Positions 1 through 64,000 of a stretch of DNA of 64,000 bases are shown here, one piece after another. A program made the translations under genes and the position numbers. A model generated the notes under the pieces. The model was not told the DNA's origin. It was given only the letters and a program-made list of their open reading frames with translations, and searched no databases. Within the stretch, counting starts at the first letter, position 1. Each line of letters opens with the position of its first letter. The DNA is taken from the NCBI RefSeq assembly GCF_020085105.1, contig NC_058063.1, forward strand, positions 15,671,262-15,735,261, read 5' to 3'. Source of the stretch: Siniperca chuatsi. Taxonomy: Eukaryota; Chordata; Actinopteri; Centrarchiformes; Sinipercidae.

Positions 1-77
1 ATACTTTATACCGACATGATACTTAATTTATTTCTGACCTGTTTTATAGTGTTTATAGTGTATCATATCGTTTTCTA

Positions 78-165
78 GTACTTCTCCTGTGTGCACTGAC
101 GTAAAGGCAAGCTACTGTAACAAAGAGTTTCCCTACGGGGATCAATAAGGTATTTCTGATTCTGA
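78..165 (+). repeat. LINE-type 3' tail
   Basis: The text contains a run reading roughly 'tttccctacggggatcaat' followed by 'aaggtatttctgattctga'. This resembles the conserved 3' terminus of several fish non-LTR retrotransposons, which end in a short tandem of 'attctg'. No coding part of the element is visible upstream within the window. The assignment rests on recognition of the tail only, so the family is not named. Confidence 0.5.
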
Positions 166-1670
166 AAAACAACACATTGTGGTGTTGTAGGGGGTTATGA
201 GCTGGACTATTTATTGGCTGGATGTGAGAATGGTATCAATGTTCTCAGCTAAATGGCAGCAAGAAAACAAATTGAGATATTTCCCTAAATGTCAAACAGC
301 TGCTTCAGTTTGTTGGACAAAGTGAAGTAGCAGCAGGAAACTGCTGTGAGACAGAAGCCACAGAAAGTGAAACGAGTATTTGTAGGATCCTTCTGTGATT
401 TCACTTCCTGTATATCTCTCACCAACCTCCTTCACACAGCCTCGTAAAGTTCCTCTTGCAGTCACACAAACAGGATGTGAGGATCTTTGAATATCTCGCC
501 TCCCAGCTGAGCGTGTTCTTTGTTTTCTGTTGCCATGGCCCATTTGTAGTGATAGGCGAAAATGAACGAACAAATCTTTTTGAATGACTCTTTTTAGTGT
601 CCGGTACGTGCCGGGTCAGTCAGTCGAACATCTGACTGCTCACGAGTCCTCGACTTTCCCCACTCGCCGTGATCGTAGGGTCGTGCTCACGCTGCCTGCA
701 GTGAATGAATGAGAAGCGATTGAATTGGACTTGGAATTGGAGTCCAGACAGCCTGGCAGCTACACTTACTGAACAAGACCAATGAACCGCTCTCTCGTGG
801 GATGTCGGCTGCTGCTTGCCCAGGAAGAACGACAAATCAAAGCAGTCAAATCACATTTCTGTAACATCTGTTGGGCTTACATAGACTACCTACATACAAG
901 CACAGGCTTGTTACTTAGAAAATGTAATATTGTCTTGGTTAAAAGCACGACACCAAGTTCAGCAACAGTACTGAATGCAGGAGCGAGGACCGATTAAATC
1001 GGACTCCGGTCGATCGACCTTCAGGCTCCGTCGCTAGCCGAGCCAACAGGCCAATGGTGCATTCACATGCTCCTCGGATGATCGTTCTTCCAACTTCAGT
1101 GTGTTCATGAGCTTTAAGTTGTAATGTGGAAACAACACAGAGGCTACAAACAAGATGTGTTGTATTTTATTGCTCAGTGCGTTTAAACAACACGTTGAGC
1201 AAAGGAAACGGATCAGGTGAGCCATGAAATATGATCAGCAAATAATTTTCCAGATTGTTCCAACACCAGATGAATGCAGCAGCAGCACAGGCTGTGGAGG
1301 TAACTGGGATGTCTGATAGTTGCCGGTGTGGCTCAAAGAACAACTGATCGTTGGTCAGTGGCATTTCCGTAACATCTTATTGAGCTTACATATAAACTAG
1401 CCTACCTACATACAAGTGGGATGTTGAATTAATGAATATTTTATCTTTATTAATGTGAACTTATACATGATGACTGGTGACATGTGTCAGGAGAAGCTGA
1501 TGCCACATTTTGCAAAAAGTATCAAAACCCGAAAGGTTTGAAAGATTCGATACATTTACATGTATCAACTTGAAGAAACAGATACTGTGAAAAGAATCGG
1601 TCCGCCCATCACTACCCATTTGACAATCTGTCTGTTGTGTGAAGATAAAACGATTTTCTTTTCCCCACAG
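166..1670. other. 5' flank of shootin gene, no gene seen; contains a diverged direct repeat
   Basis: No reading frame here looks coding. A diverged direct repeat is present: 854-900 and 1362-1416 both read as 'gtaacatct', then 'gcttacata', then 'ctacctacatacaag'. This suggests two remnants of one dispersed element. A short CpG-richer patch lies at about 985-1035. The first exon(s) of the shootin gene should lie here or upstream of the window, but I could not recognise them. Confidence 0.4.
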
Positions 1671-1720
1671 ACTCTGACGGAGAGAGTGATTTATCTTCCA
1701 AAGATGGCGGAGATATTCAG
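1671..1720 (+). CDS. Candidate 5' exon of the shootin gene
   Basis: A 50-nt segment sits between a good acceptor (ttttccccacag) and a donor (gtatca). In the frame that joins without shift to the next exon at 2186 it encodes SDGESDLSSKDGGDIQ, acidic and polar like the region of shootin just before its first coiled coil. Length and phase fit (two leading bases, then 16 codons, ending in phase 0). Similarity to known shootin is weak over this stretch, so the exon is a proposal; it may instead be a chance ORF. Confidence 0.35.
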
Positions 1721-2185
1721 GTATCACTGTTAGTCACAGGCAGTAAATTACTGGTTAATTAATGTCACTTTCTAATGTGCATTAGAGACAATCAACATGG
1801 GAGAAAACACTGAATATCCTGCTCAAGCAGATGTACTGTTACCTTGCCGAAAGTCATAAGACTTTTCCCATGTGATGGTAAAAAAAACATCATACAATTT
1901 GGACAGGCTTCTTTTGTTTAAAAAATCTTGGATGTTTAATCACATTATTAAATTAATATAAAAAAAGAAAGGAACATTTTTAAAATGAAAGAAAAAAATA
2001 ACAAAATTGCAGAATGAAAAAAGCTCTAAAAAGTACAAGTGCACAAATTTGATTACATTAACAAGGGCAATTTTGGTGCCTCAACCAGACAGATAATATA
2101 ATAAAATGTGAATAAAATCTCATTTTTGATTTGTTGTTACGGGATTGATCTCTTTCTCCTGTTTTGCTTGTTTTTTGCTCATTAG

Positions 2186-3872
2186 TGTGAGATTCTGGAA
2201 ATGCAGAGGGATGAAGCCAATCAGAGACTGGCTGAATTGGAAGAAGGTGAGAATCATTTATTCCTTTTCTTTACCTGCTTGTCCCCATTCAGGACCGTAA
2301 GGGGGAGGAGACTATCCCAGTATGCATCACAGGGCAGATAGACTTAAATTCACATCGATAGGCAAAGTCTCCAATACATGGACAAAAATAAAGAAGGAAG
2401 GATAAAATAAATACAGACATGCAAATTTCACACAGAAAGGGCTTAAAATGATCTTACACTGTTCAAGTTTCAGGTTGATTCTGTGCAATGTATTTCAACT
2501 CTCTCCTCAGGTCTCCTTTCTTATATTTCTTTGAGATGACCATGAGATAACTAACAACTCTCCTTCTTTTCATTTCCAGTCTCCAGTCAGCTCTTGAAAG
2601 AGATGAATGTACTGGAGATCCAGTTCCAAATGGAGCGCTCTTGCAGGGAGAGTGCTGAGGCGCTGGCTGTCAAAGTATGTCTTTGTACCACTGTAGTGTT
2701 GGTCCTTTCCTTTCCTTTCCTGACATGTCAAAAGACTGACGCATTGTACATCCGATGATATACTCTAACCTTACCTTAGTTTTGTCATTTTCATACCAAT
2801 TGATTACATTAGAATTAAAAAACAGCGACCTACAGACTCACCACCGTCTCCTCTGTTGCCTAGGTGACCAAAGAGAACAAAGTCCTGAAGAGGACGAGCC
2901 AGATGCTGATGCCGCTCATCCCCGAGCTGCCTGAAAACTTTTCTGCTTTGACCTTTGACCCAGAGACTGACCCCGCTTTTAACTGTGACGTGGTTGATCT
3001 TGGTGAGGACAGCAATGAGGAGACGCTGCTGCTAGAGAGTCAAGCCAAAATCGCAGGTTCGACAAAACTGCTCATGATGTGAATTCACATGATTCAAATT
3101 AAAGGTCTAACTGGGATAGCTGACATGTTTTTGTCTGCCTGGTAAATAACTTGTCAATAACAGTTAGGAGTTCCTTATATATAATAAGGAATATATGAAA
3201 CAATAATAACCTTAAAAACAAGAGGCACTTTAGCTTCTGTGGTACCTGATGTCCCAAAATAATCATCATGATACATTAAATATTTCCAATTCAGCCAATT
3301 AGTTGAGCTAATTAATTGCAATTAATTTGTGTATTTATTATCAAATCGGTTCATGTTCACATAAACTCCCAGCGCTATCTGTGGTGTGTGTGCAAACCTT
3401 ATGGAGTAAAACAAAAAACATTATTTATCCAGAAGGGGTATCTTCAAAACATTTTTATCTTTCACCACAGTACAAATCTGTGTGATCAGGAAAATACCTT
3501 TGAAGATACAACAGGTACAAAAATAACTTTTGACTTTTACCCTACCACTATGTGACTGAGTCAGGAGTAACATATGGAGTGCTGACGACACATATTATAA
3601 TATGTGTAAGTGTTTTTCCTCAATATTTTTCCTTAATAAAGGTGCTCCAAGATCATGCCTAATCAGATCATCATCACAGGCGAACTGGACTTGGATTTGG
3701 GAAGTGGATACTTTTTTGGTGTCAAAGTCTATAACTCATCATAAACCTGTTTCTGTCTGTGTGTGTCAGAGCTGCAGGCGTCAGTGGATGGTCTGCTGAC
3801 TGAGAAGCTGCAGCTGGAGCAACAAGTGGAGGATCTGACCAAAGAGCAGGTCCAACTTAGAGAGCAGGTACA

Positions 3873-3922
<50 letters not shown>

Positions 3923-6900
3923 CTGGGAGCCTTATCACAGACTTTTTCTCTTAGCTAGCTCTTGAGGTCGAGGAGAAAGAGGCCATACTGAGGAAAATTA
4001 GCAAACAGAGCAAGACCATGAATAAAATCAAACGAGGTGAGTGCTCATTACATTTGGACTGCAACTAATAGTTATTTTCATTATTAATGATTCTATTAAT
4101 ATTTTTTCCAGAAATAATCAATGAATTATGTAATCTAGAAAATGTCAAAAATAGTGAAAAATGGCCTTTACAAGTTCCCAGCCCCAAAGTCTTTCCTTGT
4201 TTCCATTTAATATTTCGTCCAACCAACAGCCCAAAACCTAAAGGTATTTAAAGGGTTATTTCACCCAAATTACAAAAAACATTATGTTGTACTAGTGATA
4301 TCTAGCCACACAAAAGGTTTTGAGATATCCAATTTATGCTGCCACTCCAATAAAGATGTGTGTATTGTAACTGTAATGTAGAGTTTTATACAAAACAGAG
4401 AAAAGCAGCAAATCCTCATATTTGAGAGACTTGAATGAGCATTTTTGCTTCAGAAATGACTTAACATGATTCATGAATTATCAAATTTGATACATTTTCT
4501 GCAGATTGACTAAATTATTAAGCAGTGAATCATTCCAGTACTACCTATCATCCATCGTGAATGTCATTTAATTTTCTGTGTGTGTGTGTGTGTGTGTGTA
4601 CATGCACAGTCTCCCAGCTTGTCACAGAGGAGTTCACAGAAATGTCTCAGAAGCTGGAGCTGGAGCAGGGCCTCCGGCAGCACGCTGAAGTCTTCGCCCA
4701 CCAGGTGTGAACGCATGGCATGCTTGTGTGTGTGTGTGTGTGTGTGTATACATATGTGTTTTTCTGCACGGCACAAAACATTTTGTCATAAATTCACACC
4801 TATAGATACTGAGGGTGACAGGTCGTGCCACAAGAAGGGAGCAGGAGTGTTGGCGCTGACCTTCGGGTGGCTACAGCGAACACACAGACACTCGGACGGG
4901 GGGGGGTGCAGACACACACACACACACACAGACACACACACACACACTTCCGCTGTCAGAGTGCAGCTGATGTGGCGGGACAGGAGAAGGGGTCTCCATT
5001 CTCTGTTTTCACACCGATGACACTTTGGTCAAATCTGGGCTCTCTGTGTGAGGCGAGGCGTTCACAAACACAAGACAAAAGCAGACACACACTCGTGCAC
5101 ATGCGGGAAAAATACCAATTCACTCAAAATCCACATACCCAAACACACACACACAGCACAGTTTTGCTGCCCCAGCTGCTCCTATAATGAAGGCCCTTTC
5201 TTTCAAAAAACATCTCTGTTCCCTTCCCTTCCCATTTAGCCCCTCCCCTCCCCATAATTAGTGGTCATCACCGCTGCTGAAGGAGAATAGTGGTCTTTAA
5301 GCACAACCTGTCTTTGCCTGACACCTTTACGTTTTGCCGAGCATATAGCAATTGTCGCCTTTGTGCACAGTGTCCTCCATTTACCAGACAGGCGCACAAT
5401 GGGCTGCCACACAGGGGTCCTTACCTGTGAAAAGGACCCCCAACTGTTCACACAATTCAGCCCCTTTACTCTCAATTCATGGTAAAAGACCTCCCTGCGC
5501 TGAATGCCTCTTGTATGCACTACTATTTGTCTGTTTTCATGTGTTTTGAAAACACCAACCATTCACACCTCTTCTCTGTGATGCATGGTGGTATAATGAT
5601 GCAGGGCCTCAAACAGGAAACAATTTGGAGGTTTTTTGTGTGTATGTGTGTGTGTCTTTGTCTCTTTGTGTAGCTGTGTGTGGTTGGGCCTGTGTGTTTG
5701 TATGTATGAAATAATTGTGCTAATTGCTGTGTGAAAATTGCTCTCTGCTTAAGGGAGACCAGAGATTAGAGCGGTGTAATTTGCAACGTAGAGCCTCATG
5801 CTGCATGCGCTGATATAGAAACCTGATACACCAAACCTGCTGCTTCAGGTTTGTCCGTACAGTAAAAACACAGAAATGAAAAACATTTTTTCTCACACTT
5901 CCTGATCTGTCTGAGAGAGACAGAGACAGAGTTTATGATTCCATATGACCAGAATACACTGAGGCCATTCTTTGTTTTGTTTCTGTGAATAAAGGGAGTT
6001 TTAACAACTACAATTACACACAAATTACACATGTTTTTAAGGGTGATTCTTTTGGGAGTCAATATATTCAGAATTTGTCTGTTTCTTGCAATAAAAAAGC
6101 ATAAATCCAACTTAAAACATATTGCCTCTTTTACTGGTCATGATTTCAGGCGCATCATTTATGGTCTGCCTTTTATTTATTACTTGATCGATTGTTTTAA
6201 ATACCTTGTTTTTTTTAATTAGAGGCTAGGTGGGCTACTGGGCTTACATTAATGTCCTCTTTGAATATGTGTTAGTGTCTTGGCAGTCTAGTTTCCCATT
6301 GTGGATTAAAAAAGTTATCTAATCTAATCTAACTGATCAATACCCACATTTGACCTGAATATACAATATTAAACATCACACAAGCTCATGCAAAAGCAAA
6401 AGGTTTGTTTAAAACACTTTAATCGTTTATGAGCTCTAAACCACATTTATTAACTATAGCTGGTGTATTTATTTGTCACACTAAATCGTCCTGTTTTCAT
6501 TGTTACTTCTTCAATGAAGATGAGTAATTCTAACAAGGCTTCCAAGTCATTGTCCAGTCAAAGGCTGGTTTGAAAACATTTTCTCTGCATTGTGACAACC
6601 TCCTGGGGGACAAAATGAACAACCAGCCATTCAGATCGCACTTTATTTTTCCTCTAATTGCGGTCCATTGTCATTGATGGATTTCTTTTCCATTTTCGTA
6701 GAAGCAGATAATCATAAAGAGGCGCACAAGATGTCAAAAGGTGACGCTAGATTTGGTTTGTATTGTCAGATGATAGTGCAGCAGAAGGAGGCCCACAGAC
6801 CGAGCATGATGGCGATGCAGAGCGCAGAGCCCGGCCTGCTGCTGCAGCAGGCGCTGGAACAAATCTCCACCATCAGCACAGCCCTGTGTGATATACAACA

Positions 6901-9900
6901 CTATTACCAGGACCAGGTGTGTGTAGATGTAATGAAAGAGAGTGTCATTATACTAGACTACTATTTATGTTCTTCATCGTGCCCACTGTTTCTTTCATCC
7001 CTGTGTCCAGGTAAAACAGAGTCAGAGCGCTGTGGAAGAGAGCAGCGTCCTCTCTGAGCTGCAGAACCTGAGAGAACAGCTGGAGAAGAGTGAGGAGGAG
7101 AGGAAGGCCGTCGAAACTCAGCTGTGTGAGGCTAACGGCACTGTCACGCAGCTCCAGGAGGAAGGTAGCTGCTAGTGGAGACAGAAAACACTGCTCAGAA
7201 ATATTTCTTAGCAAGCATGCCTAATTGTTACTGCAGAAAAGGGTCAAAAGCAATGGATGAATGTTGAAGCCAACGTGTAAGTGCTGTAAGATGTAAGCTC
7301 CTCTAGTGGCTTCTAGATGTCGGCTCCAAAAAACTTCTTGCAAAATTCCCTAAAAAACACCAATGTAGGGTTTCAGTAGCTAATGTCACTTCTTCTAATG
7401 TGGGTTAGCGGTGATTTTGAAAAATATGGTTAAATAAAGAAGCTTAATAAGAGTTTACCTTGATTTAAAAGTGGTGGATGCCACTTGCCTACCCCACCTC
7501 AGCTCCATCTCGTGAGCACTGAAATGAGCAGATGTTTCCAACAATTTTTTAACATTTCCTATGGATTAATATAATTTTGCATTTCCTTGGCGAATTTTCT
7601 TTTAGTTTATGATACTGATGATCAAAGGAATTTTTTTTATTATCTTCCTTTGTAGTGAAAGGGTTACAAAATACACTGAACAAGGAGGGTAAAACTGATG
7701 AACCAGAGGAGAAATCCACTCCTGCTCCACCTCCACCTCCACCTCCACCTCCTCCACCACCCACTGCTGTCACCAAGTATGTTTAACTAAAGCTAGAGTT
7801 TCATTAAAAACGAGACTCAGTGGACAGTCTTAGTTTCACATGATTGTTTAAATACTGTTTCAGAGGCTTTTTACACCCTGACAACAACAAAATGATTCTG
7901 CACCAAGTATGACACGTTGACCCTTATGACCTCTCTCTTTCTCTGTGCCAAGTCCACTTGATTTCCTGAGAAGCAGGAGAAAAGATAGAGCCAGTAAAGC
8001 TGATCAAAATGGTGAGTCTCACACTTAACACTTTACATAAAACATACTTTTCACCCTGAAGCAGAGGTTTGTCCTGAAGGTTAAAAGAAAGGAATTGGTG
8101 GATTTTTATGACATTTTCTTTCTGGTTTCTCAAAACACGATACTTCATCTTTGACTTAATTTACATGTAAATTAGATGCAGTACATGCTCTACATTTTCT
8201 TGAAAATATACTACAGTGACTTTACAGAACTGGCCATGGTTTGACTTGGAGTTGGTCTTTAGAAACACCACAACAAGAAGCTCTGAGCCCCAATGGTTTA
8301 AAACAGCTTGAAATATTTGATCCATTTCTAATCTTTAAGAACCAGCACCCTTGTCGGGCATGAAGGCGAAAGCAGTGGATGAAATGATGGAGAGAATAAA
8401 GAAAGGCATCATCTTGAGGCCCATCAAGAGAATACAGGTGAACAAATTGTATTCACAAAGACTTTTGTTAGTTTACATTCCCCATTAAATGTAATATGTA
8501 TTTGCAGTAGGCATTTAGAAGGACAGAAACCAAAGTAATAAATAATAATAAATAATAATAAAAACTCTGATAACATCTGATTTCCCTGCTCACAGGAGGA
8601 TGACAGCTCATGGAAGGTCAGTTATCCTTATACCTGTTTGTTCCTTTTTGTTTTATTATAAAGCAGCTGTGACACAGTTCCAAAATATGTCCTCTCTTCA
8701 AATCCCAAATTTTCATACAGGACCAGAGGAGTGAAAAAAGAAAATCAGCTATCATGGAGTTGAAAGGAATGCTGGTAATGTACTTAAACTCACATTGGTG
8801 TCCTGAAAACCTGGCCAAAACCTTTACGTTATAAATGGCAACTTAAGCCAATGAAACATCTCTAACCATTCTACACCCCAGGACAACATGAAACGTCAGC
8901 CCCACCGCAGAGTGCCATCCAGAAGGGGAATGGGCCAAAATGTTGGGGAAGGAGAGCTCCTGCAGGTTCTCCAGAGGAGGAGGAGAGCGATGGGAGAGAA
9001 CCAGGACCTGTCCTCCTCAACACAAACAAAGGGTATGCAGTCCTGTCACTCCTCTGTGTTCATAATGATGCTGCAGTGTGTGTCTTTTATGTTTGTCTTT
9101 CGTTAAATGGGTTTTGGTTAATATCGCTATAGTTGTTTATGTATTGTCTATAGTCTCTTGTGTATCCATATTAGTGGTAAGAGGTATGCTGTAGCACAAC
9201 TCAATTACTAAATGTCTCAAGGGATAGTTTTTTAAACCCAAATTAGGATTATTAAAATGTGTTTTACTATAATTTATGACGTGCAGAACACAACATCACA
9301 GATAGCTGTACTTTAGGAAACTAAGGGCATAAATAATTCCCATTTAGACTGTATGTGAGCCCAGTGAGAAGCAGCAGCACAGGAATAAGTTTCTCAACAC
9401 TAAAGCTGTTAGTGAGGTTGTGCAAGGCATAATCAGAAATTATGGGAGACATTTTAGTAAGGTCCAGACTGAAAAAGGTGAAAATTAAATTGACATAAAA
9501 CAATTTTGTGGTCTTTGGATAGCATATTTTGTTACTTTGAGCATATACTCCAAAACAGATGGATGACAGCAAGCAAGTGGATGCTCCAAAATGTTCCTTT
9601 AATACTATGAGGCCACTAATAGGGAAAGAAAGTGATGTGAGGCCTTCCAGGTCATAACGTGCGTTCATCCCTGTCTTTTATTTTCATTGTTTTTTTGTTT
9701 TTTTATATTTGTTTGCATTAATATTTAGTAATGCTATTTATATGTAGTGTTCTCCTATAGTGATATACTGTGACATTTGACTTTTAAAAAGAGTTATGCA
9801 AATACACTTGTGTATTAAAAGGGAAATAAAGATACAAGAATGAAAAGTAGCCATCACATCACTTCCAAGCTCAGCCTGTGATCTGCACGCAAGGAGTATT

Positions 9901-10167
9901 TTTGTTTCTGCAATATTTATAATCAGAACAAAGTGCTTTATTATATCACTGCAGTCAGCTGTTACGGCCCATCCTTTAGTTCTCATTTTTTGGATTTGCG
10001 CCTAACCTGAGGATGTGGTAATCTCTTGGTCAGACCCCCAGCCAGGAGATGTTCCCTGGGCAGGTGAGAGCGGCAGCGCCCCTGTGCTCCGGAGGCTGAA
10101 ACAGAACAGAGAGAAGAGAGACTCTCGCATCAGAGCATCAGCACTGATCATCAGCCAGGAAAAGTGA
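2186..10167 (+). CDS. shtn1: Shootin-1-like protein (SHTN1 family), 5' end missing
   Basis: Shootin links actin flow to L1-type adhesion at neuronal growth cones and helps specify the axon; it is cytosolic. Fifteen exons join with no phase error: 2186-2246, 2580-2674, 2864-3056, 3770-3867, 3955-4036, 4610-4704, 6770-6916, 7011-7164, 7656-7776, 7953-8011, 8340-8437, 8596-8616, 8721-8774, 8882-9032, 10034-10167 (TGA). They give 520 codons. Diagnostic stretches are CRESAEALAVKVTKENK (third exon pair), long heptad coiled coils, a polyproline run coded by (CCTCCA)n at about 7727-7765, then AVDEMMERIKKGIILRP and MELKGML, all in the order known for SHTN1. The C-terminus stops about 45 residues after the last exon junction, shorter than the long human isoform. 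Exon 8596-8616 is a 21-nt microexon. Teleosts may carry more than one shootin paralogue, so the exact orthology (shtn1 versus a fish paralogue) is open. Confidence 0.88.
3879..3919. repeat. (TG)n microsatellite
   Basis: About 20 TG units in a shootin intron, beginning a dozen bases after the donor at 3868. Confidence 0.95.
4577..4599. repeat. (TG)n microsatellite
   Basis: Short TG run directly before the acceptor of the shootin exon at 4610, so it occupies the polypyrimidine-tract position. A further TG run (about 4727-4748) follows the same exon, which is therefore bracketed by GT repeats. Confidence 0.9.
4899..4948. repeat. G-run plus (CA)n microsatellite
   Basis: A G run is followed by CA repeats with a CAGA interruption, inside the largest shootin intron (4705-6769). 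The rest of this intron shows no further exon that keeps the phase. Confidence 0.9.
6240..6333 (+). repeat. LINE-type 3' tail with (TCTAA)n
   Basis: Text of the form 'tttcccattgtggattaa' followed by repeated 'tctaatctaa' resembles the end of a fish non-LTR element that terminates in a short tandem repeat. It lies in the shootin intron and shows no coding remnant. Confidence 0.45.
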
Positions 10168-10283
10168 GAGTGGTTACAGGAAGAAACACAGTTTTTAAAC
10201 ACCAGTATGGTCTAATTGTCATCGCTGTTTTATAAGATGTACTGAAGATGAGTCACTTTTGCATTGCTTTTGTAATCCCTTAC

Positions 10284-10289
10284 AATAAA
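10284..10289 (+). terminator. Poly(A) signal of the shootin gene
   Basis: AATAAA lies 117 bases after the stop codon; another at about 10325 could also serve. This implies a short 3' UTR. Confidence 0.6.
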
Positions 10290-10334
10290 ATGTCAGTTGA
10301 TCTTGGTCTCTGTTGAAAAGTTAAAATAAAGACT

Positions 10335-12550
10335 CAAACAAAGATCAAATAATGTCAAAAAACAGTTCTTAATGTTTGTTTTATACTCTTAGGAGTAGCA
10401 GACAGCAGGGGTACATTGCAAACAAACATCAAATCCCACATTCAGGGATAAAGCATAATTTTTCAAATGCCATTTGGTCCGCTTCAAATAGCCGGTACTT
10501 GTTGTGTGTCAAAGGAAATGAAACTCATTCAGCCGTGTTTGATGTCCATATTCATTCTTTTTGGGTGCCTGCGTTTTAGCTGATCTAAGTGCAAGTTACA
10601 GGAATTTTTATGCTACAGAATATAGATGTAAAATAGCCTTAGCCTTAAAAAACACTTAGGTTAAATAAATATAACCTACTTCTCTCCCGAGGTGTCTGTC
10701 TCTTACAGCTCGATCCAGCAGAAAGATGGAGGCTGCCATTTATTTAGGCACATTAAAGCTCTCACATCCAGAGCCCAGAGGTGTCGTTGAGATAAGAGCC
10801 TCAGGTGATCTGTGCGCTTCCTCCTGAAAGTATCTTTAAATGGGTCTCCTTTTGTTTTCTCACCTCCACACAAATACTGTATATATGTGCGCATGCATGC
10901 ATGAATGAGCATATACACCACACCCTCACACCAGGCTATCTATCTATCTGCCATTGTTAAAAGCATTTGAAAAGGGGATGAAATTACTCTCACCTTTGAC
11001 TCTGACACCATTTTAGTGTCTTCACACTGTTTCACATTATATATTTACTTTATTTAGCTCTTTTTACTGGAAGGTCTAGGCCCCTTTCACTCTCCAGCAT
11101 ACATTTTTTATTGTTTTCCTCCTCAGTCTCAAAGGTGTTAGCTTTTGGGATGCAGTAATGTATTTTGCCTCCTCCATGTTATTGAATCAATGCACGTAAA
11201 AGCATGTGTGCGTGAGAGAGAGAGAGAGAGACATACAGACAATGAAAGAGAGACAGGAGGTTCTGAAACTGATACTCTATATTTGAGGATAGTGATACAA
11301 ACAGAAAGAACGTGTTAACGAGAGACGGTAATGTAAATTCATACGCTTTTTATTTAACAACTTTTCCTTGACCTCCATGGGACGGATGAGGATTTGAGCT
11401 TGCACACTGGAGTGAATTCATCAGAGGTTAATGAAAGACAACTATGGTTTGAGTTTGGGAAGGCAGTTTCCCTTTTCCTTTCTAAAATGATGGTCCTACA
11501 GTATGTTTCTGCACCTTTCCAGAAAATTCAGCCATCTGTCATCATTGCTGCCACTTGGTTAGCACACTTCTGGGTCATTTAATTCAACCATGAGACTTCC
11601 TAACCATTCCCTGTGTTTGTATTCATGACCTTTACAAAAGGTACAATTCCTAAAACAAATGTGACCATATTGAAAGCCCAGAGAAACCAGCTAAGTTTAT
11701 AAAAGAAGACAGAGATGTAGCAAATCCATGGATATACAACACTATACAACAATATTCTTAAAACTAATACTTTGATTTATTATTAAAATGCTAAAAAGAG
11801 AGTCAACGAGTTCTTACAGGGTATAACTCGGATTACACACACATTGAGAAAAATGATAAAATGTGGACAGACCGCATGGTTGCCCTCAGCAACATCATCA
11901 GGTTATTCAATGAGAGCTTTGACTGCACAGGTCTCCTTGCTAATGAACTAGTGGCAGGGATGAGACAATTTAATATTGGTTTAACAATATCATAATTAAA
12001 AAGGAAAAAAATGCAAGTGGATAAATACCTAAAGATGTTTTTTGTGTTATACAATGTTTGGAAGCTTTTTCACAACTATTTCACTCTGCATTCCAGGCAA
12101 CTGTGTTATTCCTTTCAGCTGACCTCTTGGTTCAACTGCGATATTTATAAACTTAATGACCTAAAGTGGCTAAGCCTACAGCATAGGTAAGCTGTGGAGA
12201 TGGAACAGCTATTTCCCTACCAGTGCAACACATCATATGTGTGTAAAATGTTTGCTTACCTGAAATATAGGAGCCCATTTCTGCCAGGAAAAGCAAAAAA
12301 TAGATGAACTGTACAGAATGACAAAAATAAAAATACTAAAGTTATGAGACTGACCAAGTCAGAATGATATTGAGTCAAAGTGTTTACTTTGTGTTCCATG
12401 ATTTTGACTAAACAGTCAAAATTTGAATCAATATTGTAGTTTTGACTTACTGTGAGTATTTTCTTTTCATGAGCCTCCACACTCAAACACTCAAACAGGA
12501 CATTTCATAAATCAGGACAGTAGCAATCTTATTTCTCTATGGGAGGTAGA
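10335..12550. other. Intergenic, no gene seen
   Basis: No coding exon or RNA gene recognised. It contains a (GA)n tract at about 11214-11231 and otherwise unremarkable AT-rich sequence. Confidence 0.5.
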
Positions 12551-12551
12551 G

Positions 12552-12762
12552 CAGGTCATCCAGTAATCACAGGGTTGTCTGTCCACATCTTGAAGTGTCC
12601 TTGGGCAAGACAATGAACCCCAAATTGCAGTCGCTGCTAACACAAACCCCAAATTGCTCCCAATGGTCAGACCAGCACCTTGCCTTGAATGGTAGCTTGC
12701 GGCTATCCATTTGCGAGTGTATGTGTGTGTGAACGGGTGAATGAGAATAATTGCAGCCATTT
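12552..12762. repeat. Fish dispersed repeat
   Basis: Contains 'tgtccttgggcaagaca' followed by 'aatgaacccc' and later 'gtgtgtgtgaacgggtgaat'. I recognise these as conserved pieces of a short interspersed element that is abundant in teleost introns. It ends where the LINE fragment begins. Family name not assigned. Confidence 0.6.
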
Positions 12763-12774
12763 TCCATTTATTTT

Positions 12775-14213
12775 CCAGGACAGATATTTGAGATATCTGT
12801 TGACATATAGAGCAATGATTAGATCAGTTGTTGATTATGGATGCATGGCTTCTGGATCAGCAGCTCCTATAGTGATAAAAAACTGGATATAGTACAAGCT
12901 AAAGCCCTGAGAATATGTAGTGGGGCATTTCACACTAATCTAATACCTGCCCTGTTGATAAATAGGGAGAGATGCCCTTGGAAATTAGGCGATGTAAACT
13001 TGGATTGATATACTTAATGAAAATTAAAGGACATGGTGAAACATTTCCAACAAAATGCCTGCGAGATCAAAACTAGGAATTCCTGGGAAGAGCGAGGAAG
13101 GTCAAAACTAACTTTGGAAATAAGCTCAAATCTAAAGATGAGGAAATTGGTATTATTAATATTAATATGTGCCCTCCAGTCTGTTGGTTTGTTGTAGCAT
13201 CATGGCTAATCCCAGAACCTGAAGTTGATCTACCCATACTGAATAATAAGAGAAAGAAATCAGGGGATATAGTGAAGGAAGTTAAGACCCATTTGCAACA
13301 AGAATGGAGATCAGATTTACAGATTTTTACAGATGGATCAAAGGATCCAGATTCCATTCCTGAATTAAGAATTAAAAAGGTACATGTCAATATTCACAAC
13401 AGAGATGCTGGCAATATTATGGGCACTTTGGTAGACAATAAACCAGATAACTCAGTCATATGTAGTGATTCAGCAGCAGCTTTAACTACAATAAGAGACA
13501 TCAAATCCAAGTCCAGACCTGATATACTGACAGAGATTTATCAAACATTATACAGAATTCAAAGCAGGATGTGAGGTGGGTTTTATATAGGTACCAGGCC
13601 AGCACACGTGGGTATAGAGGGAAACGAGGAAGCAAATTACTTGGCAAAGAATGCTGCTCATGAGGATAGAGTAGAAATTGCCCTACAATACGGACTGTCA
13701 GGACACACTAACAAGTCAGTAAAAGAAATGTGGCAGAATACATGAGAAGAAGAAAAGAAGGGGAGTTCTTATTTTACATTACAGAACAGAAAACAGTGGA
13801 AAAAGCAATTATGCCTACAAAAGGAAAGATTCAGCTGCCATAGCCTGGTTGAGGCTTGTGCATTGTGGGCTTAGGAGTGGGCAGGCTCTGATTGGGAAGC
13901 CACTGGATGGCAAATGTGAGTGTGGAGGCTCAGAGACAGTAAGACACATCCTCATCCAGTGCAAGAATTACTCACTTCAAAGGAGGAAGAGCTGTTCAAA
14001 GACCTATAGGAGCAGCTGGAGAAACTGTGTTTACTCGGCACACTTTACTCAACCTGGACAACTGAACTAAAATGAAGAAACTGATGGAATATCTGTACAG
14101 TATTGGAAAATAAGAAATATAGATAACTGTCAAAAGGAACATTAATAGCAAACAACAGAGCCATTGTAGCGTCTAGTCTACCTAATCAAAAGAAGAAGAA
14201 GAGGAAGAAAAGA
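12775..14213 (+). mobile_element. Decayed 3' part of an RNase H-bearing LINE (I/Nimb-like)
   Basis: The three frames together give the end of a reverse transcriptase (IRSVVDYGC near 12822-12848; then AKALRIC and GAFHT-like text), a ribonuclease H domain (IFTDGSKD at about 13322, SDSAAALTTIRDIKSKS at about 13466-13516, PAHVGIEGNEEANYLAKNAA at about 13591-13650), and a C-terminal Cys/His knuckle (CECGGSETVRHILIQC at about 13917-13965). Reading-frame breaks and stops separate these parts, so it is dead. The 3' end is a simple (AGA)-rich tail at about 14190-14213. RNase H after the RT is typical of the I superfamily. The 5' half is absent. Confidence 0.85.
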
Positions 14214-14428
14214 TATGTCAGACTAATGCACTTCTCCTCCAACCACAGATGGCGCTACAACCAAACCTTTCCTCCCTTGAGACAAGGCCCATCTTTTCTG
14301 CTCTCCTCAGCCTGTGCTGAAAACACGGGGGGAGGAGCTTTGACCGGTTCTCCAGAGCTAGTTAGCAGCCAGCTAGCCTATTTCTGTATTATTTTCATAT
14401 TTATGTGTGTTGTTTCATATGCAGAGAG
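14214..14428 (+). promoter_or_regulatory. Probable TEX261 promoter and 5' UTR
   Basis: The only sequence between the LINE tail and the TEX261 start codon. No TATA box is evident; G-rich 'acggggggaggagc' (about 14324) could bind Sp-type factors. The transcription start is not determinable by eye. If the start lies further upstream it would be inside the LINE remnant. Confidence 0.4.
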
Positions 14429-19993
<5,565 letters not shown>

Positions 19994-21180
19994 GGACCTT
20001 GGACTCGGGGTGCAGCCTCAGAGGTCGGGGGTCTGTGAGTGTGTGTATGTGTTGGAGATTAAGGGGAGGAAGGAAGGAAGGACTAAGGAAATTTGTTTCT
20101 TGATGGGACTAAAACGAAGCAGTGGCCAAAGTGGGAGAAGAGCACACGAAGAGGACGGACCAATGAACAGAACAGAGCTTCCTGCTGGACGAGTCCACGA
20201 GTTTACACAGGCCACGTTCGTCTTTCTTTGTTTTTCTGTCTGTCTGTACTGTCAACAACATCTACTAGAGACCTCACTAAGGGGATCTTGTCTGTAGCGC
20301 AACGCTTTAGAGTCATGTTGGACTCCTCCATTTTTTAAGCTTTGGTATTAAAATATATATGCGCAGGGTCTGAAATTAACAGCCACCAAATACCAGTACA
20401 TTTTGACTTTGGCAGATAAATCATTATCAATTTTCTTCTTGAGATGACATCTGCTGTCATTTCTGTGTTGTAGGTCTCACACTTCATCTGATTCAATACA
20501 CTAAGCACTAGCATTGAAGACAGGTTAGGAGACAAAATATGATTAGTAAAAACTTTTTGTCTCCTAAGATGATGGTTGATTAAAAATCAGACAGCGTAAA
20601 AATACTTTCTGGCTAAATCCTGATGTCCAAGCTTAGATTTTGGTGTGAAGTGATCCTAGAAAGGATAAAAGTGTTTCAGTGAAGGAAAAATTCCACAGGT
20701 CGCCACAGAATCGCTTATTAAGATAACATAAGAAATTAAATAAGAAAGGGCAGTCTGAAGTTAAGTTTTAAGGAATCATCTTCTGATTTATGAAGGTGTG
20801 ACATTGTATAAATACTCTCTGCCCTCCCACTCTGGATTATTTACATGTGGCCACAAAAACGATGCACTTTTTCTTTTCTTTTCTTTTTTTCTTGACTTGC
20901 ATCTACACTTCATTAATCACCAGCGCTGTAGTCTGCAACAGTTTTTAATTCACAGTAATAACAAACTGATTTTTGTACATTGATCATTGAGTTAACCTGA
21001 CATCAAAGACAAATGAAAACACTTATGATCGATTCTCTGCAGTGACAAAAGCTGCTCAAAGTGGTTTGATGAAAGTACTATTAAAGAGGCCGAAATTCCT
21101 TTTACCAGTTACTGAGTGCGGTTCATCGTAGGCTGGTATGCACACACCTGTATAATACAATAAAAGAGATTTTGTTAAAA
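19994..21180 (+). other. Probable TEX261 3' UTR
   Basis: About 1.2 kb after the stop with no other gene. AATAAA at 21159-21164 is a plausible poly(A) signal; ATTAAA at about 20347 is an earlier alternative. The exact cleavage site cannot be seen. Confidence 0.5.
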
Positions 21181-21364
21181 TAACTCACAAATTAAATGGT
21201 TCTTTTCACAGGTTGGGTCATAAGGGCATAAAGGCAAAAACAGATGTACTGATCCTCGTCATGTCCAATTAAATCAGGTTAATTCACCCATTCATTGTTA
21301 AATTTTATTTGCGGTACGATGAATTTTCCAACTGTTGTCACACCCTGAACTCCACTCCGTCGTG

Positions 21365-21385
21365 AGTGAGTGAGTGAGTGAGTGA

Positions 21386-21420
<35 letters not shown>
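21365..21420. repeat. Compound (GAGT)n(GT)n microsatellite
   Basis: About seven GAGT units followed by about twelve GT units, in the short gap between the convergent TEX261 and ANKRD53 genes. Confidence 0.95.
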
Positions 21421-21422
<2 letters not shown>

Positions 21423-22038
21423 CGCGCCAGACTGTCTATCTGTCATTATGTTACCCAGTCCCATGTGGCTCTGTCACAGTGGGTGCACCAGGTTGAGGCT
21501 AGTTTGCACTTTGACCCCCACTGAGGTGAGAAGTGCTTCATGAAGTAAAGAAAAAAGACAAAACCACAACACATACACACACACACCTTTAGCTGACAGG
21601 CCACAGCTCGCAGTTACACACATGCTGTTGACAAGCCCTCACCTGGATCCCAAGCCAGTTCCCTGGGGGGGATCAGTGAAAGTGCAGGGATACATCTGTG
21701 ACAGGTGACCCAGTTCACTGAGGTTTTCTCACCTTTCACTCACCCCTCCGTTCACCCCACGTTTGGAGGCGCAGCGTCTGGTGTGTGTGGCATTTTTAAT
21801 TTTGTCACTTTGAGCTGAAGATGTGGGGTGGCAGGATATTTTGCTAGGGAAGGTCTGCTTGTATGCCTGTTGATACTCTTGATGTGAGACTGAACAGAGT
21901 TCAAATGTTAATTTCCACTTCATTTGATATAAAAACTATAAAGACATGTTAAATCTAAAAAAAAATGGCTGCATGTTCTTTCCACCACCTTCTTCCTTGG
22001 ATGTAAAAATAGATTAAATATTTCAATACCCGATGAGT

Positions 22039-22044
22039 TTTAAT
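22039..22044 (-). terminator. Possible poly(A) signal of ANKRD53
   Basis: On the minus strand ATTAAA lies about 70 bases after the stop codon. A canonical AATAAA exists further on at 21304-21309 (minus) and could give a longer UTR. Confidence 0.4.
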
Positions 22045-22110
22045 ACATTTCTTAAAACCATCTACTAATTTCAGGTCTAGTTGAAGCTCATCCAGTGCAG
22101 AGTGTGATGA

Positions 22111-25032
22111 TCAGTAGTGTCTGGGCTCTAGCACCTCAACCAGGTGCATGGCCACCTCTGTCCAGGGGGAGGTGCTCTGCCCCTGGGGGTATCCTCGGCG
22201 CTGGACCTCCACGATGTTCTGTGGCTTAAAGTACAGAGGGGACGCGATCCTGGAAGGGAAGGCTCTGGGGAACAACACCCTCTTGAGGACATCCAGAGGC
22301 AGGTCAGGGGCGGGGCGAGGCGTAGTGTCCCACTTGGTGATGTACTGAGGCTGCCTGCTGCTGCTGTCCCTCCACACTGTTATGCTGTTCCGGAGGTCCG
22401 GCTCTCTGGGGGGCTTCTCTGGCTGGAGGCCCATGAAGATGGTCCAGGGCCTGGAGGATGAGGCTGGGGGTTGCTTGGTGGAGGTGCATTTGTCCTCCTG
22501 AGGGCCTCCTGGCTGGTGCTTCAACAGGTGCTTAGCATGTTTTGTGTTTTGATCTGATGAGAGGCACTGCGTGTGGTACTGGCTCATCAGGACTCTTGGG
22601 GAGAAATCTTTTAGGAGGGGCAAGCCTTTCTTTTTTGCCCACTCTGCCATCTTCACATCAATAAGTGTCTAAAATTGGACATGAAAAAAGTGATTAGTTT
22701 CTTTCTTTCTTTTATGTTAGAAATATGCTGCAAATGTCATAACATGACAGGAGAACGAAAAATACTGACTGAGCTTGAACTGACATTGAATGTTTTTATC
22801 TTAAACTTATTAGGGATGTGTCAAGATTAATATTCTTACTACCTGAAACATTTAATCTGAACATTGATCACATTGTTCAAGAATACATTTTATATTTTAT
22901 TAAGTAACATTTCATTCAGCTGTGTGTTTTCTTATACAAAAAACAGTGTTTTGATATGTAAATGTTTCTCTGATTCTGTCACAGTTTGGGGGTAATTTAT
23001 GCGTTACCCCATAAATGTTGGAAGAATGGGTTTCCACAACATACAAACTAACCTTTTTCTTGAGATCATTCAGCTTGGCCATGTCCACAAGATCACTGTA
23101 TAAAGCTTGAACTAGCTTCCTCTCGTGCATTTCTTTCTCCTTTTCTTTCTGCCACATGCAGCTTTTCAGATACCTACACAAAAACACAAGAAGTCTGTCA
23201 ATTTTAACTGAAACAGTTTGACTGAACTTTCCTTTCTGGTGTGAGTTGTTCTTTTAGCTCTTTACCTTGCTACTTTTCTGTGGCAACAGATGCGGGCCAA
23301 ATCCAAAGGAGTGTGTCCCATGCTGTCCTTGGCCAACACATCTGCTCCGGCCTGCACGAGGATCTCTGTGCAGTCCAGGAGGCCTTCAGAGGCGGCCAGG
23401 TGCAGCAGGGTCGACCCCGAATCTGTGCCACTGGTAATAACAGTAAAAATTATGTAAAAAATCTTCTCAGCTTCATTATCATTAACTACAGTGCCATCGC
23501 CATTACTTTTGTCATCATAATCATCATCATTACCATCATTATCCCATGCAGCAGCAGCAGCTATAAACTTTCACCATCATCTCATTGTAATTATAATTTT
23601 ACTTATGCTTATTATGCTTTCTATTCTGAGCTTCTCTTTTAAAACGCTTTACTTTGGATTGCGCTGGATCCAGCTGACAGAATTTATAAACTAATAAGGC
23701 CCTTACACGTTGATGTCGGCCCCGTGCTCCAGCAGGTATCTGAGGCACGAGGTAGTGTTGGGGGAGCTCCTGGAGGACAGGACCATGTGAGCAGGCCTGC
23801 GACCCTGGTTGTCGCTGCTGTTGATCCACCCCGGCCTGGACTCCGCCAGGAGCTGAACAGTAGCCAGCTGGCCGTAAAGGCAGGCCATGTGGAGCGCTGA
23901 CAGACCCTGGAGGACGAAACACAAAGACAAGCACAAAGTGTACTCCCCAATGTTGTTTTCTACTAGAAATTAGCCCGCTTTTATAACCTGTCCTGCAACC
24001 TACAAGACCTGAGCTCATACTGAGTCCAACAGCTACAGTTATGTATGCTTTCTCACTGGCGTGGCTTACTGGGACACTTACATGTTATTTCTTACACCCT
24101 TGTGATTCTTGCTATGACAAGTCACATGTGCCATGAAAGGTGCACATGTGGAAGTTCAGTACATTTAGTAATGTGCTGTTCAAGTAAATCTTTAAGGTAC
24201 TGGCAATTGTGAAAGTGTGTGGTTTTAATGAAACAGTAAAATCCCATTTACGCCTACAGAATACTTCACTAATCACATCAAGGTACCCTTCTTCTCAGTT
24301 AGTACATCTAAGACTTTTTTACTCAAATTCTGAATGCTTACTTTTTATATTTATGTGGTGGTAGGCCCTAGTTGTTCTTAAGTAATTGGTTGGAGTGGGC
24401 TACTGTCTTCCATCACTACCCTATCCCTTCTGCACTGTACTCTTTGTGCCACAGGAGTGGACAAACAACATACAGTGTATCTTTCACCATACTGTAATGT
24501 AAATGCGCCTACCTGTCTGTTCACACTGACATCCAGCTTCTCTTGGCTCCCAACAGCAACAGCTGGAAACATTTGCCCGTCTGGGGGAGCTCTGTAGGCA
24601 AGTTTCCTGCAAAAATGAAGGCATATAGAAACTGTTGTAAATGCTAGGCTATAAATACTATAAGGCACAATAAAGATTTAAGCTAACTTGACCCAATTTT
24701 TTTTTTTATTACGAAGCATTATCATTATTTTTAGGAAAGATTATTTAGCCTATAGCCACGTTAGTCACAACGGAACAACTTTTGTGAACGGTGATTTTCG
24801 GCGAGTGAATAGTCATGTAACGTTCAAAATGGCCCATATAACAAACTAAAGCGCTCAAAGCAGCTAGCTTGACTAATGTATAAACATTTAGATTTAGCTA
24901 GGCTACATGCACAGAAAAATAACGTATGAGCTAAAATACTCAACGTATTTATTTATTTATTTATTTTTACCAATTTTTACATCTCCCACGTCTTTGTTTT
25001 CCGGATTTGTTGACAGGTTCCATGGTTGCCAT
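22111..25032 (-). CDS. ankrd53: ANKRD53, ankyrin-repeat protein
   Basis: Six exons on the minus strand: 25032-24971, 24606-24513, 23906-23707, 23430-23266, 23173-23053, 22668-22111. They total 1,200 nt with every phase matching, giving 399 aa. The start ATG at 25030-25032 begins MATMEPVNKSGKQRRGR. Residues 53-160 hold ankyrin repeats with the usual signatures: GLSALHMACLYGQLATVQLL, a degenerate second repeat ending LEHGADINV, GSTLLHLAASEGLLDCTEIL, then GHTPLDLARICC. The C-terminal 180 residues are basic and proline-rich, without a known domain (SPRVLMSQY, RPWTIFMGLQPEKPP). Mammalian ANKRD53 acts with PSRC1/DDA3 in spindle dynamics and is about 530 aa, so this copy is shorter. Gene order and convergent orientation with TEX261 agree with human 2p13 as I recall. 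An X-box overlaps the start codon. Confidence 0.92.
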
Positions 25033-25038
25033 GGTAAC
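25025..25038. promoter_or_regulatory. RFX X-box over the ANKRD53 start
   Basis: GTTGCCATGGTAAC is a near-perfect 14-bp X-box palindrome (consensus GTTNCCATGGNAAC) for RFX factors, which drive ciliary and ciliated-cell genes. The ANKRD53 ATG is its centre. A further GGTAAC half-site lies at 25041-25046. Confidence 0.6.
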
Positions 25039-25189
25039 GTGGTAACCGGGAAACGAACCCTGATTTACGACAACTAAGTCACAAATAAATAATGAAACAG
25101 TTTTTTGTTGGACTAAAAATGTGAAACAACAAATGACTATACAGTATATTTTAGCAATAGCCCATATATTTTTACTTAAACTAAGGCAC

Positions 25190-25335
25190 ACACTAAATAA
25201 GATAAGATAAAATCCCAAGGGAAATTGTTTGCAGCAGTTGCAGTACAAAGTAGAAACGAGAGCAAATATGTAGAGTGCAAATATAAAATATCAGTAAGGT
25301 GCAAATCCAAAATATACAATATGCCAAAAATATGA
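25190..25335 (-). repeat. LINE-type 3' tail, reverse orientation
   Basis: 'aagataagataaaatccca' followed by 'agggaaatt' is the reverse complement of a fish LINE terminus. The following 'gtgcaaatataaaatatca' and 'gtgcaaatccaaaatata' form a short local duplication. Confidence 0.5.
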
Positions 25336-27830
25336 ACAGTTTAATGATAAGGATCATAAAAATATAAACAGGTTACTGGTACAGTAAGGATCATTCTTGG
25401 TGGGAACTCTTGAATAAATTGACTGAATCCTATAGTTATGGTTTCTTCTTTTATGGTATCTCAATAAAATGCGGTACATTCCTCTAAAGACTCCCCAACA
25501 TATTTAGTATTTGCATGGTATTCTATACAATTTTTAACAGTTAATGAGCATATAATCTTTTACAATCTTTTTTTTCTGTTTGAGTAGCTGATAAGAGAAG
25601 CCTATATAGGAAACTAGGCCTTCTTCTTGGTTCTGTGTTGTAAAGTCATGATAGAGCACCTCCAAAACTGTTTATTTGGTGTCCACGTTATGCCTTTTTT
25701 CTCTTTTAAATTTGTTTTTTAAAATGTAACTGAAAACTGAAATAGTATGTTGAATTTAAGTTTTAAACTTTTTTTCTTACCTTACTTTTGTTGAAAATAA
25801 CTGAGCAAACGGGGGCTGCAGATGCTCAAATCAGAGGAGAAAATGTGGAAAAAGCTCAGGAACTGCGCAGACAGCCACCTGGTATAAGAATGTTTTTACT
25901 CAACAGCCACACTGAACATGTTTCCTAGATACAGCCTTCATCAGCATGTAATTGTTATCCTTATAAAGCATATTCAGTAATGCCTGTTTTATCTGAGTCA
26001 GTGTAATAGCTTGTGACATATGCAGGCAGATGAGTGAGTGCAGGCACGGCAGAAATGGATACGTCCACATCTCTCTCCTCATACATCCCTAGTGTGCTTG
26101 TATTGATGGTGTATTAGGATTAGGAGCTCGCACTTGGCCTGAGTAAAGCAGATCAATCCTGCCAACGCTGTGGATGCCTCAGAGTTTGTTCCGCTGCACC
26201 CTGGACCTGCTGCCACACGTGAGGCCGATATGAACTGAAACATTTTTATTCTCCATTTCTCTGTGGGGCTGAGGGATTGATGGGCTCATCGGGCAGCAGG
26301 CCTCTCTGATCACTGCTATTGACCACTTGACCCCTAACTGAACTGAGTGTGGGCACATATGCACTGTGGAGAACAATGTTTGTCATGGCAGAGATACTAT
26401 AGTTTGGGTTTACAGTATTTACTTTTTAAGCAAATTAGACAAGTCAGAGTCAGAATTTTGTTGATTCAAAATATTCAGAATCACTTAAATCTACTTTATC
26501 GTGGGTTTAAGGTTGTCACTTTCTTTGGTTTCCTAGTTTTTGTTTTTCTCATGTGAGATGGTAAGTGTCATAATGCCCTTAATATAGGCAGCGTCAAACT
26601 TCCTTAACCCAAATTCAAATTACAGGAAACTTGATACTCATATTCTCTTAACTGTTTACCTTTGTTGTTTCACCCTTTTTATACTTTCCCCTTAAAATAC
26701 CTATTATTAAAACATAAAGCATTATTAAACACTATTATTAAAATGTAAAGCAAAAACATGAAAAGAGGTAAAATAAAGATTAAAACAAGAAAATCGACTC
26801 AACAACCACCACCATCACCACTCTTATCACCTTCATCATCGCCACAATAACAATTACATCTTTTTCTTTATTTTTAGTTTGTCAAAAAACTCGATGTCCA
26901 TTTACTAGCTTTTTCTGGAGCTTTTGACCACATCTCACAGTCTCAATCAGTGTCTGGCTAAAGGTACTAAGTGGACATTGAGTTAAGATTGTTTTTCTTT
27001 GTCAAACAATTTCCAAAGTCAAGAATTAACTTTGATGCTCAATTTATCATCAATGTTTTATTTGTTGTTGTTTTTTCTTATGACTTTTTGTTTGTCATCC
27101 AGTTTGCTCCAAACATAGAAGACATCATCAATGTATCTGCTTGGAAACTGCTGTATGAGCCAGCTATGTTCATTTACCCAACAATAAGATGAGTCAATAA
27201 ACTTGCTGTATATTTTCATTCAGATCTTTAATTTTTGACCTCTCCTTTTATCCTCTGTCATTCTCTCTTTCTCAAAGCTGTCATGGGCAAGCGGAGGGTC
27301 AAGGAAGGGTCAAGGACGGGCCAAGGACGCCTGGCTTTCTGCTTCGAGCTCCAACCCCCCCATAGCCTTCGCCTTTATCACAACACAGCCGTGCCGCTAC
27401 TTTGGTTACACATGCATGTGTGTGCTCAGAAAGAGTGAGTACGCGTAAACTGCGTGTGTGTGTGTGCACATGAACGTGTGTACTGTCCTTGTGTGTGCAT
27501 TCGAGTGGAGATGGGTTAATAGTCAGAGAACAGCTCAGCCTCACTAGCATCCTTTGACCTCGGTCACATGTCGCAGAGGTGGTACAGAGCCTTCGTTGTA
27601 GAGCTCTTTCATGTTTGACTTTCAGCACAAGTCCCTGGACATCAATCCCCGACATGACCTCTTTCTTCTGACAGTTGAGTGTGTGTGTGTGTGTTTGATT
27701 GTCCATGTACTGTATGAGAGTGTATGCTCCTTAAAGGCAGCAAAACCTTAAAAGCTCTAAGTCATGTGACGTCTGTAGATCAGTTTGCAAGAAGATAGAT
27801 GAGAGTAACTGTTTATGTGAGTGTTTTGAC
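25336..27830. other. Intergenic, no gene seen
   Basis: No phase-consistent exons or RNA genes found. GT-rich patches occur at about 27455-27500 and 27676-27694. The longest ORFs show no recognisable domain and run through low-complexity sequence. Confidence 0.5.
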
Positions 27831-27835
27831 TCTAA

Positions 27836-28156
27836 GTTCAAAGATGTACCTTCTAACTCCAACTCTCAGTTCTTTTAAATCAGGGCTCAAGACTTTTCTG
27901 TTTGCCACTGCATCTTATTAAGTTAAATTTTGGAATATTTATTCATATTTTGCACTGCACTGTAGCTGCGCTGCAATTTATTCTACTGTTTAATCTTTCT
28001 TATTCTATTTTAGCTTATTTTAATCCTTTTAAATCCTATTTATGTCTTTTTATATTGCCTTGTGTTTCCTTTAAATCTTGTTTTAATGCCTTTATATCTT
28101 ATGCAAAGTAATTTGAATTGCCTTGTACTATACAAATAAATTTGCCTTGCCTCAAC
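27836..28156 (+). mobile_element. 3' end of an L2/CR1-type LINE
   Basis: The text encodes KSGLKTFLFATASY and a stop, which resembles the C-terminal tail of L2-like fish LINE ORF2. An AT-rich 3' UTR follows, ending 'caaataaatttgccttgcct', a terminus I associate with these elements. The remainder of the element is missing (5' truncation). Confidence 0.65.
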
Positions 28157-28378
28157 ATTTTTTCTCTCATACTCTGAAATGCTCATTGCATTCAGAAAAT
28201 ACAATGAAACTTGTGCGTGTGTGTGTCTGTGTGCGTGCAGCGAGTGTGCATGCATGCATACTGCACATCCAGTTGGTGCAGAGCAGATTAGCAATGGGCC
28301 GATCAAAGCTGTCTAAACCTGCTTAGGGCGAGGATGAAAATGAGATCATGTCCCAGCAGCCTCGTGGCTGGCTCTCCC

Positions 28379-28471
28379 ATTGGTCCCTTACACAATCCAA
28401 TAGCATCCTATCTGTTTTTATTGGCAGCGCATTAGAAGCCTCTGCTTGGCTAACAGCACCTGACCAATTGG
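28379..28471. promoter_or_regulatory. Cluster of five CCAAT boxes
   Basis: CCAAT/ATTGG cores lie at 28379-28383, 28397-28401, 28420-28424, 28464-28468 and 28467-28471 (the last two overlap as CCAATTGG). Such density is typical of NF-Y-bound promoters or enhancers. No gene is recognisable next to it, so its target is unknown. Confidence 0.35.
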
Positions 28472-28479
28472 CTATCAGG

Positions 28480-31036
28480 TCTAAGGGCACATGAGATGGA
28501 AAAACATTCAGTCTTGTGTGTTCTATACACTTTTTTTGGTTATGTATAAAATGTTATCCCTCCATTTTGGGTTATTTATTAATTTTTTTAAAGATTTTTT
28601 TTTAGCCTTTATTAATAGTAGATAGTACAGATAGACTCGAATCATGGGGAGATCGTAAGGGGGGTGACAACAAAGTAAGGGGCGTGCAAAATAGTTCGTT
28701 GGCCAGAATCAACAGGGACATTGGCTACCAAAACACTCTGTTTGTGTTTTTGTCTGGATTTAGCTTCACTTTAAGGGCTCTATGCTGCTCTGTACGTTTG
28801 GAAAACACTGTGAACCCTTGGTCTGTTGAAGCCCTATCAAAATATGTTTACTTTACTATAAAATGAAGATAGTTTGTCTGTCATATTTCCTGAAAAGATA
28901 AACATTATGGAAATTCAACTGCCTTTGTAGAAACCGAAAACTGGTATGTAACAAGTTTTTATGGAAAGTGTAAAAGTTGTTATCACTGAGTGAGAGTTTC
29001 AAGAAGACAAAAGTGATGGAGAGCAGAAACCATGAGCGAGGAAGTGATTGAGAAGAGAAACAGAGGGAGAGAAGACTTAAGAAGCAATAAAGTGAGACTG
29101 TGGAAAAGAGAGAGAGAAAACAGAGAGAAAGAGAAGATGAGGAGTAGATACCAGAGTGATCACACAACCTCGATATGCCTTCATATTTAATGAGCCACCT
29201 TACAAGGACCCTGTGCCCCGGGGGCTTCTGAACTCTGCTTGTGTAAGTGCGCTGATGCCCTCACTTTCTTCCTCCTCCCTCTCTCCTCTTATGCTCCTTT
29301 CCCCTCCTTCTTCCTCTGTTCCACCTCCCTCTTTTGCTTTCCCATCTTTTTGCCTTTTACTCCATCCCATAGCTCCTCCTTCTATCTCTTTTCCTTTCCT
29401 CCTCCTCCTTTCCCTGTTCCTCATGTTCAGCCAGCCGGCAGCGCGCTAATGCATCATGGCACATTCTGCAGCTCCGAGTCACAATGCGACCAGGCTTTGC
29501 GCAGTGACCGCACGGCGACCTCCCTCAGTATCGCTGCACACAGGCGCAGTGCTGTACCAGGGCCTGTTTTGAGTGAGGGCGGTAGAGGATGAAGGAGAAG
29601 AGGAGAATAAGCAGGGCTCTACCACCACCAGGCATGATCAGATCAAATGACAGTGAGATAAATGAATTGCGAGTAGAGAAAGACTGAAGCACCCTGAGAT
29701 CCCCATCTAAAAGACATTTTAGTACCATGTGTGAATTATTAAAGTGTCAAACCAGTGTGCAGTTGTAGCACATGGAGCACGTAACATGACTAAAGCCTCT
29801 GTGATCAGATTATTCTGTGAGTCATGTAGTTTCTCATACGGCAGAAAGCAAATATTTTTGGACTTGTCAGTGACCCAATAGCAGAGCCACTGCTGCCACT
29901 GGACATCTAGATTCTCTCAACGATTATCGAAGGTGTTACTTCTTTAATAATCTTTGAGAGGAGAGGAAGGCAAGTAGTTATCCTGACTGTTTCTCCTGCT
30001 GCTGCAGGGGTGGTTTCATATCCTTTTTTACCTCTACTCCCCTTTCCCTTTGTCAGGCCATGCTCTTTCATCCATGAGGTCCTGACAGACATCCCAGCAT
30101 CACACCTAACCATGATCTCGACCTTTTTTCCACATCCCTCGGACACGTTCTTCTCAATCCTCAGAGTTCAGCAGAAATGACCAGGGAAGGAGAGAGATAA
30201 AAGGATTGAGATAGTGAGAAAAAGGAGAGGGGGAGGCCTTTAAGGTCAATATGGGGAAAGGAAAGAAAAGGGAGACAGGAAAAGAGACATTTTGTGTGCA
30301 TATCATTTTCCTATGAATGGGAGGAGAAATTAAACTAGCTTGTGGCAGATCTGTCTCGTTTTATTTATTGGTAGGTCGTGATTACTCTCAAGAAGGCAGC
30401 GCGTCTCTCCTTTGTCAGAGTTTGTCCATCTGTTGGTTGTCATATCTTCCAAGTCGGCCTGCCACAGGCTGAACACTTGATAACATCACACTCCACTCTA
30501 CTAAAATTCGTGTACTAATCTTTAACAGTGGTTGGAATAAAACAGATGCCAGAAGTGAAAGCCAGTTTGGTGCTCGTTACATGCCTAGCAGCTTTGAGCA
30601 TCATGAAAAACGTATTTTAACTTGACATACATTATTACTACCTCCAGATCTAAAGGATTTATCCTATAATTTAGCATGACCTTCCACATCTGTAAACCAG
30701 AGAACCTGATATGAGACTCCCATTAGTTTGCAATCAACGAAAACTATGACGAAAAATATTAATTGATTGATTCTTATTTTTCACGAGTAAGAAACCACTG
30801 AAAATGAGAACTATGACAAAATGTAGTAATTTTTCATCAGTGAATAAAAACTAAACAATAATGTGAAAGATGGACAAATGAAATACTACTATTTAATTCT
30901 ACAACTCTAGGCCTCCACATGTCACATCTTCTGTATTTAACACGTGTAGAAACAGAAAAAATAGAGAGTATGGTGGAAGAACTAAAAAGATAAAGCTGGA
31001 AGAGAGACTTTTTGCAAGCTGTCAACCCAATTATTG
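28480..31036. other. Intergenic, no gene seen
   Basis: A pyrimidine-rich tract at about 29260-29430 generates long open frames on both strands by composition alone. A CpG-richer segment at about 29430-29590 ('ccggcagcgcgctaatgcat', 'gaccgcacggcgacc') stands out from the AT-rich background and could be regulatory. No exon model could be built. Confidence 0.45.
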
Positions 31037-31144
31037 TTCTTATTAATGGCTTACAACTGATCTATAAAGCATTAGTGCAGGATTTACTGATATTAACAAA
31101 GTCATTAGTTACAACTTATAACCCCTTTTTTAGAAAGTGGTACC
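31037..31144. repeat. Dispersed repeat family A, copy 2 (partial)
   Basis: Shares 'cttattaatggcttacaac', 'tgatctataaagc' and 'agaaagtggtacc' with the copy at 15645-16122. It carries only the right-hand part of the element. Confidence 0.6.
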
Positions 31145-34100
31145 CAGGTTTTAAAATAAAATGGAAATTCTAGACTAGATACCCAAAAACCTTGTTGGAT
31201 TTTTGAAATTGTTTGGAGATTTAAAAAAAATCTAGTTGAGATTAGTTCTCACTTTCCGAATTTGAAATCTGTAAAGTGGATATTTCCTTCTTTTCCCCCA
31301 TGAACCTTCTGCACTTGGCTGTGACCTCAGCGTTTACTCGTTCAGCTGCTGTGTGAACTCACACTCTGGTTGTGTGTAAAGCTGCAAAGATCAACCGCTT
31401 AGCAGCACCATTAACAAGGTCAAATTTATACATACTTTATCCAATCCTTTTTCTGTCAGGAGATTGCACTTTAACAGCATCATTGATCACTGCTTTGCAC
31501 TATTAACCTGCACATGAACACAAAGCCTTGAGAGGTGAACTGAAACGCAACCACCATGATACACGCTATAGCTAGTGTTTATGTCTTATACGTGTTGCAT
31601 GTGTGTGTGATTGCTTTCCCTTACATGCATGTGTGTTGCCACTGACACCGTGACCCTTTCTAACATGGCAGCCTGTCCTTTTCTATCCAGGTCACAGAGC
31701 ATTGGTTCGTCCTGGTTCATCAGCAGGGCAACGCTCCACAAAACCCACTGTTCTCGTGACACGCATCCTGATTATATTCATAAAATGTGGTGTTGGTAGA
31801 GATAACACCATGCTCATTTTATGAAGCTGGGGAGCTGGAATTAGGCCAAAATAAACACAATAAGTAGGAGGGGGGAGTGTGTGTGTGTGTGTGTGTGGGG
31901 GGGTTGTCTTTGAAACGGATGGATGGATAGACAGCTGATCTGATGATCTTCCTCCTATAAATCTAACAGTGTTCTGACAGTTACTTTGCTCTCCAAAGAC
32001 ATACAGCAACCACAATCACCTAATTACCACCTTAAATAATTCAGCAGCATGGCAGCAACATGCAGAAACATTGAAATCCATTTGGAGCGACAAGACTAAA
32101 AGGATGTAGCCTCATACCCTGTGTATGACATGTTGATCGCTGTATTATTGATGCTGAGTGTTTTATCAAGCTCAACTGAAACTGAAATGGACCTAAACCC
32201 CAAAGACTCAAAAATAAGAACACAGGACATTATTTGAATAATAGGGATAATTAATTGATACCTATTGCTTGTAATGGGCTTCACAGCTCTGTGTAAAGTG
32301 CTATTTTGAACACATGCATATACTTTATTACAATATGCCTTTGTGAATCAGCTCATCTAAATGTCATCACTAATCAGTAATGTGTGTGTATGTTTGTTGG
32401 GGTAAAATTAATAGAACAACACCTCACTCAGGTCAAGTAAAGTAAATTAATTGATTTGTCCATGAGATGTCCTGGTGTAAAACTAATTAGGAAAAAGAAT
32501 AGAAGCCAGTTTATGTTCATTTATGAGCATTTTTTAAAAGTACTTTATTGTAAATATTGTTGATGTCAGATGAAAACATCAAAATGTTTACTTTTCAGGG
32601 AGAAATAATATAGCCTTGTTTCTCAGCTTGACAGTCAGCATTTTTGACAATATCAGGTTGATTATGAAAAGGGTTCATAAGTTCAAGAGGTTGGAGAAGA
32701 ATTCCCCTCTCAGCAGATGTTAAAATCCCCAGTGTTGGAGTTAAAATGCTGTTTAAGTTTCAGGCTGCAAAACAACAAGGACACAAAGTTGCAGAGTAGC
32801 AGCTGCATGCTGCTGCTGGAAATGAGGTTAATGAGAGCGATGACAGTGAAGAAACACAACAGCAAAGTTGTGGGCCATAAATGAGCTTAATGAGCTTAAA
32901 GATGCTAAAGCGCTTCTTAGAGCCAAGGGGAACTGCTGAGTTGGGTGATTATTATCTGTGGGTTTGTCACTACCAGCGACACCTTTCACACTGTCATCTG
33001 ACCCATTGGTAATATAAAAATATTGATTAGAGCAGCTTTAAGTAAAAGTACAATTACCGACTCAATTGTGAAAAAGAGTGATAACATACTTTCTCAGACG
33101 CAGTAAGAATCAGTCTCTCTTGTTATTTCCACCCTTGTACATACTATAAGTCTGTCAGCTTTGTGTGTGTGATCCTCACCTCCCCTGGCATCCCCCACAG
33201 CGGCGACACTAAGGTCTGCCACCCTTCCTGTCCAGCTCTTCTTACTGGGGGTCGCGACATTGGCAGGGCACAGAGCAGCGGATTCTGATCCCGTCTGGCA
33301 TGTTTGGGCTCTCTCTGCATTTCAGTCAAGTCTGCATGCAGACACCTACTGTGCTGTGTGTATTATGCTCTTACAGCTCATCATATGTGTGTGAGTATTT
33401 GTATCCGTGACAACGAAATGTGTTTTTTAACACTTCCACACAGCTCCATGTGTTTCGCTGTTGTCACACATGTACTGTATATACATTGACATCAGTTGCA
33501 ACATGTGGTGTTAGGCCATAAGCCTCAGATACTCTGTCAGATGTACTGTTTATCACTAGGCGTGTGTGTGTGTATGTGTATTATTCTATATACACTCCCT
33601 TACATGATCTTATTTAATCTAATTTGAAAATGTGTGGATGCGATACATGTGTGCCTTCATACATTCACATCTGTCTGTCTTCATCGAGTGTTGACGTTCG
33701 AGTGTGTAGGCCTTCATGTGTTTTATTATGTGTTCGTATGCCCTCAGGGAGGGAGATATGACCCATAAAGCCAGGCCGTGAGCATGTTCAGTGTTGCCTC
33801 TCCAAGTTGAGTGAGGGTATCTCCAGATGCTTGACCCGGGGTCACCTTCACAATTGTGATCGATGTGTGAAAAGAAGTCTGGGCATGAGAAATCAGGGTT
33901 AAATCACACCCCTAGACCAGAGTCTGACTCCTCTGGTTCTCAGGTGTCCTCTCACCTCGGATAATGTGCAGAGAGAAGAACAGATTTGAAAGGATACTGA
34001 GAGGCTGTTTTAATAAAAGCAAAGGACAAAGAAAGGGTGTTAAAGGGCACCATTGTTCTTTCTCTTCTGTATCATCTCAAACACCATTGGTTCAGAGTTT

Positions 34101-35296
34101 AATAAGCAATGTAAAGTTCACCTGGCGACATTCAGAGGTACAGTAGAGTATAAACTGTACAGCTGGAAACATCTCCACAGATATAAATGTAAATACAGAC
34201 ACAGAAAGTGTGAAAGTAGTAGTAGTAGTAATGGAGGATAATACAAACTGCAGAGTGTCCTTCAGGTGGAGATAAAAGACTTATGTTGTTAATAAAGCTG
34301 TTTGGTTGTTAGTTTCTGGTGCAATGCACATCTTTAATTTATCTAAAAAAAAGTGACTCAATTGTATTTGGGTGTAGGTGCTGAAAAAGCTAAAAAATTG
34401 CATTTGAATATTACACCACCAATATTTCTATCCAAATATAACAAAATTTAAAGAGTAACTTGACACCAGGCTGAAAAGCAGTGTTTCTCTCCCTTGTTGA
34501 AAGTTTCAAGTGTGTTGCAAGTATGTGGTCAGAACTCTCTCCTGTTGCACCTGTAAACACACCCAACACTGATGTCACGGTGTACTGACACACCCGGGAG
34601 TACACTTCCACGTCACTGCAGCAGGTCAGCAAAAACTAAATATTTGGCTACTCTTAAATTGCACTCATGCCATGCAATGCACCTGGATTATTTTGTTGCA
34701 ACAGGGCATTATTTAAAAAAAATACCATAGTAACTAAAAAGGTATTGATAGAGTCGAATCTATCAATACATATTTACATTACATGTTTGTATTCATGTAA
34801 CTTTATAGTACTAGCAGTCCATGAAAGTTACCATCCTGCAGGTCGAACAGTGGGTGGTAAAAGGTTGAACACAATCACTGGGAACTACTTTCTGCCAAAG
34901 TACACCTGCCAACTGTCTGTTTCCACCTACTCATCTAACTTATTATACAATATTTGGAAAAAGCTCTAGATTTCTGAGGTAGATTTTTTTTGAAGCTTTG
35001 AGCACCACAAACTGCACATAATTAAGCATCAATATATTGTGGAAAATACAGCAAATATCTTCAGACCTCAGCAAATCATAACTAGCCTGTTCAAACTGTT
35101 AGATCACACTCTCAGTAAGAGGGTGAACTATTGTATTCAACCTATTTTGGGTTTTGACCATCACTTTTAAAGTTAAATGCAGACATTTACTTTGAGGCAA
35201 GAGAACGCAAATTCTCAGATAAGCTATAAAATATAGATAGGTTATTTTCCACACACAAACAAAAAAGGCCATTCTATAATGCAATACAGTTACCTA
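31145..35296. other. Intergenic, no gene seen
   Basis: Contains a GT run followed by a G run (about 31877-31905) and non-repetitive stretches at about 32600-32960, 33160-33330 and 33750-33960 that could be conserved non-coding DNA. No supportable gene. Confidence 0.45.
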
Positions 35297-35625
35297 AAGC
35301 AGTGGTTGGGACCTCTCCAAGGGGTCGTGAGATAAATCTGAGGGGTCATAAAATGATTTACAAGATAGGAAAGCAGAAAAAAAAATCTATATTCTACACA
35401 AAATTCTATTTATTTCTAAAGATGTTCCTCTAATTTTTGCTTTTTCACTTGTGAATTACTGGATAATGTTCACGCCTAAAAAAAATTATCAGATAAAACA
35501 AGGAGAAGAAAAATCACTCTTTGGTTGACATGGTCATAATACATAGACATATTCAACCAGTGACGATGCGTCACAAGTAGACATTGTTACGTTTTAGGGG
35601 TCACAAGAAAAAAGGTTGGAAAATA
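35297..35625 (+). repeat. hAT-like MITE family B, copy 1
   Basis: Begins 'agcagtggttgggacc', 'tccaaggggtcgtgagata' and ends 'gggtcacaagaaaaaaggtt'. The ends are imperfect inverted repeats. This matches a common fish non-autonomous DNA element; a second copy in the other orientation lies at 51790-52070. Confidence 0.6.
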
Positions 35626-37371
35626 TAATCTTTAGTGCTAAAGCTATTATTATTAATTGAAAACACTTTGTTCATGAAGAAAAGTGGACACAATTGCTTT
35701 AGAACTGGTATTTCAAATATTATTTCTGATATAAACTCATCGTCACATCGTCTACCTGCTCCCCTCTAGGTCCCTCTACCCTTCAGCAGCTGCTGAGAAA
35801 CTGCATGCTTTTATATCACTGCGATGGTGCTCTCAGGCAGTGAGAGGAAATGACATCTCACCTCACCCACACAGCCAACAACACGGCCTTTTAAAAACCT
35901 CCCAGGTCCTTCCCTCAGCCGTGTCCTCGCCAATATTACACAGCCAGACTCCTTGCTCTGCTCTGACCTAATGGGCTGTGAAGTGGGGGGGGGGGGGGAC
36001 TATCTTTCACGTCTATCTGTCTTTTGCCTCCTATATTTGGTTTGATTTCTGTAGTTCGTCCTCTAAAAACAATTTCCTTCCTTTCAGTGCTGGATCTGGG
36101 ATTTAGCTCTACCCCTGGTGTATTTTTGTCACTGAATTTGCTGGTCTAAATACAGAACCTGGAAACAGAGTTTACATGTAGATGCTTATTCCAGACCTGG
36201 CAGTAGACACAGGGGGCAAAGATCATTTTTAATTTCTGTCTTACTGCACTGCAGCCAGTTTCAAAGATTCAGTCACATACAAGATTCACACATACACACA
36301 CTTACACACATAGTGGAGTGAAGGTAAATGTTTCCAGCTCAGATATCCAGCTGTTTGCACACTTGAAGTGCTCAAAATCAGACTGGGGTCAGCCTGAGGG
36401 TGATGGAGGGAGAGAGCTGAAGAGAGCGGTGAGAGAGAAAGACAGTGGGAGAAAAGAAGATGAAAAATTGAACAATGATTACAAAGACAAGCATGTAAAA
36501 GAGGGAGAGACAGAGAGAAGGGAATCTCTTCAATAACACTCTTTCATTCATCCACTACTAGTTATTTTTGGCCCTGTTCTGCGATACTACCCTACAGGTA
36601 ATATTGGATTAATCAGCTTAGTTTTAACAGTTCTTTTAATCTGATTTTCCCCCTCATCTACATCTCCTTCTACTAATCCTCAGGACTTAATGAGACAGAT
36701 GAATGAGTCCACTGCATGTCTGAAACTGAAACTGGACTTTGGTAAGATTGTTTGATGACTGACGAATCACGACCAGAGGCTACTGTAAGATGGTAAAATG
36801 GGTACGAAAAGGCACACATGGTGCAAGGAAACAACAGTAAAAAGCAGTACCTGAGTGTGGCATAGACCTTGATTTCAGTGAACATGGAAACTGTGAAAAT
36901 ATGATGTTTTTTGGCAACTTTTTTATGTACTGATCATAATAATTATAACATCTTTTCTCATGTTTACTCCCCATTGATTGTGCACACACACTGATTATTG
37001 ACTATTTTGATCATGAATAATACTCAGTTTGCACTGGTCTTAGTCTCACCTTGGCCTCAACCCTCATCAAGCTTTGTCTCAACTTAAAACATACACTCAA
37101 CCTGGCCTTTAAAGTGATTTAAAGCCAGTTATTGTGGTCTTATGCAGCTCTGCCATGTTGCTGCTGTGGATTCCTCATTGCCCACCACTGGCATCTGACC
37201 TAAACCAGTCCAGTCTGGTGCTCTATGATGGACTGTCAGTCAGAAGCAGAAGCTTTGCTATGACAGCTGTACATCACTGTCATGGGTCTGAGGAGTTGAC
37301 CTTGCTCAACCAGGATCCATAAACTGGTGCACAAGAGCAGGGATGCAGAGAGAATCTCTTTAGTGGCTTTA
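35626..37371. other. Intergenic, no gene seen
   Basis: Contains a 14-base G run at about 35985-35998 and a purine-rich tract at about 36405-36525. No exon or RNA gene recognised. Confidence 0.5.
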
Positions 37372-37830
37372 AAATCAAGTCAAGTCAATTTTATTTATAT
37401 AGCCCAATAACACAAATCACAATTTGCCTCAAGGGGCTTTACAATCTGTACAGCATACAACACCCTCTGTCCTTAGACCCTCGATTCGAATGAGGAAAAA
37501 CTCCCCCAGAAAAACCCTTTTAACAGGGAAAAATGGAAGAAACCTCAGGAAGAGCAACAGAGGAGCGATAGACAGGCAGTAGATGTCTTGTGTACAGAAT
37601 CGATTCACAACAGAAAGCCACAGTATACACAATTATGATGGCAAAATGTAGATTGTAAAACATTAAATGAAGAGGATGGATCCAGGAGGACAATTGAGCA
37701 GCTTCTGGTGTCGCCCACTATGTAGGATCTGAGCCACACCACCTCCTCTCCACCATGGAGACCTGGAAAGAGGACTGGCCACACAAACACAAAAGAATCA
37801 CAAAGCAAAATCTAACTGTATTCATAGAAG
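37372..37830 (+). repeat. Fish dispersed repeat ('tttatatagcccaa' type)
   Basis: Contains 'tcaattttatttatatagcc', 'tttgcctcaaggggcttta' and 'ggaaaaactccccc', hallmark pieces of an abundant percomorph repeat. No coding capacity. Borders approximate. Confidence 0.65.
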
Positions 37831-40228
37831 GCAGTCTCTCCCCTCTGTGTTTTCAGCTGGCTAGGCAGAGTGGCAAAGATAGCATCATTAAACTACTCTG
37901 CTCAGCCGAAGACATCACGAAAGAGATCTCATGATGGATGATAGTGGGACTGAAAGCTCAGACCTAGGGACGTTTGCCTGCAGGACACAAAACAGTATCA
38001 CCTCAGGAGCTGGTCCAGCTCCTTGGTCAGAGTTCGAGGATGATGCCCGGCTGAAGGAGCCCTCTCACATCGGCCTGCTTTGTGAGACATCTGCAGGCTA
38101 AAATGACCTGACACCCGCTTGATGCATTTGCTGCCTGGCACATAAGCGATATGAAAACGGAGAGCTATTTTTGCTGATGTTAATTTGCTTCGTGTTAGGG
38201 CCCCGGTTCACAGCTCGGTCAGCCTTCCCTGATACTATATTCCCGTTTGTTTCAGTAAAGGTTCTCCCGTCACATCACATTTAGGTCGAGATGCCTGTGA
38301 ACTGTGAATGCACTGCACACAGGGACTCAGCCACGCTGAGGCGCCTGGATCCTAGAGTCTGTCGTTTTACAAGAAGATCTCCCCATGTTGAGGAAGTTGT
38401 TAAGTTTTTCTGTATGATAAGAAGAGTAATTTTAAAAACATCTTTAATTTCTTCACTCTTTCTTGTGTGCACGTGAAGGGAAATTTAAAGCAATCATCTA
38501 TGAAATCCCACTTAACTAAATAGCCTCAAAAATGGTTTAAATTTTTTATCAATTAATAAAATATTAACAAACTGTAGCATGCATTGACATATATGAATGT
38601 GACTAATTTGATATTTTCTACAATTTGATAAGATATTCTTTCAAAGCAAATGGGTAAAAGTAATATTTGTAAATATAAGGTATTTTTAAAAATGTAATTT
38701 TTTAAAATCAAAGATACATAAAAATGTGATATTAGCACTATAAAGTATATATGTAAAAAAATAGGCTATTTTAAAACATTTAATTTAAAATAAATAAACA
38801 TAAAATGTAATAGTATCCGTATAATTACTATATTTGTAAGAGTAATAAGTACCTCATTTGTGCAGTTGAATCCACCAAGCAGCAGCAGAGTGTCTTCTAA
38901 GAAAAGGCAGCAGTGTCTCCTGTCTTTATACCAATCCCTCCTCAGTGGATTAGCTGATCCCTTCATTCTCCTTCTTGTTAACCCTGATTTCATGAATAAT
39001 TCATCACACAATCAGAACCACGAATGAGCATGCTAATGGTGCCTTTTTTATTATCATCATTGTTATTGTTATTATTCCCATCTCTGGTGCGTACAATTAA
39101 ACATTAAATTAAATTAATGTGATAGTGAGAAAAATAATTTTCTAATAGCCGTGCATTAACCCTCTTGTTCATTTGAAAACATGAAATTAATTTTAAATTT
39201 GAACGCAGTTTGTGAGGGGAAGAAAAAAAACTGCAAACAGCTAATTTAAGTATTAATTTGTGTAATAGCTCAATTTGTTTGCCAGTGGAGATATGCTAAT
39301 AGAGATTTACCAGAGGTTCAAATAAAACATCAATTAATCAAAATTCTGATCAACATCATGATGTTATGTGTATTGCTCTGTTTAAGAAAAAAGCCAGAAG
39401 TTATTTTTCCACAATAGTCACATCAGGCTTATAGCAGAGTTGCTATTTTATCCCCATAGTACTTTTGTCATTTCATGTCCATTGGCTGTATTTTAACTAA
39501 AATACATTCACAGTAGCCCTCACAGCTGCAGTAGTGTGTGTTATGTGTGTGTGCCCCTTTAAAACAGCCAGAAGGTGAGTGTGTGCCTTACAGTGAAGCG
39601 GTTAAACGGAGGTTAACGTGTGTTGAGGCAGAATGCAAACATAATTAGGTCATATTAAGTTCATGACTGACTAAATAGTTTTTCTTAATGATTTTTTGCC
39701 TCTTTTAGATTTCTCAGATGTCATTGGTGTGTGCAAGGTTTGAATTGAGGTCAAGGTTGTTGAAGAGAGAAAATGCACTTTGAAGTTACATTTAAAACTG
39801 ATGTTAACAACTACACTTACTACATCATGCTAAAGGCCCACCGGTTTACTACTTTTTCCTTCTGCATGCACAGGTAAGCTACACACTGGCTACAATAATC
39901 CCTTAGTATGTTACAGGCATGCTACGAGTTTCTTATTTTTCATTAATGCTGCCTCTTTTTTCCCTCTTTTTTTACAAGAGATAAATAAATGGTCCTGCAC
40001 TGTTGGAGCAACAGCTAAATACAAATTTAAAAGTTATTAGATGTCAAACATACCTCAGAACTCACTTATTGCACAATTATATTCTGCAGTGTTCTATATG
40101 TGACAAATGAATGTAATCTCAAAGGCCACCTACTATTTTTTGTAGCTTTGAACTGCAGCAAATTATTAGAGAGTATTAAGTATTAACATCAGTTACTATA
40201 CTGGGTGTTAAATCCCCCCAAAATGTTT
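37831..40228. other. Intergenic, no gene seen; AT-rich with possible enhancer
   Basis: Apart from the candidate regulatory block at 39000-39340, the stretch 37990-38260 is non-repetitive with balanced composition. No coding exon fits. Confidence 0.45.
39000..39340. promoter_or_regulatory. Candidate enhancer with POU/homeodomain-type sites
   Basis: Two exact ATGCTAAT octamer-like sites (39030-39037 and 39293-39300) flank many TAAT/ATTA homeodomain cores. The segment is non-repetitive and not coding. This is a composition-based guess; AT-rich DNA gives TAAT cores by chance. Confidence 0.25.
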
Positions 40229-40563
40229 AATTCTAGAGTATTCTAGAATAGAATTGTCCAAAATTCTAGAGTATTCAATTCTATTCTAGAAAGTATTCTA
40301 CAATGGAATTGCTCAATTCTAGAGAGTATTCTGGAATCGAATCCTCCAAAATTCATTTCTGTATTTTAGAGAGTATTCTAGAATAAAACTGTTCAATCTC
40401 CAGGCTATTCAAGAACAGAATTGTCTGAAATTCTAGATTATTCAGTTCTATTCTTGAGTATTCTAGAAAGTATTCTAAAATGGAATTGTTCAATTCTAGA
40501 TAATATTCCGGAATAAATAGTTCAATCTCCAGAGTATTCAGTTATGTTCTAGAGTATTCTAGG
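40229..40563. repeat. Degenerate tandem array built on TTCTAGA
   Basis: A local satellite of diverged units of about 40-60 bases, each with 'ttctagagtattctagaa', 'gaattgtccaaaattctaga' or similar text. The palindrome TTCTAGAA occurs at 40241-40248, 40284-40291, 40376-40383 and 40461-40468. It does not code for protein. Confidence 0.8.
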
Positions 40564-42976
40564 GTACAATATAACAAATTTATTAAATACATTACTTGAG
40601 CTTTGCTATATACGACTACTCTGAATCTATTGGTCTATATTGCTGTGGTTCTTTGATGCACAGTGCTGCTCAGATTCACAGAGACCACCTCTGGACACGT
40701 CTTTCCCCCAGGAACAGGTGAATAAGATGTGTTCCGATGTGTTGGAAAAACACTTGTAATAGTCCAGGTCTGTGAGAGGATTGAGGTCCGAGACCTGCAG
40801 TGCTCCTGAAAAGCAGGCGTCAGTGCTCTTCAGTTTGCGTCAAAACGCATTAAAATGCACCTGCAGCAATAAAAAAGCCCATGCACTCTCTCTCTCTCTC
40901 TCTCTCTCTTTTCTTCTCTCCATCTGTCAGGCAACAACAGCAGCCAGTTGCCATGGCAACAGAAGCAGATGTTGAGGGGTTTCTCTTGTGTGATGGGATA
41001 CAAACTATTGACCTCTGCCTTTGATAAGAGAAATAGCAGTAATGGATATGGATTTATGAGTGTATGGGCTGTCGCAACATTGCCTCTAATGCAGCTTGGC
41101 ACACCATATGCCACTGTATGCATTTTTTATGATGTGGGCCTACTTACTTGCAGGGGTTGAACGATTTACTTCGCTCACAGGCTCTGGGGCTTTGCAGCAG
41201 TACAAACACAGACTGTATGTTGAAACTATACAGTATAAACTGCACCTTTACCTCATCTTTGTATAGATGTGATGACATAGGCAGTTGTGCATCTTTTGTA
41301 AGCAACAGGTTCTACAACCAAGACAAATCTCACTCCAGAAAAGGAATGATAGAAGAAAGTATATTGAAAAGAATATGCTGCAGCCCAGGCTTACATATAA
41401 TAAAATGGCCTAACCTTCTACATACATACAGCTGAACCAACTGAAGACCTAATTTGACAGACTGGGATGCATATGCATTAATGGCTTCAGGCACAAACTG
41501 AGTCACAGCAATGTTACAGTAACCACAAAGGCCTAATTCTGCATGCTTTCCACAGGCTACAACATGCAGGCTGCATGCTTTGATGCTTTACATACAGAAA
41601 GACATACTTGACCGACTGTTATTGCGCAACTGTCTCTTTTTGTTTAGCATTTATGCCATTGTTTTTGCAGTAGACCAACATCATTGTAATGTATTGTAAC
41701 TGGCTTCAGGCTGCACTGTAAGAATAAACAATTGATTGTAAGAAAACTAATACTTGTAATTTGTTTTTTTAGATTTTATTTACTACCAGGATGGTCTGTT
41801 AGTGTTGTAATCTCTTTTTGGAGAGGGCCCTGGCCTGAACTGGCAGCATGATTATAACAATAATAATTATTCATTAACTTAACAAACAGCAAAGCACAGG
41901 CAGCCACTTAAAACACATAAGACAAAGAAATACAATAAGTAGTTAAAACACAGAAAAATGTTAAAAACACATACTTTCTTATCAAAGAACTAAAACTATA
42001 GATCCCCAACCATAAACCAATCACCAACCATTCACTTTTACTGGGTTTTCTGCTGTCACTGCATGCAACTAATGGAGAGATTTGTGTCTCTACTTTGTGC
42101 CCATTTAATTGGCAGTATAAAATTCAAATGGCCAGAATTAAACTGAAGTGAGTTGCTAAAATGTTGCATTCATCTGGTTGGAGGTTGGATGGGTGCGTGA
42201 ACAAAGAGAGACCCATCATCTCGGCCACTGAGCCAATTATTTCCTCCTAATCATCAACCTCCCCAGTGGAGAGAAGCAGAAAACACAAGACTGGCCATGT
42301 ACCTTTCATTTTAAACTTGGAGGGTCATTGATTTGTTTTTAAATTCTTTGAGCTCATGCAACATTGTGAGCAAGGACATGATGAAAGACACCCTGAAGCA
42401 GTGATATCACCATTACAGGATTGCTTCTTCATTCATGAGGTCACCTTCTACTAGACGTGTTAAATATGACTTTTTTTGCCTTCCTGACAATGGCCTTGCC
42501 TAGCCAAATGGGAAGAAAGAATGTGATTCAAAATTAGACTAGAAAAGAAAAATGAAAAATTTGACTCAAAAATGTTGGATGCTATCAAATTGAACTAAAT
42601 TGTATGATTTAAAAAGATAACTTAAATTCCTAGTTCACAAATTCTAACACAAACTGAAGAACTTGACACAATGTTCTTTGTAATTGTTGAGTGCAGAAGA
42701 GCTTAGAGCTCTATAAAAACATATATATATATATACAGTATGAATTTGTTTGAGTACTAAACAAAACCAACATCAGGCCAAAGCACCTCGACCCATTTAT
42801 TTGTTCAGGTGAAGTATTTTTTACCAAGTAATTAGAGGATAAAATGAGTAATAGAAACAACCTAACAAAAATGAATAATAAGGACTAAGGTCACTGTTTT
42901 GCCCACAGAACGTCTTCAATCTTACTTGGAAGGCTGTAATTCAAGTCATGAACTGTGTGTAGTTGGACATTGGACC
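40564..42976. other. Intergenic, no gene seen
   Basis: Includes a (CT)n tract at about 40888-40910 and a (TA)n tract at about 42720-42736. No coding exon supported. Confidence 0.5.
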
Positions 42977-43077
42977 TTTCTTCTAGAAGACAGTGTAGTT
43001 CCTCATTCGTCCAGGAGTGTTCTATCGTAGAAAGGGTTTCAGTCGTAGTCATCTGGACACTGTTTTCTTCTAGAAGA
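42977..43077 (-). mobile_element. 73-bp inserted element with 14-bp flanking repeats
   Basis: The core at 42991-43063 is flanked by identical copies of TTTCTTCTAGAAGA (42977-42990 and 43064-43077), as expected for a target-site duplication. Its ends, cagtgt and acactg, are inverted. The core is the reverse complement of part of the element at 58080-58296, so both are copies of one mobile family. Confidence 0.7.
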
Positions 43078-43666
43078 AAAGCCTCTTGGTCTTTGGATCT
43101 TAGGAATAAAGAAAACTGAGGTCATAATGTGTTGCTTTTTAAGAAGGGTGAGGTCTGGTGACTGCGAAGGCCATGGACGACGTTTAACATTATTCTGGTG
43201 TGCATGACCCAGTCCTGCTTATGTATGGCAGCATGTATTAAGGCCTAATAATCTTGGCCTGTAGCAACAACATGAGGAAAAGAGGCACCATGTCCTGTAA
43301 AATGGCTTTATACTACGTTATGACCATGCAGAGATATTATCTGACCCGAGGGCATCCTTTGGCTCTCTGTAGACATAACCCGGTCTTAATGTGTAAAATG
43401 ACGACTAGCAACTATTCAGATCATGTTTCTTTATTTCGAGTGTTTCGGGTTTTGCTATAGAGTAAAGGTTGTGTTTCAGGTTGTGAATCCTTGTGGCCTT
43501 GGATTCAAGTTGTTTCCATATAGCTCATAATACAAGATTTTGATACTGAGACACAGAGGTAGTAGGGCAGTGCAGTGGTTAATCTTGTGAGTACAGTCCA
43601 TTGACTGTATCTGTGCCTGTCAACTTGTGATTGTTGGATCATGCAGTTAGGTTGTCACTGATCATG

Positions 43667-43989
43667 CACTGCAAAAAATCTTCACTTTATAGAGTCATTT
43701 TTAGTTGTACTGCCAGTCTTATTTTTTTCTTTTAAACAAGTGAAATTATTTGCCATATCAATAAGATTATTTCAACATTTTCTAGAAATGTGTGTCAGTA
43801 GCTGACAAGACAGAATAAAGCAGGTCGTTGCACTGGAATCAAGAGAAATGACACATGGTCTTGTAAAATTCCTGAAACAAAGGAATTGAAAACAGGTTAA
43901 AAGTCACGCTGGCAGAATTTTAAGAAAATAAGACTGTTAGGACTCAATAATAAGCAAAGATTACCTGGTAAATTGAGATTTTTGCAGTG
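43667..43989. mobile_element. hAT-type MITE
   Basis: Terminal inverted repeats CACTGCAAAAAAT and ATTTTTGCAGTG delimit a 323-bp non-coding element. Flanking 8-mers TGATCATG and TGGTCATT are similar enough to be a decayed 8-bp target duplication, the size used by hAT transposases. It must be mobilised in trans. Confidence 0.75.
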
Positions 43990-44912
43990 TGGTCATTATT
44001 TCTGTTTCTTTGTTTGTCTTTCTTTCCTCTTACTTTTTTGTTACAGATGCCTCTACAAGTTAGGAACCAGTGACTTGGCCCCTTTATCTTCTATTAGTTG
44101 CCACATTTTATTTTAAGAACTCATACACACTATGCAAGGCCTCTTTTAAAGCTAAAAATGGTTACAATACAGCTCTAAAGTCCTCTATCATCTATCAAAC
44201 ATTGCCTTTCAAAGTGTACACACATACATGCAACACACACTTGATCTACACAGAAGAAAAATAGTCCTTCCAAGATTGACTTCATTATACATACACAATT
44301 AATCTTTTATCTGCTCCTCACCTCCATCCAAAGCTGTAACTCCCGCCTTCTGCCTGCCCATCAAACTTTCATAAGGATAATCGAGATAAACCTGAAACTG
44401 CTCCTTCCATATAATCCTGGAGGAAAGGTGAAAGAAAACATTTTCAAGGTGATACAAGGTGCCAGACAGCTCTTTGAATTAGTTTTTACACCCGAATGTG
44501 CAGCCTGGACGGCCATTGAATGGTATCGAGTGTAAGTGTTTTCCAAAAGAATATTCCACGGGTGCTTGAGGGAGTGAGTGGTGTTTGTGTGTGTGTCTGT
44601 GTGTAGTGTTAGTTTGTGTTTCCGGGTCTAGTCTATCCTGTATAAACCTGGACATTTTGTACTAAAACATTGTAGAAGTTGTTCATTTGTTATCAAGAGA
44701 TTAAGAAAGTAAGTAGTTCAGATGAAGTAAAAAAAAACTTGCTTTTGCAGCAGTTGACGAGAGGGGGAGGCGCGGGGGTAATAAGTTTGATAATAAGTTT
44801 GTACAGCCATGTAATTCCCTGCTAGTCTGTCATACAAATCTTTTTTCTCAGTCTTATATAATGTAGTTCAGATAAGGTGAATGGGTCACTCAATGATCCG
44901 CTGAATTGAGCT

Positions 44913-44978
<66 letters not shown>

Positions 44979-45596
44979 TCTCAGTACACAGGATGAGACA
45001 GAAAGAGCAGAAAAGTAAAATACATGAAAAAAACATCACTGCATGATGCAAATACACAAAAATAAACATTGCCCATGGGTGTACATTCATGCATGCATGC
45101 ATCTGCATAGTGTATACTGTACATCTGCATGCATTAAATAATGAGCATAACACAGAATACATAGTGTACAGATAGGACACTGTGTTCACCACTAGAGAGC
45201 GTTCATCTTCTGTAAACTTTTGACCCCTGCTGCTGGGCATTCAGACAATATCAATTCTGTTATTATGTGATCTAGCTTTGATTTATTAGGCGGATACGAT
45301 GGTGCACACTGACTCTATGACCCTCCCAATGGGGACAGAGCCCAGGCTGGGCAATTAAAGGGGCAAAGCAAACAGATAGTGTGAAGTGATGCAAATTGAC
45401 GAACTATGAAACGGAGGAGAAAGAGAGAGAGGGGAACGTGGGAGGAGAAGGAAGAGAGGAGCTGACAGGTGTGGTCATAGACGCAAGTTTGTTTTGCTCG
45501 ATGCAGTTCGACACTCAAAGACATGTTGTAATTGTACTTGCTACATAGTGAGGAATGAAACACGTTTTTTACCTACTGTGAGTGAGTGAGGACATT
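43990..45596. other. Intergenic with long (GT)n at 44915-44977
   Basis: A 63-base perfect GT microsatellite is the main feature. ORFs across it encode only His-Thr or Cys-Val repeats. No gene recognised. Confidence 0.6.
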
Positions 45597-45862
45597 TTTG
45601 GAAACTACATAGAGGCACAAAACAACCACAAAGAGACCCAAAATGACCCCAGAGACACCCAAAACGTCCACAAAGAGATCCAAAACAACCACAATGGGAC
45701 CCAAAATGGGCCCAAAGATGTGCAAAACGACCACAAAGAGACGTGAAACAACCACAAAAAAAATACAAAAGACAGAGAAAGCCAAAATGTCCACAGAGAG
45801 ACTCAAAATAACCTTAAAGAGGACGCAAAACAACCACAAAGAGACACAAACGATACAGCCAT
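45597..45862. repeat. Minisatellite of 'acaaccacaaagagac' units
   Basis: About ten diverged units of roughly 24-30 bases, each with 'aaaacaaccacaaagagac' or close variants. The array opens long ORFs in several frames, which explains the Gly-Phe/Cys and Thr-Lys repeat translations; these are not genes. A related segment in the opposite sense ('gttttgtgtctctttcag') follows at about 45870-45893. Confidence 0.85.
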
Positions 45863-45893
45863 GTTTTTAGTTGTCGTTTTGTGTCTCTTTCAG

Positions 45894-48154
45894 TCTGGGT
45901 GTCTTGCTCCTATGTAGGAGGGGCCTTTTACATGTCTGTGCCTTGGGACCTGCTGTCTTATAATCCACCCATGCTTTCTACCCCACATTCTTCCCTGCCA
46001 GGCCAATATCACATCTTCGATTTCCTCTTTCCTTCCATTTCCCTCTTGGTTGTAGCCATACCCTCTTCCTTCTCCAGCCTTCAGGCATCTGCCACCATGA
46101 GCTGATCAGAAGACGCTCACTTATGACCAGAAATGTTCATTATCCCCCCTTCTAGCATCTTGACCTTCAGCTGAACTTGCTCCTCACAGCTCCAAGGAGG
46201 CCACTGAAACAGAGAAGCAAAATGTCAAAGATGGTGTGAAAAAGCGGCAGGCTCTACTTTTTCAACATCCTTTGCTGGACTGTAGTACTTTTCGAATGTC
46301 TTGAACTTGTCTTGCACCTCTTGGTCTTGTTCTTCTTCTGGCAAAACACTGGAAAAGGTATAATTTCTCTATTACGTATACATTTTCAACATCGATCAAG
46401 TCTCATGAAGATGTTCCTCTTTGCATCAAATGTCCAGATTGTGTTTAGGCCGATTTATCCCAGTCAAAGTGCAACTAAAAATATTTGTAAGACATTCCAG
46501 ATGAGAGGTTATACCTTTTGCACATAGTAAAAAATACAATATTTTATTCATACTGCAAGATACACAGCATGTCGCTTTCATTGTCAAAGGCCCTCTTCAG
46601 ATATCTCACTGAATAAATAAAATCTATATGAATATATATTTTACAACGAGTGAAAGTAAGCCATCATGTCTGGATGATGTCTTGGTGTGTTTCAGTTGAA
46701 TGGGAGCTTGAAAAAAGAGTAAATTACAGCCCTGAAAAAATTATTTTCTGTGGAGGCATCAAAACTCATTCAGCCATAAGAGGGAAGCTAAACACATAAA
46801 AGATCAAATACAGTAAGCCTGCTGTAGATACAGAGTTAAATGTGGTGTATGCACTTTCTTTAGGTACAGGATGAGTAAAAAAGTTAAAAATCATTCATCA
46901 TTTGCACATATGGTCACATCAAATATTCAAGTAAAAAGAACATTTCTGCAACTCCATCTTCAGATTCAACCTATAGTCTATAATTATATATCTTTCAAAT
47001 GTTTGTTTGAGTATACATTTCACTCCACTCATTTAGCTTCTTTACTGTGTGCCATGCTGGATATGAATACTGTGAGTTTGATTTGCAACTCACTCTGACA
47101 GCTGCTTGCACAGGACTTCATCAGCCAATCATCTCGGTCGCCGCCAACCTCTCGACCAATAGGACGACACGGGGCCCTCGGGGGGGGGTATGTCTCATTA
47201 GCTAGATTCCAGGACCTGGCTCTGGCCCACTGGACGCACTCAGCCAGAAAGGATGCAGTCCAGAGGGGGATGCATCATCTGCAGCATCGTCTCCTCTTCC
47301 TCGCTCTTTCTCCCCTCCCTCTTCAGGAAAGGAGTGGATAGGGGAGGCAAGAAAGGAAAACAAACACATAAAACTGACAGAATCAGGCAACAAATCTCTT
47401 TTTTCTCCCCTTCTTTTGTTGAAAATCTTCACTCTTGTATTTAAAAACTATGATTTCCTAATTTCACACATCAACAGTCTCGCAGACATCTGGCCACCTC
47501 AGACTAAATAATTATGCTTTGGGGGATAAATTAATTTTTGTTTTTGCAAAATACAGATTTAATAGGTATTTTTGCCTCATAATGGATGTGTATTTTTGTA
47601 ATGAAACCCATAATTCCTTTCCACCACTATCCACTTCAATTCATACATCAACAGTCAATGTTTATTTCAAGATCAGCTGAAGTTCAAGCATCTGTTCTCG
47701 CAGACATCTGGCCACCTCTTCACCCAGCAGGAACATTTTGTGCTTTTGTGGCCCTTCTTTACGCTACAACTATTTTGGGTACAGACTCCAGAGGGCCTGT
47801 GTGGGACCATGGGTGGTTTATTTAACTGGTTGGACGGGCTATCCAATTCTGAAAGGCTAACGTTATCTAAATGTAGCCCCTGGGAAGTGAGGAATGGGGG
47901 CAGGGGATATCTGGAACTTCTCCTGGTCCATCAGGTCCAATATAAATCCTCGCCCCCGAGGGACCATTATTGACCTTTGCAGCCACGATCATGCAAATAC
48001 CTACCTGTCCACCACACCGGATGCCACTTCAGCCTTTGCCAGCTTCTCCCTGAGCGGTGACTTCTGCACACACAAAAAAATAAAGTTAATGTCCAAAAAG
48101 ATTTTGGGAAGTCTGAATAATATGCACCAAGAAAACAAAGATGTTCTGTTCTTA
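45894..48154. other. Intergenic, no gene seen; one half of a local repeat pair
   Basis: Segment 47510-47630 and segment 48755-48855 are diverged copies of one sequence (shared 'aatgaaacccata' and 'tttccaccac'). A CpG-richer patch with two CCAAT boxes lies at about 47125-47185. The phrase 'ctcgcagacatctggccacc' occurs twice (about 47479 and 47698). Confidence 0.45.
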
Positions 48155-48540
48155 TAAGGCACCCTTTATTAGCTGTAAATAATGGCTTTATGATCAGTTA
48201 TAAGCTATTAAAAACACATTTGGGGTTGACAGGTTGTGGAAAATCCTCCTCCAGCATGACACTTGTTTTTTCTTTTTAGTTAGCACTTAAATTCATCGGG
48301 AAGTCCCTTAAAATGGATCGTTGCACCACATCTGAACCAAAATCCATTTACATCTTTTTAACATTAACTAATAAAGTGGTCGAATTAGTCCATTTGAGGG
48401 TACTTCCTGATGATGAGATGCTATAAAGACAAAGCAAGTGTCATGATGGAAAGTAAAGGACTTATTAACCATTAATAAATACATTAATTACAACTTCTAA
48501 ACCCCTTATAAATGGTGCTGAAAGTGGTAACAACACAGGA
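48155..48540. repeat. Dispersed repeat family A, copy 3
   Basis: Shares 'gacaggttgtggaaaatcc', 'ctccagcatgacact', 'ttattaaccattaataaa' and 'tgaaagtggta' with the copy at 15645-16122 in the same order, so it is a near full-length copy. Confidence 0.65.
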
Positions 48541-48899
48541 GTTTAAGGCAAAATTGACAGAGTGGGTTGTCTTTTGTCAATAGCCAAAAAAATAATTTTG
48601 AATTAAACTATCACAGCGACAAAAATGAAAAGTTTCATTCAAAGCGAGAGACACTTTTTGATTGAAACTTACTCAAAATGACAACTCACATGCAAAAACA
48701 TCTGATTTTATGTTAATATGACTCATCCTTAAATGCACTGAACAAAATAATTATGTATTTGATGACAAAATAATTTTTGTTTGTCAAATATTGAAGTATT
48801 CTTTTCTCACAATAGCTGTGTATTTTTTATAATGAAACCCATAGTTTTTTCCACCACCTTCCAAACACACAATCAGAAGATGATTTATCATAAACTACC

Positions 48900-49400
48900 A
48901 CCAGACTGCCATGCTAATTACGGTGAGTCAGAAATAAACCTGGAGTATTAAAGCCACTTGAATATTAATGGAGGTGTTAAAGCGGAATCACATTTATTTC
49001 CCTCCTAGGTCAAGTACTGAAAAGAAAAAACATTGTTAGAAAGGCCATTATTCAAATGAGAGTGCACAGACCTTAATAGAAATCAGCCCAACCATTAACT
49101 TCTGTTTTAACACAGCCCAGTAATTTTGTTTCCAACATTTGTAGACATGATTGACTGTGCTGTTCCTGTCTATTGTAGAGCATGTAAATGTGGCCCCATC
49201 CATATTTCCCAAAAAGCCTCATTCAGGACCTTAAAAGGCTCCAAATAAAGATAAATTAGGGTTACCATGTTGCCTTAATCTGAACTAATGCCAGCTAAAA
49301 CCAAAATGAGTGCCCAAGAGTGGTTTCATCATTCACTGTTTGCATCATTCAGCGTGACAATGCTGATATGGAGCAAGGATTCACCTTTGAACTCACAGAG
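48900..49400. promoter_or_regulatory. Candidate conserved non-coding element
   Basis: Non-repetitive, non-coding sequence with a composite ATGCTAATTA (48911-48920) next to TGAGTCA (48924-48930, AP-1 type). Only a motif-level suggestion; conservation cannot be judged here. Confidence 0.2.
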
Positions 49401-49754
49401 ATAGTGGTGATTTTTGTTTCCTGAATGGCCTTGAATGGAAAGAAGAAAGAGTGTGATGGCTGTTGGGATCAAAGTTCACTTAAAAAACACAATTTTACAT
49501 GCTTGTACTTTTTAAATCCACATGCCTAAACCTCTCTGACCTGAGTCTTTATAAAGGTTTAGATCATCAGTTCATTTCACCGAGGTTAAGGAATGTGTAT
49601 TTATAAAAGAGACAATGTATTGCAATATTCTGTAGCTTAAGATACTTAAAAAAACATCCACATAATCTGTAACTTCTTGTTACAACACTTTATGAAGTTC
49701 ATTAGTACACCATGTATTTTTAGGCTACCTACATCAAATGAAAAGAGCTAAATA

Positions 49755-50300
49755 TGAAGCTACAACCAGCTGTCAGTTAGCTTAGCTTAGCAACCTGTAA
49801 AACCACAACATGTCGTTTTCACACGGTTACACACATTTTGTGCAGGAAACAAGATTTAACATGTTAATTAGTGGGCCTTAGAAGTTGCTGGTAGGTGGAT
49901 TTTGAGTCAGGCTAGCTGTTTCCCTGTTTCCCAGTATTTATCTAACACACATATCTGTCTGTATGGTAAATTATAGACTACAGCCATCAGCAGGTTAGCT
50001 TAGCTTAGCAAAGTGACTGTGGCACATAAGCCTCCATAAAACCACAGATTGTTTTTACACTTTGGTATTTGTACAGCTTAAACAACCAAGATATAAATGT
50101 TAATTAGTGAGCTTCAGAGGTTCTGGTAGGCAGATTTTGTTACCTTTGGACAGAGCCAGGCTAGCTCTTTCCCCCTGTTTCCAGTCTTTGTGCTAAGCTA
50201 AGCTAACCATCTGCTGGCTGTAGCTTGATATTTAGCTAATTAACGCACAGACATGAGTGTGGTATCAAACCTCATTCAGGAACTTTTTGGGAAATACGCT
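49755..50300 (+). repeat. Two tandem diverged copies of a fish MITE-like repeat
   Basis: Both copies contain 'gttagcttagcttagcaa', 'ataaaaccacag'-like text, 'atgttaattagt' and 'caggctagct', the first at 49755-49950 and the second at 49980-50300. The second ends 'aactttttgggaaatacgct', the usual terminus of this teleost family. The (TATC)n microsatellite starts at that end. Confidence 0.6.
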
Positions 50301-50401
<101 letters not shown>

Positions 50402-51572
50402 GTTTGGCTGTACAAGATGCATTTTTAATGATGTACTCAAAAGTTTTTGTCTTGCAGGGCTGACAAGGTTAAAACGTCAAACAGCCTAAAACCATTTTAA
50501 ACAAAACCAGTAATAAACATGTCTTTGAGTTTTGCAGAAAACCATCATGCACTCTGTAATCAATACAAGCTTGTAATCAATAAATCAAGTGTTGTGATAC
50601 TATAAATGAGATATGTGATGATAAATCTAAAGTTTTAAAAAAAATGAAAAAGGTGTGTTGCTTATGACATGGTAGATTTTGTGTTGGATACCTGATATCT
50701 TTAAAACATTATGCTAAAATGTATGAAAATTATGTCTGCATCAACTGCAATTTGACAACTTTTTTTCTTTTAATTTCTCCCCAGACGCTTTGAAAACAGT
50801 CACACCCTGCAGAGATGATCAAAGAAGCAGGGATCCATCTTGACACAACACCCTCTCATCTTGCCTCTAAAGGCATCTCACACTGAATGGACAGATTAAA
50901 AAACATTGCTGCCATGTTAGATACAGACCAGCACTCGCACTCCATAATTTTTAGCCTGATGATTGGACACAAGTGTTTTTGGCTGTTGCATCTGGCTCTG
51001 CAGATGATGGAAGTTGTTGTATGTATCCACCCGCATTTTCCTGGCTGTCAAAAATTGCATTCTGAGAAAGCCGTACTCCTCTCATCAAGAGTCATAATTT
51101 ACTTGTCAAAGCAGGAGTCCTCTCAGCATGCGGGAGGTTCCCTGGGGTTATAATTGCGAGACGGTTTGGTTCTCCTGAAATGCCTCCAGTCAAGGCACAC
51201 AGGCCTGCTAGTCAGCCTTTGTGTACTCTTCCTTTTAAAAGTAGCCATTTACACAGAAAATTGTAAAACACGGTTAAAAAAATATTTGACTAGCTTCACT
51301 ATACTTTCACCATCAACTCCTTGTCATGAGTGACTTTCAACACTGATTACTTTGGTGCTCAGAGTGTAAGCTCTACACTGACACAAGGTCCCCATCTTGT
51401 GGAGAAAGTATGAAAGTCTTTCTGTCAGGGGTGATGACAGTGAAGGTCAGCTAAGGTTCGCCCAAAAAATCATGTTGGATTTGCAGCTCATTCAGAATTT
51501 TATATGATTTTTTAAGCAATGAATAAGTTATGAATATTTATATGAATCATTCAGTAAGCAGGATGTTAAATT
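50402..51572. other. Intergenic, no gene seen
   Basis: No exon, RNA gene or clear repeat recognised. Confidence 0.45.
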
Positions 51573-52165
51573 CAGTGGTGGAAAGAAACATTTTCAACAA
51601 GTACTGTACTCAAGAACAAATTTGAGATACTTGAGTATTTCCATTTTCTGCTGCTTTATACTTCTACTCCACTACATCTCTGTGGGACTTATTGTACTTT
51701 TCACTCCACTACGTTTATTTGACAGCTATAGTAATTTAAGATTTCACATAAAAAACATTATACACTTATAAAATACAATGCATTGTTCAAGTTTAAACCA
51801 GTGCTTGTCTATGTTTTTGGCTTGTGACCTCTAACAAAAAAGCAGTGTGTAGTTTCCCCAAGTCTAGACTTGAGGCCCAAAGAGGTAAAATTATCAAATA
51901 TTTCTCCAAAAAAGTAAAGATTAGAAAAAAGTCCAAAAAGTGATACAGATTTGCGTAGCAGAAATTTGTTTTTTCTTCTTTCCTGGCCCATTAATCATCT
52001 CACAACTCCTCAGATTTATCTTGTGACCATTTGGAGGGGGCCCGAGTTGGGAATCCCGGGACTAAAATTCTTTAGTACTGTTACTTAAAATACAGTATTC
52101 TTACTTAGTGATATTGGTACTTTGACTTACAGTAAATAAAGGATATGAGTATACTTCCATCACTG
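51573..52165. mobile_element. MITE with a second MITE nested inside
   Basis: The outer element starts CAGTGGTGGAA and ends TTCCATCACTG, an imperfect terminal inverted repeat. Its interior text ('acttgagtatttcc', 'ttctactccactaca') belongs to a very common fish repeat. It is split at about 51790 by an inverted copy of family B (51790-52070, 'cttgtgacc' to 'gggaatcccggga'), and resumes with 'cagtattcttacttagt'. The nesting shows that the family B copy arrived later. The outer end lies 7 bases from the poly(A) signal of the giant GIMAP gene. Confidence 0.75.
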
Positions 52166-52171
52166 GTTAAA

Positions 52172-52177
52172 TTTATT
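52172..52177 (-). terminator. Poly(A) signal of the giant GIMAP-like gene
   Basis: On the minus strand AATAAA lies 57 bases after the stop codon, implying a very short 3' UTR that ends at or in the neighbouring MITE. Confidence 0.6.
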
Positions 52178-52233
52178 CAAAAATATTCACATAAGATTTA
52201 TACATGACAAATTCATACAGTCTCATCACAGTT

Positions 52234-55200
52234 CTACATCAGAAACTGCTCTCTGCTGTTCAGATCCACTATATCCTTCATCTTCTCAAATAATCCCTCA
52301 ATCATAGAGTTGCTTTTCTTGCTGTTCACTACATGATACCTGCCCCCACATCTCTCTATGAGCCCCATTAGCTCCCCGTTCCTTAGGATGTGCTGCTCTG
52401 CACTCTCCCCTAAACTCTCCCCCCATGTGAACAGCACCAGTGTGCGTTGCCAAATTTCTTCCCCGAGCAAACCCATGTGCTCCTCTACTGCTCTCCTGTA
52501 CTTCTGTGTGCAGGTCAAGAAGGCCGGCATGAGCAGGAGGACGACGTGAGGTCCTGGGTGACACCAGGAGATACTGTCAAGAATGCTTTTCCTTTGCATG
52601 GTGTTGGTTGGATCTGGTCCGTCTCGCCACCTTAGACCTAGCGGTTCTACGACGGCAAGGCGTTGTCCGGCTATCTGACCTCTCCAAGACCTGAAGGTAG
52701 AGCCCTCGAGTTTGGATGCCTCTCCACACAGGATGGTGACTCCAGCTGGGGAGCGAGATGACCAGGACTCCCCTAACACCACCACCCTCAAATCTGACTC
52801 AGGAGACTGTTTGTTGTTTGAGCTTCTGTGATCCTGACTCCGCCCTGCTCCTGCTCTCACCCCTTCCTTTTCCTCAGCCATCTCTATCTCTTTTAGTGTT
52901 TCAAGGTGACAGTTATTGCTCTCTGCAGCTGACGATGCTGTTTTCATCCTCTGATCCTCCCTATCCTTTGCATTTTCTCCTCTATCTGACTCTCTTCCTC
53001 TTCCCTTTTCCCTTCTTTCACTGACTTCTCGGTACATTAAATTCAAGTCGTCTTCTGAGCACTCAACTGCAGGTGTCAGATCGAAAGAATCTTCCTCATG
53101 GACTCTCATATTGTCATCACCCTCATATTGTCCACTCTCTAAATCTCTTTTTTGCAACCCCTCCTCCCGTTCTTTAAGATTTTGTTCCCATTTGCTCAAT
53201 TTCTTAAATGACACCTTTAAAATTTTCTCTTTGTTGTGAAGTTCTTCCTTCAGCAAAGCCAAGCCTCTCCCCATTTCATCTAACTCCTGCGTTGTAGAGT
53301 TGACTTGCTCATTTCGCATCTGCAACTCTGACTTCCAGTTGAGCAACTCCTGCTCTTCATTTCTTAAGTAATACTCCCTATCTTTCAGCTCTTTCCCTTG
53401 ATCTTTCAGCCCTTTTACCTTTGTCTGAAGATCTTGACCGTGACAGTTTAGCTCTTTCTGTTTGCCTTCCAGAGCTCTAAGCAAGCTTTCTAGCTCCCTT
53501 TCCTTTTTCTTGATAGTTTGCACTCTCATGCTCACATCATGCTCGTATTTATCTCCTTGCTCTTTTTGTTGTTTTTCTAGACTTGCTTCCCATTCACTAA
53601 GTTCTTGTTCCTTACTTTCTAACTTCACCTCTTTTTCAACAAGCTCGTCCTCTTTTGCATCAAGTTCATGTCCTCTTTTACTCAGCTCTTCTTCATTTCT
53701 AATCAGAACCTGTTCCCTTTCCCTTACTTCTTTTTCCCTTTTCAAGAATTCCTCTTCAATCTCCTCATTCTTCATTCTGAACTCACTTTGTTTCTCCTTC
53801 AGCTGTTTCTGTAAATGCTCTCTCATTTCATTCATATGCCTTTCTGCCTCACCTTCTCTCTCTTTCATCCTTTCCATCTCTACTTGCTGTTTGTCATTTG
53901 CCTCCTTTAATACCCTGACTTCCACATCTCTCTCTTTCAGAATGCTTTGGATTTCTGCCTCTGTGCTCTTTACAAGCTGGTCATATCCACTGAGATGTTT
54001 TCTAACTTCTTCTTCACTCTCCTTCTTCAGCTCCTCACACTTTATTTTGAGATTGTCCGTCTCTTTTCTCATCTTCTCGTTCTGCTCCTGCAGCTCTTCA
54101 ACTCTCCTCCGACTTTCCTCATATTTCTCTGTGACGTCCTTAATGCTTTGCCAATTCTCTTCCTCCAAACGACTTATAGCACAATCCTTCTCCTTTGCAA
54201 TGGCTTCTGTGTTCTCGTTACTTCTCGCAATCTCCTTTTCATATTCCTGAATCATGCTTGTCATCTCCTTTTCCATCTTGTTGGTGAGCTCCTTCAGCTC
54301 GGACTTTGTTTGCTCAATTGTTTGCCTCAGTTGGATGATCTCATTCTCGTTTTCTCTGTCTCTCTGCCTCAGTTGGTCGAGTTCTTCTTCTTTCTCCTGA
54401 AGTTTTTCCATCATTTCAGCATCTTTTTTCTTTTCCTGCTCTGTGTGACGCTGCTGTATCTCGATCATGCTAGAGTTTTGGTTTTTACTGCTTTCTTTCA
54501 GCTCTTCAATTTCTTCTAAGTACTTTGCACATGTCTTTTTTGCCTCATCAATCTCACTGTCTCTCTCTGCAAGAAGACATTGTGCTTGTGTTATTTCTTG
54601 AGTTTTCTTGTTAATGATTTCTATCAGTCGGTTCATCTCGTCTTCTCCTTTCTCGTCCTTCTTCCTCTGCTCTTCCCTCCATCTCGTCTCCCTGGAGTCG
54701 GCCTGTTGTTTAAGACTTTCAATCTCACTTTCCTTTTCTTTTAGTTTTCTCTCTGTGTTATTTAAAAGCTGCAGTTTCATCTCCTCCATCTCTCGTTCTC
54801 TGTCTTGCAGTCGTTGCTCTGCCTCTCTCTTTTGATTTAGAATAATTTCGCCCCTCTCTTCTTCTTTTCTTTGCAGGATTTCGTCAATATCCTTTATATG
54901 CTGATTCAGGTTTTCTATCATTCTTTGTTTTTCTTCTAGTTTTTGCTCCATCTGTCTCTTGTGATTTAAATGATCACTTTCTCTTTCCTCTTCAGTTTCC
55001 CGCAGTTGTCGCTCAAGTTCTTTTAAATGTTCTTTCATCACTTCTATTTCTCTTTCTCTTTCCTCCAGTCTTTGCTCCATGTCTTTCTTGTGATTTAAAT
55101 GATAATTTTCTTTCTCTGCCTTTTGTTGCAGCTTTTCCTTTACATGTTTGACATTTAATTTCATCTCCTCAATTTCTTTTTCTTTTTCTTTCAGTTGTTG

Positions 55201-57767
55201 CTCCATTTCTTTCTTGTCCTTTAAATGATCATTTTCTTTCTCTTCCTTTTGTTGCAGCTTTTCCTTCAGTCCTTTGACATTCAGTTTTATTTCCTCTACC
55301 TCTTTTTGTTTTTCCTCCAGTCTTTGCTCCATCTCTTTCTTGAGATTAATAACAAGCTTTTCTTTTTCCTTGTCACTTTCTTGCATTATTTCTTTGATTT
55401 CGTTGATGTGTTGATGTTTTAACTCCTCTATTAATCTGTCTCTCTCTTGCATTTTTTGCAAAATATATTTTTCATGATTTTCATTCATCAGTTCCTTCTC
55501 TCTTTCATTTCCTAGCACCTTTTCTTTTACTTGGGCGGCATACTTTTGCTCTACCTCTCTTATCTCTCTTTGTCTTTCCTGCAATTGTTTCTCATTTTGT
55601 TCTGTAAACTGTTGTGTCAGCTCTTTAATCTCTCTTTGTCTTTCTTGCTCTATGTCCCTTATTTTATCACTGCACTGTTGTTGGACCCTTTCCACATCTT
55701 CCTCCTTTTCTTTCACTTTTCTATCTATTTCCTCCTGGTGTGCAGCTCCCCTTGCCTCCAGTAGTTTTTCCATTTCATTCATTTTTCTTGCCATTTCTTC
55801 CTGATGCTGCTGTTTTAACACTTCTACCTCTTTTTTATTCTCTTGCATAATTTGTGCCATGTCTTTTTTGTGATTTAGCTGAATCATTTCCTTCTCTTTT
55901 TCATTTTCTTGCATTTTTCCTTCTATTTGGATGAGATACTTTTCTTCTAATTCTGCTATCTCTCTCTTTTTTGCTCGCATTTGTTCCTCTGTTTCTTTTT
56001 CAAACTGCACTTTCAGCTCTGCAATCTCTCTTTGTTTTTCTTGCTGTATGTCCCGTATATCATTGTCATGCTGTTGTTTGACCCTTTTGATATCTTCTGC
56101 ATTGTCTTTCAAGTTCTGATCAATTTTTTCTTGGTGTTGAACTTTCATTATCTCCATAACTTTTTCTATTTCACTGATTTTTGTGGCCATCTTGTCCTGA
56201 TGCTGCAGTTTTATGTTGTGTATCTCAGTCTCTTTCTCATTCATTTTTCTCTCCATCTCTTTCATATGTTGTGATTTTATTTCTTCAACTTTCTTCTCCA
56301 TATGTTTTTCATATTGTTTTGCGTTATCGAGAGTTATCTGCTTTTCCTCTGAGGCTTTTTTTTTCAGTTCTACTAGTTCTTTGTCTTTTTCAAGCAGTTT
56401 AATTTCCATCTCTTTCTTTAGTTTTTCCTCCATTTCTGCCATCTCCCTGTTTTTTTCTTGTACTTTTCTCTCGAGAACATTATCATAGTGTCTTTTTGTC
56501 TCATCCATTTCTGTTTTTAAATAATCAACTTTTTCCATCCACTCTGCTTTCTCTTTCTTTTCCAGCTTTATGCTTTCTTCCAGTGTCTTTACTTCACTCA
56601 TCCACTCTTGTTTCTTCACTTTAATGGTATCCTCCCTCTGTTTTCTCTCATGTTCATTTTCTACACTGGCACGTTCAAGGTCAAGCAGCTTCAGTTGCTG
56701 TTCATCAGTTCTTTCTTTTAGCTCCTCAATCTCTCTCTCTTTTAGCTCCAGGCTGAGCATTGCGTCGTCCCTTTCTTTTCTACTCTGGTTTAGTGCTGAG
56801 CGGATTCTCTCTTTTTCTACGTTCAGATCCTGAATTTCTCTCTCTTTATCCTCTGTCAGCCATCGCATCCTCTCCTCTAGCTCTCCAATGTCATTCTTCC
56901 TTTCTCCAATCCTCCTGTCCTCATCCCCCTCTTCTTCCCTTTGAACGTCGGCCTTTCCGGGTGATTTCACCTTTTTCTTCCTGTCAAAGAACCACCTGAT
57001 GCTTTTCATCTCCCTCTCTCTCATATTTTTCAACTCTGCCTCCTGACGAAGCATTTTATCTCCCATCTCCTTCAGGCGCTGGTTGAACTTCTCGTTCCTT
57101 TGCCGGCTCAGATCCCTGACATCGTGGACCAGGCTGGAGAAAGCCTCACACCTGTTCATTGCAGCCATCTTTTCCACCTTCTGCAGGAGCTCTGTCACCT
57201 TGCTGGAGCCTCCATCTACGCTGCTAATGACATGGTACCTGCCCCTGCACTTCTCCAGCAGCCACTGGAGGTCCCTGCCCCCACCCTGGATGTGCTGCTC
57301 AATATCCACCCCCTCTCGAAGCTGATCCCCATGGGTGAACAGCAATATCGTGTGTCTCCATACACCCTCGCCCAGAAGCTCCAGATGTTCCCTCACATGT
57401 CCTGCCCTCACCAGTGTATCCACCCTCAGAGTCAGCAGAAGTGCATGGGGCCCTGGCGGACACAAGGCCACACTATTGACAATCTCCCTCTTCACCCTCT
57501 CTGGTGTGGCACCCGCTACGCCTCCCTCCCAGCCTGGAGTGTCCACCACCGTCACGAGCCGCATGGCCACCTCCGCTTGCTGACGGATGCACTCCTCTGT
57601 TACTGCCCCGGCCTCAAAGAAGCCCATTTTGCCCAGGACCGTGTTCCCGGCTGAACTCTTTCCTGTTTCACGCTCGCCCAGGAGAACTAGCCTGACCTCA
57701 GGTAAACGCCGGGGAGCCTTGGAGAACGACTGGTGGGCGTCTAGCTCGGAACCCTGAAGACCATCGC
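52234..57767 (-). CDS. Giant GIMAP-like protein: AIG1 GTPase - long coiled coil - AIG1-like pseudo-GTPase
   Basis: One uninterrupted exon of 5,534 nt, entered by a phase-1 acceptor (ctcccttccag, 57768-57778), encodes 1,843 residues plus a split codon. Exon numbering: residues 24-230 are an AIG1/GIMAP GTPase domain with P-loop GERETGKS (31-38), switch/G3 VVDTPGWE (74-81), the family box LCPPGPHALLL, and G4 LFTHGD (143-148). Residues about 235-1590 are almost pure charged heptads (Glu/Lys/Arg/Gln), containing tandem repeats. The last 186 residues (1659-1844) align with an AIG1 domain again, but with GESWSSRS for the P-loop and VVEPLG for G3, so it should not hydrolyse GTP. There is no C-terminal membrane segment. 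The first ATG inside the exon (57627) lies after the P-loop, so translation must begin in an upstream exon, which I could not find. Automatic annotation may call this trichohyalin-, golgin- or myosin-like. GIMAPs are membrane-scaffold GTPases of lymphocytes; the role of this form is unknown. Confidence 0.85.
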
Positions 57768-58079
57768 CTGGAAGGGAGAAAGGTAAACGTATTTTGTAAT
57801 CAGTGTGTGCTAATACAAAGTTAAGCTCTTACAGAATGAAGAAAGCTGATGTTATAACTGCATGAATCCATTTTTAGACACACTGCCACCACTAGCTCGT
57901 TGGCTTAATAAGTTGTTATTGCTAATGTGTTAACAAACAAGTTACCTACACACTTCCACTAGGGACAGGGGTGTCCCCGCCGCTTTTTTTAATCCAGCGA
58001 AGCCGTGGTAGCTCTCCAGCATCTGATATTCTACTGTTGTCTAACACCCCGCTTGATTGTGCCAAAAAATCTAAACAAG

Positions 58080-58296
58080 CTGACATAAAAAGGGTTTCAG
58101 TCGTAGTCATCTGGACACTGTTTTCAGAATCAAGACGTTTCGGCTCCCATCCGGAAGTCATTCTCAATTGTTCTTCCGGATGAGAGCCGAAACATCTTGA
58201 TTCTGAAAACAGTGTCCAGATGACTACGACTGAAACCCTTTCTACGATAGAACACTCCTGGACGAATGAGGGACTACACCGTCCTGACATAAAAAG
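58080..58296 (+). mobile_element. Fold-back element with 13-bp flanking direct repeats
   Basis: Identical CTGACATAAAAAG copies (58080-58092 and 58284-58296) flank a 191-bp insert. Within it, arms 58089-58157 and 58173-58241 are reverse complements over 69 bases with only two mismatches, separated by a 15-base spacer, so the RNA or single strand would form a long hairpin. The part after the right arm (to 58283) matches the element at 42991-43063 in the opposite orientation. No coding capacity. Confidence 0.8.
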
Positions 58297-58301
58297 CCAC
58301 T

Positions 58302-58440
58302 ACCTACAGATCCAGCAGACACAGAGCAACATTAGCATTCACTTGGAGTTGTGTTTATGGCCAGTGAATGTAAGTCCAATATTTACTTTTATGCTAACTT
58401 GTTCTAACTGTTCTAACTTTCTAACTGAAAGTGGTGAGAC
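58302..58440 (+). repeat. Dispersed repeat family C, copy 1 (partial)
   Basis: Shares 'atccagcagacacagagca', 'attagcattcacttggagtt' and 'gaatgtaagtccaatattta' with copy 2 at 58735-58979. It lies between the two GIMAP-type genes. Confidence 0.7.
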
Positions 58441-58734
58441 AACCATCCAGGCAATTCAAAAACCAAAACAGTGCACTAGAAGAGGCTAAAAAGCTCTGTC
58501 AGTGGTGCAGTTAGGTAATAATACATCATGATTTCAGCACCATCAGCAACTCTTTTACATTTCAGAGATAATCTAATTCAGTATAAAATATCAGAAACAT
58601 TGATTCATGTGTATACATTTGTTTTGTTTTTGGTCACTTGGGGGCAGTAGAACAAGCAGAGGGAACAGCATTGACATATTTTCACATATATTTCATAAAT
58701 ATAGGGTGAATGTGTTAGCAAACAGTTGACTATT

Positions 58735-58979
58735 TACACATCCAGCATACACAGTGCATTATTAGCATTCATTTGGAGTTGTGTTCACTTAATGAATGTA
58801 AGTCCAATATTCACTCTCCTTTTAGCTCTGTTTTGGTCTCCACCAACTCCTGAAGGAAATATCTGGGTCTTTAGCTGTTAAATGCTCCACTGTGTTCATC
58901 AGCTAGTTGCTAACTTTGCCTGTCTGTTGTTTGGTGCTGGACAGGTAGTGTACAGTGGATTTATCAGAGTATTTTTTGA
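58735..58979 (+). repeat. Dispersed repeat family C, copy 2
   Basis: Begins 'acacatccagcatacacagt' and continues through 'ctctgttttggtctccacca', 'ggaaatatctgggtcttta', 'ggacaggtagtgtacagtgg' to 'atttatcagagtattttttg'. I recognise this as a known fish repeat. Its end overlaps the last codons and stop of the short GIMAP gene, which lies on the other strand. Confidence 0.65.
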
Positions 58980-60036
58980 GTGCATCTGGAAATTACACTG
59001 AGAGCAGTAAGAGAGGACAAAAACAGTAAAGTTAAACCAAAAAAGGTAAAAGACCCTAAACGCTTTTCATCGAGCAGACTGAAGGACTCACTCATTAGAG
59101 CAGCTTTGATGGTCCCTCTCTGCATCTGTGCCTCCATCTCCCTCTGTTTCTTCCTCCTCTCCCTCGCTCTCCTCTTCCCGTCTGCTTCCAGACCCAACAG
59201 AACTGTGTTGTCCATCTCTAAATGACTGCTTCCATCCTTCTTCCCCTCCACCATCTCCTCCACCTTCCTTATCAGCTCTATAACCTGGTTCCCGTCTCCT
59301 TTGCTCCGGTTATCCACGACATGGTATCTGTTCCCACACTTTTGGAGGAGTCTCTGGAATGCTGGGCCGCTCGTCAGGATTCTTTGCTCCATGGACACCA
59401 GGCCTAGTTCGTCTCCCCTGGTGAACAGCAACATGGTATGCTCCCAAACTCCTTTTCCCAGCAGCTCCAGGTGCTCCTCTATCTCTCTGATGTAGTCCTC
59501 TGTTACTGAGGCGCAGGCTCGCATGACCAGAAGCACAGCGTGGGGTCCAGAAGGACAAAGCGACACACTCCGTAAAGTTTCTCTCCTCACCCAGTTGGGG
59601 GTGCTGTTGAGCGGGTAGTACCACTCCCACCCTGGAGTGTCCACCACCGTGACTTTTCTCCCTGCCACATCCGCTCGCCTTTTCACACACTCCTCCGTGG
59701 GCTTCCCGCTCTCGAACCCTCCTACTCCTCCCAGGATGGTGTTGCCTGCTGCACTCTTCCCTGCTCCTTTCCTGCCTAGGAGGACCAGCCTAAGCTCTGG
59801 TAGAGCAGGAGGGACGCTGTGGGAAGCAGGAGGGTGTTGTGAGTCCATGGCGACCTGCAGACTCTCATCTGTGAAGAAAGGGAGAAGTACTTCCTCAGTG
59901 CACCGTACCGGATAAGCTGAATGATACAAAACACAGAAGTGTGACAGTAATCAGTCATCTAGTCTTTGTATTATACTTAAAACCACACTTGAAACCTTGT
60001 TTTACCTCGAGAACCGTAATTAGATTGTTTACTTGC

Positions 60037-60089
<53 letters not shown>

Positions 60090-60233
60090 TCACTTCAGTT
60101 TCACAGTAAGGTGCCTCCATACAAGCTTATTTCACATTTATAATACTTGAGTAAACAAAGAATGAAAGAGCGCTACAATAAACTTACCACCGTTCACAAC
60201 GATGACTGGACTACAGTTCTTATCTGTGTCCAT
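58964..60233 (-). CDS. GIMAP-type GTPase with C-terminal membrane anchor
   Basis: Two exons on the minus strand, 60233-60188 and 59868-58964, joined in phase 1, give 316 aa. Start MDTDKNCSPVIVVNG. The AIG1 domain follows with P-loop GRKGAGKS (47-54), AAGNTILG, G3 VVDTPGWE, the family box LCPSGPHAVLLVM, G4 LFTRGDEL, and G5-region RYHVVDNRS. A basic helical stretch (RARERRKKQREMEAQ) leads to a hydrophobic segment (about 288-309, FTFFGLTLLFLSSLTALSV) that would anchor the protein in a membrane with the GTPase in the cytosol, as in several mammalian GIMAPs. GIMAPs govern lymphocyte survival and organelle traffic. The next gene downstream on the same strand, at 52.2-57.8 kb, shares exon phase and motifs, so this is a tandem pair. 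The last eight or so codons lie in a repeat. Exact orthology to a numbered GIMAP is not assignable. An in-frame second ATG is at residue 23. Confidence 0.92.
60040..60086. repeat. (TA)n microsatellite
   Basis: About 23 TA units in the only intron of the short GIMAP gene. Confidence 0.95.
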
Positions 60234-60239
60234 CACCTC

Positions 60240-60416
60240 TCTGTCCACTTTCTTCCTCTTCCTCTTTACGGTTCCTGTGTGTCGTTTACAGGAAGTATTT
60301 CTTCAGCGTCATTGTGAAAGAAAACAGAAACACCCTTGTAGTTAATTAATCCAAAATGAAGGTTTGTGCTGCATAAACTGAACGCAGACAGCGGAAAACT
60401 TGTTGCGTCACGTGAC
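60240..60416 (-). promoter_or_regulatory. Probable promoter of the short GIMAP gene
   Basis: Within 185 bases upstream of the ATG lie: purine repeats on the gene strand (GAGGAAGAGGAAG, PU.1/ETS-like, about 60250-60267), ACAGGAAGT (60289-60297, ETS type), GAAAGAAAACAGAAAC (60316-60331, resembling IRF-type GAAA repeats with imperfect spacing), and the palindrome GTCACGTGAC (60407-60416, the CLEAR/TFEB-type E-box). No TATA box. Start site not determined. Confidence 0.45.
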
Positions 60417-63040
60417 AGACCTGTGGTTTTCTAACATGCTCTCCTTCAAGACGACAGGAGGTGAGGAGGAGGCATGGTGACTTTTCGACACACACACACA
60501 TTAACATGCACATGCTTGCAAAACACACATGGGGAACACACACTAATGCAAATATGAATGCTGCACACAGTTGCAAGGATTTTGTACACACAGAACATGT
60601 ATATGCATGCTGAGACACACATGCAGGCTTCACGATGAGAGCTGCAGAGCTCATTACTGTCAAACACTGTCCTGTGGTAAATGTGTGGCACTTCCGTTTC
60701 CTTTACCCACAAGCAAAATGTAGCTAACTCGGCCTTGTGATAACGAGTTCCTGCCTCGAATAATGTTGTCAAAGTACTTTAAAGGACAAGTTGACAAAAG
60801 TGAGCAAACAGCAGACATAAGTTAATTTTTAAGTGCAAAATATTAAATATTGCAGTAATCTATGATTGTTTTGATGCCATTTGTACATGTTTCACCATGC
60901 AGAATTAATTTTGGATTCAAAATCTCACATGGTACACAAACTGAAAGTAACAGCACCAAATGAGGAAGCACATCTTTTATCAAGTTTATCAGAGCATCAA
61001 AATATACTGTATGTTCCTGAAGTTAATCATTGTTTCATTTAAATAATAATTCTCCTGCAATGATCTCTTAAAAGTTAATTTGTGACCTTGCTGGCAAAAC
61101 AATCTCACCACAAGATCCATTTAACAATTGTTCTGGAGTGCTCAATCAAACATGATATTCATTGTAATGACTCAGGTGAATGAGATTGGCGGGAACACAC
61201 TGAGGGTGACTGAAGGTGAGGCTGGGAATGTTCATATCTGGAACGACAGGTAGGTTAGTGACTATGCGGGCAAAGAATGTGTAGAAAAGAGATAAGAGTT
61301 GGCAGACGTCATGACAGTTCATTATGTGATGTGATTTTCAAGGACAAGAATGAACTTTGAAACTCAACTTTTAAGCCAACATGGAAATTTGAACATCTAC
61401 ATTTCTATGACCGCCTGGTAAACTCCATCTACTGATACACAAATAGCTTGTGATAGCAACTGTCTGAAAGGATTCAGTGTAATATTCTGCTTTTTATGTA
61501 TCTGATAACATGCTACTTTAACTCTCTCTCACAGTATATAAATGGTTTATGACACACTGTGAAGTAGCAGACATAAGAATATATTATTGCGTTTTTCAAT
61601 ATCTATAACTCCTCCTGTGGGAACTCATAAGTGAAGGCTGCTGTATAAACAGACAATAAATGACAATATAGTAAAAAAACAGTTGTATAGGAGAAGTTAT
61701 AATTGTTGACAAATACTGTACATTTATTAATACTTTAAAATGTCCTTATAGCTGCGTACAACTACATTATAGTGTGTTGTTATAAATGCTTACAAATGCT
61801 AAATAGCGGGGGTAAAGTCAAGTTCTACCCATCACTTTTGGTTTTCTGTTCTGCATCTCCCTCAGAGTTTGTGTTTTTATGCAAACATTAAATAGTTTTA
61901 TCCCCTCTTAAGTATAAGGGAGTAAATCCTAAATCAACAGAGCAGCAAATAAGAACAGAACAGCTAACGACTGTTGAACCACTGATGAATTTCTCAGCTG
62001 CATTTCATCATAATCTAAAATAGTGATACATTTACTTTCAAACAGCCGTTGTATTGTGTGAAGAGCCAGTATCCTTTCATCATGCCTGTCTGCTGTCACT
62101 GCATCTTGGCTGTGTGGCATCCCTGGCTGCATACATGGTACAACATGTTCTCATGTCCAATCCAGTCAGTCCTATGAAAACACACGAACACACACATTAG
62201 ATCATGTCCTCTATGATTCACCCTTTCCTTTAGCACCAGTCAGGGTTAATGAAAACAAACCCTGTTTATGGAAAGGACTGAATCAGCCGTATTGATTTGG
62301 CGCCTTTAACCCAAGCAGAGTTGTTTTGAGGTCTGTTAAGTGTTCGGTGAATTTTACCGTGATGGATGCCTTTTCACATGTGCACTGCCTTCCAAAAAAA
62401 ATGTCAAATTAATTACATTGTATTGGACTACCTGCAGCAGCCGCACTTTCCTCCAAATATGAGACTGCCTGGCATCACCATATCATGAATAAAAAACAGC
62501 CCAGAAAATTCTACCATCAACGCTGAAGCTCACAGTTGTTTCTTTTTAATGTAACATATAAATTTGCATTGGCATTTGCTGATATCCCCTGAAATTAACT
62601 GGTCAATCAAGAACATAATTACTAGTGGTGGAAATGTGAAACAGAAACATATAGTACAGTGTTTCCTCTGTGTTTGCAGTGGAGCTTGTGGGTATTTTTA
62701 GCTTTGCTTCCACATCTGTCGATGACTTGGAATCAGTTTTAAATTAAAGGTTAAACGTTTCTTTTTTCATTCATTTCAAAACATTAGACACCTTCTGCTT
62801 TAGATGAAAATTAAACTATTTTTTATGTTCATGTTTTGGGTTGTACTGATGGAAATTCTTTCTCATGGTAGCAGCAGATCATTAAACGAATGAATGAGAA
62901 GGACATCTTGTGCATAAGCAATGTGGTGGCTCCACTGGCTCTTGAGCAGTTGTGTCTTTTATTGTGTTTGGACTCATTTTTTGCTCTTTATTACCCTTCA
63001 AAACAGTATCAGTGCCAATATGTAAAAGGGAACAAATGCT
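60417..63040. other. Intergenic, no gene seen
   Basis: No exons or RNA genes recognised. CA-rich patches at about 60487-60545. AT-rich background. Confidence 0.45.
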
Positions 63041-63045
63041 AGAAT

Positions 63046-63312
63046 GTAGTAGCATTAGTAGTAGTAATAGTGGTAGTATCAGAGGAAGTACTAGTAGTAG
63101 GAGTAATAATAGCGAATAACAGCGAAGTAGTAGTGGGAATAGTAGTAGCAACAGTGAGAGGAATATTGGTGGTAATATTAAATAGTAGTTTCATCTGTAG
63201 CAGCATTATACGTAGTGATAGTAGCAGTAGCAATAGAAGTATGAACAGTAAAAGTGATATAAGTATTAACAAAAAGCAAAACTAACAGCAACAGGAAGCA
63301 GTAGTTGTAGTT
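63046..63312. repeat. Degenerate (AGT)n trinucleotide array
   Basis: About 265 bases rich in 'agtagtagtaata'-type units; both strands are open because of composition. Not coding. Confidence 0.8.
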
Positions 63313-63419
63313 TAACACCTACAGCCAGATTTGAGCTGACCGCGGCTCACTGTTGGCACATTTGGCTGTGTTCTGGCACCAGAAGACCAACTGTGAGCCA
63401 ATAACCTCAAAGTCTAGCC

Positions 63420-63980
63420 ATTTTGCTAGATTATTTAAAGGTACCTTGTGGAGCTTTTGACCACTATTTGTGCTATTTAGTAATATTTTCACATGTTTTT
63501 GTTTTTTACACTGTTCCACTGGTCGACAGTTGGCGGTCAAGAAATATAGCAATGCACCAACAAGGCAGTGAAGATGAGGACTGCTATCAAGCAAACATGG
63601 ATATTTACTTATAAGGTTTCACATTCTTTCCAAAACTGGCAATGCTAATTTATATATTTTTAATATGAGGAAGGAAATGTATTTAACACCTTTATTAGGC
63701 CTCAATTCATGCGTTTACATCCACCTGTTTGGTGAAGTGGAATCATTGGAAATTTAAAAAGAAAAAAAAGAAAGTGAGCAAGTTAGTGATCGATAAAAAC
63801 AAAGTTCAACAAAGTGCAATGGAAACAGACTTAGCGAATAAATAATGATGTACATGAAGCTTGTGACTTAAACATCACTCAAGCTTCAGCTCTACTGGAG
63901 AGTTGAGGAAATTTGTTTAACATTTGCACTAAATTTGGATGGAAACTTGGCTAATGATGCACACAATTCATTTTGTGAGA
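63420..63980. repeat. Probable fish dispersed repeats
   Basis: 'ttaaaggtaccttgtggag' (63437) begins a segment resembling a common teleost repeat, and 63690-63975 ('aattcatgcgtttacatcca', 'atttggatggaaacttggct') resembles another. Identified by recall only, so borders and families are uncertain. Confidence 0.4.
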
Positions 63981-64000
63981 AACAGTGAATGTAAACATAA

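Follow-up and report, generated by a model that had tools for sequence, protein, structure and literature searches.

On the minus strand of a 64,000-nucleotide stretch of Siniperca chuatsi DNA (the window), a single exon of 5,534 nucleotides encodes an AIG1 GTPase domain (D2), a coil of about 1,350 residues and a further AIG1 domain (D3), and we estimate at roughly 60% the probability that this giant exon ends one three-exon GIMAP8-like gene whose product would have about 2,118 residues (250 kDa). In the favoured gene model it would be the last of three exons, preceded by a start exon and by an exon encoding another AIG1 domain (D1).

A giant exon with an AIG1 domain at each end

The giant exon (predicted exon 3, terminal; 52234..57767, minus strand) is open throughout, comprising 1,843 codons after a split codon, and its stop is followed by an AATAAA polyadenylation signal (52172..52177, minus strand). 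It lies within a stop-to-stop frame of 1,864 codons (57828-52234, minus strand) that contains zero stops, while the other five frames of the exon contain 42-167 each. Under a dinucleotide model of the exon, 1,843 open codons would arise by chance with a probability of about 10^-45, and a phase-1 splice acceptor, cctttctcccttccag/GC, sets the first base exactly at 57767, so that the unbroken 5.5-kb minus-strand exon described in the first-pass annotation is borne out. Because no in-frame ATG precedes the D2 P-loop, however, the exon cannot be the whole gene.

D2 (57121..57693, minus strand) has, as had been read from the letters, an intact P-loop (GERETGKS) at the N-terminal end of the exon, and alignment confirms that its G3 and G4 motifs (DTPG, THGD) are likewise intact. 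Searched alone, it matches Pfam PF04548 with an E-value of 3.4e-31 (108.7 bits, cut-off 27); its best PDB match is GIMAP2 (E 4.4e-18), and a scan of a viral collection with D2 returned no relative. D3 (52261..52791, minus strand) also matches PF04548 when searched alone (E 9.3e-15), scoring 55 bits where the cut-off is 27, so that the C-terminal homology withstands the check proposed for refuting it, and it matches eight distinct sequences of solved human GIMAP structures (GIMAP2/4/5/7/1; best E 7.7e-11). Thus the proposed C-terminal AIG1-type domain is homologous to the family, but its nucleotide-binding motifs are lost: the alignments place GESWSSRS (52750-52773) at the P-loop position, EPLG at that of DTPG and TWGE at that of TxGD, and on these motifs D3 is probably a pseudo-GTPase. 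No Pfam family other than AIG1 was found at E<=0.01 in the whole giant frame, nor did NCBIfam give a match to it.

A long, charged coil built partly of tandem repeats

The charged coiled-coil region between D2 and D3 (53056..57120, minus strand; exon residues 216-1570) contains 22% Glu, 15% Lys and 0.1% Pro, and 1,295 of its residues form a proline-free part (53074-56958, minus strand; exon residues 270-1564). Hydrophobic periodicity of 3.4-3.75 exceeds that of shuffles in 20 of 22 overlapping coil windows (p<=0.05, uncorrected), and hydrophobic pairs are over-represented at i+7 (z 5.2) and i+14 (z 5.5), a stripe that disfavours a single alpha helix for the coil. As base-to-acid pairs at i+3 also exceed shuffles (128 versus 81.5), parts of it may nevertheless be a lone helix. 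No sequence in the PDB matches the coil at E<=0.001.

The earlier description of continuous charged heptads holds for the charge and the periodicity, but heptad-like spacing appears only later in the coil, the first half being hendecad-like; in five coil windows, from residue 472 to residue 823, the best period is 3.66-3.70. Reading from D2, 22-residue (two-hendecad) repeats give way to 42-residue repeats and these to heptads. The part with 22-residue spacing, which includes a 132-residue duplication, lies at 55261..56496, and the 42/43-residue tandem repeats at 54721..55410 (both minus strand); the coil's repeats have diverged, with 63-83% matches. Within the internal repeats, the third codon position does not differ significantly from positions 1 and 2 (p 0.19, 0.90 and 0.89). 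The clearest repeats give NG86 ratios of 0.44-0.52; these segments were picked by identity, and since the unbiased codon-position count is non-significant, we dropped selection as a conclusion from them. Frame conservation, which had been offered as a sign of function, is accordingly upheld as to openness, but in one genome and without help from the third-position test.

A third AIG1 domain upstream

Upstream of the giant exon, predicted exon 2 (59092..59868, minus strand) opens on a phase-1 acceptor and ends at a phase-1 GTGAGT. It carries D1 (59225..59794, minus strand), whose G1, G3 and G4 motifs are intact by alignment (GRKGAGKS, DTPG, TRGD) and which matches PF04548 with an E-value of 2.2e-34 (119.1 bits, cut-off 27); three NCBIfam GTPase matches are weak and far below cut-off. 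Candidate exon 1, MDTDKNCSPVIVVNG (60188..60233, minus strand), combines a Kozak-like GTGATGG with a phase-1 GTAAGT donor (score 5.9), start exons as good (donor >=5.8, phase 1, in-frame ATG) numbering four on the window's minus strand. Once joined, the three predicted exons share one reading frame of 2,118 amino acids with a single terminal stop. Since the D1 exon and the candidate start exon fit in both frame and phase, the product probably has three AIG1 domains, in the order AIG1-AIG1-coil-pseudoAIG1, given the predicted splicing. As first proposed, one exon holds a pair of AIG1 domains together with a coil of great length, but that exon is incomplete as a gene, and a third head, D1, is probably joined to it.

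Relatives in the genome

The 719-Mb genome contains at least 109 AIG1 matches, and the window's own coil is the only one of its kind that was found in it. An apparent second giant, a frame of 2,714 codons on C6, proved to be an AIG1 exon of the ordinary kind whose frame continues into a stretch of N. The closest paralogues are AIG1 loci of several exons whose charged tails are short, and in a tree of 57 domains D1, D2 and D3 fall with multi-exon loci in one supported clade of 14 rows (97/93). D1 and D2 are sisters (99/92) with 54% identity; the placement of D3, on a long branch, is weak (86/87). Phase-1 introns flank three paralogue exons at both ends (the first of L048, and the first and second of L049), in each of which the donor sits just after the charged tail. 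Phases are mixed among the relatives, the top acceptor being phase 0 in two of three L050 exons and the top donor phase 0 in one L050 exon, L051 and L052.

The one-exon frames with three AIG1 domains on C5 fall outside this clade. We had considered placing D3 in that group because its degenerate P-loop looks similar (GESWSSRSPAG, compared with GNSWSQRSSVG in L012 and GNSWSERSSVG in L013 and L027), but the tree places it elsewhere, which weakly suggests that the likeness is convergent. With the C5 frames taken as assumed stand-ins for the GIMAP8 line, orthology of the window gene to that line was not found.

Alternative explanations

The region might instead hold two neighbouring genes. D1 would then be a separate GIMAP of one domain, anchored to membranes by its C-terminus, and the giant, with two AIG1 domains, would take its start codon either from a first exon of its own or, with D1 skipped, from the 60.2-kb exon. 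This is the most serious competitor, if a doubtful one. Past its donor, the D1 frame continues into a hydrophobic read-through (58967..59091, minus strand; best 19-residue mean 1.94), which could be intron or an alternative C-terminal transmembrane tail, and C-terminal transmembrane segments occur in some GIMAPs according to the part of PMC8201404 consulted. Candidate exon 1 also joins directly to the giant exon in frame (1,859 amino acids), an ATTAAA lies at 57993 between the D1 and giant exons, and the D1 donor, TGA/GTGAGT, scores only 1.0 on a splice matrix. Against this, the hydrophobic stretch begins exactly past GTGAGT, at the donor position of the relatives, and it is T-rich, as introns are; moreover, there is no AATAAA between the read-through stop and the giant exon, and no other good phase-1 start exon between the D1 exon and the giant exon.

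That the gene is decaying or unexpressed, its frame held open by chance through a purine-rich, recently expanded coil, seems improbable. Such a history could account for the lost catalytic motifs of D3 and for internal repeats that lack a significant third-position excess, but the other frames of the same strand contain 119 and 167 stops, D1 and D2 have kept their motifs, and across seven domain pairs pS (0.64-0.77, near saturation) exceeds pN (0.33-0.45). Motif loss, furthermore, is not decay as such, as degenerate heads occur in relatives too, the first exon of C20 lacking GK. Least credible of all is an assembly artefact in which separate genes were fused or repeats inflated: although the coil has tandem repeats and the C6 frame shows that an N run can mimic a giant, the window contains no N, its repeats are too diverged to have been made by short-read collapse, and the frame is kept across them.

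Comparison with known systems

Like GIMAP8, which has three GTPase domains according to the part of PMC4201521 consulted, the window gene encodes several AIG1 domains per protein (three if the favoured model is right), with motifs that differ among them. It differs in having some 1,350 coil residues between the second and third domains; the consulted GIMAP8 text of PMC4201521 makes no mention of a coil. Within this genome, L003, L004, L005 and L017 similarly have an AIG1 domain followed by a helical tail rich in Glu, Lys and Arg, but these tails reach only about 345 residues and, in the frames examined, no second AIG1 domain follows. From these sequences, the combination of AIG1 with a charged coil is nothing unusual here at smaller scale.

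In the distant animal lineage of Biomphalaria glabrata, the consulted part of PMC7053062 describes coils on either side of AIG1 and five arrangements with two separated AIG1 domains, in a family of 30-80 kDa proteins, compared with the 250 kDa predicted here. An adjacent coiled coil, which that source uses as a GIMAP criterion, is present in the giant exon. The likeness to septins, golgins and other coiled-coil tethers is one of working only, GTPase heads being combined with dimerising coils. The consulted part of PMC8201404 describes GIMAP domains as related to septins and dynamins; Pfam finds AIG1 alone, and no septin GTPase domain, in the giant frame. The coil itself is present, with no further Pfam domain at E<=0.01. 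In its proposed role as a long tether, it would resemble the golgins.

A possible working and its meaning

We suggest that the tail after D2 may have grown by in-frame tandem duplication of 22- and 42-residue units until, as now, it ran without an intron into D3. By dimerising, the coil would form a rod that could reach about 190 nm, judged by its proline-free residues. D1 and D2, whose GTP-binding motifs are intact, would dimerise when GTP-bound, mutually or with other GIMAPs; the consulted part of PMC8201404 reports that GTP-bound GIMAP2 dimerises, and scaffolds are proposed there. At the opposite end D3, probably unable to bind GTP, could serve as a head for constitutive docking. For lack of a clear membrane anchor in the modelled protein, contact with membranes would come through anchored GIMAP partners, making the protein a GTP-controlled tether or scaffold. 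Splicing, dimerisation, GTP binding and membrane role are all what we infer here, and the tether or scaffold idea, though reasonable, is wholly of that kind. The suggestion that the coil sets GTPase heads far apart is right in that heads lie at both ends, but since D3 is probably a pseudo-GTPase it becomes one in which the active heads share one end of the coil and a dead head occupies the opposite end. The full picture is tentative: one polypeptide of 250 kDa would carry two active AIG1 heads at one end of a rod about 190 nm long and a dead one at the other, would act as an asymmetric tether over long range, switched by GTP, and would have arisen inside one gene as tandem duplication lengthened a short tail.

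The giant GIMAP is an extreme member of a protein family already known and not a new kind. Titles and abstract openings of the open-licence literature contained no GIMAP this large and none whose AIG1 domains are separated by a coil, which is weak evidence of novelty, and the gene may already be present in public fish annotation. Use of this immune GTPase family as long-range tethers was likewise not found in the open-licence literature searched; in the consulted part of PMC8201404, GIMAP action at membranes is given as unresolved and scaffolding by GTP-dependent dimers as only proposed. If the favoured reading is true, a GIMAP with fixed heads at either end of so long a rod would allow the scaffolding idea to be tested directly, and the gene would offer both a clear case of a coil growing in place and one of a pseudo-GTPase head kept beside active ones.

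The giant exon is a single open frame with an AIG1 domain at each end

The giant exon on the minus strand (52234–57767) is a real, intact and extreme member of the GIMAP family. Consistent with the first-pass annotation, which described it as unbroken and starting at 57767, a single frame of 1,864 codons runs without a stop from 57828 to 52234, and a clear splice acceptor sets 57767 as the first exon base. Under a dinucleotide model of the exon, 1,843 open codons have a chance of about 10^-45, a value that is in reality less extreme because the repeats of the coil reduce codon independence; the remaining same-strand frames contain 119 and 167 stops over the exon, and each opposite-strand frame contains 42–59. 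Despite the repeat-weakened chance figure, the frame is plainly coding-like.

Pfam detected AIG1 twice in this frame (whole-frame E 7.8e-42), and no other family at E<=0.01. The proposal of AIG1 domains at both ends was confirmed with each end cut out alone (N-terminal D2, 3.4e-31; C-terminal D3, 9.3e-15), and each matches solved human GIMAP structures. In an alignment, D2 and D1, an AIG1 domain encoded upstream, retain GxxxxGKS, DTPG and TxGD; the D3 motifs are GESWSSRS, EPLG and TWGE, from which we infer that D3 probably does not bind GTP. Among seven domain pairs, pS (0.64–0.77) exceeds pN (0.33–0.45), which fits constraint, though pS is near saturation. In three coil repeat comparisons, third-position excess was not significant (p 0.19, 0.90 and 0.89), and the repeats thus give no evidence of selection on the coil.

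The coil

The coil (exon residues 216–1570) is 22% Glu and 15% Lys, with two prolines, at 269 and 1565. Hydrophobic periodicity exceeded that of shuffles in 20 of 22 overlapping windows (uncorrected), the other two starting at residues 280 and 1560. The suggested continuous charged heptads hold only in part: the coil is charged and its second half heptad (z 4.7 at 7, 6.7 at 14), but the first half has a 22-residue repeat (z 7.9, plus multiples of 22), followed by 42–43-residue tandem repeats at about residues 786–1015. DNA tandem repeats of 126 bp and 396 bp lie beneath the protein repeats. Since charge pairs are also enriched, some stretches could form single helices.

Upstream exons and predicted splicing

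No in-frame ATG precedes the P-loop of the giant exon, which opens in intron phase 1; upstream coding sequence is therefore required. The next frame upstream (58964–59950) encodes D1, identified by Pfam, and ends in a hydrophobic tail, immediately ahead of which lies a phase-1 GTGAGT. Phase-1 introns flank three exons of related loci (the first of L048, the first and second of L049), where the donor closes a charged tail. Against this pattern, phase 0 is seen at the top acceptor in two of three L050 exons and at the top donor in L051, in L052 and in one exon of L050. A candidate start exon (60233–60188, minus strand) carries the region's best phase-1 donor and is one of four of such quality on the entire minus strand of the window. 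Joined, the three predicted exons encode 2,118 residues with one stop, at the end.

We prefer one gene comprising these three exons, with predicted splicing. A join that skips D1 preserves the reading frame too (1,859 aa), a point for the main rival, two genes or both isoforms. The stretch separating the stop of the D1 read-through from the giant exon contains an ATTAAA, at 57993, but no AATAAA; an AATAAA at 52177 follows the giant exon stop.

The predicted D1-to-giant-exon intron holds a near-perfect palindrome (58086–58244) whose two arms of 72 nt are 96% complementary and separated by 15 nt; it resembles an insertion of the fold-back or MITE type. Elsewhere, the window contains minus-strand ankyrin repeats at 23265–23570 (Pfam Ank 8.9e-10), which may be ANKRD53-like, a predicted plus-strand tRNA-Lys (ctt) at 19540–19612 (ARAGORN), and plus-strand frames at 13077–14070 that, by eye, resemble a non-LTR retrotransposon remnant (IFTDGSKDP-type RNase H text).

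Relatives in the genome

The genome (718.8 Mb, 65 contigs) contains at least 109 AIG1 matches, three within the window. D1 is the best other match of both D2 (49%) and D3 (38%), and the coil matched only itself among 36 scored of 336 candidates. From 62 distinct domains in 52 loci, leaving out those below 120 residues, we built a tree of 57, in which D1 and D2 are sisters (99/92). D1, D2 and D3 all belong to one clade of 14 rows (97/93), together with loci from contigs C7, C13, C19, C20 and C21; D3, on a long branch, groups weakly (86/87) with the terminal exons of the loci on C20 and C13. The three-domain frames of C5 lie outside this clade. In these frames (L012, L013, L027), the first domain has a degenerate P-loop (GNSWSQRS or GNSWSERS) strikingly similar to the GESWSSRS of D3, yet the tree places the two apart.

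Tails past AIG1 are about 35–40 residues in clade loci (by eye) and reach about 345 in other loci. A 2,714-codon C6 frame (L006 1–1500) was rejected as a giant, being an ordinary AIG1 exon that continues into a run of N at an assembly gap. In L049, three AIG1 exons are followed downstream by a 253-codon frame (102–860, minus strand) with a coiled C-terminus and only sub-threshold Pfam matches; the 665-codon AIG1 frame of L022 has a long Gly/Ala-rich hydrophobic tail, differing from coil tails.

Proposed working

A review (PMC8201404) describes GIMAP2 dimerized by GTP binding, its hydrolysis promoted by GIMAP7, and proposed GIMAP scaffolds. On this basis, D1 and D2 would likely be switchable heads seeking partners; the coil would likely dimerize into a long rod, with D3 as a permanent docking head. 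At a helix rise of 0.148 nm per residue, the rod would measure about 190 nm if 1,295 proline-free residues form one helix. The modelled protein has no strong transmembrane segment (best mean 1.29, within D2). The likeness to golgins and septins is one of working only, not identity; the giant GIMAP would most likely serve as a tether or scaffold.
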